From Patiria pectinifera (lineage: Eukaryota; Echinodermata; Asteroidea; Valvatida; Asterinidae): a stretch of DNA of 64,000 bases. Position numbers and translations under genes: made by a program. The notes under the pieces were generated by a model. The model ran no database searches and was not told where the DNA came from. It saw only the letters and a program-made list of their open reading frames with translations. The DNA lies in contig CM057136.1 in assembly GCA_029964075.1 (NCBI GenBank), positions 7,006,001 to 7,070,000 on the forward strand, read 5' to 3'. Below are positions 1 through 64,000 of the stretch, piece by piece; the first letter of the stretch is position 1; each line of letters starts with the position of its first letter.

Positions 1-1
1 C

Positions 2-94
2 GAGGAGAAGGCTCTGTTCCATGGCACCCTTCCCTCTACTCAACAACGTATCCCCCCGACTGACAAAGTGCTGCTACTCGGCGACTTCAACGCC
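2..94 (+). pseudogene. LINE endonuclease fragment
   Basis: Thirty-one codons open from base 2 to a TAG at 95-97 and end in LLLGDFNA. This is the strand that carries a catalytic Asp/Asn pair in the endonuclease/exonuclease/phosphatase domain of non-LTR retrotransposons, preceded by the usual DKV run. The fragment is cut by the window edge on the left and by the stop on the right, where a functional copy would continue with an Arg-Val-Gly type motif. It lies on the opposite strand to the transporter gene and is presumably inside that gene's next intron. I read it as a dead retrotransposon remnant. The match is a motif judgement only. Confidence 0.6.
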
Positions 95-406
95 TAGCGG
101 CCGTGTATACTCTCCAGGGAGTTGAGAAAGTTTCAGGAGTGTTTGCCCGTTGAACAGGGGTAATAATAATTGTAAAGTGCTTGTAAAGTAATTGTAAAGT
201 GCTAATATTATTTTTATTAACAATTCCTTTGCCCTACTGTTAAATGATGACCTGTTTGCAAAGTTGCTCTCTCGTGCTCTTTAGCAAACTTGTGGAAAAA
301 AGCGAGCACAACTTGTGTAGAGTAGATCATTGGTGCATCTGTTTGGTTTGAAGCAACAAAAGTGCTCAAAACAGTCTTTTAATTGAATGAGGACAGATGG
401 TCTTAC

Positions 407-2743
407 CTATTCGCTTCAGTTTGGTGAGAGGATATCCAATTCTTGCCATGAATGGGTAGAAGATACGATCCACGACGGGAATCATGACAAGAATAATGGC
501 GACATCAAAGAGGTTGAGAGCAGCCACTGGGATAGTGAAACCGCTGTAGACCAGCCGCATGCGTTCGCCTTGTAGCAAATAGGTCGTTGACATCTGGAAA
601 CAATTCAACACAACGACACGATGAAATACAATAATTGAAAATAAGTCAGTTTGGTAATTCAATTGAAATTTTGAATTTTGAAATTAAGTGTGCAAACAAC
701 CTAACAGCGTCTGAAGCTGAGGGACACACACACGTTACACAGTGTCGGCTTTGATGACGCACCGCTATGGAATACAAACGCAGATATGCAAATAGACGTA
801 CAAAATACGTACAACATTTCTAGTTCTCCATCGTGTGTGTACACAGCAGGCATCAATTTGTACATGAGTTAGCGCTCTGGTAATTTAATATAGCTGTATG
901 CCATGTTTTCAAAGCGTATTGGCCTGATATTCAATTATATGCCTGGCTAGAACATTACAAATACTGCAGATGAATGCAGTGACTTGTCAACATAGTAAAT
1001 TCAGCCTTGTGTTTTAACTCTGCCCTATCACTGCAAGCATTAGCATTCCTAGCGCTATCAACAAATACTTGCTGAACTTATGTAACTTATGTAACCAGTC
1101 CCCATATAATGGGAGCGGGAACCAGTCAAGGATTGGGACTGGCTGCATCAGTGGAATTAAAAAAAATAAAATTCCAGACTTGAACTAAGACTATACTCAC
1201 CTGGAAGTACACAGTCCAATAAAAGATGATGACGATAAAAACTGGTATAATTCTTCCCAAGGACCTGACTTCGTCCACTTTGACGTCTGGGAAGTGACCA
1301 CCGAAGCTGTGCTTGGCGCGATCCAGCCAGGATGTCATCTGGTCTTTCCTGGCATTAGGCTTCCTGATTCTTGATAGAGCCTGCCAGATGATTTTGGCGA
1401 CAGTTGTGAACACGCTCCCTTGAAAGATAAAAAACAAAACTAATTGGGAAATCTTGGACAAAAACTAGTACAGTTTTTTAGAAATATCAAACATGGACCA
1501 ATTGGTAGACCGCCAACATATGGCTGGATAGCTCAGTTGGTAGAGCCAATATCTGACAGGCCTGCATGACAAGGTCACAGCACATTGAGCCCTACAATAC
1601 GTTGCCTCACAGGCAAAGAATGGGGAGCCAGCATCTCTACAAAATGTACTTCCGTCCTGGCCCTGGACTACGCTCCCACTGACTATCGTGCACCTGTATG
1701 GTCTAGGAGAGCTCACACGCACGTGGTAGGTGAGAGCCTAAACAACACCCGCTGTGTCATCACTGGCTGCCTGCAACCAAGCCCAGTGGAAAAGCTCCCA
1801 GTCCTAGCAGGAATGTCACTAGCTGCCCTGAGAGGGAAAGCCCACATTATGGCATTGCCTTGCCGTGCGCTCAATCAAGACCACCTACTCCATCAGGTCA
1901 TCACTGAAGAAGCTGGACAACCTCGCCTCAGATCAAGGCATCCACTCACACCGGAGGCACAGTCAGTGCTCCCAGCCTCCCACAGCACGCACCAAGACAA
2001 CAACATCCAATGGACTGTCAAATGGACTGTGGAGTGTCATGGCCTAGCGGATAAGAACACTGGAATCATGTGCTCTGGTGTTTCAGAGGCAACAGTGGCA
2101 TGGGTTCGAGCCCGCCGGGTGGACACTTGTACCCTTGAGCGAGGCACTTAATCATTATTGCTTCATCCTTCGGATGGGACGTTAAGCCGGAGGTCCTGTG
2201 TGTTGCAAGCCTAATGCACGTAAAAGAACCAAGTAACACTTATCACTAAGAGACGGGATTTGCCCCAATGTTTCTGGTCTCCTGGAGATGAACCAACCAA
2301 GATCACCAAAAAATTAATGGTGGCAGCAGTGGCACCTGTCACCATCACCCCTGAGGAGCTGCATCTCCATGCCATCAGAGTGCTCTCCTGGCTCACACCT
2401 CCCCCGACGCTCATGGGTGAACCTAAACCACCTGCTAACTGGAGTGGGACGTTCCAATTCCAATATGACAGATGGGGCTTTACATCAAGCCCGGCATGCA
2501 AATGCGGAGCAGAAGAACAGATGGCGAACGACGTCATCTGTGAGTGCTCTCTCCAGCAGCCACCCAATGGAGCCCAAGGTTTGGCTGATGTTGATGTTCC
2601 CACAAAAGAATGGCTGCTCAATACCAAACTTGAGAGCTAAGCCTACACCACTGTTGGTACTATATAAAAGAAGAAGCTAGATGACGTTGTTGTTGTAGAT
2701 ATGCAATAAACCACCGCCGCGACAACCCCCACCGCTGGAGGGC

Positions 2744-2779
<36 letters not shown>

Positions 2780-5700
2780 CATTTCTGGTAATGAAACCAA
2801 GGATTCCTCAAAAGCGCCCTAGGCACTGTAGCTCGCAAGCCTGAAGAAACCTGTGGAGAGAAGACAATGAGAAGAAATTACAGTTTTAGAGGTGGGAGGA
2901 AAAGCCCAGAAGAATATTCTGGGGAAAACCCACGGAATCAGGCAGGGACTGAAAACCCAATCCACATATTGGCCCAGGTGGGATTCGAACCCGGGTCACA
3001 GCGGTGGAAGGCGAGGAAAGTACCGCTACGCCAACCTGACTCCCTGTTGTTATCACGACAAACCGGTATCGCCCACAAACCGCCAGAAATGTCATCTTGG
3101 TAATCTTGTAGAATTTGTGTAATGCGCGTCCATTCTGTTTGGCCTATTACATGCAGTGCACATTCAAAACCTTTCATAGTCCAAACCAAATTCTTAAATT
3201 TCTTCCATGCAGTGCGCAGCATACACATGTACAAGATGCAGCAAGACTTTTGTGCAACTTCACTGGGCAGCTGTTTTGTAGTATGTAGTCATGGTAGTAC
3301 GGGTGGGAATTGCGTGCAGAAGTAGTGCATGTCCACTCGTTTCCCCTCTTTTTCGGGAGGGGGGATTTTTACAAGCTTCCCTAGATGTTGTTGCTGGTGG
3401 TAACGCCCTCTCCTGGCAGCGACTTATCATGTATCAAACCACAACAACGTCTTGCCTGTATACTTGTTCAAACCCACTCCAGTCAATTTCTTTGTTATAA
3501 AGAAAATTCAATTTAAAGAAAATTAACAAAGCTTGCTGACCTTCAGGTGGCCTCATTCGGTACCACTTTCGGCCAATCAGAAGCATGATGATCGCCACGA
3601 CGATGGAGGCTGCTGGGATGGCATATCCTACATCGAATCCGATCTCCTGCTGTACGTAGACCACGGCAGAGAAGGAGACAGCCGAACCCACATTGATGAA
3701 CCAGTAGAACCTTCACATGAAAAAGTCCAAAATTGAAGTGCTGAGCACGGTAAAATCAAATTGCAAAGTGTAATACCGTAGCAGCTGTAACACTAAAATC
3801 TCAGCAGGAACGATGGTTTTGTTCATAAATAACTACATCAAAAAAACATGTAACAACATATTTGTCTTTTGATTTACAGTTTAAATGAACTTCTATTTAA
3901 ATACAAAATTGGTGGGCAGTCTATTTATCTCTCCAAATAAAACCACCCCTTCAGGAAACATTTGAACCCAACTCTGTAGCTACTGGCTCTTGAACAGTAG
4001 CGCTATGCGCAACACGCACACCAGCATGCATTTGCTCACAAATATCGAACCATGGAACAAGAATGATCCTAACTGTTGAATAGTAAATCCCATTCACCAT
4101 GGGCGAATGCAGCCAACCATTGGACACTATTGTCGAGCGCCTTAAGACCAAGGCTAGGGTGAAGCATACAGTTAGTGGCATTGAATTAATCCATTAAAAC
4201 GGTAACCTTCCACATCACAATCTCACCAATTGAAGAAAGACTTGACCGGACCCTCTCCAAGATCATCCAACTGTTGAGCTCCGAACGGGCCCACGTTGGA
4301 TTTGATGCCGCCTGTACCGATGGCAATGACGGCTAGACTGAAGAGGAAGAAGCCTCGCTTTTGGCCCACGGTCAGCCCAAGGTGGGGGCCATACTGGGTA
4401 AAATCTATGGAGATGATGGGCAACAGAGTCGTGCCTTGATCAAAGAAATAGAGAAAAGACACCAAAATTAATTTTTCAAATTGCTGTTTTTTTAACAATA
4501 GCCTGCAATGGATAAGAACCTCATTAGTATTCGTGAGGCTTAAAAAGATTGATGATATTGCGCCCGCCAGTGTTACAATTGTCAAAATTGCACGTAGTCA
4601 GACCTATTTTTCCAATTTTAACGAAAAGTAATGAACATATCACGACGACTTTTAGCATATACGTGGATCATTATAGGGGAAACAATCCTTCTTTCTCCTT
4701 CCAAACCGGAGAAATTAATTTTCAAAGATTTCACCTGCCAACATGACCATGTCTGTGAACATGTAGTTTCATTCAAAATAGTGTAACGTATACCTTTAGA
4801 AATCGTCCTTCGCAACCATAATTATGGCCGACATGTACATGTACATTGTACATGTGTCAAATGCCACACTTTTGATGAATGCGTCTTTCACACGTTTTGA
4901 GTTACAACGTCCACAAGGAAAATTAGCTCAAATTTCTTCTTAGGCCAAAAAAAAAAAATATTCGGTCTCTGGTCAGACCAAAGTTCCGGAATTGACGCGG
5001 CCACGCGACCTTTTTTTTTTTTTTTTGCTTTTTTTTTTTTCTTCAAGCTATTGTACAGACAAGGTGGGTACTATTTTGCTTTTTTGCTGTCCTCATGTAC
5101 ATTGGTGTCCTCCATAATTTGCCTTGGTGCTTTCGATCATTTGCCTTGATGCAATTTCCCATTCCTTGGTACTCTTTGGTAAAAAAATTGAGGAGGTGCG
5201 GAAATAGAGGGCGCTGTTGGAGCTACCGCGGAACATTTTGGAAAAAAAAAAGATCGACGCGCATGATTAAAATCTATGCGCGCGCTGACCAGAGACCGAC
5301 TTATTTTTTTTTTTGGCCTCACACGTGTTCTTTATACTATTGTATGGTGAAAATATACATACTGGTGCATATGTAAATCCAGATCAGCAGCGAGTTTAGG
5401 CTCTCGCATGTTTAACTGGATCAGTTACTTCGATTTCAATTATTCAATAATATTCGAGTCCAAGTTGGAAAAATCAAATACTAAATTATTTGAAAATGCA
5501 CAGCCTCATTTGATCACTTGTAAACACAACAAACATGGGTAAAAAAAAGAAGTTAAAACTGATACCTATGCAATAAATGAGGCCTGCTCCAAAGATAGCA
5601 TTGTATTTTCCCGATACGGAGTCAGCAATCCATCCACCGATGACCGGCACAAAATAAGACGTTCCTGTGAAGATGAAGGTAACGGTGGTCGCGTCGGCAC

Positions 5701-5941
5701 TCGTGAATTTCAGCTCGTTGGTGCAATAGAGCACCAGGTTGCCAGCAATGCTGTAGTAGGTCAGCCGCTCGCACAGCTCTAAGACCAATATGCATAGCAC
5801 CACGCCCAGACGATCGCGTTGGATGCCGAACAATGTTCTAGCAGGGGCCGGGAAGTCCATCTCCACGCTTGATGTCGTCTCGCTTTCAGGCCTCACTGGA
5901 GTTTTCAATCTCTCGTCAATTTCTTGGTAAACGTTTGACAT
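407..5941 (-). CDS. SLC15A4-like: SLC15A4-like proton-coupled peptide/histidine transporter, 5' five exons
   Basis: Five minus-strand exons join in phase with GT-AG borders: 5941-5566, 4434-4227, 3710-3541, 1418-1201 and 593-407. They encode about 386 residues, roughly two thirds of the usual 570-580; the rest lies beyond the left edge after a GTAAGA donor at 406. Exon 1 gives an acidic N-tail and TM1 with the POT-family ExxER motif (E55-R59), then a GGWIAD signature. The exon 2/3 junction rebuilds the second POT signature NWFYWFINVG. Exon 4 ends in YWTVYFQ and exon 5 starts MSTTYLLQG, both matching vertebrate SLC15A4 (PHT1). The family moves di- and tripeptides and histidine with protons, mainly across endolysosomal membranes. 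I chose the ATG at 5941 because the protein then starts near the family's N-terminus; an in-frame ATG at 5974 would add 11 residues. SLC15A3 is a possible alternative name. Introns hold LINE, SINE, hAT and MITE debris. No frameshift is seen. Confidence 0.88.
905..1090. repeat. Fragment of a hAT-like element in transporter intron 4
   Basis: About 180 bases here align by eye with 36785-36965, sharing runs such as gtgacttgtcaaca, gcattcctag and gctatcaacaaatact. The second site lies inside the TAG...CTA-ended element at 35654-37062. This copy is therefore an internal or partial piece of the same family, sitting in the intron between the fourth and fifth coding exons. Confidence 0.55.
1521..1585 (+). 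repeat. tRNA-like sequence (SINE head)
   Basis: The stretch holds a perfect RNA polymerase III A box, TAGCTCAGTTGG at 1529-1540, in a D-arm context like a real tRNA. A clear B box is missing: the expected place reads aaggtcacagc. It is probably the head of a decayed tRNA-derived SINE rather than a tRNA gene. It lies directly upstream of the LINE fragment beginning near 1614. Confidence 0.5.
1614..2640 (+). pseudogene. 5'-truncated LINE reverse-transcriptase 3' end, interrupted by a SINE
   Basis: The reading around 1614-1860 shows WGAS, then YAPTDYRAPVWSRRAHT and EKLPVLAGMSLAALRGK, a conserved C-terminal segment of RT proteins from animal non-LTR elements. After the SINE at 2033-2282 the same protein resumes in two frames. 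One frame has LPRRSWVNLN and LTGVGRS (2420-2460). The other has WGFTSSPACKCGAEEQ followed by the spaced Cys residues of the terminal zinc knuckle (2477-2560). At least one frameshift plus the SINE make it inactive. The domain order supports a Jockey/CR1/RTE-like source, but I cannot assign the clade. It lies in intron 3 of the transporter, antisense to it. Confidence 0.7.
2033..2282 (+). mobile_element. tRNA-derived SINE, copy A (nested in LINE)
   Basis: The head has a polymerase III A box (TGGCCTAGCGG, 2040-2050) and B box (GGTTCGAGCCC, 2103-2113). The body then runs cttgagcgaggcactta, cttcatccttcggatggga, cgttaagccg and aaagaacca. The same body, in the same order, is found on the minus strand at 8055-8306, which defines the family from this window alone. 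The spacing of the A and B boxes suggests a tRNA with a long variable arm as ancestor. It splits the LINE remnant at 1614-2640, so it is the younger insertion. Confidence 0.7.
2745..2777. repeat. (TTA)n microsatellite
   Basis: Eleven uninterrupted TTA units follow the LINE remnant. This may be the A/T-rich tail on which a retroposon ended. Confidence 0.9.
2840..3045 (-). mobile_element. tRNA-derived SINE, second family
   Basis: Read on the minus strand, an A box-like TGGCGTAGCGGT and an exact B box GGTTCGAATCC form a tRNA-like head (about 3043-2975). A body follows with gattgggttttcagtccc and cgtgggttttcccc and ends near 2840. The body differs from the SINE at 2033-2282 and 8055-8306, so it is a separate family. 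The CCA-less, diverged anticodon arm argues against a functional tRNA gene. Confidence 0.65.
4940..5321. mobile_element. MITE with T-rich inverted ends, copy 1
   Basis: The ends are inverted: TTAGGCC, an A-run, then TCGGTCTCTGGTCAG at the left, and CTGACCAGAGACCGA, a T-run, then GGCCTCA at the right. The inside contains ccttggtg runs and no long coding frame. A second copy lies in opposite orientation at 57360-57757 with the same ends and core (gagggcgct, taccgcggaacattttgg). It is non-autonomous; the superfamily is not determined. It occupies intron 1 of the transporter. Confidence 0.75.
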
Positions 5942-8054
5942 TTTGGTGCATGTGGCTGACGTTGACACGCACACACTTCAAGACAGCGTTTATCTTATTC
6001 AGTGCAGCATAAGCTGTATAAAACTCAGGACATCTGTGAAGAACCTAACGATTAATCTGTAAAAAAATACAAACAAACAAAATGTAAATTAGTTTCAAAG
6101 TCATTCCAACATGTTTAAATTAGGGGCTAAAAATTCATTTAGTCTTCGCAGTTCACAAACAAATATCAAAGAACCAGTTTTGACTCCAACAATAATGTGA
6201 CAGCAAACTTTCACTTTTTCAAACTTTCACAGCAAATTTTCCTGGGAAAATCAAAGCAAGATACATGCTTTTATCTAGTAAAACGACGACAGAGAAAAAC
6301 ATAGGAAACAGGTTACACTGTATTAATCCTTCTTTACAAAAAGAAATAAGCATGACAAAAAGACAACAAAATTTTTGACAAAAATTAGCAGGCACATTTA
6401 CCCATACGTACATTTCAGAAGAGAAAAATACAACAAATGTTAAACTTATACAAAACGGCAGTTGCAAGATGGAGTGATTGAGGCTGTGTGAACATGATTA
6501 TGATAAACAAGATTGCATGACAAACGACTGCATCATGTGATATAAGCTGGAGTCACATGAGGATAAACCAGGAAGTAAACAATATTCAATTCCCAAAACC
6601 ACAAGCACGAGACCTTGAAACCAAATACAATTGCAGGGAATAAGTTGCAAGTTCAAAGTACATTCACCCATGCATGGTTTACTTCACTCAGAGTAAACAA
6701 CACGGGCACGGCATCAAAAGCACACAAATGGACCAGTTTAAAGTTGCATTCCGCGATTTTCTTCCTGAAAAAATAGATTTCTTTTCTAAATTGCTATTTT
6801 TTAACAATACAAATGTTATTCACTTTGGACTTGTTGGAAGGGGACGTGACATTGACCTAGCTTGAGTAACTCCAGCTTAACAAGCTCATCGGGAATTTAC
6901 ATGTGAATTCCTGATGAGCTTGTTAAGCTGGAGTTACTCAAGCTAACATTGACCCCAAAAATGGTAATCCTTAGGAAAAAATTCCATACTGGGCCACCAC
7001 TCATATTCCTTAATATGACCTGAAAAGTACCAAAAGTTGTAAATCTGATGAAGAAAAACTGTTAAAGGAGTGCAAAAATTCTTTGATACTTACAAATGTT
7101 CTGTCATGGCCCATAGACTTTGTGCAGGAGCTCAGAGTGGTGGCCCAGTATGGATTTTTTTTTCCCCGAAATGACTTTTGCAGGCTAATGCAGTCTTTTT
7201 CTTCATACAAAACTAAGGATTACCCAAAAAATAGGCCCATATTTAGTTACTGAATCTTCACTTCTTGCCTGGTGACAAACTTGGCCCGGAGATGAGGCCC
7301 GTAGCCACTGCACTTATTATACCCCAATCGGTGGCCATGATGAGTTGTTTTCTGGATAATCTAAGCATGGAGGTAGAATTAGAAATGGTCAAGATAAGAA
7401 CTAATCAACACAGACATGTTGATTAATATCGTCTAATGTCCAAAATTCGCGCTGCCCAATATTCGCGCAACCAACTTTCTCGGCTCGTATTGATATTGTT
7501 TTTCACACAACACGGACCGACGTCAAATCACCGTCGATGATCCATCGTCACATCGCCTTTATTCTCGATGCAGTTATGCGGAAATCAAAAGCTTTTCCGG
7601 GAAGCTATTTGAGAAGAAATCAAAGAGAGTGTAAATAATTACCGTACTGAGTAAATACAAAACGTAACATTATTGAATGGCCCAGAAAACTAATAAAAAC
7701 ATCGCCACGAATTTCCACTCAGTGTCACCGTCCAACCCCGAAACGTGTGAAACTAAGTTAAAGGCAATTTTGGAATTGGTCGACTTTCACTAAACGACAG
7801 AGGGCGTTATCAGAATTAAGGTGCACGAAAAACGACGTGCACCATATCGCGTTATTATTATTTTACGATCTGTTTCGCCGAGATGCATATTTCGGTACTG
7901 AGTTGTTTCTGTATCTGTATGGCTACGTTGCAGAAACCTATTCAGGCATTATCGCAACGGAGTACTGAGGTACTCAAGGCACTGGGAGTTATGTCTATAA
8001 TTAGATGAATGAAGTACATGAGAGATATGAGACCCATTATGTGGCACCAGGGTT
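5942..8054. other. Intergenic DNA upstream of the transporter
   Basis: I see no gene here. AT-rich sequence continues upstream of the transporter start with no recognisable promoter. The only clear structure is the long hairpin at 6858-6945. Confidence 0.6.
6858..6945. repeat. Near-perfect 40-bp inverted repeat
   Basis: Arms 6858-6897 and 6906-6945 are complementary at 39 of 40 positions around an 8-base loop. The arms contain GCTTAACAAG, also present in the arms of the hairpin at 32900-32968. It could be a miniature foldback element or a palindromic duplication. No flanking target duplication is evident. Confidence 0.85.
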
Positions 8055-8306
8055 TACAAGGTGCTGCGGCCGCTGCCAGAAACACCGGGGCGAACCCCTT
8101 CTCTTAGCGACAAGTGTTACTGGGTTCTTTAACGTGCATTACACAACACACGGGACCTACGGCTTTGCGTCCCATCCGAAGGACGAAGCAATAGTGGTAA
8201 AGTGCCTTGCTCAAGAGCACAAGCACCATGTTTCCACGGTCAGGATTCGAACCCGTGTACCACAGCACACGAGTCGAACACCGTATACCATTGGACCACA
8301 GCACCC
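8055..8306 (-). mobile_element. tRNA-derived SINE, copy B
   Basis: On the minus strand the head 8306-8238 has an A box-like TGGTCCAATGGT and an exact B box GGTTCGAATCC. The body then gives cttgagcaaggcacttta, cttcgtccttcggatggga, cgttaaagaaccc and ttcgccccggtgtttctgg. It matches the body of copy A (2033-2282) throughout but has a different tRNA-like head. That suggests head exchange or strong divergence within the family. Confidence 0.75.
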
Positions 8307-8507
8307 CGGCACTTGTTGGAATTAATATGCCTTAAAATATATTTCTGCCTGTATAAGACCAAATCGTAATGTTTAAAATACCCCAAAAGTAGGCCAATAC
8401 CTATTTTTTGTTTTTATTGAAATGATATGTATCATGCAACCATGTGTCGAGGCGACGCGATCGGCCACGGTATATGGTCGACTACGTGCAGGCGCGCGCA
8501 CCTGTAT

Positions 8508-8745
8508 AATTCCCCAATTATGTAAAGTACTTACCTGCAATATAATTGGAATTATATAAGACAATGGAGGAGAGACTCACCCTGTATAATTGTACCTTGT
8601 ATTGCAATCTAACCACCCTTTGAAGCTAATGGAATAGTCCTCATTAGGTATTCAAAGTTCGAAGAATAGCGCTCTATCCAAACTTGAAGAATAGCTTGCT
8701 ATGTGCATGTGTTCCCCTCGCTCGAGTGCTGGATCGTCTTTTTGA
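8508..8745. repeat. DIRS left inverted terminal repeat
   Basis: Bases 8570-8745 are the inverted counterpart of 13254-13424, sharing ggagagactcaccctgta, aatagtcctcattaggtatt and cgctcgagtgctggatcgtc. The outer part 8508-8569 has no match at the right terminus but is matched, inverted, in the internal complementary region at 8862-8932. Confidence 0.88.
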
Positions 8746-8861
8746 AGCTTGAGGAGCAATGATGACTGGCGGAGGCGACCTGTGACCTGATTTAGTTCTC
8801 GGGCGGGAGTCAAAGTGCCTGTAAAAATGCACACAAAACATAAAAAGGGAGGGAGACTGAG

Positions 8862-8965
8862 TCTCTCCTCCATTGTCTTATATAATTCCAATTATATTGC
8901 AGGTAAGTACTTTACATAATTGGGGAATTATTACGCCAATTCCGGAGAGACTCACCCTGTATACT
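8862..8965. other. DIRS internal complementary region
   Basis: Bases 8862-8932 are the reverse complement of the outer left end (8508-8577), and 8929-8962 match the complement of the right end (13403-13436). The join reads ttacgcc after aattggggaatta, as expected if both element ends are juxtaposed in a circle. In DIRS1 this region is thought to template completion of the termini. Confidence 0.85.
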
Positions 8966-8978
8966 TCAAAGCCGGTCA

Positions 8979-9960
8979 TCAAGGTGCCGATGCCAGAACT
9001 GCTTGACCAAACTCCGTCTGAGATGATCTTCTGTTGTAGAAGTTGGCAAAAGTAGTCACGGATGACCAGTCTGCCGTTTTCAGGATGTCTTGAGTTGTTA
9101 CCCCTGCACTTGCAGCTGCTGAGGTAGATGCACCCCTGGTTGAATGGGCCTGGAAACATGAAGTATCAACGCCAGCTTCTTTGAGTACATCTTTTAACCA
9201 TCTGGAGACTGTGGATGACACTACCGGGTGGTAGGGTTTGGAGTGTGACAGCAGGAGCTGAGTCATGCTAGAGTTCCCATTTGTTCTAATATGAGAAGTC
9301 CTGTTGAGGTATTCCTGCAAAGTGCGTACTGGGCAAAGGTTTCTGTTAGCTTGAAAGCGAGCAATTTCTATATCGTGGAAGGGTTTGTTAACTGACACAC
9401 GTTTAGAAGGTTTTACCAACCAAAAATGAAAACTGCCATCTGAGGGCCTTGACATATGATTGATATCGATAGCTGTGAGTGACGTACAGCGACTAGCTGT
9501 AACTAGTGCAATTGGCATAGTTAATTTAAGAGTTAACTGTCTGATAGATAATCTACAATTGTCAGGTAAAGACTTGAAATAAGTCAACACAGTTGCCACA
9601 TTCCATGTAGCATTGTATCGTGGTTGTGGAGGACGCAAATTAAGAACACCCTTGAAGAAACGTTTAACTAAAGTGATGTTGTCCAACTGGTGCTCCGTCT
9701 ATAAAGACGTGGGCTGAGGAAATTGCCGATCTGTATACATTGTATAGCAACCCTGAATCTAACAAATCTAGAAGAAAGGATAAACATACCGCTATAGGTG
9801 CTGGAACAGGATCTGCTTGCCTCTGAAGACACCAGCTGGCCCATCGATTCCAAGCTGAATCATACTGCTTCTTGGACTTGTCCCTCCATGATGACATGAC
9901 TGTGAAGGACACTGACTGAGAAATTCCCTCTGAGCGAAGGTTTTCCCTGACAGCTTCCAC
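8979..9960 (-). pseudogene. DIRS tyrosine recombinase, one frameshift
   Basis: Two overlapping frames together make a recombinase of about 320 residues. The N-terminal part (9960-9664) has the core-binding-like segment SWRDKSKKQYDSAW. The C-terminal part (9686-8979) has the catalytic first Arg (TASRCTSL), the HxxR pair (HSTRGAS), a Trp (ADWSS) and the nucleophilic Tyr (FANFYNR). These are the RHRY residues of the phage integrase family, with the spacing seen in DIRS elements. The frame changes between 9664 and 9686, so the copy is inactive. The protein would insert the circular DNA copy of the element. Confidence 0.88.
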
Positions 9961-9973
9961 GCGGCTAACAACC

Positions 9974-10640
9974 TTAGATCTGCCAATGGATGGACAAGTG
10001 TTCGGTTGTGAGGCAATTGGAGAAGATCTCTTCCCCTAGAATGACGCGATTTTGAACGGCCATCTCCAGAAGTCTGGGGTACCAGATCTGCGTGCGCCAG
10101 ACGGGGGCGATGAGCACAATCGTGGCCTGTTCCTCGCTGATCTTGCTCAAACACCTGGGCAGAAGCGCAAAGGGAGGAAAGGCATAACCCTTTATCTCCA
10201 TCCAGTTCAGAAGTACTCTCCATGCCATGGAATCTGGTTGCCATGACACGAACATCTGGAGTTGAGTGTTGAGTCGAGTTGCAAACAGATCCACGTCTGG
10301 GGAGAAACCTAGTCTGTTCATAATCCTGCGAAATAACCGAACGTTTAGCTGCCATTCCGACCGATCGTTGAACACACGGGATAGGTTGTCCGCTGTGACA
10401 TTCATCGAGCCTGGCAGGTGTTCTGCCGTCAAGATGAGACTTCTTTGGAGACACCATAACCAAATCTTGAGTGCAAGTTGAACAAGACTTACGGAGCGTG
10501 TTCCACCCTTGTGGTTTATGTAAGAAATCGCCGTAGAGTTGTCCATCTGTAGCCGAACATGCACATTTTGACGGTCCTTTAGTAGCGTTCTGAGTGCATA
10601 AAAGGCTGCCAACAGTTCGAGATAATTGGTGCCGGTAGAA
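9974..10640 (-). pseudogene. DIRS RNase H, N-terminally deleted, plus following domain
   Basis: The frame ending at 9974 carries an RNase H with LELLAAFYAL (catalytic Glu), VRLQMDNSTA (catalytic Asp) and AEHLPGSMNVTADNLSR. DLFATRLN and YAFPP follow in the region that in DIRS elements is assigned to a Dam-like methyltransferase; I am unsure of that last assignment. The first RNase H strand, usually DASxxGWGA, is absent. The RT frame and this frame meet at about 10620-10640 in different phases. An internal deletion of roughly 100 codons is the simplest reading. Confidence 0.8.
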
Positions 10641-13073
10641 TAACGGGGCTGGGAATACTGCTTGTATGGTCGCTGACATCTTCCCGATCAAACTGGCAAG
10701 ATCGCGGACTGAAGTTGTGTGTGCTGACAAAACCTCTCTGCAGTGGCTGATGATGTTGTTTATCTTCCCCTGATTTAGGGAAAGAGTCATGTTCTTGGAA
10801 TTTATAACAAATCCCACGTACTCGACTTGCTGTGTTGGAATCAGATTGGATTTCTCCTTGTTCACGATAAATCCCAAGCCCTGGAGCAAGTTGACGGCAA
10901 GATTGGTACTGTTCAAACAATCCCGGGCTGAAGTTCCCATGATTAAGATGTCGTCCAGATAAAAGACGCAACGAATCCCTTTTTCCCGGAGTGACGATGC
11001 AACTGGTTTCAGGATTTTGGTAAATGTTCTCGGTGCACTGCACAGGCCAAAGGGCATGCATGAAAACTGGTAAATGACGTCTTTCCAACAGAAGCGGAGG
11101 AACTTTCTGTGAGACTGATGAATCGGCACTGTAAAATAGGCATCCTTGAGATCGATGGTCGTTAACCAGTCGTCCGAAATTAACAGATGTATGACTGCTG
11201 TAATGTTCTCCATTTTGAAGTGTTGGTATGGAATGAACCGATTTAACGGTCTGAGGTTGATGACGGGACGGAGATCTCCGTTTTTCTTGGGTACCATGGA
11301 AATTGAAGACAGAAACTGACCTTTAAGTGGCTGTACAACAGTTATCGCTCCTTTCTCCAGCATCTTCTGCACCTCTACATCAAAAATACTCGCGTGATGA
11401 CGAGATTGGGCTCGTGTAATGGGGACTTTACTGTGAAAGGGCTCTGACAAAAATTCCAAGCGGTAGCCTGAAATGGAATCAATGATCCATGGGTCATGTG
11501 TAACAAGTAACCAATGGTGCTGGAAGTGTTGAAGACGACCTGCGAGAAGTAGATTTGCAGAAGATGTTGGGGAACTGGCTGGGGAACTGACTGGAAAATT
11601 AAACACAGTTAGTTTTTTTTTTGAGGATGCGTTGTCTGAAGCATTAAGCTGCCTACCCGCTCTTCCTCGGTTTGAAGATGACTTGTAAGATTGTCGACCA
11701 GCAAACCCGTTGTATGTCGGCTTGTAGGGTGTCGAAAATCGGCGGTTTCCTGACGCTCTATACACAGCTTGGTAAGGCGAGAAGCGCTTCTCTTTGGAGG
11801 AATTTGTAGAATGGCTCTTACCACTGGTAACTTTCGCGGCTAGTTTATTGGCTTTCTCCGTCTCCTCGATATCTTTCATCAGCGAAGAACCGAAGAGATC
11901 CCCCATGGAAGGTTGGTTCCGCTTAAGGGCGTCGAATTTCTTATCAACGATGTCATCAAAGGCACGTTGGCGGGTTGTTGCGAGGCCTTGGTTGGCAGAA
12001 CCTAACAGAATTAGGCCTGAAGAAATTACGTCCATAACCATATCCTTGTTCATTTCACTGGGACCTTCGGGATCGGCAGCTGCCTCAAATAAGTGAAGAA
12101 GTGGCAAAGCTGCCTTCAGGGCGTAACCTTGAGCAGTTTTTAGTCTGTCATCTTGAGCAACAATGGACGGATTTACCCGTTTGAATACTTTCTTGATACC
12201 GGCAGGCAACTCCGGAGCAGAGAAATATTTATCCTGCTCTTCGGGAACCGCAAAGGATGACAACTCCTCTTTGTGCTCTTCCGGTGAAAGTTTATGAGTT
12301 TTAAGCTCTTCCCACCATTTCATCACCTCATCCGAAATGGGATTTCCTTTGTCCTTATTGTGGGGGTTACGGAGGATCCCCTTCGAAGCAGGAAGGGAAC
12401 TCGTTGAAGTTCCTGCGTTAGAAATTTCCGAGCTCTCCTCGTCGCTGATGTCACTGACGACCGTAATAACGGCGTCGGTGTGAGACGGCACGCTACCAGC
12501 AGATGATGACTGTGCTCGTGAACCAGTAGGTGCAGTTGTCGGGACAGCGCCTGACGATTGCAGATATGCCGATGGAGGCTTCTGTGGAAACCACTGGGTA
12601 GGAAAACCCCAGGAGTTGTAGTAGCATGGCGGCATAGGTGCCGAGTTTGCAGTCGTGGGAAACCGAGGATTACCCCAGGGGCCCGGGTTCCAGGCCGGCG
12701 TGGCCGGACTGAAAAATGTCTGCGGCTGCGACCAGGCTGAAACATACCCAGCCGGGTTTCCTGTAGGCCCGAACGACGGGCCATGGGCGGTGCCGGTACC
12801 GTATGGCGGTGCCGATGGAGTAGGCTCTGCTCTAGTTGGAGTAGGATCGGCAGCTCGTTGAGATGATACTGGTTGATGCATGTCGCTGGACGGAGTCGAC
12901 TTCGGAGCTGGACCGGAGCCTGCATTGGGTTTTGGGTATAATAACCCTCCACCCGAACTGCCATCAGCCCATAACGGTGCTGAGGCATGGCGGTCAGTCG
13001 TGGGTTTCGGGCATGAAGACCCTTCACCCGGACCGCTAGGTCCTTCCTCGTCTCCTATTTCTCTGGTAGCCAT
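10630..13073 (-). CDS. DIRS gag-like and reverse transcriptase reading frame
   Basis: One open frame begins at the ATG at 13073. About the first 480 residues are a Pro/Ser-rich gag-like protein with an alpha-helical middle (KWWEELKTHKLSPEEHKEEL) and a basic Ser/Arg-rich end. RT follows with VPKKNGDLRPVINLRPLN, palm A (TTIDLKDAYFTVPI), CMPFGLCSAPRTFTKIL and the active site FYLDDILI. The RT thumb begins normally (AVFPAPLFYRHQ) and then the homology stops. The frame stays open by chance to 9792, but that tail overlaps the RNase H read in another phase and should not be taken as protein. No zinc knuckle or protease is seen. Confidence 0.87.
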
Positions 13074-13249
13074 GGCTGTGTCTACAGATGCTGGAGGCTC
13101 ATCTGGGGGCCTCTAGACGGTGGCTGGAGCCGTGGAAAATCGAGGGCGACGGGTTGACATTTCCTACGAATCACGGTAAAAATCCAACGAAAAGCACTAT
13201 ACGGGCGTGTATACGTATACGATGTGATCAGATTGCGACACAAAAAACA

Positions 13250-13436
13250 AAAGACGATCCAGCACTCGAGCGAGGGGTACACATGCACATAGCAAGCTAT
13301 TCTACAAGTTTGAATAGAGCGCTATTCTTCGAACTTTGAATACCTAATGAGGACTATTCCATTAGCTTCAAAGGGTGGTTAGATTGCAATACAAGGTACA
13401 ATTATACAGGGTGAGTCTCTCCGGAATTGGCGTAAT
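13250..13436. repeat. DIRS right inverted terminal repeat
   Basis: This is the inverted counterpart of 8570-8745; see the element entry. The terminus is placed at 13436 because the internal complementary region stops matching there, at ggcgtaat. Confidence 0.85.
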
Positions 13437-15249
13437 ATAATTGATTGATTTGATGGCAGGTGTATTAGATTTATACCAATTCTTTTTTACTAAATTGAAA
13501 TTATTAGGCTTAATCAAATGGACAGAGCAACCTTGATTTTGCTAATTCTTTTTTGGGCTAAATTCATTGTTTATTATACTATCGTTCAGAAATGGTTTGA
13601 AGAAACCTTCTTGAATCGACAGTTTAATTGTTTTCTTTAAATTGAATACAAGAAAGTGATTTACACCTTTTAAACGTCTTTACCAAAATTTTTAAACAGT
13701 TTGCATTACATTCCAAGTTTGACATTACTAAATATTCTTCAAATCCACTTTATTTTGATGCATTATTTTGAACAAAATGTGTATTGTATACAAGGTGTAA
13801 CTCAGAAGATATTCCTTACTATTGTAAAACTCAACAGACAAAAAAAATATTTAGAATGTATGTGCGTATTCAAGAAACAATATTGACGATGAACCATTTT
13901 AAGCACCCAGCATGTCTGTCTGTCTGTCTGTCCTTCCAGCGCATATCTACAGCGACGTTTTTGTCCAGTTTGGATGGGTCTTCCAAAGACCTACATTCTG
14001 GCTTACCTGCCAAAAGGATTGTAAGATTTTGTTTAATAATAATTGGTGCTTATGAAATGTTGACAGACAATGCTTTTAGATTATTATGCCATGCCAGTCA
14101 ATTATTTTCAGACGCCCGCATATAATTCCCATTTTTTTTAAAACTCTCTTATTAATAGATACATGATAAAAAACATGACAGCTACAAGTGGCGGTAAAGT
14201 ACAATTTTACAAAACTTTAATCAGAATAGATTCTCTACCACTCGCTGAAATCATACCTGAAATTCATCCCTCCTTATCAGTAAATTTCAAAATGGTATTG
14301 AGGGAATTTATTTCAATATCATTATATCGAGAAAAGTTGTTAGCTAAAACTAACGTGACTATAATGTTGCACAGAAATATAAATTTCAATATCTTCAGTT
14401 TCATAAAATTACTATATAATTATAACATTCTGAATATAATGTACATTTGCGATTGTAGTATTAAATGTTAAAGAGAGCTTGGAAAAATAACACCGATTTT
14501 TAAAAATCACATTTCATGTTTGATCAATCTGCGTTACATAAGGTATTAAACAAACAGACGTCAGACATCTTTACCTTTGCGCATTCTGCGCTGCGCCGTT
14601 TCAATAAAGACTCTGGTTTCCTTGTAATATTTGAACTGTTCGGTCAAGTATAGGTGCACACAGCAAGTAGCATGATTTTCCTCAACTTCCCCGTAAATCA
14701 TAGGAAATTGTCAAAATTAAGTTTTCTGAACTCTTTTCGATCAACACTTTGGATATGTTACTAATAGTTCGGGTTTTCACCCACAAAAAATCCCTGCCGT
14801 GCTTGTTATCAATGCTAACAATTCGGGATTGCTTTTGAGAGAATAATACAGGCGTTTTTTTAAAGCATACAGGATAGTTTACATTTCACGCATATTTTCC
14901 CTTTCCGAACATCACTCAAAATATAAAGAAATATTTTCAACTTTGCCTGTTGAAGTTTCAGCTCAGTGGATATTCTTTTCGAGTAAAACATCATACACAG
15001 CATGTACAACCTCTTGATCACAAAACACGCTTCTGTCTGTAGCACTCTTTATTCCGAATATCAGTCAATTGACTGATCGTTGAAAATCACCTATATAGTT
15101 CTTGATTTCTCTGCTTTCTCTAAAAATGATCGTGATAAAATTTTTAAAAATCACGGGGTGTTTTGTACAAGTACATGTTTGTTAAAAGTTTTGGTTTCCT
15201 TTTGAAATAATTCACCAGGTAAATGCAAAAGATTCTATGTACCTTGAAG

Positions 15250-15481
15250 ACAGTGGCGTAGCCAGGAATTTTTCAGTGAGGGGGCGCTGGGGGGGTTGGA
15301 ACATTTCATGGGGGGCGTCATGTAGATCAGTGATAATTTTTAGAAACTCAAAATCTCAGTGGGGGCGACTGGGGGCGACAAGGTTTCATGGGGGGTGCCC
15401 CTTTTTTCCCCTCCAAAATAGCCGCCCAAAAGGGCTGTTTTTCAAGATGGCCGCCAGTTTTTTGTTTAATGGCCGCCACTG
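15250..15481. mobile_element. Small MITE with CAGTGGCG ends
   Basis: The left end cagtggcgtagccagg and the right end ggccgccactg are inverted. G-rich low-complexity DNA lies between them and there is no coding frame. The CAGTGGCG terminus resembles hAT-type non-autonomous elements. Flanking 8-mers do not match, so a target duplication is not shown. Confidence 0.5.
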
Positions 15482-15589
15482 GACTTAGGAAATGACATAA
15501 TATGGGTTAGATGCAACAGATAAAGAGGCCAAAATGATGTCACTGTACTATCAGTTGCCGCGGTTGCCGCTCTGCGAAAAAATTTCCGT

Positions 15590-15770
15590 GAAACTTAATT
15601 TCCCCATAAGCAGAATTACCATTCGTGCATAATTATGAATAATTAATTACCCATAATTCCAAAACCCCTTGACCTATAATCATGATAAGTTGTTCTATGA
15701 CAATGCATGTACCGAGTTTCATAATTTTTCGTCAGCCGGGATCTTGGGGAGGGGGGGGGGAGCGGATTCC
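15590..15770. repeat. Dispersed repeat, copy 1
   Basis: About 170 bases match the reverse complement of 25670-25850. Shared runs include agcagaatt, ataattccaaaacc, gacctata, catgtaccgagtttc and a C/G-tract next to cggctg. It is one of the unnamed middle-repetitive families of this genome. Confidence 0.6.
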
Positions 15771-17504
15771 CCCGGCTGTGAGATGTTCAAAATAACCCGG
15801 CCCTTAGGCAATGTTTTTAAAATGTATGTAGTTTTTCTAATGGGGCTTCGTTCCATTACTGCCTCCGCCTGATTTTTACGCACCCGACTTTGGAGATTCC
15901 AGCTAAAATATGAGTCCACGTTTTTGCTACAGGAATATCAAACCGTATGCGTTGAAACCAAAGATGGGAGTCTTTTTATTCGGTCCGAACATTTAAACAT
16001 GTAAAAAGGGCCTACAATTGAAATTTCTGTGACCAGTCCAGAGCCCAGGCGGAACGAACCGAAGCCGAAGTTTGAGAAAGGCCCAAAGTCAATAGTAACG
16101 ACGGGAGGTCGATGGTCACAGTGTGTTGCTGTTCGTAAATGTTTGCGAAATGACGCATGGGTATTCCCCTTCCATAGGACTGCATGTATCTCCATGCTAT
16201 AAATGTAATTCCGTGAAATCCATGCGCGTATGAATGATGACCTGATTTATCGGGCATTAAATGTATAATGAATCGTCGCCATCTTGCGCAGCGTAGCCTG
16301 CATGCACTCGAACTCGGTCACGTCTGCGTTCATAAAAAGCCTGTCTGCTTGAAGCAACTTCGTCTCTCTCGCATGATTATTACGGTCACATCAGGTAGGT
16401 GTACAACTCCAGTATAAACTGTACATATCCCAGTCTTATAATTTTAATACATGGCTCTACGCTGCCCGCGAAAGCACTCAGAGATCAGTGCAAGAGACGT
16501 TGTCATTCTCTATGATGTTTACAGCTGCGGCCCTGATGTATTAACATTTGTTGCTTTTGTTGACAAACAAATTAAGCAACGTTGTTGAATTAGCCTTAAC
16601 TCATACAGGTATGCCCCATTCTACAAAACCCCTTCAGGCCCGTTTTTAAAAGTATTTGTCCGGGCACAAACATTATGGGTCAGGCAATTGTGGTCATCAT
16701 AATAAAAAGGTTACCATTAAAGGTTGTCCTGCGTTCTAGTTATTTTTTTAGAACGTTATTATTATGATCTATTAATTAATTAAGCTGCAATTTCTGCATA
16801 ATTTAAAGTCTGGGACGGGGTGAAAGCACTGGTGGATCCAGAAAGGGGCGAAGGATCCCCCGTCTCTCCCCGCCCCTGTCAAAAGAGTATCAAACTGAAA
16901 TTGCCACTATTAATTATCAATCGGTCGCCATTCAGCCAAACCTCGGCAATGGCCACAGCCCACCCCCTCTACCAGAAGGTCAAAGTTAGGTGAATTTAAA
17001 ATACAAAAAGAAGCCTCAAAATCAAATCGAATCTAATTTCTTCCAAACTATTCACAGGATGATAATAAACCTGATATAAAGTTGAACCCTGGTTCGAAGA
17101 TGTGAAGACAAATTCTGACGTCATCATGACGTCGTCAGGTATCAAATAGTTAAAGGGCCCGTGAAATGGATTCGTTTTAATGCAATCCTTGAAAATGCAC
17201 CTTGTGTCCCATTTGACTTGATTTTAAATTTTGCCCTTAAAAATTTTGCCACTTTTAAGGGCATTTTGGTGCATTTTTGTTATTATGCTAATGAAAATGT
17301 TCATATTCATAAGCAAAGGTGCGATGTCATTTCAGGCAGAAACTTCAATGTTACAGCTACCTCAGTACAAAACGTTGCCATAATTTTGGATATTTTGCGG
17401 TCGTTATATTCTTTTCTTTAGCCATTTTTGGTTCAGTGCAAGACAGTAAGCCCATTAGCAAACTTTTCTCAGAAATGTTTTCTGTGAGCAAAGGTTTTGG
17501 TCAG

Positions 17505-17935
17505 TCGCGGTTCTAGAGCCTATATTTTAGGGGGGGGGGGGTGAGGCTAGCAGGGGTGGATCCAGAATTTTTTCCAGGGAGGCGTGCTGAAATGTGGACC
17601 GTTTTTTACTCAGGACACTTAGCCTCCGAAAATCAATAGGTGAGGGGGGAGAGGGACCCGTACCATATTTTCCAATGGAGAACACTAATGAATAAGGCAT
17701 ACTATATTATCTAAAAGTGTACAAATGCCTCCTTCTCACGAATGGCTACGCATCTAACAGACATGTTCGTTATATCGATTATATTTTCAATTTCATTAAC
17801 TACTGCTGCATAATTTTGTTTTTTGGTTTTTTGGCAATTTGTGGTATTTTTTTTTTGGGGGGGGGGGGCCTAAACTTTGGGGGGGGGGAAGGCCTATAGC
17901 CCCTACCCCCCCCCCCCCCTAGAATCGCGCCAGGT
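17505..17935. mobile_element. Possible MITE with G/C tracts
   Basis: The left edge gtcgcggttctag followed by a G-tract is loosely inverted relative to the right edge, a C-tract followed by ctagaatcgcg. No coding frame or target duplication is visible. It is reported at low confidence because homopolymer tracts create chance inversions. Confidence 0.3.
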
Positions 17936-19328
17936 TTTTGTCAACATTTGAACAAAAAACCCTTTTAACTTAACAGTCTTCCTTAAATAACGTCAGAGCA
18001 ACAGCGCCCTCAGAAATAGTCAGGAATAGCATTGACATATTTAAATCTTTACAGAAGTGCACCTTTCAATAAAATAAACCGAAAGGGAAGTCAAATAGTT
18101 TTCATACATTTAAGAGGAGTAAAAAGTTGCACAAAATATGTTCCCAAGTAATTTTCACCTCGTGGTCCCTGTAAGGTCAAACTTTTGATCAATTAATTTA
18201 AACTTTAACTTTTCAAATGAGTGGAGTACCGGTCATGTTCCTAATGATCAGTTAGACATTGTCTCGGGAAAACGTTTGGATTTCCCGGCACAAACATTTG
18301 CCCTTTACTTCTGGTGTTCCTGGATGTGCAATGAAAATTGAATACAACGTAAAAACGGAAGCATTTTATAACAGAAAAAATAATTGAATACGGTTGTGTT
18401 GAGTGAGGAATGCTTAACACAAAAAAATGCACGATGACGTCAGCATGCACCCAGAAGGTCGCCCTCTACCTCTAGCGGCATGCACATCAAATAAGTTGAA
18501 CTTGCTTGAATAAAAAAATAACTTGCCAATTTATTTCAAATTGCTGTTAGATATTCTTATGACAACGGCAAGTGACTTTGCAGGGTTTCAGATTCCTGAC
18601 GTAATCAGACCGGAAGTTATTGTAGGGAGAATTTTAAAATGATGAGTTTTCGTTTTTTCAGTTTGCACCAATTTATTTGCTGACGTCATCAATCCGGAAA
18701 ATAACGTGTTCTGTACATAAAATGTGCTAAAATTTATCATACCCTAAAAGATGCGTTTTTGTTCTCAATTAAAACGAATGGTTTTACTGGAACGGCTGAA
18801 TTTCATGATTATTTTTCGTTTTAATATAAAATTATATGTAGTTTTCGGCCCAATCACTCAGCGTTTGTAACTCAACAAATTAACGCGAATTTCTTTTTTT
18901 CCTTCGCTGTAAGTTCTAGGACTATGTATTATTTAAAAGATGGCCACAAAAAATTCTTTACTGCACAATAGCCGTGACTTGATGCTGGGGGGGGGGGGTG
19001 AATAGTCAATCATGGTCGTTTTTATAAGGCAAGCATAAACATGTCGTTCGTAGGGACAAGATGGCGATGGTGTACTGTAGTGGTCACGTTTTGAATAACG
19101 GCATGTGCACCACGATCGAAGATTCCACACGAGTACATCTCATGGGTTTTCCTCAAGTACTTTCAAATTCCTATTTCTTCGTTTGGGTCATCGCCCTTAA
19201 GGGAAAACATGAAAATAAAAAGTAAATAAATCATTAACTTCAAAGATCGCCTTCAACTTAAATCCATAGTGTTAAAAACATTAATGATAAGTTGCTTTGT
19301 TCCCTCTCCCCGCCTTTGAAGGAACAAG

Positions 19329-22300
19329 ATGTCGTTCGATGAGCTGAAGGAGTTGGGGAACAAGCTCATGAGAGCGAACCCACCTGACTACGAGGGCGCC
19401 CTGGCTGCCTACAGTCGCGCAATAACACTAAGCCAAGACAAAGTAGCTGCTTGCATCCTGACAAACCGCAGCCTGGCATACCTGAAACTGAATCGTAGCG
19501 AGCAGGCCATTGAAGATGCTGACCTTGCCATTGCGATTGACCCACAGTGGGCTAAGGGCTACTGGAGGAAGTGCTGCGCCCTCAAGGCTCTGGGAAGGTA
19601 CCATGAGGTCCTTCCGGTTGCACAGGACGGATTCAAACTTCTTAAGAGCAACGCGACCTGTCGAGAGTTCGTGGCCGCCTGGCTGAGGGCCTGCCACTCG
19701 ATTTTCAGCGCGTTCGAAAATATGGTGGCTCTACCAACCGGCACGGCTGTAATCTCGAAGAGCTACGGGGACATTCTGATGTTGTCGCTTTTCTCTAGGA
19801 CATCCACGGCCGTGGGAATGACGGAGGATCAGATGGCTTTGTATCTGAAGTGCACGGCGGAGGAGTTCCAGCGAATCATGACAGCATTCGGACAGCCAGA
19901 GTGCCGTTCGTTGATGGATTGGGTAGAGGCTGTCACGGCAAATCTGGACCCCACAGCACCGGGCATCCCAGTTAAGCTGCTGGACACTTCGCTGAAGAAG
20001 ACCAATCAGTTCTGCTCTGAGCTGTCCTCACTGCATGTGGCTCTCGCGGACATAGCCCGGCCCCTTGTCGCCTTGGCTATGATAGTCATCCTGTCCCGGA
20101 CCTATGTTCTGAACTGTGCAAACATCTGCCATCAAATCATACAGTACAAGCTGCACTTGTGCTTGCCAATCTTTGAGACGTCCATAATGAACGCTCCGGA
20201 ATACATCGGCCTTCACCTGGGAACAGCAGGTGGCTTTCTCGACTCCTTCGTTGGGCGAGAAAAGCTTACAGCAGACGACACCTCACTGATGGAAGAGCAC
20301 TGTGACAAGATAGACAGGCTTCTCATTGCCTACCCCAGGACGGACAGGGAATACACGGATGTGGTCGACATCAGCACTCGCATCGTTGCAAACGTCAGGA
20401 ATTTTGTAAAAGCGAGAAGGACTGGGGAGTTTGTCACCTCCCAGGGGCTCCCCACAGAACCAGTGAAGATGAACGCGGAGTTTGCGAGGAGAGATGCGGA
20501 CAAGTGTCCAGACAAGGTCAGGAGTTACATCAAGGAGCGACTAGAGGAAGTGAATGAGAAGCACGGAGAACAGCTATTCATACGAGATGGGGAAGACCTG
20601 CTGACGTTGACAGTTATCAATCCCTTGAATATTGAACTGAACATTTATTTCAACGTTGCTGCTTACATGTTCAGTTACTATATATGTAAGTGACAATACT
20701 TATGAGTACATATATGCTTGCTTGCTGAACATTTATTTCAACGTTGTTATGTCACCAGAAATATTAAATCGTTATGTTAACATTTAAGCATACAAAATAT
20801 AATTCGAAGTAATTTTACACAACACCGTTATTAACATAATGAAAATATGTACATAATCCACATAACAACACGGGGATATGTACATGAATAACAAAGTAAT
20901 CAAACAACATAATGTAGACCAGTAGAATGAATTATAAAATTGGACCAACGTTAGATATAGGATAAAGCAAATTGCTTTTGAGCCCTAACCTTAAAGGTAT
21001 CTTGCCTGTTGTGTCTGTTTTTTCAAAGGCAAAGTTATCTCATTTTATACGATATTCATGTGATTGGAATCAGAGTGCTCTGCAAAAGGAAGTTTTAACA
21101 ATCTCACTACAAGTGGTACATGTATTCTCTTGGCTGTATAATTTTATATTTTCTAGTTGTCAACGTTAATTATCTTTTAATAGATGTCTGCCTGCGAATC
21201 AACGAGAATGATCTGGCGAAGGAGGTTTTCCAGTTGGGGGAAAAGGTCATGTTTACCGTGTTTGGTCTACAGATGGCTTGTGGCGTGATGAGTCTCGATG
21301 ATGCATCGGCACAACTCTCCACATTCAGACAGGACGTCATGATGAACGCTCTTTTACTCAAAGAAGCTGAACCGGGACTTGTCGTCGACGTGGCCGTTCG
21401 CTGGAGGTCACTGCTATCTGAATTCCGTGCCACCCTCATCCGGCACGGTCTCGGACGGAACTACCTTGACACATACTCCAACATCCTCAACCTGCAAGCT
21501 ACTGGCAATCTCCAACAGCCTTACCACCCCGATGTTATCCAAGACCTGAGGAAAGCCCACGAGGACAAAGAGATGAGGTTCCTCCGGCAGCATGCGTACC
21601 AGTGCTTCAATGCTGTCGTTCGGACCCCAACAGCTGCCCGCATCCGTGCGGTATTAGAGCCAGATCAAATAGTTCTGGATTACATCTTGCTTGGAGAGAA
21701 TGAATCGTTTGAGGTGGATTCTCGGGCAGTTCTGAGAAAGTATCTGCTCGTGGTAGGATATGCGCAGGAGCCAAATTGGTTTTCTCTCGATAGCAGCAAG
21801 TGCGCAGCTGCCGTTTTAAAGTGGCGTGAAGCGCTCAACAAATCGGTTGCTCAGATGAATGATCCTGATTCTGATAATGTATCAGAGTTGACAGCTGCAA
21901 GTATAAGCTTGACGGAGGCAGTCTTACCCGACACTGTGTTACAGCAGCTGAAAGGTGGGCACGTGAGGCATGCTTACATCGCGCCAGATTTGATGCTGAC
22001 AGCTCTTCCACTCAAGCTACTGCAAGACGCAAGCGGTGGCTATGTCTTTGATAGTTGTTCAGTCTGCTACATCAGCGCGGGGAGGGAACTTTTGCGAGAA
22101 GTAGTCCTCCGTAAGGTAGTTCAAAGCACGAGGAATCAAACTCGAAATCAAGATGCTGAAAGTCAGACAAAGGATACGGGCAAATCCGCTGAAGGTAGCA
22201 GAATAGATGAAAATGCAGGAGGGGTATCTACGGGTGGGATCGGTGATAACAGCAGTGAACAGGTCAAGACGGACCACGATCAATCTGCTGAGAAGAAGCA

Positions 22301-23168
22301 ACCTTCGGGTACCTCTGGTGGTGAGAAGAATCGGCAAGGTGTGCAGACATCACAGAGAAAATGCCTGTCTACTTCATCAGATAATATAGATTGCTTCATC
22401 ATCGGTGATCCAAACTTTGACCTAAAAGATTCATCGGGTGATAATAACAAAGACCTCGTCCAGATGCTGAAGGACCTTTGGAAACCTTCAAGCACCGGGT
22501 GCACCGTTAACCGGTTACTGCACAGTAAAGAGGAGATCGACAACGTGGAAGGAATACTGACAATGTTGCGGCCAGAGCTGAAAGTCCATCTAATTTCTGA
22601 CGATGATGCCACCGTCTCAGCCGTCCTGAGGTTGAAGTCTCCCTTTATTGTCCATATTAGCAGCCACGGCTTCAGTCAGGCCAACTTCAGTTTCTACCGC
22701 GGAAATTTTTGGGATGACACCAAATCGGCAGTGGTTCTGGCGGGGTACAACACGTACGCCTGCAGGCGCTACGAGGAAATTGATCCGCGCACCGGGTCGG
22801 GTATGCTGTCCTCCTTGGCCATGTCCGGGCTGGATCTTCGGGGGACGCGACTGGTCGTGCTGTCCACGTGCCTGTCCGGAGTAGGTGCGGCAACGTTCCA
22901 GGAGTCCGTGAGCAGCCTAGCTGATGCCGCCAGGGCAGCGGGAGCTGAGACCGTGGTGGCCACCTTCTGGAAGGTTCTGGACTTGGACGCGGCCGAATTT
23001 GTCAAGCACTTCTACAACCTTCTGTGTCAAACCGACGTGCGTCCGTCACAAGCGATCAAAGAAGCTAGGGAGGAGATGAGACAAGATCCGAGGTATGCCC
23101 ACTGGTATCACTGTTCAGCATTCGCTTGCTTCGGCTACGATCTGCCGCTCTTTCCAAAGCACAGTTAA
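19329..23168 (+). CDS. TPR-CHAT protein (caspase-like protease with TPR repeats)
   Basis: Two exons, 19329-20685 and 21184-23168, join in phase (1357 + 1985 bases) with donor GTAAGTGA and acceptor TTTTAATAG. They encode 1113 residues. Residues 1-105 form three TPRs of the co-chaperone type (ALAAYSRAI, ACILTNRSLAYLKL, AIEDADLAIAIDP, GYWRKCCALKALG). A long helical region follows to about residue 680. The C-terminus is a CHAT domain with ALPLKLLQD, HISSHGF (His947), LSTCLSG (Cys1015) and ATFWKVLD. His and Cys are the catalytic dyad of this clan CD family, related to caspases and separase. A 90-residue polar linker (about 762-855) interrupts the domain. Bacterial TPR-CHAT proteases act in anti-phage defence. 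Animal members exist but I know of no defined substrate, so the function here is inferred. Residues 429-452 look like read-through of a former intron. No signal peptide is seen. Confidence 0.87.
20638..20746. repeat. 20-bp direct repeat across exon 1 end and intron
   Basis: The sequence gaacatttatttcaacgttg occurs at 20638-20657, inside the last part of exon 1, and again at 20727-20746 in the intron, 89 bases apart. The strong donor GTAAGTGA lies between them. A local duplication here probably reshaped the exon border. Confidence 0.8.
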
Positions 23169-23248
23169 AAAGCTGCTTAGCTTGGACCTACAGTCACAAA
23201 GTTGGAGTGGAATCAATTCAAAGGGAATATCGCCCCCACTGATTATCA

Positions 23249-23254
23249 AATAAA
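23249..23254 (+). promoter_or_regulatory. Polyadenylation signal of TPR-CHAT gene
   Basis: A canonical AATAAA lies 81 bases after the stop codon, a normal distance for a short 3' UTR. No competing signal lies nearer. Confidence 0.6.
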
Positions 23255-25032
23255 GAAACGCTGCTCAAATGTTTCATTATAATGTGGCATTCTCCAACAG
23301 ATAAGATGACTTGTGGGAATTCTGCATATCTGAAACATTACTGACAGTACACTTTAACATTGAGGCAACCCGAACAAGTTTATGGGTCTCTGCATGTGAT
23401 TAATGTGGACTTTATCATATTTTGTCGATTGCAATCCAAATTTTAAAAACCCAAAGTATACTTGAACTATCATGAAAAAAGTTATTTCTGACTTTGATAG
23501 AACTGGTACTACAAATTAAAGCACATACTTCCATATGAAACTCCCTCTACCACCTCTGGGACCATGTGCTGGCTGTCATCAAATCAGCTATTCTGAGCTA
23601 TAGAATCAAATGCAGGCTACAATGTTTTTTATTCGGGAACGAAAATAGTTGGGGGAACGACATGTCCCCCGTCCCTCACCGATCGACGCCCATGGTTAGC
23701 ACATGCTTCAGAACGACAGACTTCAAACGTAAAATGTATAGGGCCTACATTATGCCTATATGCGTACCGTCAGTAAGTGAAGTCCAAAATTCTGAGAGAG
23801 ACCCTAAAACTTTTTAAAAACTTTTTTCTCTGCGTGTGGGGGTGTGTGTGGGTAGGCCTATGCCTTGTGGCACACTGTAGGCCGATAATTTCTCCCTACA
23901 CTTCCGGTGAGTGATTTACCCCCTCTAGAAGAAATCCTGGCAACGCGCATGATCTGATGTCCTTGATCATCTTGAAGAGATCATAATGGCTGTTAATAAA
24001 GAGTGGTGGTAAGTAAGGTAATCAGCGGTTCACAACTTAAAATGTCTTCTTTATAGTGTCAAAATTAGTGAAAAACTACTTATTATTTTACAAAAAAGAG
24101 CGATTCGTATTACATGTCATGTCAATTATCGTGAACTCATATACTCCCTTTGCTTCCCTGAAGGTTTTTCGATTTAAGACCTTTATTACCCACATTTGGG
24201 TAAATAACATGTAGACAAATAGTTTACTCCCATGTTGTTTCAGCATTTTTTTTTTTACTTTTACCTCGAATTTTCATTCATGATACTAGAAGCGTTTCAA
24301 AGCAAAAGCGTTACGTTTATTCCAATAGAACTTCAATGTTAAAAAAATGGCCTTGTGGCATTGTGACTTTTGAATTGGCTGAGTGACTCAATTAAATCAT
24401 CGTAAGTTTATCTACATTCACACAAAAATGAAAACTTCATTGCTTAACTCTTATAATGTCTGATGATATGAATAATTTCTTTACTCCTGCTTATGTTCCT
24501 GCTTGTCCCTGCGTTTTGTCCCTATTCATTACTTGCATTGTATTGGTATTTTGTCCAATGAGGTACAAAAGCTATGCTTGTTGATTTATGATAAATGTTG
24601 GTTTGGATTAAATTTATATCCAATATAATACATGGAACATTAATTTTGTATATGAGGAACAACGTTGAATAAAAAATGAGTAGCAAATTGAAGTAGTTAT
24701 AAAGAATTCTTTCCGGGAAAACATTGTCACACTTTCAGTCGATCCATTCAGTCGCATACAGGCTTAAAATTATCGTACTACGTGCATGCCTGTGTAGTTG
24801 AGGAAGAATGTAGGGAGCAAGTTGCGGCAAATCCTGTTTTAATTCAACTAGGCCTACTATCCTGTAAAGCATAACAGTGTCATGGCCCACACATTCGGCA
24901 CTCGATCGTGAATTCACTCCATGAACATGATAAACCAGACTTTAAAGTTAAATGAGCATTTAGTTAACTTTAAGCGTATATACTGAATAAGTAGCCAAAG
25001 CAAAATGAGATGACTAGGTATACAGGATCCTA
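23255..25032. other. Gene-free interval
   Basis: No gene is recognised. A single transposon-end fragment at about 23640-23692 (gggggaacgacatgtcccc then gacgcccatgg) resembles the right end of the element at 29904-30593. The rest is AT-rich and unassigned. Confidence 0.5.
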
Positions 25033-25042
25033 GCCCCATAAG

Positions 25043-25340
25043 CAGTGGCGCACCCAAGTGTGTGTGTGTGTGTGGGGGCGCCTGGGGGCTTGCCCCAGAG
25101 GTTGTGAATTTGTTTGTTTGTTTGGGTTTTTTTTGGTCCCACAATTTGACCTTGGTGATAAGTATGTGGCATATTTTCGAGTAGTATAATAGGGTTGTGA
25201 GTGGGGCCACCAACGTCAAAATAGTCTGCCCTCCCCCCCCCCCAATTTTTTTTTCTGCGGCCAAAAATGTTTGGCAAGATTTTCGACAAAACAAATTAAC
25301 TTCTAAAAAATGTGGGGGGAAAATCCTGGGAGCGCCACTG
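25043..25340. mobile_element. MITE with CAGTGGCGC ends
   Basis: The ends cagtggcgcaccca and tgggagcgccactg are inverted. The inside has a TG microsatellite (about 25059-25074) and C- and T-tracts. Flanking 8-mers agree at 5 of 8 positions, so a target duplication is only possible. It appears inserted near the left end of the foldback element. Confidence 0.6.
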
Positions 25341-25501
25341 TCCACAAAATGTGACCCAATTTACTGGACTTTACCTCCGAAAATAAAGGTCACACTTGGA
25401 ACATGTACCCGAATACGTACACCTTTGTCACGGTTTTATTTTCACATTTAGACTTTGTTTGTAGTTTATTTATGCTTTAGAAGCACACTCACCCTCTTTA
25501 A

Positions 25502-25645
25502 AGCGATAGAAAATTATTCCCCCCTTTTTTCAGACGTCTTTTTTTTCGTGTAATTTCGTGTTTAAGATACTCTAATGTGTGCAAAATGAACCTGGAAATG
25601 ACACGTGTAAACGTCTGAAAAAGGGGGAAATAACTTTCTATCGCT
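25502..25645. mobile_element. 144-bp MITE, nested
   Basis: The ends agcgatagaaa and tttctatcgct are inverted, and the inversion continues through ccccctttttTCAGACGT against ACGTctgaaaaaggggg. There is no coding frame. It lies inside the foldback element. Confidence 0.7.
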
Positions 25646-25669
25646 TTTATCCTAAAAGGACCATGATCT

Positions 25670-25850
25670 CTCAGCCGGGGGGGGGGGGGCATGATCTCGG
25701 CCATCGAGTGACGACAAATTTTGAAACTCGGTACATGCATAGAGCAACTCTTCATAAACATACCTAAGAAATTTCATGACTATAGGTCAAAGGGTTTTGG
25801 AATTGTGGCTAAATAATTATTCATATGTAGGAATGGCAATTCTGCTCTGT
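25670..25850. repeat. Dispersed repeat, copy 2
   Basis: This is the inverted partner of 15590-15770; see that entry for shared runs. It sits within the nest of elements at 25.0-26.5 kb. Confidence 0.6.
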
Positions 25851-25977
25851 GTACACGACGTGTGTGGGAAAATTTTCATGTTTTTGGTATCAAAAGATGC
25901 GCAAGGCTCGAGGCTAAAGTTGGGGGGGGGGGATTCCGCCCGGACCTTTTAGGGTTAAAGACGGTGAGTGTGCTTCT

Positions 25978-26353
25978 CAGGCGCGGATCCGGGGGGGGGG
26001 GGGTCAACAACCCAACACCCCCCCATATCTCTGTTAATACAAAAATTCTCCATAAAAATGTATGACCAAAAATTGCAAACCCCGCCCCCCCCCCCGGTCC
26101 GACATCCAAATTTGGTTTGCCATTGTTGCAGGTAATAATGTCCGCCTTGCAAAAAAATACGTATAGAGTCAGCTTGATGAGGGGGGATATGTATATTATT
26201 CTGTTAAGTCGCCGGATTTGAACAGCGCCACCATTGAGAGTACGATACGATCCCCCCCCCCGCGCTTTTTTATTTTACGGAGGCCGATTAAGTGTCTGGA
26301 GATTGGCCGGTGGACGGTCCCCCCCCCCCGCGAAAATTCCTATTATCCGCCCC
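25978..26353. mobile_element. MITE with CAGGCGCGGATCC / GGATAATAG-side ends, nested in foldback arm
   Basis: The left end caggcgcggatcc plus a G-tract is inverted relative to the right end attatccgccc. TGCTTCT flanks both sides (25971-25977 and 26354-26360). Deleting the element and one copy restores the palindromic arm of the surrounding foldback element. That independently supports the insertion and its 7-8 bp target duplication, as in hAT elements. Confidence 0.72.
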
Positions 26354-26908
26354 TGCTTCTAAAGCATAAATATACTACAAACAAGGTCTAAAATGTGAAA
26401 ATAAAAACTTGACAAAGGTCTACATATTCGGGTACATAATTATGTTTAGTGTGGCCTTTATTTACAGAGGTAGTCCAGTAAATTGGCCACATTTATGGGG
26501 CGGCAAGGAATTCCCTGACCCCTTCAAAAATCATGCCATGCATAATGCACGCGGCCGCGTCGTATATAGAGGGCGCTAATGAACGTTTATTGAGCCACTG
26601 GGCAATCAACCGTGACTAGACAGTATAGACTCCGTAGCCTAGCCTAGCCGGCTACGGGTGCATAGATCGAGTGACGGGGTTTTCTGCAATTGTGTCCCAA
26701 AACGGAGTGTGAAGTGACTGAATAAATTCCGGATATTTCTGGATGAGTACCTTTCCATCAAAGTCAGTTTTTGTGCCGCCTGGCGCCACAGACCATTTCC
26801 AACCATTTGCCATGTTTGCGGAACCGGGCAATCTTACTAGTTCTGGTGTTCACTTCTTTTTTTTTTAATTTAATTTTAATTGAGCGCACTGTCCACTGAA
26901 TTATAGAC

Positions 26909-28123
26909 CAGTGATGTAGTGCCTTGATGCTGGGCCTTGGCCTCAAGGCTGCCTTAACTTGGGCTGGATTTTAGGGCCTTGGCCTTGGCCTCGAGGCTTG
27001 AGGGCAAAAGCCTTGGCCTTGGCCTTGGCCTTGAGGGTTCAGGGCCTTGCAATTTTGAGTCAAGGCTCTTCAAGGCCCATAGATTTTTGCATTTTCCAGA
27101 TAAATCTGTTCTAAATGTTGCTGTTACCATTTTGATCGTATTACCATGGAGGAGGGAAGCACCCTATAGATTTGTGTGTTGGGCACATTTCCACTTTTGT
27201 AGCATCACATTTTGTTGCTGCAAAAATATTCCGTACACTTGTGGGGCTAATGAGATGATCACTTTAATTGCATGTAACTATGGAATAGATCTGATTGGTT
27301 GTATATGTCTCCCTGATAAGTGCTAAAGATTTGCATGTATCTGTTTTAGATAATGCTGATATTACTGACCATGTTGGGCCAGCAAATTAAAATTTCCCAA
27401 ATCAGTTTCTTGGATCCCCCTTTTGTTACACTTGGGAGAATTGTGTGTCAATATAGAAGTAAATCATTATTTTGTTTGGTTAAACCATATTGAAGACCTG
27501 AACGTATACTTTAATAGATACAGTGCAGTCATAAAACGGTGTAGGCCTATGCGAGCATGTTGATTGCAATTAAAGAAATGTTGTTCTTCGTAACGAGCAA
27601 TTCGTGATGATAAGGGCGGATCCAGGGGGGCCAAAAGGGGCCATGCCCCCCCCCCCAAAAAAAAACCCCACGAAACCATTTTTTTTTTTATGTGACGTCG
27701 TAATAAAGTCAGGCAATGAGTACACCACCATCTTTTCCTCAAAAAACATCGGTTAAAATGGTCAGAAATTGCCTCAAATCGCACCACAGAGCATCTCGAA
27801 TCCAAAAAATTTCGGGGCCCTTAAGCGGGCCCCGAAGCCCAAGCCGTAATTTTTTGACCCACTTTTTTTGGCGGGACCAAAATTTCTTTGCCCCCCCCCC
27901 CAAATTGTGTTCTGGATCCGCCCTTGTGTAATGATGTGTCACTCATGTGACTATATTAAGTTCTATATCAGTGGTCATTTCATAAAACAGGGCCTTGGCC
28001 TTGGCCTTGGCCTTGAGGGTTAAGCCTTGGCCTTGGCCTCGAGGCTTGAGGGTCAAAGCCTTGGCCTTGGCCTCGAGGGTCAAAGCCTTGGCCTTGAGGA
28101 TCAAAGCCTTTGCTCCAACACTG
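26909..28123. mobile_element. hAT-type non-autonomous element, copy 1
   Basis: A perfect 8-bp target duplication, TTATAGAC (26901-26908 and 28124-28131), flanks CAGTGATGTAG at the left and ctccaacactg at the right, which are imperfect inverted ends. Both subterminal regions are arrays of GGCCTT/GGCCTC hexamers. A second insertion of the family is at 52191-53713 with its own duplication. Nested inside both is an element with GGATCCAG ends. There is no transposase frame. The length, 8-bp duplication and CAGTG ends indicate hAT. Confidence 0.85.
27612..27925. mobile_element. Nested MITE with AAGGGCGGATCCAG ends
   Basis: The ends aagggcggatccag and ctggatccgccctt are perfect 14-bp inverted repeats bordered by G- and C-tracts. 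The core contains cagaaattgcctcaaatc and ggggcccttaagcgggcccc. The same core recurs as a 178-bp tandem unit at 29990-30466 on the other strand. A copy sits at the equivalent place in the second hAT element (53192-53503), so this insertion predates that family's spread. Confidence 0.78.
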
Positions 28124-28149
28124 TTATAGACTATACAGTGTCTAACCTC

Positions 28150-28210
28150 ATAAATGTGGCCAATTTACTGGACTACCTCCGTAAATAAAGGCCACACTTC
28201 CACCATGTAC
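28150..28210. repeat. Partial terminal copy of the foldback element
   Basis: The run cataaatgtggccaattta, followed by ctggactacctccg and aataaaggccacactt, matches the arms at 25347-25400 and, inverted, 26440-26497. Only one arm is present. Confidence 0.6.
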
Positions 28211-28554
28211 AAAAACATGTCAAACTCGGATGGGTGCACATCTGGTGTTACTAGTACTATGCACAATACATTTGTCATGTTTGTCCTCATGGAAAGTCAC
28301 ACATGCACCCACACACTAAGCTTGACACATGTATCATTTTGTATACATGTACATGCTTAGTGCGAACACACTGTCTTTCCTTAAGCCAAATGGAGTTCGC
28401 GCTTATACAAGTTACAGCTAGAGGATTAAACTGGAAACTACTTTGATGCTGTCTTTTACGGGATCGATCAGAGGAGTTTTTGCCAACCACAAGAGAAAAA
28501 GTTGGCAAGCAACAAGCTTGTGCATAGAGCTCTTTGGAACGGTCCTACTAAAGC

Positions 28555-28634
28555 GCGTCAACAAGCGTCAACAAGCATCAACAAGCGTCAACAAGCCTCA
28601 ACGGTCCTCAACGGTCGTCAACGAGCATCAACAA
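28555..28634. repeat. 10-bp tandem array (8 units)
   Basis: Eight contiguous decamers vary around GCGTCAACAA: units 1, 2 and 4 are identical and the others differ at 1-4 positions. The array abuts the foldback element beginning at 28643. Confidence 0.9.
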
Positions 28635-28642
28635 ATTTTATG

Positions 28643-29039
28643 TAGGCTTTTGAACATTAAAAACAGTTTTATTAAGCCTATGGTAGAAAAAGCAATAAAG
28701 AACATCTTCTGCATATCAAGTAAAAATTATTTTAAAACTTGTTTTTTTGAACCCGAAATGTACGACGAATTTGTCGATAAAAGTTGGCCGCCATCTTGTT
28801 TGGATGGCGCTGTAGACTTCGCGCATGCGTAGTATGGCTCTGTACACTTCACGCATGCGTAGTACGGCTAGCTACACATAAACAAGATGGCGGCCAACTT
28901 TTATCGACAAATTCGTCGTACATTTCGCGTTCAAGAAACCAAGTTTTAAAATAATTTTAACTTTAATTGATATGCAGAAGATGTTCTTTACTGCGTTTTC
29001 TACCATATAATTAAGCTGTTTTTAATGTTCAAAAGCCTA
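28643..29039. mobile_element. Foldback element with about 165-bp arms
   Basis: The arms start TAGGCTTTTGAACATTAAAA on both strands and stay complementary through ttttaaaacttg, acgacgaatttgtcgataaa and ttggccgccatcttgttt. The short spacer (about 28805-28875) has two cgcatgcgtagta motifs. A TA dinucleotide may be the target duplication (tgTAGGC / GCCTAta). Arm divergence is a few percent with small indels. There is no coding capacity. Confidence 0.85.
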
Positions 29040-29609
29040 TAAGTCTTTCCTAACAAAATTGGAAATATTTTTCAGTCCCAGATTCATGTCAGCATTTTTG
29101 CAATGAATGACCTTCATTGAGATGATATATGAAAAAAAAGTGGCATCAGGTTGCAACATTTTGTTCCAAACATATTTGGCCTATTATCTTTTCAATGTTG
29201 CTTTCCACTTAAAGGGATGTCTCTCCCAACAATTAAAGAGAAAACTAACAGCATGCAGCTTTCATCTTGCTTCAGATCTCTAATGTCCCACTTTTGATTG
29301 CCAAGTCCTTACACGTATACATGAAGATATGATGTTCATTAAAAATGCATGGTAATAATTGTATTCATTCAGTCAGCTTACTATGCTACATGTATTTTTA
29401 TTCACATCTTAATAAGAAGTAACATCGGTATTGAATGTGTACATTTGATTTCTTTTTACAACTTCCAGTAAGTAGAATTATGTACATAATAGTTAAACAG
29501 TAATATCATCATACACATTCAGTGGTTAAAACAAATGTGTCCCAGGGCCCTAATTGGTAAAAAAAAAAAGAAGTACCGGTATACATGATTCCTGAACACA
29601 TTACTTTCA

Positions 29610-29863
29610 TTAACCAGTTCACGTCGGATGACATGTATACACGCAAAGGTTTTGCGGTATTTGGAACAGAAGACAGATATACACGCAACGAGCGAGGCCA
29701 GAAATGTCTGTCAGCGACCCGCTCGTAGTGAGCGAGGCCTGAAATATCAGGGTGTGCTACCCGCAGATGATGGTCTGAACCTGTCTGGCATCGAGGTTTG
29801 CGAAAAACAATCCCGCGCCTGGGTCCAGTCAATGTCAAACTAATCCCGGCGCGAACTGGTTAA
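29610..29863. mobile_element. TTAA-flanked MITE, family member 1 (piggyBac-like)
   Basis: TTAA at each end encloses inverted ends ccagttcacgtcgg and ccggcgcgaactgg. Two longer relatives with the same ends lie at 34696-35125 and 47781-48877. The TTAA target and lack of coding capacity suggest a piggyBac-type MITE. Confidence 0.72.
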
Positions 29864-29903
29864 CCTGATGGGGAGTGTGTACGTTCAGAGTCATTACATA
29901 CAG

Positions 29904-30593
29904 GGGCGTCAATCGCTTCTCAAAAGTGGGGGGGGGGGGGCCATACCTTGATCAGAAATAATGCGAGCGCGAAGTACGAAGCCCTTACAGCGTGGGGTTT
30001 GGGGCCCGCTTAAGGGCCCCGAAAAAAAATCGGGTTCTAGATGCTCATGTGGTGTGATGAGGCAATTTCTGACCACTTTAACTAATATTTTCTAAGCAAA
30101 AGATAATGATTTGAACATCATTTCGAGGTTGAAGTCATTGAATAAGCTATTATATTCTCAGCTTAAGGCGTGGGGTTCGGGGCTCGCTTAAGGCCCCGAA
30201 AAAAATATGATTCTAGATGCTCTGTGGTACGATCTGAGGCAATTTCTGACCACTTTAACCAATATTTTCCCAGCAAAAGATAATAATTTAAAAATCATTT
30301 TCGAGATTGAAGTCATTGAATAAGCTTTTATATTCTAAGCTAAAGGCGTGGTGTTCGGGGCCTAGTAAGGGCCCCGAAAAGTTTGGATCTAAATGCTCTG
30401 TGGTGCGATCTTAGGCAATTTGTGACCACTTTAACCAATATTTTCTTAGCAAAAGATACATTGTAGTACATAATAGGGCCCTGTAAATGAGGCACGACTT
30501 CAAAAATCTGGGGGTGGGGGGGGGCATTTGATATTGGGTCCCCCACCCTTCAAAAAGTGGGGGACATGTCCCCTGTCCCCAGGATTGACGCCC
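29904..30593. mobile_element. G-rich MITE with three 178-bp internal tandem units
   Basis: The outer inverted ends are ggggcgtcaat and attgacgccc, bordered by G-tracts and aaaagtggggg. The inside is a tandem array of units starting near 29990, 30168 and 30346. Each unit has gcgtggggttcggggc, then ttctagatgctc, aggcaatttctgaccacttt and gaagtcattgaataagct. The third is partial. Part of the unit is homologous to the core of the MITE at 27612-27925. Confidence 0.75.
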
Positions 30594-31400
30594 ATGCATG
30601 CATAGTGCATGTTTTTTGCATGTATATTTTAATACTGTGTGCAAAAAACACGTACTCGTACATGTACACATGTATGGTGCATAGTACACAAGATGACTCT
30701 GAACGTGCCGTCTACATGTACAATGCAAGTCTGTAAGCCCATTTGTGTATTCAATTTGTCCATTGACTGAGCATGTTAAAATGTTGATGTTATCCTCTCT
30801 GTACACAGAATCCTCATGAACTTGACTGGCTTGTGTTTATTACTGTGGAGCTACACGACATATCGAATAAGGCTGGCTACAGAACAGAGAACTTGGTAAA
30901 GTAAAAATGAGTTACTCAAAACTCCATTTATCAAAGAAACAAATTGGACGATAAATGAGGGTGCTCAAAATGCCATGGCCCATACCACAGCAGTCAGTTC
31001 TTCAGTTTTCATGATACTCCAAGGAGTTGGTCTCCTGTGCTATGCTGCCCATGTTTTTTTAAGGCAATTATGCCACCGTTTCTTACACAGTATACATGCT
31101 ATTGGAGGCTTTGTACAGTTGAGTACACATTTTGGTCAGTGCTTGTTTATTATAAACGTGCATGGAATATACAACAGTACCCTATGTGGAATCAATAAGT
31201 AATCTCGAGATTTAAACTAGCACGTTTTTGTCACACTTAAAAAAAAACCTGAAGACTTACTGCTGAGGCTTTGCAAAAGGAGACTGATGGTAATGTGGGT
31301 GTTTCTGGTACTGATCTGGACTACAATTACACGTATGATGTTTATAATGGGTAATTGGATTAATGAGGCAAACAGGTTTCTTTATAAATACAAAAAAGTA

Positions 31401-31740
31401 TTAAACTTCTCCTGAATACTGAGGTAAGAATCTTTGGACCAGAGTGTGATGCCAGTTACACAGTAAACTGCGTAGTGCCATGCGAAGGTCCTTGTTCCTC
31501 AGATAGTAAATAATTACATTCATCCAGCCATTGGACAGCACCAGAGCTTGTGTGAACGTGAAGGCCAAGTATTTGTTGGAGGTTCGCCATTGGTTTTGTG
31601 AAGCTGTTGCTAACCTTATCACTGATGGAATCCAGGTGATGATTAAAGTCCCTGTTATTATGATGGTGGTGGCTGATCTGGTGTTTATTCTCTGCCCACC
31701 CCGAACATTGCCTGCTTGGTTTTTAGCGATTTCAGCGGTT
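31401..31740 (-). pseudogene. GPCR fragment (ICL3 to C-terminus)
   Basis: The reading starts at KNQAGNVRGGQRINTRSATT and continues through TM6 (TGTLIITWIPSVI) and TM7 (NGWMNVIIYYLRN). It ends in a C-tail longer than in intact copies because the usual stop is lost. Everything upstream of ICL3 is missing, and the similarity ends abruptly near 31740. It has two residues fewer in the ICL3/TM6 junction than intact copies. It is a 5'-truncated pseudogene at the left edge of the receptor cluster. Confidence 0.85.
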
Positions 31741-31859
31741 TTATATCGATTTCGAAGTTTTGGACCTTCAAGCCATACATGTATCTCACGAACACAGTAT
31801 GCTAAATTCAAAATTCTTTCTGTATTACATTTGTTAGGTAACAAATATACACAAAATTG

Positions 31860-32215
31860 TGAAAATTGTGTGACGTCATTATGACGTCATCAAAAATGTG
31901 ATATTTTAAAACACATATAAGGGAATATCCGATCGTCATGAAACTTGGTGGCTGGGTAGGCCTACCGATAGATAATAGTAGGCCCCTACTAGTACACAAA
32001 ATCTGAAATGACGTCATGATGACATCAACGGTAGATTTAAAAAAATTTTTTTTTTTTTAAATGTTTACAATTATATTTTGCTTACAATTGTTAACCCTTT
32101 TATTCCACCGATTGGCTTCAAACTTGGTACAGACTAAACCACAATAAAATGAGCACTGCCAAGTATTGTTACGATGATGTCATCACGGGGCATGTGACGT
32201 CATCATGAATGTACA
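31860..32215. repeat. Degenerate repeat with TGACGTCAT motifs
   Basis: Three loosely spaced units each carry TGACGTCAT-type palindromes (about 31871, 32008, 32169-32208), often doubled as tgacgtcattatgacgtcat, and aacttggt. Unit length varies between about 130 and 180. A related motif occurs at about 17116. Confidence 0.5.
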
Positions 32216-32899
32216 TTTTTCAAAGTTTTCTATTCAGAAAACTATCTGACTGATTGGCTCACAAGTCTGTATGAACGTACATTGTAGTGTTGCATTTACA
32301 ACGTGTTTCTGAAAAAGATCGCAGGACGAGTTGCAGCTGTGACGCATCGTAGAGATAATGCGCAGCAGCGCTGCGATGCATCGTAAGTTGTGAGTTTTAT
32401 GAAATAGGGTGCAATTGTTTAATCATTAGGGGATGAAATAAAAGTGTCATTTATTTAGATGAGCTTGATGAAAGCCTCATAGCAGGGCATCATTTGAAGA
32501 GTGTCACATATTATAATTGAAAGCCTACGGTACTAAGTAAAGCAATTTAAAAAAAAGGTCATTATGTTGAATATTGATTTTGAACATTTGAGCTATTTTT
32601 GATGTATACAATGAAGGATTATTTGCCCGTAGGGCTTCTTTTTTTTCATTTGAAGCTAGAAAATTATAATAGGGCCTAGTTAAATAATACATGCATGCAT
32701 CATTGTGTACTGCAAAATATATTCCCCTATGTACAGCGAAAGTCTTGCATGTCATGTACATTGTAGACTCAATTGAAAAAAGTGCAGGAAGACATAGGCC
32801 AGTATCAGCTCACGGCAACATGGGGGGGGGGCACCATTTTATTTACCTGATGCATCAGCTGTAAGCAAAGAATCATCTGATTCTACACCATTCATTGAC

Positions 32900-32968
32900 A
32901 ATTTTTACAAATATTCCCCGGCTTAACAAGACTCTATCTTGTTAAGCCGGGGAATATTTGTAAAAATT
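32900..32968. repeat. Perfect 32-bp hairpin
   Basis: Arms 32900-32931 and 32937-32968 are exactly complementary around a 5-base loop. They share GCTTAACAAG with the hairpin at 6858-6945. No target duplication is evident. Confidence 0.88.
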
Positions 32969-33531
32969 CAGAAAAGCAATTTGATTGTGTACCAGTACAG
33001 TTGATTAAAGGGAAAATACAACATTTGCAAACATCGAAAAATAAAACGACCAATTTTTACGAAATACCTTACAGGATGTTGGTAAATGACAGTCAAAGCA
33101 TCCTGTAAAATTATGGCACCTGGTGTGAAGTCATTTTCAAGAAACTTGCATTTTTGTATACATTTCCAACGGTGGTCGGCAGACCACCGTAGGAAAAACC
33201 TAACTATTTTTCACTACTGCTCCAAATTTACCATTTTCTTCAGTCCAAATTTTGATTGCTATTGGTTTCATGTTCATGAATGGATGCAGGCCAGCTAGAC
33301 TGGTTCCCTAAAACCGTACAATTTTCCGGCATCTGTAAATTGATCCATTTCATCTTCAGTGGAGTCAGGGAACCACACTACTTGAATTTTTTTGTTTTTC
33401 TTGGGTTTTCCAGCATTTTCGAAAACAAAACTTCAAACATGTCAGTGTAACAATAATTTGATCTATTATACTAACTCCTCAAAAAGTTCATTTCTGAAAA
33501 TTAAAGCAGAAGCCAATGATGTACATTCCCT

Positions 33532-34518
33532 TTAATGCAAGAATCTTTGTTGCAGACTTTGATGCCATTCAGATAGTAAAGCACACAGTGCCTGACGAAG
33601 ATCCCTATTCCTCAGGTAGTAAATGATAACATTCAGCCAGCCATTGCAAAACAGCAGAACATTCGTGAACAGGCCTGCCAGGTACAGCGTCCATGTGTGT
33701 TGTGGAGATGGTATCACTATCAGCAACCTAACGACTGTAGGAATCCAGGTGATGATTAAAGTCCCTGTTATGATGACGATGGTGGTGGTTGATCTGGTGT
33801 TTATTCTCTGCCCACCTTGACCATTGCCTGCTTGGTTTTCAGCAGAAATGCGTCGGGCATGCTTGCGAGCTATCAGGGCGATGCGTGCATACATGATGAA
33901 TATTGATAGAATTGTGAAAACAGCTAGAAAAACAGCCAGATAATTCCTCCAGTCATAATGTCCTATGCAAACATAATAACGGGTATCCAGTAAGACAATA
34001 CGACTCCCATCAATCCCAAATATTAAAATGCAGAATATGCTCACTGCAGCCCATGAGCTAAACACAATGATCTTTGACCTGAACACAGTCATGATTGAAG
34101 GGTGTTGCAGAGGACGGGAAATGGCAATATAACGATCCACAGTCAGAATAAACAGAGAAAAAATACTCAAACTGCCAAAAAGGTAGCTAGTGACACCGTT
34201 TACCACACAGAGAAAATCCCCCAGTAACCGAGATCCAGCAAACAATTCGGTTATTGCAAGGATCCAGTATAAGTTGTTGCACAGATCAGACAGGGTGAGA
34301 GAAGCCATGAATATTTTGGTTGTTGGCTGGATGCTGGTGACACGACGTAAGGTGAAAAGCATCAGTGGATTCAGTAAGACGCACAGAAACATCGCGAGCA
34401 CTGCCAAAACCGCTACCAAAATCAACAATGTTGTTGAGTGGAATTCATTCTCATCTTTGTCTCCTGTTGTGTTGGTAGTGACAGTTGTTCCTTCATCGGG
34501 TGACCATGTAGTTTCCAT
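33532..34518 (-). CDS. Class A GPCR, cluster copy 1
   Basis: This intact single-exon receptor has 328 residues from METTWSPDEG. The extracellular N-tail carries sequon N16. TM1 has LLNP (N50 in place of GN), TM2 LTLSD (D78), TM3 VDRY (D128-Y130), TM6 TWIP (257-260, for CWxP) and TM7 NVIIY (296-300, for NPxxY). C104 and C184 can form the usual disulfide. The basic intracellular loop 3 ARRISAENQAGNGQGG is nearly invariant across the cluster. The coding sequence is close to that of copy 2 (39626-40612), including the 3' flank, so the two are recent duplicates. The ligand is unknown. It resembles lineage-expanded invertebrate rhodopsin-type receptors, some of which act in chemosensation. The start is set by the conserved METT context. 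Confidence 0.9.
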   Translation of the reverse strand: METTWSPDEGTTVTTNTTGDKDENEFHSTTLLILVAVLAVLAMFLCVLLNPLMLFTLRRVTSIQPTTKIFMASLTLSDLCNNLYWILAITELFAGSRLLGDFLCVVNGVTSYLFGSLSIFSLFILTVDRYIAISRPLQHPSIMTVFRSKIIVFSSWAAVSIFCILIFGIDGSRIVLLDTRYYVCIGHYDWRNYLAVFLAVFTILSIFIMYARIALIARKHARRISAENQAGNGQGGQRINTRSTTTIVIITGTLIITWIPTVVRLLIVIPSPQHTWTLYLAGLFTNVLLFCNGWLNVIIYYLRNRDLRQALCALLSEWHQSLQQRFLH

Positions 34519-34695
34519 GATGACCAGAGGTGTTGGTGTGCCAGTTTAAGTTTGCCTTGTTGCTGTCTATCCCTTAAAAAAGGCAGCAAGTGTTTATGTA
34601 CACAATTCCTGTCCTAGTGGAGCCAGTGTCAAAACAAAATTGTTGGCATCCAGATCTCTTGCGAAGTCAAACAGGTGCTTATTGTCAAACAGCCA

Positions 34696-35125
34696 TTAAC
34701 CAGTTTGCGCCGGAGGCCGTGATCACAGGCACTTACTGTTTTTGTGCACAGATACGGCTGATGGCTAATGCATTAAGACGTCAAGATTGCCTCTTCTCGC
34801 CTCTGGGTGACGTCTAAACACGTTAATCCTTCGTGCCTTTTGTACATTTACACGCACCAAATCTGTGGAGGTGAAACATATGCTGACCGTTGTGTGGGCC
34901 GTTCTACACGGCCTATTGCTGTACAGAATTTACGTTCCAGTGCAAACCCCAGGGTATCGAAACATACAAGGTTTCAGCACAATTTCATCGGACAAATACT
35001 ATTGAAATCACTCTTGTGAGTCAGTATTGTGGCGTTTGGCTGTTCATCAGAAGTTGGCTGGGAAATTTTGCCTTTTGAAAATTTCAAAATGTTCAGCAAA
35101 AATAAACCTGGCACTAAATTGTTAA
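34696..35125. mobile_element. TTAA-flanked MITE, family member 2
   Basis: TTAA at 34696-34699 and 35122-35125 borders ends ccagtttgcgccgg and ctggcactaaattg, related to those at 29610-29863. The interior aligns along its length with the outer parts of 47781-48877 (gtttttgtgcacag, gtcaagattgcctc, cctctgggtgac, agaagttggctggg). This shows where the 660-bp insertion in that copy sits. Confidence 0.72.
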
Positions 35126-35653
35126 TTTCTCCATAAAGAGCTGTACCAAAACTGTGCCTACATTTGTACATGTACAAGTGAACAGTATCTATCTAACGTC
35201 ACTTGACTGATAACCTACACGATGCTTGCCATTCTGACCACTGTACATGGAACCCACCAGCTTAATTTGCAGGCTTCATTTCTTCTAGGTCAGTTCCTTA
35301 ATTAATGGATTAAAAGGTTTTGGGTCAGATCAAACTAGCCAAATTGGAATATTACACTTTGGATGGCATTTTTTGGTAATAGCAGGCAACCATTTCCGAT
35401 CAATCAGTCAAAGGATGGAGACGAAAATGTAGGTTGATGCCACCCTTAATTTGGACCCAAATACACCTAATTTGCATAAATTGTTAATCCTTGCCGTGTA
35501 ATATATTTATTCACATATGTGGGTATATTCTTTATTTATTTTTATTACTTAAATTTTTCAAGCATAGTGACTGAATATTTATGAGAACATAGTAACCATC
35601 CAAAACGACCGCTATTTGATCAAAAAATGCGTGCATGTACCTTGTCTCCACAT

Positions 35654-37062
35654 TAGTGCTGTAACTGATCCTCGAAGTTCAGTTTGGTTCCGTTCGGTTG
35701 CGATTCGAATTGTTTTTTTCTGAACTTTGGTTCGGTTCGGCTTCGGAAGTGCATACATAATGTACATGTGCATACAATGTATAGGGCTACCATGAAATGC
35801 ATATAGGCGGTTCCCCTGTTCAAACAAACATGCATGTGCCGCGCACGTCCGACAGAAATAGTCATCGCAATTTCCACATGCTATAGCGGTACAACACAAG
35901 TTGAAAGAGGAATCTTATTTTTGTTGTGTAAACAAAATATCGTTACAATTTGACTTGATGACGTTGAGAAATGAACATCGTAAATTGCTACCGTGTTACC
36001 TATCGCGGCCCTATCGGCGAACTATGATAAAATTTTCCCACAACATGGTCGTGCTGACGGTTTTCCCGACGAGTTCCGTCCCATCCGAGCATGCCCGGAT
36101 GAGCACTAAAAACCTGCTTCGTGGCAATATTTGCTGATTAGTTTTGTTCTAAGAACAAACACGTCCTTTTACTGTGCCACACTTATGAAATCATAATTAT
36201 TTTTAGCAACAAGCTGACAAGTAGCTACCGTAAAAAAAAAAAAACCAAAAAACAAAAACCTTTTCGATTCGTGGCCTGACTTTCATTAAAATTAAGGCTA
36301 CATCCGAATCGGCTGTCTAGAGCTCACAGCGAGGTCTTGGCCTGCACCTATTGAAAACACGTGGTGACGCGCTGACAATAGACGTAGCCATAGCTCTGGA
36401 AGCCCGTTTCGGGCACGGCCTAATGCTCATTCTGAGGACGGATCCATTTATTTTGTAAAGGGGTGTTTCACCCTCTTTTGGGAGTTACATCGTTTTTCGT
36501 ATACATTTTTTACGAAAAACAATATATTGCGATGATTAAGAACTTATTCAGAACATGGGAAAGGTTTCAGACTCCATATAAAGTATTTTTTTTTGTAATT
36601 TTGACACCGTGAAAAAACCCTGAAAATGCTGGTAAATTGTGCCGAGGAAAGCACATTCAATGCAAATGGTTTAGTCCAAACGTACTACGTCACGCTGGAA
36701 CACAGCAGGGTGAGCTCAACCGCGCTGGAAGAATAACATGCAAAGAGCACGCTTTTCATTGAGAAAATGGCAAGGTGCGTACGATTTTTTTCTAAGCGTA
36801 TCGGCCCGCTATCCTATTTGCATGCCTGGTTAGAACACTGCAAATAATGAAGAGGAATGCGGTGACTTGTCAACACGGTAATTCAATCATCCGTGCGCTT
36901 TAATTTTGCCCTTTCATTGCAAGCATAAGCATTCCTAGTGCTATCAACAAATACTTTACAAACTCTTCCGAACTGACATTGGGTTCGGTTCGGTTCGAGT
37001 TCGGTTCGGAAGGCCAAGTTCGGCTATTTTTAGTTTGGTTTGGCGGTTCAGCTGCAGCACTA
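35654..37062. mobile_element. hAT-type non-autonomous element with TAGTGCTG ends
   Basis: The left end TAGTGCTGTAACTGATCC and right end (reverse complement TAGTGCTGCAGCTGAACC) are inverted. They are followed on both sides by runs of ttcggttcgg. The flanks CTCCACAT (35646-35653) and CTCCAGAT (37063-37070) match at 7 of 8, as expected for an old hAT target duplication. The 1.4-kb interior has no long reading frame. A part (36785-36965) is repeated at 905-1090. Confidence 0.78.
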
Positions 37063-37847
37063 CTCCAGATTTCATAGTCTTGCCAAACCTCAGTATTGAT
37101 GAGCTTCAAATTCACCTACTTGCTTACTGGCACAGTGACCCATATTAAAACCTTATGGAAAATCATCTGAACAATGATAAGTTTGTGATAATGCCAGCTA
37201 TCACCCCAAAAAATGCCGTGAAATTATTTTCTAGAGAACTTTTCCACATTTGGCTGGCCTACTATCAGAAAGACAAAACTGAATCTGACGCTTTAAGGTA
37301 CATAATTGTACCTTCTTATTATGCTGACATTGAATTTCTGAGGTGCCAAGATTGCAAAGATGTTAATCGTCATTCAACCTTGATTAAGAAAACATACTTG
37401 ACAATCCTTACAATGCGTGTGTGGTCCTTTGATTTAAGATGACCCAAATTGTGCCTTGGTGAAAAGAACAAGGATAATTGCTCGACACCTTTCTCATGTT
37501 GATAGTGATGGCCGTACACTCAGTTCAGCTCAAACTATGGTTTTCCACAGGGCTCAGTGAATAAACAATGTACATGTGCAGTATTCCTACGTTAGGCTTG
37601 AAGTATATCTTGATTCTCAAACTCTATACAGAAAAACAGAATAAGAGTTGGTGGATGAAATATTAATATCTAATGCGGAATGACCCAGAAGTACAGCATT
37701 CAATAAATTGCTAAAAAATATCAATTACATCTTCATCTATGTACATGTTCATATAGCAATGCTACAAGCTTCTCATTGATGGCTTTAAGAAAGTGTCATA
37801 TCGATCAACCAGTTTATTTCGCTAGGAACCGTCTTCAATCCTTTTGT
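37063..37847. other. Gene-free interval with one unrecognised 95-codon frame
   Basis: An ATG-started frame on the plus strand (37155-37442) gives a Lys/Tyr-rich sequence beginning MENHLNNDKF that I do not recognise. No splice signals, relatives or regulatory sequences support it. It may be chance or a transposase scrap. Confidence 0.3.
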
Positions 37848-38012
37848 GTACAGTATACAAAAATAACATGGTTTGAGGGATACAGTCGATATTTGCTCGC
37901 CGAGGTATTGGAAGTTGACAAACTTTGTCAACTTCCAATACCGAGGGGAGCTAATATGGTGTCCACCCAAAACCAAACCATGTTATATTTGTTTTACTAT
38001 ACTGCATACAAT
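37848..38012. repeat. Two-level inverted repeat (foldback)
   Basis: An inner perfect hairpin (19-bp arms 37904-37922 and 37924-37942, one-base loop) lies inside outer inverted arms. The outer arms read gtatacaaaaataacatggt at about 37851-37870 against accatgttatatttg and tatactgcataca at about 37976-38010. It may be a miniature foldback element. Confidence 0.75.
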
Positions 38013-38289
38013 ATTCAGTTGCTGATTTTTTTATATATATTTATATGCACCTAAAACAAAACTTTCAGAGAAACTTGTACAGCTCACCAAAATAAAATTG
38101 TGGCTGAACTTCACTAGTTCGGCTCGTTTGCATAACAGTAACTACAGTTGTAAATACAGTTGTTTGTGTACAACTTTCTTTTGTACAGGAGGCATCTTTT
38201 TTGTCCATAAATTTTCTCCAGCACGGCATCATTGAACTCGGGAAAATTAACATTATGCGAACCTTGCAACCATGCATCTCTCTTGGGTG

Positions 38290-38500
38290 ATGTTCGTGCA
38301 TGCGTACCACACCTGCGAGCTGCTGCTGCTGCTGTTTTGCCATAGTCCTCATAGAACCGTCGGCATTCTCTTGTGTGCCTTTGCTCTTGCCACGGCCATT
38401 CCTCCATCCGTCCATCCGTCCACTTCCTGATGTTATCGATCCATCCTGTTTTCCTACGTCCTGGCCTGGCCTTCCCTTCTACTTCTCCTTCTACTGTCAT
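38290..38500 (-). pseudogene. LINE RT C-terminal fragment
   Basis: On the minus strand EGKARPGRRKTGWIDNIRKW matches the conserved C-terminal segment of many animal non-LTR RT proteins (a run of Arg/Gly, then WIDNI). After it the similarity fades within about 40 residues. A plus-strand frame of 180 codons over the same bases (38300-38842) is a shadow. The fragment is short and inactive. Confidence 0.6.
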
Positions 38501-39054
38501 CCTTCCCCAGTAGGTCTAGGAGCATGGTCAACCCTGGGGGTAAATGCTGACTCCATAGCGTTCTGTTCATTATCATACATCATTCATATACAAGAGAATT
38601 ATAGACTAATAATCCGCTGGGACGTCATTCCGCTCAGGATGCAGCCGGCCGGAACATACTATCATGTACAACCGCCCTTTACTACACGTACACCTACTGC
38701 TGGTGCTGCTGCACGCCTTCAATACCGTAGAAACCTTAGAACATCAACGCCATTTCCGCCGTGCAGACTGCTCCCAAACCCAACCCATGGGCCCCGCTCG
38801 GTTTTATGGCGCCGACCGACCCGCCAGTCGCATTGTAGGTAATAATGGCTTCTTGTGTGCTTTTTATAAGACGTTAGCCTGGGACTGACTAACCCCACAC
38901 ACAGCCTCCCTACTCTGCCTGGATGCAGTTTAACGTCATACCCAGGACAATTGCTTTCTAAAGCGCATGCGTAGTAGACAGTCGCACGGGTTACCCAGTC
39001 TACTACGCATGCGTATTTTTCCTGTGCGTGAATCCTCACGCGCGCGTTTGGTAA

Positions 39055-39260
39055 ACAGCAGTAATATCATCTGGCATGTGATGGTGAATTGACCAGTGAG
39101 AGTTCGGCTCTCAATCATGAATATGCATGAGGTATAGTAATAATCTAATAGAATATTGAGTTTACTCCCAAACCCTCAAGTCCGCTGTAAAGTAATAAAG
39201 GCTTGGCTCGACAGTAAGTTCTTAAAATCCTTTCTAACCTTCAGAACTGTGGGCCGAAGT
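39055..39260. repeat. Receptor-cluster 3'-flank repeat, copy 1
   Basis: The run aatatcatctggca, then gtgatggtgaattgaccagt and actcccaaa.cctcaag, recurs at 41028-41170 and more weakly at 43635-43745. It marks borders of tandem receptor units. In the minus orientation it lies downstream of the receptor reading frames. Confidence 0.75.
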
Positions 39261-39625
39261 GCATGAGAGGTCTAAAGAATAAAAGGAACTGTACACATCT
39301 ATATATCTATACAAATGTACATGTAACAACTATTTTGCCATGCATTGTTCCCCTCTTTCATTTGTCTTGACTGCTTTGGCCCATCCTCCCAACCTCTGTG
39401 CCGCTTTAAATAACTTTTTTGAACACAATAGAAACACTGCACTATGACATTAAGCCAGTATCAGCTCACAACTAGGAGCTGTACATTTTTAAAACTGATC
39501 AATGCATCGGCATGCTGTATGCAAAGAGTCGGCTGATTCATCAGTGTTATTGGGCAATCTAAACTCATGTTAAGCTGGCGAAATGGTTGTATCATTCTGT
39601 AAAGCATCACAACTGCGTTGTAACG

Positions 39626-40612
39626 TTAATGCAAGAATCTTTGTTGCAGACTTTGATGCCATTCAGATAGTAAAGTACACAGTGCCTGACGAAGATCCCT
39701 ATTCCTCAGGTAGTAAATGATAACATTCAGCCAGCCATTGCAAAACAGCAGAACCTTCGTGAACTTGCCAGCCAGGTACTGTGTCCATGTGTGTTGTGGA
39801 GATGGTATCACTATCAGCAACCTAACGACTGTAGGAATCCAGGTGATGATTAAAGTCCCTGTTATGATGATGATGGTGGTGGTTGATCTGGTGTTTATTC
39901 TCTGCCCACCTTGACCATTGCCTGCTTGGTTTTCAGCAGCAATGCGTCTGGCTTGACTGCGAGCTATCAGGGCGATGCGTGCATACATGATGAATATTGA
40001 TAGAATTGTGAAAACAGCTAGAAAAACAGCCAGATAATTCCTCCAGTCATAATGTCCTATGCAAACATAATAACGGGTATCCAGTGAGACAATACGACTC
40101 CCATCAATCCCAAATATTAAAATGCAGAGAATGCTCACTGTAGCCCATGTGCTAAACACAATTATCTTTGATCTGAACACAGTCATGATTGAAGGGTATT
40201 GCAGAGGCTGGGAAATTGCGATATAACGATCCACAGTCAGAATAAACAGAGAAAAAATACTCAAACTGACAAAAAGGTAACTAGTCACACCGTTTACCAC
40301 ACAGAGAAAATCCCCCAGCAACCAAGATCCAGCAAACAGTTCGGTTAATGCAAGGATCCAGTATAAATTGTTGGAAAGATCACACAGGGTAAGAGAAGCC
40401 ATGAATATTTTGGTTGTTGGCTGGATGCTGGTGACACGACGTAAGGTGACAAGCATCAGTGGATTCAGTAAGACGCACAGAAAGATTGCAAGAACTGCCA
40501 AAACCTCTACCAAAATCACCAATGCTGTTGATGTGTGTTCATTCTCAATATTGTCTCCTGTTGAGTTTGAAGTGACAATAATTCCTTCGTCACGTGACCA
40601 TGTAGTTTCCAT
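39626..40612 (-). CDS. Class A GPCR, cluster copy 2
   Basis: Intact 328-residue single-exon receptor starting METTWSRDEG; an upstream in-frame extension to 40915 is 5' UTR that happens to be open. It has sequon N16, D128-R129-Y130, C104/C184, TWIP and NVIIY at the same positions as copy 1. It differs from copy 1 by few residues (for example LTLCDLSNN in TM2 and SQARR in loop 3). The upstream region carries CATCTA repeats (about 40767-40800) and tttgtccatcagcagctta, shared with the pseudogene at 41171-42089 and the orphan region at 46490-47110. All copies probably derive from one promoter. A fairly recent duplicate of copy 1. Confidence 0.9.
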   Translation of the reverse strand: METTWSRDEGIIVTSNSTGDNIENEHTSTALVILVEVLAVLAIFLCVLLNPLMLVTLRRVTSIQPTTKIFMASLTLCDLSNNLYWILALTELFAGSWLLGDFLCVVNGVTSYLFVSLSIFSLFILTVDRYIAISQPLQYPSIMTVFRSKIIVFSTWATVSILCILIFGIDGSRIVSLDTRYYVCIGHYDWRNYLAVFLAVFTILSIFIMYARIALIARSQARRIAAENQAGNGQGGQRINTRSTTTIIIITGTLIITWIPTVVRLLIVIPSPQHTWTQYLAGKFTKVLLFCNGWLNVIIYYLRNRDLRQALCTLLSEWHQSLQQRFLH

Positions 40613-41027
40613 GATGGGCAGAGTTGTTCTCGACAAACATTTCCAGTGTAGATGAAAGTGGAATACCAGTTTGTTTTTACCTCTTCTCTCAGCATCCAAC
40701 CAAATGGTTTTGTCCATCAGCAGCTTATGATGCCTGTGCAATAGGTTTAGTTTTTCCACGCAGCATTCGTGCACATCTACATCTACATCTACATATACAT
40801 TTGCAGTTTGATGACTGATAGATCTTGACTGATAATGGTGTAATTTATAAACTGAATTTCTTTGTCGCTTCCTTCTTAATTGGCTCACTAATTGGCTTAA
40901 TACGTTAACTGTCAATCAAGGCACATCCTTAATAACAGCTTGATGGGAACTGTGAATATCCTGACTGATAATTAAATAATTTCACTCATTGGCAGTTCGG
41001 ATGAGTTCGTAAAGTATTTGTTGAACA

Positions 41028-41170
41028 GCAAGAATATCATCTGGCACGTGATGGTGAATTGACCAGTGAGAGTTCGGCTCTCAATCATGAATATGCATGA
41101 GGTATAGTAATAATCTAATAGAATATTGAGTTTACTCCCAAACTCTCAAGTCCGTTGTAAAGTAATAATG
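41028..41170. repeat. Receptor-cluster 3'-flank repeat, copy 2
   Basis: Close copy of 39055-39200. Here it abuts the broken receptor at 41171 directly, so the lost TM6-TM7 portion was removed at this junction. Confidence 0.75.
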
Positions 41171-42089
41171 GTTGCGAGCTATCAGGGCGATGCGTGCATA
41201 CAGGACGAATATTGATAGAATTATGACAACAGCTACCGTAAGAGTTAGATAATTCCTCCAGTCATAATGTCCTAGGCAAAGGTAATAACGGGTATCCAGT
41301 GGGACAACACGATTCCCATCAATCCCAAATATTAAAATGCAGAGAATGCTCACTGTAGCCCATGTGCTAAACACAATTATCTTTGATCTGAACATTGCCT
41401 GCTTGGTTTTCAGCAGCAATAAGTCGGGCTTGGTTGCGAGCTATCAGGGCGATGCGTGTATACAGGACGAATATTGATAGAATTATGACAACAGCTACCG
41501 TAAGAGTTAGATAATTCCTCCAGTCATAATGTTCTAGGCAAAGGTAATAACGGGTATCCAGTGGGACAACACGATTCCCATCAATCCCAAATATTAAAAT
41601 GCAGAGAATGCTCACTGTAGCCCATGTGCTAAACACAATTATCTTTGATCTGAACACAGTCATGATTGAAGGGTATTGCAGAGGCTGGGAAATTGCGATA
41701 TAACGATCCACAGCCAGAATAAAAAATTAAAAAAAACTCAAACTGACAAAAAGGTAACTAGTCACACTGTTTACCACACAGAGAAAATCTCCCAGCAACC
41801 AAGATCCAGCAAACAGTTCGGTTAATGCAAGGATCCAGTATAAGCTGTTGCACAGATCAGACAGGGTGAGAGAAGCCATGAATATTTTGGTTGTTGGCTG
41901 GATGCTGGTGACACGACGTAAGGTGAAAAGCATCAGTGGATTCAGTAAGACGCACAGAAAGATTGCAAGTACTGCCAAAACCTTGACCAAAATCAACAAT
42001 GCTGTTGATGTGAGTTCATTCTCAATATTGTCTTCTGTTGAGTTTGAAGTGACAATTATTCCTTCATCCGGTGACCATGTAGTTTCCAT
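41171..42089 (-). pseudogene. GPCR pseudogene with internal duplication
   Basis: From the ATG at 42089 the sequence follows the family through TM3 (VNSVTSYLFVSL). A run of A breaks the frame near 41730. It resumes at AVDRYIAISQPLQ and passes TM4-TM5 to ICL3 (AAENQAGN, about 41400). There it jumps back and repeats TM4-TM5 a second time (FRSKIIVFSTWATV to IALIARN, 41395-41171). TM6, TM7 and the tail are absent. The two repeats are almost identical, differing at few bases (for example CLEHYD against CLGHYD). The duplication is therefore recent. Confidence 0.88.
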
Positions 42090-42104
42090 GATGGGCAGAG
42101 GTGT

Positions 42105-42720
42105 TCTCCACAAATATTTCCAGTGTAGATGAAAGTGGAATACCAGTTTGTTTTTACCTCTTCTCTCAGCATCCAACCAAATGGTTTTGTCCATCAGCAG
42201 CTAATGATGCCTGTGCAATAGGTTTAGATTTCCCATGCAGCATTTGTGCACATCTACATTCGCAGTTCGATGATAGATATATCTTGACTGATCATGGTGT
42301 AATTATAAACTGAATTTCTGTGTCGCTTCCTTTTTAAGTGGCTCACAAATTGGCTTATACGTTAACTGTCAATCGAGGCACATCCTTAATAACAGCTTGA
42401 TGGGAACTGTGAATATCCTGACTGATAATTAAATAATTTCACTCATTGGCAAAGCAAGCGTGTTGTGAGATCAGTTAAATGTATCCCTAGATGGATGGGT
42501 TGTATCCGGATCTTCCAATAGAGAGTCAGTTTGGTTGAGATTACGCAATGAGACCTCACTTTGTGCTCAGATGACCAGGGCCATCTTGAAAAAGGGTTCC
42601 TGTTTTGGATTGGTCGGTTGGTTTGTTGGAGTTCTTCTATTGTCATGTGTGGTTACCTTTATTCAATTTCATTGGTATTTGTTTGCTTGCTTTTATTATG
42701 TTGCATTCTAGCTGTCTGTT
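42105..42720. repeat. Receptor upstream region, copy attached to pseudogene
   Basis: Matches 40616-41000 upstream of copy 2 and the orphan 46490-47110. Shared runs include gcatccaaccaaatggtttt, ctgtgcaataggttta, tggctcac.aattggctta, aactgtcaatc and cctgactgataatta. Presumed 5' UTR/promoter DNA of the minus-strand receptors. Confidence 0.7.
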
Positions 42721-42753
42721 TCACATAATAATAAAAAATATACAACATTTATA

Positions 42754-43290
42754 GGTTTTCCCGGCCAATTTCCTAAAAATTCATTCACTTCTGAGAATCG
42801 GTCATTCATTTTCGTCTGAATTTGAGAATCGCCCTGAACACGCATTTCATTTTCGCTACCAGAGCATTCGATTCCATTTCAGTTCAATCAATTAAGTGAT
42901 TGAGCAGCACCTTTCGTTTATGTCCATTCAGATTTGTTTACTTAAGACTTCTTTTTCGCTTTTAGAGGGCGATTTCAAACATTCACCATTCTATTTCATT
43001 TTTAGTTTGATGCATTTGCCACCAGATACAATTAGGGGTTTCTTTTTCATTAACCCTCAATCAAATTAGCTGTACCTGAAATCAATTTAGAAAAGGCATG
43101 CTTGCGTAAATGAATGCGCAGCTAACGTAATTGGCCGTCTGTTTCTCAAAACCGAGTGCACGAACAATGAAAACGATTGAACTTTCATTGAATTGAAAGG
43201 GGATTAAAGAGTTGCATTCAAATTCAGACGAAAGTGAATGACCGATTTTCAGAAGTGAATGAACATTTCAGGAAATTGGCCAGGAAAACC
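42754..43290. mobile_element. MITE with about 73-bp inverted ends and TATA flanks
   Basis: The ends ggttttcccggccaatttcc and the matching complement of ggaaattggccaggaaaacc continue inverted through attcacttctga, aatcggtcattca and ttcgtctgaatttga. TATA borders both sides (42750-42753, 43291-43294), compatible with a TA-type target duplication. There is no coding frame. Confidence 0.78.
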
Positions 43291-44237
43291 TATATTATAA
43301 TGCAACAGATCTACTGTAATGAGATGAAGACTTTATTTTCAAAACGCGTTAAATGCCATTTTGTTACCTTTTAGAATCCCACCCTCAGTTTCAACAGGTT
43401 TAATATAGTTAAATGTAGTTAAATACAGCTTAAATAATTAGGTGAAAAGGGAAGTTTGGAAATAGCTGTCATAATGTTTTTATTCTCTTCAGATGTTCAC
43501 GGTACAGAGAATCATTAACTAAGTACAACACCAAAAAGGAGGGAACAATATTAAGATAAATGCATTATTGTAATTATTACTTGAGCATGTATTTTTGTTT
43601 GCGGCTGCATGTGTGTAAGCATACCATTCTTCATTCAGTAATCTAATAGAATATTCAATAAACTCTAAAACTCTCAAGCCTTTGTCAAGTTATAATGACT
43701 TGGCTGTAACTTCTTCAATCCTTCCTAATCTTCAAAACTGTGGATTGAAGTGTCTGGGAAGCTTAAAATTGAAAGAGTTTGGCAGGCCTCAACCTTAATG
43801 CTAGGTTCACTCATAACCAACTTATTGCCACAAATACCCCGATCTATCCCGAATAAGGGCATTTGGAGAACTTAGCCCTGATTCGCTGTTTGTAAGAATA
43901 ACTTAAGAATGAAACAGAAACAATCAAGAACTAAGTACGAATTGGAAGCCGAATCAGACCGAATCAAGCCGCATGATTGCAATTTAGTGCAGAATGAATC
44001 TGAATTGAAGCGATATTGTCAAGAATATGTATGAAAATAACTCCAGAATCATCAAGAATTATGCTGATTTCATTACAAATTTAATAAGAACAAAGACCCA
44101 TTAAGCTGAATGTAATGCGAGCATTCCCGAACAACCCCGAACTAAGCCGATTTCAATCAGAACAAGCCAGAATCTTCCAGAACGAGGCCGAATCCAGGTG
44201 ATCCCGGTGAATACATTGTAAATTGATTCAGACAAGT

Positions 44238-44307
44238 GCTCATCATCAGTCAGTTGCAAGTTTGAAGTAACAATTCTTTCTTCATTCGGTGACCATGTAG
44301 TTTCCAT
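44238..44307 (-). pseudogene. GPCR N-terminal fragment
   Basis: METTWSPNEERIVTSN matches the extracellular N-tail of the minus-strand receptors, with the same upstream bases (gtttccatgatg on the plus strand). Similarity is lost after about 23 codons, before TM1. It is a truncated remnant between the broken copy at 41.2-42.1 kb and the TIR element at 44561. Confidence 0.7.
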
Positions 44308-44560
44308 GATGAACAGAGGCGTTAATGAAAACATTTTCCAGTGTTAAATTATCTTGGCCTTCCTTACTCCTTGTGACATCATTAAAAGCAGCAAAGACAT
44401 TTTCTCCTGATGATTTGCTTAGAATAAACCCGATGAACCACAGAATATTAAAACTCAACCTTCATGTCCTGGTGATATCCATGATTTAACGTAAATTGGG
44501 TGTTTATTTGAGTGACACACATCGCTGTCTCAGCTCTGTAGTGTAGTTTGCCATGGCCAT

Positions 44561-46215
44561 GTTCAGACACCGTGTTAGCTAAAACGGTAAAAGTTAAAAT
44601 GGTCGCTCACCACGGGAGGCCCGTCGTAAAAATAAACTACCGAGCTTCCAGACATCGTTTTAAATATAGAAAGTTCAACTGGAAGCAGGTTATCTCAGTT
44701 TCTAAGGTCACGTAGAACATCCGCCTCGGCAAAAAAACGCGCGCTAAAAAGAGCCTTCACTCTTCCATTTTTACAGTTCGCTACACGTGGTCCAAGCCCC
44801 TGTGTGATGTGTGTTGCTATGCCTTGTTTGACATCGCAGCCTCCGCCGGTCATGTAGCGTGGCACGCGGGTAAGCATGACGACAGTCACTTGGCCACCGC
44901 GGCAATTTCCCCATTTTTTGGAAGTATCGTACATCGGCTTTACATATACACCATTTTGTGTTTACATTTTGGGGCTATTTTCTGTACCTTTCGTGGTGCA
45001 AAAAGACATAAAAAAATTTCTGAAGTGTTGTTCCAAAACCAGTGTTCGAAACAAGACGTCATTGAACAGATTTCACTAAAAGGTTTAATACATCAACTTG
45101 CCCGCACAACATGTCAGTCACATGAAAATGCACGTGATTTTAACGTTGCAATATTGACCAATCATAAAAACGCCCAGGTTTTCCTGGTAGTTGAATATAT
45201 TAGTGTATTATGATAATTATGCTCCGGTGGTCTCTTCTCACTTCTGCTTCTCCGGGGGTGTGGGCGGCGGATAAGCGGATACGTGTGCACGTCACAGTGC
45301 ACAGCAGCACATGCTCTGCTCATGTGTCCGCTGTGCTTACTTTTCCCGAGCTGTATTCATGAAGTCTACAAAGCCCATACACAGAGAGGTACATAGGGCT
45401 GGCGGGTACTCCCAAGAATGTGTTGTGTAACACTTCCTGTATTCCATTCTGATTTATTTTCCCAGCGTCATGCATGTGTGTGTGTTGTGGCTAAGTATGT
45501 GTGTGTGTTAATGAGAATAATTGTATCTGTGCTACTTGTTTTGTTGTTTGTATTTTGTAATAGTGCGCCACGAAAATTTTGGATTGACTGGATTGACTGG
45601 TACCTCTATACAACAAATAATATCCTAAGATCTTACGTGCACCAGTACAACCCCAAAGAACTCAGCACACTAAATACAGTTGACGAAAATGTACACTACT
45701 GCGCAATTTTGTGCTTGCGTGTTGAAGAGAAATTTCCCTTTCGGAGAAGCTAGCACGCCGGAGAAGTGAGACCGTGACACCGGTTAGCGGTTGTTGCGTT
45801 GGCATCTAAACGTTTGTTATGTGAGTGAGCACGATGCGAAACTCAGACCATGTGGTCAGAAAACTTGTGGAAATTGGACTTGAAATTGGATTTTTTTTAA
45901 CGGTACGAGAATTGAGGCATTGTTTGCTTAATACAAAAGCGCGCCACAGAGAAAGCGTTACGTAACTCCGGGTCACTGCGCTGGCTAAAACGGGCAGCGT
46001 TTTAGCTAAAACCGTTCAGACATAGTACTAGAAGATAAGCTTGTTCTGGTTATTCGCTAAACCCTCCCTCCGAGGGGGTTTAAGTTGCCGTTTTATCTTC
46101 GAGTTTAACTCGATTCGGTCTAAATAAAAAAGCGTTCAGACATCGTTTTAGCAAGAAAGTTACACTGAATCAAGTTCAACCGGTGTTTTAAGGGCATTTA
46201 AAACGGTGTCTGAAC
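44561..46215. mobile_element. 1.65-kb element with GTTCAGACACCGT ends
   Basis: Inverted ends GTTCAGACACCGT (44561 onward, and complement at 46203-46215) are followed by ttagctaaaac and similar. Related subterminal copies gttcagacat.gt..ta appear near 46016 and 46134. Frames up to 134 codons (44809-45213, plus) are not recognised. It is a non-autonomous DNA transposon by structure; the superfamily is unclear because no target duplication is seen. Confidence 0.6.
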
Positions 46216-46489
46216 GACCCCCATTTTGAGCAGGCTTACCGGCACATTGAATACTTTGTTATTATCAGGAGTCGGCCTCCTTTAAGCGCAGTTTCATTTG
46301 AAGTTTCCTCAAAAACTGAAATCATAAGCAGACTAATGTTATTTATCCATTGTCCATTTCACCATGTTCTTTACTTTTCTATGCTACATACTTGTATGTG
46401 CATGTAGAAAGACCAAATCGCAACACTTGCCCAAGATCGCAGTAAATGGAAAAAGCTTGTACTTGCTGCTCCGCAGCCGATGTATGATG

Positions 46490-47110
46490 ATGATGATGAG
46501 ATGTAAGAGGAATAGCAGTTGCTTTTTAGTTCAGCTCTTAGCATCCAGGCAAATCTCTGTGTTAGTCCTGCAAAAGTTAATGATTCCTGTGCAGTGGGTT
46601 TCGATTTGCCATGCAGCATTTGTGCACGTCTACTTTTAGAGTTTGATGGTATACATGGTTTCCCCTGTCGCTTCCTTCAAAAGTGCAAAAGTGGCTCACT
46701 AATTGGCTTATATATTAACTGTCAATCAAGGCATATGCTAAATAACATCGTGATGAGAACAGTGAAGTGTGAATGTTCTTACTCTAACTGAGAATTTAAT
46801 AATTTCCCTCAGAAGAACAATTTTTGCAAAGCAAGCGTGTTGTAAGATCGGTTAAATGCATCCCTATATGAAAGGATTGGATCGGGATCTTCAGATAAGG
46901 AGTCAGTTTGGTTGAGATTACACAATGGAATTGTCACTTTGTACTCAGGAAAAAGCCATCTTGTAAAAGGGGGCAATTTTCGGTTTGTTGGTTGGTTGGT
47001 TGGTTGGTTGTTGGCCGGATTTCTACCATTGTCTTGTTTGTTTGTATTTATTTATTTTCATGGTTCTGTTTGCTTGATTTTATAATGATGCCATTCTAAT
47101 TGCCTAGGCT
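46490..47110. repeat. Orphan receptor upstream region
   Basis: Aligns with 42105-42720 in the same orientation (gcatccaggcaaat, gcagcatttgtgcac, gtggctcactaattggctta, actgtcaatcaaggca, caagcgtgttgtaagatc) but no receptor frame follows on the minus strand before the transposon ending at 46215. It includes (GGTT)n at about 46985-47010. It marks a fourth minus-strand unit whose coding part was lost or replaced by the element at 44561-46215. Confidence 0.65.
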
Positions 47111-48031
47111 ATATATTTTTTCATGTCTGCATGTGTGTACATGTAAGCATACCATTCTTCACTTTGTTAACTTAGTCTCTTTTTGTTAGTTTGTTCTGTC
47201 CTGCATTCATGCGGTCATGCTCTTCCAATATACTTGGACATATATCGGTAGGATTTGATTAATTCTTTGTTAGCTACGTTAGCTTTGTTAGAACATTCTC
47301 CTGAAGACGATCAGTATCGGAACGTCAAGTTCACAGCCATCCGGTTCTTTTCAGCACAACACGTCTTCTCAAAAGAGATTCTTCCACATGGTGTTACAGC
47401 AAACCCTTAGGCCTACTCGAGACAGTTCGTTTGGTGCAGGTTGTGTGGTACCGGTGGTGTGCTGGCAATCTTCACCACCAAATATTTTCCCATGTTTTGC
47501 CATATTTGGAAGTTCAAACAGTAAAAGTTTCTCTTCAAATTGATTACATACATTTCTCTTAAAATTGAGAAATACCGGCGTAGTACTTTCTCTTTAAGTT
47601 AATTTCATGTACAGTACTGCACTTTGTCCTACCAGCTACATGTACATGAAAGGGCGACAGGGGTAATGTGACACTGCGGTACTTTTATTCGTCTTTAAAC
47701 AAAATCTATCAAAACTACACTTGAGAACCATAAAGACGAAAGTGCCTAAATTTGTAAAGAGCTGAGTGTTACAGAGACAATTAACCATTTCGCGTCGGAG
47801 GATGTGATCACACACACTGGCTGTTTTTGTGCACAGGCACGGCTGACGGGTTAAAATGTCAAGATTGCCTCGCCTCGCCTCGCCTCTGGGTGACATCTAA
47901 AGACGCTAATCCCTTGTGTCTTTTGCACGCACACAAAGTCAGGCAAGTGGGTGGAGGTGGACCGCGTGTTGATCTCGAATTGGCCGTTGTGAAAGGCCAT
48001 TTCTCGTGCAATTTACCCTCCAGTGCACACC

Positions 48032-48691
48032 CCGGTGTCGTGCCAAAAACCGTCCGGTGCCAAATAGTGTCCGCTGAGCATGCGCAGTAGGCGCCAGACA
48101 CTATTTGGCATGTAATACATGCCAAATAGTGTCCGGTGCCAAATAGTGTCCGGGCGCCGTCGATCGAGCGAGAACAAGGGAGCACGTCCTGCCGGACGGC
48201 ATATTAAGCTGGAAAAATCGGACAGTATTTTGCAGGAAAAATCGGACAGTATTTTGCAAGGGGGAATCGGACAATATTTGGCAGGGCGGGGAATCGGACA
48301 GTATTTGTTGGCAGGAAAAATCGGACAATATTCAGTGGCGGGGGAATCAGACAATATTTGGCAGGGGGAATCGGACAGTATTTAGCAGAAAAAATCGGAC
48401 ATTTTTTCGCAGGGAAATCGGACACTATTTGGCAGGGGGGAATCGGACAATATTTGGCAGGAGGAATCGGACAGTTTGGCAGGAAAAATCGAACAATTTT
48501 TGGCAGGAAAAATCGGACAGTATTAGGTGGGAGAAGCTCGACAAGGCACGCAATAGGATGCACGCTAAGCGCGGACACTATTTGGCAAGCGTCCGAAACA
48601 ATGTGACGTCATAGACGCATGACCAATCAGATCGCATTATGCTAATTAGCGGACACTATTTGGCACCGGACGGTTTTTGGCACGACACCGG
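48032..48691. mobile_element. 660-bp element with perfect 44-bp inverted ends and internal repeat array
   Basis: Bases 48032-48075 are the exact reverse complement of 48648-48691. Each end contains gtgccaaaaaccgtccggtg followed by the motif GCCAAATAGTGTCCG. That motif recurs near the left end in both orientations, including an 18-bp-arm palindrome at 48097-48133 and a copy at 48137. It recurs again at 48570 near the right end. Between them are 13 degenerate units related to its complement (48214-48533). No gene is encoded. Perfect ends imply a young insertion or recent homogenisation. The host copy and the empty relative at 34696-35125 show it moved as a unit. Confidence 0.8.
48214..48533. 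repeat. Minisatellite of 13 units, 19-29 bp
   Basis: Units follow AATCGGACA(G/A)TATTTGGCAG plus a G- or A-run. Unit 9 (about 48415) reads cggacactatttggcag, identical to the terminal motif of the surrounding element. The array is open in several frames on both strands and gives repetitive peptides, which I do not regard as protein. Confidence 0.88.
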
Positions 48692-48921
48692 AGTATTGAA
48701 ACATATGAGGTTTTGACAAAAAATATCGTACAAATACTGTTGAAATGACTCATGCGAATCAGTATTTGTGGCATTTGTGGTGTACCGCTATTTCAGAAGT
48801 TGGCTGGAAAATTTTGCCTTTTGCAAAAAGTAAAAAGTAAAAAAGGCTACAGCCTAATCCCGGCGCGAAGTGGTTAATACATACTTCTGTACATAATGAT
48901 ATTTGAAAGTTTCCTTCTAAA

Positions 48922-49908
48922 CTAATTTACAAATCTTTGGTTGAGACTATGATACCAGTCAGATAGTAGATCTTGTAGTGCTTGTCGAAGATCCCTGTTT
49001 CTCAGATAGTAAATAACAACATTGAGCGATCCATTGGACAACACCAGAGCTTGGGTGAACATATAGGCCAGGTATCTCTCATACTTTGATTTGTCTTGTG
49101 AAACTATCGCTAACCTGATCAGGGTAGGAGTCCAGGTGATGATTAAAGTCCCTGTTATGATGATGATGGTGGTGGCTGATCTGGTATTTATTCTCTGCCC
49201 ACCTTGACCATTGCCTGCTTGGTTTTCAGCAGCAATGCGTCTGGCTTGATTGCGAGCTATCCGGGCGATGCGTGCATACAGCTTGAATATTGATAGAATT
49301 GTAATAACAACTAGTGTAAAGGCTAGATATTGTCTCCAGTCAAATGTTTCTTTGATGCAAATGTAATTATTGTGAACTAATGAGACAGTGATTCTCCCAT
49401 GAATCCCAAATACCAAAATGCAGAAAATGCTCACTGCTGCCCATGAGCTCAACACAGTTATCTTTGATCTGAACACAGTCATGATTGAAGGATATTGCAG
49501 AGGACGGGAAATTGCAATATAACGATCCACAGTCAGGAGTAAGAGAGAAAAAATGCCCAGCCCGTTAAATAAGTAAATAGTCACACCATATACCACACAG
49601 AGAAAATCCCCCAGCATCCAAGATCCAGCAAACACTTCCGCTGAGGTAAGGATCCTGCATAAGCTGTTGCACAGATCAGACAGGGTAAGAGAAGCCATGA
49701 ATATTTTGGTTGTTGGCTGGATGCTGGTGACACGACGTAAGGTGACAAGCATCAGTGGATTCAGTAAGACACACAGAAAGATTGCAAGTACTGCCAACAC
49801 CTTGACCAAAATCAACAATGTTACTGATGTGAGTTCCTTCTCAACATTGTCTTCTGTTGAGTTTGAAGTGACAATTATTCCTTCATCAGATGACTGTGTA
49901 GTTTCCAT
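48922..49908 (-). CDS. Class A GPCR, cluster copy 3
   Basis: Intact 328-residue single-exon receptor starting METTQSSDEG. It has sequon N16, TM1 LLNP, D128-R129-Y130, TM6 TWTP (instead of TWIP) and TM7 NVVIY. It is more diverged from copies 1 and 2 than they are from each other. Extracellular loop 1 and TM3 read AEVFAGSWMLGDFLCVVYGVT. Loop 2 has LVHNNYICIKETFDW, so the paired Cys is kept. Intracellular loop 3 (ARRIAAENQAGNGQGG) is unchanged. The 3' flank is shared with the fragment at 51989. Ligand unknown. Confidence 0.9.
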   Translation of the reverse strand: METTQSSDEGIIVTSNSTEDNVEKELTSVTLLILVKVLAVLAIFLCVLLNPLMLVTLRRVTSIQPTTKIFMASLTLSDLCNSLCRILTSAEVFAGSWMLGDFLCVVYGVTIYLFNGLGIFSLLLLTVDRYIAISRPLQYPSIMTVFRSKITVLSSWAAVSIFCILVFGIHGRITVSLVHNNYICIKETFDWRQYLAFTLVVITILSIFKLYARIARIARNQARRIAAENQAGNGQGGQRINTRSATTIIIITGTLIITWTPTLIRLAIVSQDKSKYERYLAYMFTQALVLSNGSLNVVIYYLRNRDLRQALQDLLSDWYHSLNQRFVN

Positions 49909-51988
49909 GATGACCAAAAGCAAGAGATGATTTGCTCTGAAGATAAGCGTGCAATTTTTTGCGCGAAAAACACACACACAAAAATGCTAGTGAACTGTAG
50001 AATTTGTCATTAAATACCAACTTGTGTTAAGGTGATCTCATTGCTCGTCTTTATTAAAGTAGAACAAATTCTCTTCCAGGATTCAGCAGAGTCTCAGGAT
50101 ATGGCACATGTTGGCCACGCTGTTTGCTGATTGTCCAACTGCCATAGTTTTTTTTTTCAATAAAAAGCTGTAGCAAAACTGCTGACAAAAATATTACATG
50201 TACACACGTATGTGATGAATCTGCCGTACGTCTGTTGGCTATTAATGTAGCTGTTCACAAATTGCCGTCTCAGGCCCCTTGTGCTGCTTGTCATTCTGAG
50301 CAGGTTACATAAAGTACTCAAGCATCTTTGTTTTCAGGAGTGGGTCCTGCTGGAATGAAGTGTAATGTTTCCGCAGAGTGTAGACACCAGTTGTCAATTG
50401 TGCCTTTTATTCATGCAAACACAATTCACTTTCCGCGCCAGACAGGTAGGAGTGAGGTACATGTACAGTATCAAATTTGTCTCCAAGCAATTTGTCTCCA
50501 AGCAGATTTGATAAGGAGATGCTCATGACGGTCCTAACATCTTTCTTTCCTTTTTGATTTACCACCATCAAATGACCCATGTTTCTTTAAGCCTCAGTGA
50601 AAAGATCCAGGGTTATTGATGGAGTTGTAATTAAGTCACACATACCCCTTTTATTATTGCCAATGATCGTCCACGCTAACGTTACAATAGCACTTAGATC
50701 AAATACAAGTACCAGTTCATGTTTGTGCCTGTCAATACAGTCACAATGCAAGAACAGTGAAGATGAGAGGTCTACTCTATTTCTGATTATTGAACCATTA
50801 GGGCGATGAAATGAAAGTTGGACCATTAGGGAGATGAAAGAAAAGATGCAGGGTTGTTTGATTGGGTTGTTATTATGTAAGTCACGTATTTCCCTTCTTA
50901 TTCCCGACAATGGTCCACGTTAAGGTTTACAGTGTCTCCAAGCATATTGCACATGACAGATCTAACATCTTTCTTTCAGTTTGTGAACTTGATTTGCATT
51001 TCTTATTCCCAATGGTTGCTCAGCACACTCACGTTTTCTGTAGCACTTCAATAATTATGCATGTATGTATATATGTGCATGTGCCTTTCAAATCAGTCGC
51101 AATGCAAGAACGAGGAAGATGAATTGTTTACTTTAACTTCTCTTGTTGAACCATTAAGTGCATGGCATAAGAAAGTCTTTCCTTGAACCAATCTTGATCA
51201 AAGTTTCAGGGCTTCATTTCAATAACCAGCGTCACTTGAATAACAACAGACTGAGTGTTGAAAGATGTGTTCAAGATGCCAGAAGCGTTATTGTATTTTA
51301 GACGGAATCCTTCCATCCTATTTCTTTCATTTGTTTCATTCTAAATTAGCCATCCCACGTCAAAATGCAGCAAGATGTGCATACAGTTTGGTGTCCGTTT
51401 GAACCTTCATTTGCTTCGTTGGGTGGAACAGGAGAATACCTTCTTAAACACATCTGCCTCCCCTTTGCAAACAGTCTGAGTGCCGTGAAGGAATAAAACC
51501 ATCCAATTACCTATGCCCTCTCTTTTTGTTTGGTTATCTTTACAGAGCTTTGAGTTGCCGCTGGTCGTAGATGCATTTCAGCCAAATCAAAGGGACATCA
51601 CGTACCAATTCAAGCCGGACACAGGTTGTCCTCGATCTAGAAAACTACACAGGTTACTGCACCTGATGTGCGGTGAGGTGGTGAACTGGAGCCAGTGTTA
51701 CTGATGGACAATTATAGTCAGCTTGGAAGCTTTAACCTGTCGAAGAAGGTGAGACATTTCGCAAATTCAAGCAAATCACAATCTGCTTTAAACAAAATTG
51801 CCTGCTTAACATAAACCTGCATGAGATCTTGGGTTTAAGTCTTTCCCACGCAGGGTTGTGAATTGTTTCTCAAAATGCTCAAACATTTCAGAGTATTCAG
51901 TGCTTATCGTAACAAAGTGCCAGCGATTGCACTGTCAAGAGCTGAGTGTTAAAGTGTCAGTATTGATATTTGAAAGTTTCCTTCGAAA
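49909..51988. other. Gene-free interval inside the receptor cluster
   Basis: No receptor or other exon is recognised. A local duplication is visible: 50600-50700 and 50840-50940 share aaaagat.cagggtt, ttgtaa and gtccacg.taa. Related short pieces (gaaccattaggg.gatga) recur at about 54005 and 32435, suggesting remains of receptor flanks. Confidence 0.5.
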
Positions 51989-52190
51989 CTAATGCACAAA
52001 TCTTTGGTTGAGACTATGAAACCGGTCAGATAGGAGACCTCGTAGTGCCTGGCGAAGATCCCTGTTTCTCAGATAGTAAATAACAACATTGAGCCATCCA
52101 TTGGACAACACCAGAGCTTGTGTGAACATGGCGGCCAAGTGACTCAAAAGTCTCTGATTTGTTTTGAGAATTCATCCCTAACCAAATAAC

Positions 52191-53713
52191 CAGTGATGTA
52201 GTGCCTTGATGCTGGGCCTTGGCCTTAAGGCTGCCTTAAGGCTGGATTTTAGGGCCTTAATTGGCCATGGCCTCGAGGCTTGAGGGCAAAAGCCTTGGCC
52301 TTGGCCTTGGCCTTGAGGGTTCAGAGCCTTGCAATTTTGAGTCAAGGCTCTTCAAGACCCATAGATTTTTGCATTTTCCAGATAAATATGTTCAAAATCT
52401 TGCTGTTACCATTTTAATCGTATTACCATGGAGGAGGGAAGCACCCTATAGATTTGTGTGTTAGGCACACTTCCACTTTTGTAGCATCACATTTTGTTAC
52501 CATTGTAGTAGATTTGCTGCAAAAATATTCCGTACACTTGTGGGGCTAATGAGATGATCACTTTAAATGCATACCTATGGAATAGATCTGATAGGTTTTA
52601 TATGTCTCCCTGATAAGTGCTAAAGATTTGCATGTATCTGTTTTAGATAATGCTGATATTTCTGACCATGTTGGGCCAGCAAATAAAAATTTCCCAAATC
52701 AGTTTCTTGGATCCCCTTTTGTTACACTTGGGAAAATTGTGTGTCAATATAGAAGTAAATCATTATTTTGTTTAGTTAAACCATATTGAAGACCTGAACT
52801 TATACTTTAATAGATACAGTGCAGTCATAAAACGGTGTAGGCCTATGCGGGGATGTTGATTGCAATTAAAGAAACTAGTGCAGGGCCAGTCGAAAATGTG
52901 CGTGTTCGGAAGGGGCAGTTGAGAACTGCAGCTCGTGCAAATGACGCACATTATTCAATGGTGTGAATGCACACTTGCAAGTTAAACGCACAAAATGTCG
53001 TCAACCCCCGGCACTGATATTTTCCCCTACTGGACAATATGGTATCGCCCTACAACTGTAGGGCGTAGTTGTAAGGCGATACCATATTGTATTAGAGTTG
53101 CTCAGTCGACCGCCTAAATACAGTGCAGTGATGGTTGCTCAGTTGACTACAAAATGCATGTTGTTCTTCGTAACGAGCAATTCGTGATGATAAGGGCGGA
53201 TCCAGGGGGCCAAAAGGGGCCATGCCCCCCCCCCCAAAAAAAAAAACGAAACCATTTTTTGTTATGTGACGTGGTATTAAAGGCAGGCAATGACTACACC
53301 ACCATCTTTTCCTCAAAAAACATCGGTTAAAATGGTCAGAAATTGCCTCAAATTGCACCACAGAGCATCTGGAATCCAAAAATTTTCGGGGCCCAAAGCG
53401 GGCCCCGAAGCCCAAGCCGTAATTTTTTGACCCACTTTTTTGTGGGGGGGGGGGGACCAAAATTTCTTTGCCCACCCCTAAATTGTGTTCTGGATCCACC
53501 CTTGCGTGATGATGTGTCACTCATGTGACTATAATTAGTTCTATATCAGTGGTCATTTCATAAAACAGGGCCTTGGCCTTGGCCTTGGCCTTGAGGGTTA
53601 AGCCTTGGCCTTGGCCTCGAGGCTTGAGGGTCAAAGCCTTGGCCTTGGCCTTGGAGGTCAAAGCCTTGGCCTCGGCCTTGGCCTTGAGGGTCAAAGCCTT
53701 TGCTCCAACACTG
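52191..53713. mobile_element. hAT-type non-autonomous element, copy 2
   Basis: Perfect 8-bp target duplication CAAATAAC (52183-52190 and 53714-53721). Ends cagtgatgtag and ctccaacactg and the hexamer arrays match copy 1 (26909-28123). It is longer because about 280 bp (roughly 52877-53155) containing the hairpin at 53035-53089 are present here and absent from copy 1. The nested GGATCC-ended MITE is at 53192-53503. Confidence 0.87.
53035..53089. repeat. Hairpin with 23-bp arms
   Basis: Arms 53035-53057 and 53067-53089 pair at 22 of 23 positions around a 9-base loop. It lies in the extra segment of hAT copy 2. Confidence 0.8.
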
Positions 53714-54196
53714 CAAATAACTATAGGAATCCAGGTGATGGTTAAAGGTCGATATTTAAATAATGAAGCAACAACATTGTTTAAAATCTTTAGTAGGGTG
53801 AATATTAGTAACTGACTTGTGAAAGTTTTAGCTCACTAGCTACTGGTACCGCACACATTTAGGCACAATCTTTTGAGTCTTGTATCTGGATTCCAATGCT
53901 AATGCACAATGTAAAAGGTGCGCCAGTGACTTTTTAAGCCACTTTAAGCAGGCATAAAGCAAGAACAGCGAAGATGTGAGGTTTACTCTATCTCCTCTTG
54001 TTGAACCATTAGGAGGATGATATAAAAGTGTCATCCATTAAAATAATCTTGATAAACACTTCAGGGCTTCATTTGAATAGCGTCACATATTTTAATCAAC
54101 TACGATACAATTTGAGAGAACATGCACAATCTTTTGGGTGTCGTATATGAATTCCGTTGCTAACGCACATGTTATAAAAAGTGTACCCTCGGATAG

Positions 54197-54290
54197 TGTG
54201 GATCATTACATTGCCGTTTTGCATCCTCTGCATGGTATCCTTCAATGATGACTTTGCTCAGATTGAAGATAATTGTACTAAGCACATGGG
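54197..54290 (+). pseudogene. GPCR fragment (TM3 end to TM4)
   Basis: The bases gtggatcattacattgccgt and the following catcctctgc and agcacatgggctacaat match the DRY-to-TM4 part of the plus-strand receptors. The frame is broken (DHY for DRY, then an early stop). It is the first plus-strand receptor sequence in the cluster, just right of the orientation switch. Confidence 0.7.
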
Positions 54291-54975
54291 CTACAATAAG
54301 CAGCATTTTGATATTTGAATTGATTAATCCTGCTTATGCTTTGCAAGTTAATCATAAACAAAAGGTATACCGGCTGTATGATTGATTGATTGTGCCGTCT
54401 GAGCAATATTCAGCCATTTCGGGTACCATACAGGCCTTTGATGAAAATAATTGACAGAATACATGTAGGAACAAATTGCCAATGAAGAGATGCAGAAAGA
54501 TCAATATTGAAACAAGTCCAGCCCCCTTATTGCACCAAATGACAATCAGTTGACTCTGTTACACCTGATCACACTAAACAAACCGTGTTTGCCGGGTATA
54601 TGTTGAGGAAGCAGCAGAAAAGCACAGTTCAGTCTGCAAACCATTCTGAGACATCTCACAGTACGTGCACTTCATGGTACCGATCGATCAAGTTCCTCCA
54701 CTGTGTTGGAGCAGACATGAAGTATAATTTGTGCTGCATGGAAAATTGCCAACATCAGATGCTGGAGACACCAAAAAACAGAATGTTGCTTGACCTTCTT
54801 ATGGATACTGATGGTACATGCACTGAAGCATGTCTGCAATCTCTTGAATGACACATGCTTTTACGCCAAAACAATAAGTAATCTTGAATCAGAATTTCCA
54901 TTTATTGACCAAAACAGGGGAAACAATAACATTTTAGATGAATCTGCCCTGTTTCTGTCTACTCTTCCAGCAACC

Positions 54976-56064
54976 ATGGAAACTTCATCCAATGCACAAA
55001 TGACTACTAATTCAAACTCTACAGCAAAAGCTACAACTGTCTCAACACCATTTGCAATCTTTGTCAAGATTTTGATGGAAACTTCACCACAGGAAGCAGA
55101 AATAAATACATCCTCCAACTCAACCACAGAGGATGCCGTTTATCCAACTGCATCAACACCATTTGCAATTCTTGTCAAGACTTTGTTGGTCATCGCCATC
55201 ATTCCAAACCTCCTATTGAATCCACTGATGCTTGTCACTTTGCGTCGTGTCACCAGCATCCAGCCAACAACCAAAATATTCATGGCTTCTCTCACCCTGT
55301 CTGATCTGTGCAGAAGCATGTGGGGGATCCTAATCCTAACATCATTGCTTGCTGACACTTGGCTGTTGGGATCTTTTCTTTGTGCAGCAAATCAGGTGAT
55401 GCTATTCCTCTTTACTGCGCTCAGTGTTAGTACGCTTCTTCTTCTCACTGTGGATCGTTACATTGCTGTTTCCCATCCTCTGCGGTATCCCTCCATCATG
55501 ACCGTGTTCAAATCAAAGATAATTGTATGTAGCACATGGGCTACAATCATCGTATCTTCCACTCTGATAAATGGGATTAATCCTTTTTATACTATACAGG
55601 TTATTGGTCATAACAAGAGACTTTGTGTAGCAGAGACATATGACTGGAGAGTATATCTAATTCTTGTATTGGTGGTACTTGGGCTACTGACCATATTCAT
55701 CCTGTATGCACACATCGCCCTGATAGCTCGCAATCAAGCCCGACGCATTGCTGCTGAAAACCAAGCAGGCAATGGTCAAGGTGGGCAGAGAATAAACACC
55801 AGATCAACCACCACCATCATCATCATAACAGGGACTGTAATCATCACCTGGATTCCTACACTGATAAGGTTGGCAATAGCTTCACAAAACCAATGGGAGC
55901 CTTATGTCAGTTACTTGGCCTATAATTTAACAGAAGCCATGCTGTTGTCCAATGGCTGGATGAATGTCATTATTTACTACCTGAGGAACAAGGACCTTCG
56001 CCAGGCACTGTTAGGATTACTAACTGACTGGCGCCAAAGACTGTCCCAAAGATTCCGACCGTAA
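54976..56064 (+). CDS. Class A GPCR, cluster copy 4 (extended N-terminus)
   Basis: Single-exon receptor. From METSSNAQMT (54976) it has 362 residues; from the internal METSPQEAEI (55075) it has 329, the family norm. The N-tail is a duplication: STPFAIFVKILMETSP is followed 34 residues later by STPFAILVKTL, each preceded by a Ser/Asn/Thr-rich stretch with sequons. Core motifs are LLLNPLML, LTLSDLC, LTVDRYIAVS, loop 3 AAENQAGNGQGG, TWIP and NVIIY. I list the longer form because the frame is open and both ATGs are plausible. Which is used decides whether the first hydrophobic FAIFVKIL stretch is made. No intron is needed. Ligand unknown. Confidence 0.87.
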   Translation: METSSNAQMTTNSNSTAKATTVSTPFAIFVKILMETSPQEAEINTSSNSTTEDAVYPTASTPFAILVKTLLVIAIIPNLLLNPLMLVTLRRVTSIQPTTKIFMASLTLSDLCRSMWGILILTSLLADTWLLGSFLCAANQVMLFLFTALSVSTLLLLTVDRYIAVSHPLRYPSIMTVFKSKIIVCSTWATIIVSSTLINGINPFYTIQVIGHNKRLCVAETYDWRVYLILVLVVLGLLTIFILYAHIALIARNQARRIAAENQAGNGQGGQRINTRSTTTIIIITGTVIITWIPTLIRLAIASQNQWEPYVSYLAYNLTEAMLLSNGWMNVIIYYLRNKDLRQALLGLLTDWRQRLSQRFRP

Positions 56065-56948
56065 CTTTCCAAAAATACAGTCAACAAAGCATACATTTTG
56101 AAAGGATGTTTAACAGGTACCACAGGAATGCACAGACAATTTTGCTGCCTTATCCACAAGACAAAGAATATTTGGCTTTTGAAGGATTTTATTTATAAGA
56201 CAAGTAAACACTGCAAGACTATGACACCCCCCCCCATGGAAAAATTTAGAAAAAGATAGCCTTGTTATGATGTTATCACAATAAAGGACAGAAGACGATT
56301 TATTACCTAAACGTCTTACCATCAAAGCCTTGCACGTTGAGCCATCCAAGCAAACAACCTCATGATGGACTCATCTTGGTGAGTGCCACTGGTGTCTTCA
56401 TTATACCCCATGGCTAGGTGCTACCATACACGTAAGACAGGACATGTGAGGCTGTGTAAGTCCCTTAATTCTGTCCCCTTTAGAGATGTCTTGGACTTCT
56501 GAGCATTCATGAACTGATGCAACTCTCATCCCTGAAAAGTGGTGGAAACAAGAAACAAGAAAAAAGAAAAGAAATGAGTTGATTTACATGAACAGTTTGT
56601 ATATATGTACAAACATTTGGTTGTTGGAGATAATTTAAATTTGGTAGCAATTTAATAGATGATCCTGACCACGTCATGCACTATTGTGATAGGCAAATCA
56701 CCATATAATTACTCAATGTCAGGCAGATTGACAGTGCACTCAATCTGTCTGAATGATATTGAGCTACATGTACATGTTTACAGCATCAGTGATTCATGAC
56801 AGTAACTGATGGAAGAACATATTGCCAATCAAGAGAAGCAAAAGGATCACTCTAAAAACGGCCACCATCAATTCCCATCATCACAGTTGGACCTCATTAA
56901 TAGTGATTACAAATGACGGCGGACATCCCATGAATTGTGTTGCATCAC

Positions 56949-57155
56949 ATAAACACCAGATCAACCACCCCCATCATCATCATAACAGGGACTTTAATCA
57001 TCACCTGGATTCCATCAGTGGTCAGGTTAGCGATAGCTTCACAAAACAAATGGGAGCCTATATGACAGTTACCACTTGGCTGAAATGTTAACACAAGCTC
57101 TGCTGTTGTGCAATGGCTGGATTAATTATTTACTACCGTACCTGAGGAACAGGGA
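56949..57155 (+). pseudogene. GPCR fragment (TM6 to TM7)
   Basis: The bases encode the end of ICL3 and TM6 (tcatcataacagggacttta, cctggattcc), then the TM7 region (caatggctgga, ttatttactac) with frame shifts and a small deletion. The usual NVIIY is disrupted. It stops in a T-run at about 57155. Confidence 0.75.
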
Positions 57156-57359
57156 TTTTTTTTTACTTGTATCTGACTGCAGCCGATGCCTTTGCTAACG
57201 ATTCTGGCCAAAGCTCAGGCAGAATTGAAGAAACATCAAAAATCAAGGACACGTTTGGAAACTTTTAGGAAAACGTAGGAAATGCTTCAGTGATAACAAT
57301 CATCATTTCCCCATTGAGGTCATTTTAACCACTGCCATTGCCTCAAAATTTAACTACAC

Positions 57360-57757
57360 TTAGGCCAAAAAAAAAATAAAATAAGTCGGTCTCTGGTCAG
57401 CGCGCGTCGATCTTAATCATGCGCGTCAATCTTTTTTTTTTCCCAAAATGTTCCGCGGTAGCTCTAACAGCGCCCTCTATTGCCGCACCTCCTCAATTTT
57501 TTTTACTAAAGAGCACCAAGGATTTGGAAATTGCACCAAGGCAAATGATCGAGAGCACCAAGGCAAATTATGGAAGACACCAGTGTAATGAGCCTCATGA
57601 GGACACCAAAAAAAGCAAAATAGTACCCCACCTTGTCTGTACAATCCAAGCTTGAAGAAAAAAAACCAAAGGAAAAACAAAAGAAAAAAGCCGCGTCCCC
57701 GCGTCAATTCCGGAACTTTGGTCTGAACAGAGACTGAATATTTTTTTTTTGGCCTAA
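57360..57757. mobile_element. MITE with T-rich inverted ends, copy 2
   Basis: Opposite-orientation copy of 4940-5321, with complete ends TTAGGCC...GGCCTAA. CAC lies directly outside both ends, a possible 3-bp target duplication. Slightly longer through A-tract expansion. Confidence 0.75.
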
Positions 57758-57932
57758 CACAGGATTTTAGTTGATTGATGTTTCCAGAAATGAGTTGTGT
57801 TGCGACACATAAGATGCTGGCAAGATGGAGTCTTAATCAACCGCAGCATTTCTGTCAAAAAAAGAAGACGACGACTGTCCAAGCAATATGCTTAATACAT
57901 GTGATACAGTAATGAAATTCTCTAGTCGTCAA

Positions 57933-58185
57933 CATGGGCGTCGCCAGGATTTTTTCCTGGAGGGGGGGGGGGGCAAAAAAATTATGCCAAAAAATGCTTG
58001 TATTTCTCAACACATTCTCGATTTATCAGTTTTAGAGGGGGCAGGGACATTTTGCCCCCCCCCCCACTCCTTAAATTTACACCACTTTGTCTTCGCGCCT
58101 CTTTTTTTTTTTTTTTTTCTTTTTTTTCTTCTTTTTTTTTCCAGGAGGGGGGGCAAGTGCCCCCCCCCCCCTTGCGACGCCCATG
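57933..58185. mobile_element. MITE with CATGGGCGTCGC ends and 8-bp target duplication
   Basis: Ends CATGGGCGTCGC and GCGACGCCCATG are perfect inverted repeats, flanked by GTCGTCAA on both sides (57925-57932, 58186-58193). The interior is G/C/T tracts. The 8-bp duplication suggests hAT. It lies immediately upstream of the duplicated receptor flank at 58211. Confidence 0.82.
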
Positions 58186-58210
58186 GTCGTCAATGACTAG
58201 CAATAACCCG

Positions 58211-58480
58211 TTTCAGTGACTTTTTTGTCCTCTTCAAGGTAAACATACAGCACTTCGCAATATTGCACCACCATATAACTCTGGCTTCTCCATATTGATC
58301 TAGTCCTTAATTGTGTTATTTGAGCGATACTCTGTATTTTATTAATGACAATCACTGATGCACAGACAAAGACTCATCTTGAAATGAATTCAGGCTCCTC
58401 ATCAATTTAGTTTTGTATAAATAACCACTACTCTGTTTCTATCAGCCAGAGAATTGATATAGAAGACCTCAACACATCAG
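58211..58480. repeat. Duplicated upstream flank of receptor copy 5
   Basis: Aligns with 61333-61600 almost throughout (ttcagtgact, ccatattgatc.agtccttaa, tgtgttatttgagc, gactcatcttgaaatgaatt). With the coding regions and 3' flanks it defines a tandem unit of about 3.0-3.1 kb. Confidence 0.85.
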
Positions 58481-59004
58481 CTTGCACACAATTCCAGTTC
58501 TCAGTCATCGTATACATGTCATGTACATTGTGCATCAGCTATAGAGTAGCGAAGTGCGCTGCGTGTTCTGTTCCACGCGCACAGCTTAAGTGTGTCAAGA
58601 CATCCGAGCACGAACCAGAGTGAACCAGAACAATGAAAGCCGACGTCACAATTCGGTACTCTATACGTCCAAATGGATTTGAAGTACCTGTGTATACTTT
58701 GTCTCACAGATAACTTTCACTGTGCCAGTTGACGTTACCAATGAACTTAACATATTCTGATGGAGTATTTTATGGAATATGATGGAAACTTTTTCATCAA
58801 TTCTTTAATAAGCCTTTTCTTCAGATGAACATTATTTATGTACATGTAACTGTGCAAGTACATGCCAACTGCAACATGAATACTACTGAAAATTTCTTCA
58901 AAGCAACAAACCTCACTTTTGATCAGGCTTTCGAAAAAAAAAGTACTTAAACAATAGGCACTGTACATAATGCTGTAACCTCTGCTTCTACCAAACAAGC
59001 AACA

Positions 59005-59991
59005 ATGGAAACACCAAGTGCAGCTCAAATAAACACATCCTCCAACTCAACCACAGAGGAAGACGAGTTTGGAACTGCATCAACACCATTTGAATTTTTT
59101 GTCAAGACTTTGTTGGTCCTCGCCATCTTTCCAAACCTCCTGCTGAATCCACTGATGCTTGTCACTTTGCGTCGTGTCACCAGCATCCAGCCAACAACCA
59201 AACTATTCATGGCTTCTCTCACCCTGTCTGATCTGTGCAACAGCTTATGGTGGATCCTTAACTTAATAGAATTATTTAATGGAACTTGGTTCATGGGTGA
59301 ATTTCTGTGTGCAGCAACTCTGGTGATGTCATTGCTCTTTACTGGGCTCAGTGTTAGTACGCTTCTTCTTCTCACTGTGGACCGTTACATTGCTATTTCC
59401 CATCCTTTGCGGTACCCCTCAATAATGACTGTGTTCAAATCAAAGATAATTGTATGTAGCACATGGGCTACAATCATCGTATACTCCATTCTCATATATG
59501 GCATCGATCATCATGCTATTTTGGTTACTGGTCATAACAAGAAAATTTGTGTAGCAAAGACACATGACTGGACAACCAATTCAATTCTTGTATTAGGAGC
59601 ACTTGAGCTACTGACCATATTCATCCTGTATGCACACATCGCCCTGATAGCTCGCAATCAAGCCCGACGCATTGCTGCTGAAAACCAAGCGGGCAACGGT
59701 CAAGGTGGGCGGGGAATAAACACCAGATCAGCCACCACCATCATTATCATAACGGGGACAGTCATCATCACCTGGATTCCTATACTGATTTTGTTGTCAC
59801 CAATAGTTCCACAAAACCAATTGGAGACTAATGATGGTTACTTGGCGTTCACGTTCACACAAGCTCTGTTGTTATCCAATGGCTGGATGAATGTTGTTAT
59901 TTACTACCTGAGGAACAGGGATCTTCGCCAGGCACTGTGTGGCATGCTTTCTGACTGGCGCAAAAGCCTGTCTCAAAGACTCTGCGGTTAG
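59005..59991 (+). CDS. Class A GPCR, cluster copy 5
   Basis: Intact 328-residue single-exon receptor starting METPSAAQIN. The N-tail has sequons N10 and N14, and a further sequon N92 (NGT) falls in extracellular loop 1, which is not seen in the minus-strand copies. Motifs: LLLNPLML (TM1), LTLSDLC (TM2), D126-R127-Y128, C102, loop 3 AAENQAGNGQGG, ITWIP and NVVIYYLRN. It is a tandem duplicate of copy 6 with matching 5' and 3' flanks. TM4 to TM5 (GIDHHAILVTGHNKKIC, then WTTNSILVLG) differs clearly from copy 6. Ligand unknown. Confidence 0.9.
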   Translation: METPSAAQINTSSNSTTEEDEFGTASTPFEFFVKTLLVLAIFPNLLLNPLMLVTLRRVTSIQPTTKLFMASLTLSDLCNSLWWILNLIELFNGTWFMGEFLCAATLVMSLLFTGLSVSTLLLLTVDRYIAISHPLRYPSIMTVFKSKIIVCSTWATIIVYSILIYGIDHHAILVTGHNKKICVAKTHDWTTNSILVLGALELLTIFILYAHIALIARNQARRIAAENQAGNGQGGRGINTRSATTIIIITGTVIITWIPILILLSPIVPQNQLETNDGYLAFTFTQALLLSNGWMNVVIYYLRNRDLRQALCGMLSDWRKSLSQRLCG

Positions 59992-60180
59992 GTTTAAGCA
60001 ACGCCTTAAAACTTCAATGAGAAAGTAACAGGCTTCGGCAAGGATTGTTCCCAGGTAAGTCATCTGTATCTTCAGAGACTGAGTGGGAGAATACACTGGC
60101 AGAATGTCTTATGTGACTAGATAAGCCACCAAGCAGTCTCACCAGAATTTTAATTCAGAATGAGGAAATTCAAATTTGAG
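59992..60180. repeat. Duplicated 3' flank of receptor copy 5
   Basis: Near-identical to 63020-63210 (tttaagcaacgcc, caatgagaaagtaacaggct, tcttatgtgactagataagc). The conservation continues to about 60190, where copy 5 carries the inserted element at 60200. Confidence 0.85.
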
Positions 60181-60199
60181 ATGAAGTTGGACAAATTAA

Positions 60200-60535
60200 C
60201 CCTCCTACAGTATGAACAGTGACAGATAGTATAAAAATATCAATCCTCTTCCCTGCAATGCCTTTACACAGGCTAGTCACCAACAGTCATATCATATTTC
60301 AAGCAAGCACAGTGATTAGTCAAATTCAGTCGACTGACAAAAGTAGGCAAGTGGTAGGCACAGCTGGCTTATCATTCACCTACAGTCAAAGCATAACTAT
60401 CAAGTTACACAATCAGTCAAAGCCAATCAATCCTGCTTTATGTAGGCTGGGAGCTCTTAACTGTTAAAAACGGTCACCCGATTGATTTTAACTGAAAAGA
60501 CAACTTTGCACAGACTATATGTTTGCATAGGAGGG
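60200..60535. mobile_element. 336-bp TTAA-targeted MITE (piggyBac-like)
   Basis: CCCTCCTA at the left and TAGGAGGG at the right are inverted and flanked by TTAA (60196-60199, 60536-60539). The paralogous flank of copy 6 has a single attaaggg at 63221-63228 at the same point and no insertion. TTAA duplication and CCCT-type ends fit piggyBac. No coding frame. Confidence 0.85.
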
Positions 60536-61332
60536 TTAATTGAGGGTGGGTATAATCCAATTAACAAAAACACAAAGGGATACCGAAGAGGAAAAATAAC
60601 AAATTTAATTAGTGAACAAAGAAGGGGAAAAAAACAACAACATACCAAATTCAGGTTTGGCCAGTTGTTATTTTTTGCACGCAGTCATGGAAATAATCAC
60701 ATTTAAGTTGGAACCCTGTCATAGAATCTGGTTAAAAGAGAGAAAGAAACAAGCAAATATAAAAACACTTATACGGTAGGTCGCATCTCAAAAGACGGAT
60801 AAAAGAGGACTTTTTGGTTACAAAAGACAGGGGACAAGATTCATTTCAAAGTCTCATTCTTCCAATTGTTACAATTCAGATATTGGCTATGTGACAATCA
60901 AAAGCAGACCAACAAATTGAAATAAAGTTTCCTATGAGCTTGGGAAGAATCCTAACAGACCCAAATATATCAGTCTCCGACATTTCAGGGCCATCCCAAC
61001 AAACCTGCACCTTATTTCATGAAACTCATCGTAACTTAGGATGCGACGCAGCTGCAACGCGTCCTGCGTTCCATTTTACAGAACACGTCGTACGTGCGAC
61101 CCGTCATATGTGTATTTATAGCTTAACTCGGTGACTGTTTTATGTATTTAGTCAGCATACAGTAAATAGTCATCTGATATTCAACAAAGAGTCGTGGGAT
61201 CTCGCTCAAAATTTGTTAAAACGTAGGACTAAATGGCGGCCGTGTGAGGCAATTTTGAAGGAAAGAAGGTTACCTCATTTTTATTATTCCATGTAGGCCA
61301 TTCACGTGCTACTTACAAAATAAACAAAGAAC

Positions 61333-61600
61333 CTTTTCAGTGACTTTTTGTCCTCATGCAAGTAAACGTTTAGCAGTATGCAATATTGCATCACCATATT
61401 ACTCTGGCTTCTCCATATTGATCAAGTCCTTAATTGTGTTATTTGAGCAATACTCTGTATTTTATTAATGATAAAGAGCACATAATGACAATTACTGATG
61501 CACAGACAGAGACTCATCTTGAAATGAATTCAGGCTCCTCATCAAGTATTGTGGCCTGTTTGTTGGTTCTATACATTTTGGATGCAAATTAAAGTCTCCT
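61333..61600. repeat. Duplicated upstream flank of receptor copy 6
   Basis: Partner of 58211-58480. The distance between the paired flanks (3.1 kb) and between the two start codons (3.0 kb) agrees, apart from small indels. Confidence 0.85.
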
Positions 61601-61972
61601 TTGGCTTCATGTCCACTTCACTACTCTGTTTCTATCAGCCATAGATTTGGCGCAGAAGACCTCAAATCATCAGATTGCATACAATTCTTAGTCACCGGTA
61701 CTTGTCCTCGGCTTGAAGTACCTGTATATTTTGCCTCTGATACAACTTTCATTGTACATTGTACATGCACCAGAAGTCGGCGTATGGAGTATTCTATGGA
61801 TTTTGAGAGCATAAGGTATTTCTTCAAATCTTCAATAAGCATTTTCTTCAGATGAACATTAATTTCTTGCGCAGGAACATGTCCATAGTAACATGAATAT
61901 TACGGAAAATTTCTTGAGAGCAACAAACCTCACCTTTGGATCAGGCTTTCAAAAAAGTACTTAAACAATAGG

Positions 61973-61981
61973 TATATATAA
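61973..61981 (+). promoter_or_regulatory. TATA-box-like sequence upstream of receptor copy 6
   Basis: TATATATAA lies 52 bases upstream of the ATG at 62033. The homologous place before copy 5 reads gcactgtacataat, so the box is not conserved. Weak evidence only. Confidence 0.3.
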
Positions 61982-62032
61982 CGTCGCAACTCTGCTTCTG
62001 CTAAAGGAAATTTGCCTACTCGTCAAGGAACA

Positions 62033-63019
62033 ATGGAAACCACACCAAGTGCAGTAGAAACCAACACATCCTCCAACTCAACCACAGAGGAATCTGAGTT
62101 TGTAACTGCATCAACACCATTTGAAATTTTTGTCAAGACTTTGATGGTCCTCGCCATCGTTCCCAACCTCCTACTGAATCCACTGATGCTTGTCACTTTG
62201 CGTCGTGTCACCAGCATCCAGCCAACAACCAAACTATTCATGGCTTCTCTCACCCTGTCTGATCTGTGCAACAGCTTATGGTGGATCCTTTACTTAATAG
62301 CATTGTTTGCTGGAACTTGGTTCATGGGTGAATTTCTTTGTGAAGCAAATCTGATGATGTCATCGCTCTTTAATGCACTTAGTATTTGTGCACTTCTTCT
62401 TCTCACTGTGGACCGTTACATTGCTATTTCCCGTCCTTTGCGGTACCCCTCAATAATGACTGTGTTAAAATCAAAGATAATTGTATGTAGCACATGGGCT
62501 ACAATCATCGTATCCTCCATTCTCATATATAGGAATAATTCTTTCACTATTTTGGTTATTGGTCATAACAAGGACATTTGTGCACCAAAGACATTTGATT
62601 GGAGAGGATATGTAATGCTTGTAATAATAGCAGTTGCGCCACTCCCCATATTCATCCTGTATGCACACATCGCCCTGATAGCTCGCAAGCAAGCCCGACG
62701 CATTGCTGCTGAAAACCAAGCAGGCAATGGTCAAGGTGGGCAGAGAATAAACACCAGATCAACCACCACCATCATCATCATAACAGGGACTTTAATCATC
62801 ACCTGGATTCCTTTACTGATATCGTTCGCAATAGCTTCACAAAACCAATGGGAGCTTTACGACAGTTTCTTGGCCTTCATGTTCACACAAGCTCTGATGT
62901 TATCCAATGGCTGGATGAATGTTGTTATTTACTACCTGAGGAACAGGGATCTTCGCCTGGCACTGTGTGGCATGCTTTCTGACTGGCGCAAAAGCCTGTC
63001 CCAAAGACTCTGGGGTTAG
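62033..63019 (+). CDS. Class A GPCR, cluster copy 6
   Basis: Intact 328-residue single-exon receptor. The start at METTPSAVET (62033) matches the family; an in-frame ATG at 62012 would add MPTRQGT. N-tail sequons lie at N11 and N15. Motifs: NLLLNPLML, LTLSDLCNSLWW, D127-R128-Y129, ITWIPLLI, NVVIYYLRNRDLR. Extracellular loop 2 has IYRNNSFTILVIGHNKDIC with an extra sequon NNS, absent from copy 5. TM5 (VMLVIIAVAPLPIFILY) also differs, whereas loop 3 and TM6 are nearly identical at the DNA level. A tandem duplicate of copy 5. Ligand unknown. Confidence 0.9.
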   Translation: METTPSAVETNTSSNSTTEESEFVTASTPFEIFVKTLMVLAIVPNLLLNPLMLVTLRRVTSIQPTTKLFMASLTLSDLCNSLWWILYLIALFAGTWFMGEFLCEANLMMSSLFNALSICALLLLTVDRYIAISRPLRYPSIMTVLKSKIIVCSTWATIIVSSILIYRNNSFTILVIGHNKDICAPKTFDWRGYVMLVIIAVAPLPIFILYAHIALIARKQARRIAAENQAGNGQGGQRINTRSTTTIIIITGTLIITWIPLLISFAIASQNQWELYDSFLAFMFTQALMLSNGWMNVVIYYLRNRDLRLALCGMLSDWRKSLSQRLWG

Positions 63020-64000
63020 GTTTAAGCAACGCCTTTAAAACTTCAATGAGAAAGTAACAGGCTTTGGCAAGATTGTTCCCAGGTAAGTCATCTGTATCTT
63101 CAGAGACTGAGTGGGAGAATACACTGGCAGAATGTCTTATGTGACTAGATAAGCCACCAAGCAGTCTCACCAGAATTTTAATTCAGAATGAGGAAATTCA
63201 AATTTGAGAATTTGGACAACATTAAGGGTGGGTGTAATCAAATTAACAAAAGCAAAGGGATACTGAAGGGGACGAATAATTCATTTTTAAGGCAAACAAA
63301 GAAAAAAAAAGGAACATCATACCGAATTCAGGTTTGGCCAGTAGTTATTCTTTGCATGCAGACATAGAAATAATCACTGCTCAGTTGGAACCCTGTCATG
63401 GCATCTGGGATTAAAGGGAGAAAGAAACGAGCACATAAAGATAAAAAAAAACATTTATAGCTCACATCTCACAAGATAAATAAAAGAGGACTATGTGGTC
63501 ATAAAAGACAAGGGACAAGATTCATTTTGAAGTTCATTTTGCAAGTTGTTGCAATTAAGACATTCTAGCAAAGCTACTCTCTATATAGGCCCATCTTTAG
63601 CAGTACAACTGGTACCTTGATCACATCAAGTGGCCTAGTCCTACAGTTTAACATACATTATTAACCTAACATATATCATAAAATGTTCACCAACAAGGGC
63701 ATTTTGTTAATGTCTTTTGAAAGTATTTGTTGCATCACATACATGTTTGCCTTTTATTTCACCAGGATATCACTAAAAATGTCCAAGGTGTAACTTAGAA
63801 AAAGGGTTTTGTCTGTCACAGGCACTGGCATTTGTGCATACTCATCTATCTCACTGTGATATTTCAAACAATGTAGGAGTTGGTGGGGCTTTGCGGCAGT
63901 ACTTCAATGATATTACAAGTACTAGTAGATTATACCATGAAAATAATGATCACCCAATTAGTTAAATGAACAAAAACAATTAATTTACAAAATGTAAAAA
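63020..64000. other. 3' flank of receptor copy 6 and right edge
   Basis: 63020-63560 repeats the flank of copy 5 (59992-60900 without its inserted element). The last 440 bases are AT-rich with no gene that I recognise. Confidence 0.6.

Follow-up and report, generated by a model that had tools for sequence, protein, structure and literature searches.

Previous studies, cited here and below from the available excerpts, placed one or two TPR-CHAT genes in most metazoans, 276 in one Acropora genome and 304 in another (PMC12314368), and animal TPR-CHAT genes are also treated in PMC6208414 and PMC9145168; the animal members, which the first-pass annotation of the present locus had called little studied, had thus already been described. 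The human TPR-CHAT protein is TTC28, which has a role in cytokinesis (PMC12314368), and the zebrafish TTC28 orthologue limits microtubule dynamics, being restrained by Dachsous and working with it (PMC12132318). The coral expansions have been discussed as immune or apoptotic (PMC12314368, PMC6208414). A fungal CHAT protease with TPRs has been shown to activate a gasdermin (PMC12881547), and in Craspase the TPR-CHAT protein Csx29, whose partner is the CRISPR protein gRAMP/Cas7-11, carries the dyad H585 and C627, whose two residues lie about 3-7 angstrom apart (PMC9729208). The excerpts of this literature name no activator or substrate of any animal CHAT protein.

Here we analysed a window of 64,000 nucleotides of Patiria pectinifera (assembly GCA_029964075.1, contig CM057136.1, positions 7,006,001 to 7,070,000), in which two long open frames on the plus strand, when spliced, encode a protein of 1113 residues; the motif HISSHGF contains His947, and LSTCLSG contains Cys1015. 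As in TTC28/TPRBK and the coral TPR-CHATs, TPRs stand at the N-terminus and one CHAT domain at the C-terminus, but those proteins have a long TPR stretch (PMC12314368, in the part available), whereas the long array that marks TTC28 is absent here and a single three-repeat domain of HOP type precedes the CHAT domain. On balance, we lean towards the view that this gene, single-copy in its own genome as far as the search shows, encodes an animal CHAT cysteine protease that is probably active and is docked on Hsp70 and/or Hsp90. What is new, judging from the sequence, is a CHAT protein in which a predicted co-chaperone docking domain replaces the usual TPR array; the CHAT family itself is known. 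A literature search that took in a minority of subscription journals found no CHAT protease on a clamp TPR.

The N-terminal TPR domain and its clamp

The three-TPR domain of HOP TPR1 type occupies 19338..19661 on the plus strand (residues 4-111). Pfam TPR_2 matched one stretch of it at 28.7 bits (cut-off 27), and in a PDB sequence search HOP TPR1 (1elw) aligned along the three repeats with E 1.5e-13, which agrees with the three N-terminal TPRs of the first-pass annotation; whole STIP1 (7kw7) reached E 8.6e-24 with a score summed over several TPR domains, and the NCBIfam TOM70 model gave E 1.4e-9, far below its cut-off. There were 77 PDB matches, 60 of them listed, and the best 23 were all STIP1/HOP, SPAG1, RPAP3, PP5, CHIP or SGT chains, that is, six kinds of protein with many rows repeating one protein; the first designed TPR came only at rank 24 among the matches listed. 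The clamp co-chaperones (HOP, CHIP, PP5, SGT, RPAP3, SPAG1, TOM70) thus resemble the N-terminal domain over its length and at the five clamp positions, whereas no CHAT protein is named among the 60 listed chains; the enzymes already known to carry clamp TPRs include CHIP, a ubiquitin ligase, and PP5, a phosphatase. In contrast, the best matches to the repeats of bacterial TPR-CHATs are designed consensus TPRs and kinesin light chain, not HOP. The PDB search with a second profile was swamped by bacterial TPR rows.

When the domain was aligned to HOP, all five dicarboxylate-clamp positions were found to be kept: Lys7 (19347..19349) on K8, Asn11 (19359..19361) on N12, Asn46 (19464..19466) on N43, Lys76 (19554..19556) on K73 and Arg80 (19566..19568) on R77, all on the plus strand. 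K8, N12, N43, K73 and R77 are what we take to be the residue numbers of the HOP clamp, and the positions themselves follow from the alignment. The bare spacing of the five residues also occurred in 3/13 bacterial TPR-CHATs and in one of the two own-genome TPR frames that precede other CHATs (L015 and L017), and when the first 110 residues were shuffled 20000 times it arose 59 times. Because the spacing alone is not unique, the clamp argument rests on aligned positions within a HOP-like domain. On this alignment, the N-terminal TPR is of the co-chaperone dicarboxylate-clamp type and is predicted to bind EEVD tails. According to the available excerpts, the clamp of Tah1 consists of Lys8, Asn12, Asn43, Lys79 and Arg83 and is called equivalent to those of CHIP and HOP (PMC13153604), the clamp of Toc64 includes Lys5, Asn9, Asn40 and Lys70 (PMC3877065), and this mode of binding to Hsp70/Hsp90 is attributed to about 25 of the 736 human TPR proteins (PMC6212638). 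The structure model of exon 1 was unusable (pLDDT 39.5, even the TPR helices broken).

Candidate partners for such a clamp, EEVD-ended Hsp70 and Hsp90, are present in the same genome. The Hsp90 on contig C14 ends in DDDASRMEEVD and is the one Hsp90 with MEEVD, and two Hsp70s end in GPTVEEVD; the Hsp90 copies on C21 end in KDEL and one further Hsp70 locus in RDEL. With a HOP-type clamp TPR in the protein and EEVD-ended chaperones in the genome, a chaperone-docked CHAT protease is therefore the likeliest reading of the gene.

We propose that the N-terminal TPR would grip the C-terminal EEVD tail of the chaperone through the five-residue clamp, and that a helical middle region would connect it to a CHAT domain of caspase/separase fold with His947 and Cys1015 as the dyad. 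The rest of exon 1 after the TPRs (19662..20612, plus strand), which would supply this region, is mostly helical in a low-confidence prediction and belongs to no recognised family. Occupancy of the chaperone, or a chaperone client, may keep the protease inactive, or the chaperone may carry it to its substrate, and proteotoxic or infection stress would then switch on limited proteolysis; such gating is modelled on Craspase, whose active site is controlled by the partner complex when that complex binds RNA, and both the gating by chaperone state and a stress or immune role are put forward by this analogy. That the protease reads Hsp70/Hsp90 occupancy through its clamp TPR, so that titration of the chaperone starts limited proteolysis in stress, infection or cell death, is a tentative and rather doubtful extension; if true, the titration switch would be the animal counterpart of Craspase reading RNA. 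Further, the clamp TPR predicts binding of EEVD peptides dependent on K76/R80, and this would link a caspase-like protease to the state of the chaperones.

The CHAT domain

The CHAT domain (PF12770) lies at 21909..23135 on the plus strand, residues 271-679 of the exon-2 frame, and scored 129.6 bits against a Pfam cut-off of 24. Its predicted catalytic residues, His947 of the HG motif (22665..22667, plus strand) and Cys1015 (22869..22871, plus strand), were invariant in 13/13 sequences, namely the window CHAT and 12 bacterial CHAT proteins, these being all the loci returned by the second genome scan, where 145 stretches matched the search patterns; the C-terminal CHAT domain with an intact dyad that the first pass had described was thus borne out. 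Within the domain, 83 residues of hydrophilic, low-complexity sequence (22101..22349, plus strand) form an insert that falls in a gap in all 12 aligned bacterial homologues, which differ from the window protein in lacking it. When the PDB was searched with a profile of the CHAT parts, the TPR-CHAT of Craspase was matched at E 3e-4, with Cys1015 placed on C627; H585, counted on the profile alignment, falls in the HG motif, so that the match of His947 to it is at the level of the motif. Queried as a single sequence, P0001 hit one PDB row, which at E 0.023 is not a meaningful match.

The AlphaFold model of exon 2, built on an alignment of the same 13 sequences, was of modest quality (pTM 0.62, mean pLDDT 57); pLDDT exceeded 85 across blocks 451-490 but was about 66 in the His-bearing block (494) and about 45 in block 561-570, which holds the Cys (562). 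A Foldseek search with this model put Craspase first (E 1.3e-8), followed by separase and SAVED-CHAT, and every one of the 33 matches at E <=0.001 was to Craspase, separase, SAVED-CHAT or 8rot, a structure labelled as a CHAT protein; gingipain and caspases were weaker matches, query TM-scores were about 0.2-0.37, and rmsd was large in most rows. This comparison with CHAT and separase structures, which the first-pass annotation had suggested as a check, supports a caspase/separase fold, on an underlying model of modest confidence. Separase shares the fold of the protease domain but is encoded by a gene of its own, exons of which lie on contig C15 of the same genome, and its profile (Peptidase_C50) had no match in the TPR-CHAT gene at E 0.5. 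NCBIfam had no match for the CHAT part, and PADLOC gave a weak match only (BovA, E 0.027). Profile, alignment and fold together support a CHAT family protein with the His-Cys dyad of the family, and from the dyad we predict protease activity.

The window protein shares with the Craspase TPR-CHAT the CHAT fold and the dyad of an HG histidine and a cysteine, but identity in the structural alignments is 10-13%, the TPRs are different and the gene is an animal one; there was no CRISPR protein among the nine Pfam-scanned frames of the window. The first-pass annotation had likened the gene to Craspase and the gasdermin-activating proteases, and this analogy passes over the type of the TPR, which here is a co-chaperone clamp, so that docking on Hsp70/Hsp90 is indicated first. 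By analogy with the family, an immune or cell-death role is possible. As a full account of the gene, this would be an enzyme resembling the proteases of Craspase, SAVED-CHAT or fungi, whose TPRs and middle region sense a ligand and whose CHAT domain cuts an executioner such as a gasdermin, chaperone docking being secondary or a folding aid, and we consider it unlikely: the CHAT fold and dyad and the coral expansions with their immune or apoptotic discussion are consistent with it, but the TPR is of co-chaperone type, the gene is single-copy, unlike an expanded recognition family, and the seven neighbour frames scanned with Pfam, most short frames lying outside that scan, are GPCRs, an MFS transporter and a retroelement. 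A search of the same genome for gasdermin (PF04598) found no match but was uninformative, since its controls were silent too.

Gene model

Coding exon 1 (19329..20685, plus strand) has 452 codons plus one base and ends at the donor TAT^GTAAGT, and coding exon 2 (21184..23168, plus strand), which includes the stop, begins at the acceptor CTTTTAATAG^ATG, has a GC content of 0.52 and holds the entire CHAT domain in one open frame. Between them lies a GT-AG intron (20686..21183, plus strand; GC 0.30). The polyadenylation signal AATAAA follows at 23249..23254 (plus strand), about 80 bases past the stop. The frames, splice sites and residue numbers of the earlier two-exon model of 1113 residues, as well as its normal polyadenylation signal, were reproduced here. 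From stop to stop, the two frames span 457 and 689 codons. When the region was shuffled 300 times at the mononucleotide level, its longest frame was 126 codons on average and at most 229; therefore, frames of this length are not due to chance.

The exon join is the weakest and an uncertain part of the model, and the joining of both exons in one mRNA is presumed from the sequence. GC is 0.54 over the part of exon 1 with coding composition (19329-20612, plus strand) and falls to 0.31, the level of the intron, over its last 24 codons (20613-20684, plus strand), so these 24 residues may be non-coding and the true end of exon 1 may be earlier than 20685. A donor at 20517 has an equal consensus score and a different phase, and an alternative acceptor at 21156 is phase-compatible and would yield 1122 residues. 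In addition, a 22-base exact repeat has one copy in the low-GC end of exon 1 (20637-20658) and the other in the intron (20725-20746). Upstream, an acceptor-like site read by eye, a pyrimidine tract followed by AG (19300..19321, plus strand), lies 7 bases before the ATG; because it ends at 19321, an exon upstream of that position, absent from the earlier model, is likely, and it is probably non-coding. The Rfam and tRNA scans gave no match.

A wrong or decayed model, in which joining by eye fused a pair of adjacent genes or pieced together a pseudogene, is quite improbable in our judgement. The intron-like codons with their uncertain junction and the exact repeat speak for it; against it, the two long frames are intact, in the same orientation and bounded by phase-compatible GT-AG sites, coding composition is found on both sides, a stop and a polyadenylation signal are present, and TPRs occur repeatedly in combination with a CHAT domain (PMC12314368, in the part available). 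The doubts about splicing leave the TPR and CHAT domains untouched.

CHAT relatives

At least three other CHAT loci exist in the same genome, on contigs C19, C17 and C10, each with a CHAT domain that is divided among several open frames, in contrast to the window CHAT. Long TPR frames of 949 and 839 codons precede the CHATs on C19 and C10, and the TPR matches upstream of the C17 CHAT are weak. At the dyad sites, the TTC28-type gene on C19 has HFATS and LSCYAS and therefore lacks both dyad residues; the C17 CHAT, with HFATH and LSCCQTG, has both, and the C10 CHAT keeps a Cys, its His site falling at an exon end. The window CHAT is 23-30% identical to these three relatives and 26-33% identical to 13 bacterial ones. 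In the best tree, computed from 17 sequences over 181 columns with L033 and L035 left out, the three own relatives clustered (UFBoot 83) with the window CHAT outside, yet the AU test (p = 0.21) did not reject a tree forced to unite all four. That the protein is a TTC28-like housekeeping scaffold with a role in mitosis, microtubules or polarity, and with proteolysis irrelevant, is very unlikely, since the window gene retains both dyad residues, has no long TPR array and stands outside the cluster of its own relatives, subject to the grouping test just given, although the TTC28 roles in human cytokinesis and zebrafish microtubule dynamics (PMC12314368, PMC12132318, in the parts available) and the TTC28-type gene of the same genome, with neither dyad residue, are in its favour.

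Two other origins of the gene were not supported. A recent retrocopy of one of its own CHAT relatives does not fit the 23-30% identity to the three, and a bacterial origin of the entire gene by horizontal transfer does not fit a TPR of eukaryotic co-chaperone type and bacterial CHAT matches that are only 24-38% identical. In the collections searched, the closest CHAT sequences were bacterial TPR-CHATs (cyanobacterial, Bacteroidota and other), that range of identity applying to the matched stretches. No CHAT relative was found among phage sequences, nor in the first scan of the contig collection and one viral-contig scan made with the window CHAT. In the plasmid collection, the CHAT search matched two Tolypothrix records.

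Other CHAT genes and related loci in the same genome

Both catalytic dyad residues have been lost from the CHAT domain of the TTC28-type gene at locus L015 (contig C19 of the same Patiria pectinifera genome, G000; 4883-6288 within the locus), where the motifs read HFATS and LSCYAS, and this double loss suggests from sequence that the gene encodes a pseudoprotease. Both residues are kept (HFATH, LSCCQTG) in a further multi-exon CHAT gene on the minus strand of L016 (G000:C17; locus positions 2697-9998), and the TPR matches 5' of its CHAT domain were weak ones only.

For separase, a protease with a CHAT-like fold, two near-equal sets of exon matches about 145 kb apart were located at 17.84-18.02 Mb of G000:C15, reflecting either a duplication or an unmerged haplotype. 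Two copies of a KDEL-ended Hsp90, with identical tails and in opposite orientation, lie about 0.8 Mb apart on G000:C21 (26.36 and 27.19 Mb).

Other features of the window

At least seven rhodopsin-family GPCR frames sharing the motif RRVTSIQPTTK are clustered on both strands of window 33535-63016, and in the Pfam scan all four of the frames tested from this cluster matched 7tm_1 (E 6e-28 or better); the cluster looks like a lineage-specific receptor expansion. Within one of its frames, a 262-base tandem duplication with 99% matching (window 41169-41656) represents either a recent event or an assembly effect.

Pfam domains also identified a minus-strand retroelement (window 8982-13112) with a reverse transcriptase and a tyrosine-recombinase frame, a domain set which we take to resemble that of DIRS-like elements. 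The minus-strand exons at window 4226-5977 resemble a POT/SLC15-type peptide transporter, and one of them (window 5489-5977) gave a weak MFS_1 match in the Pfam scan.
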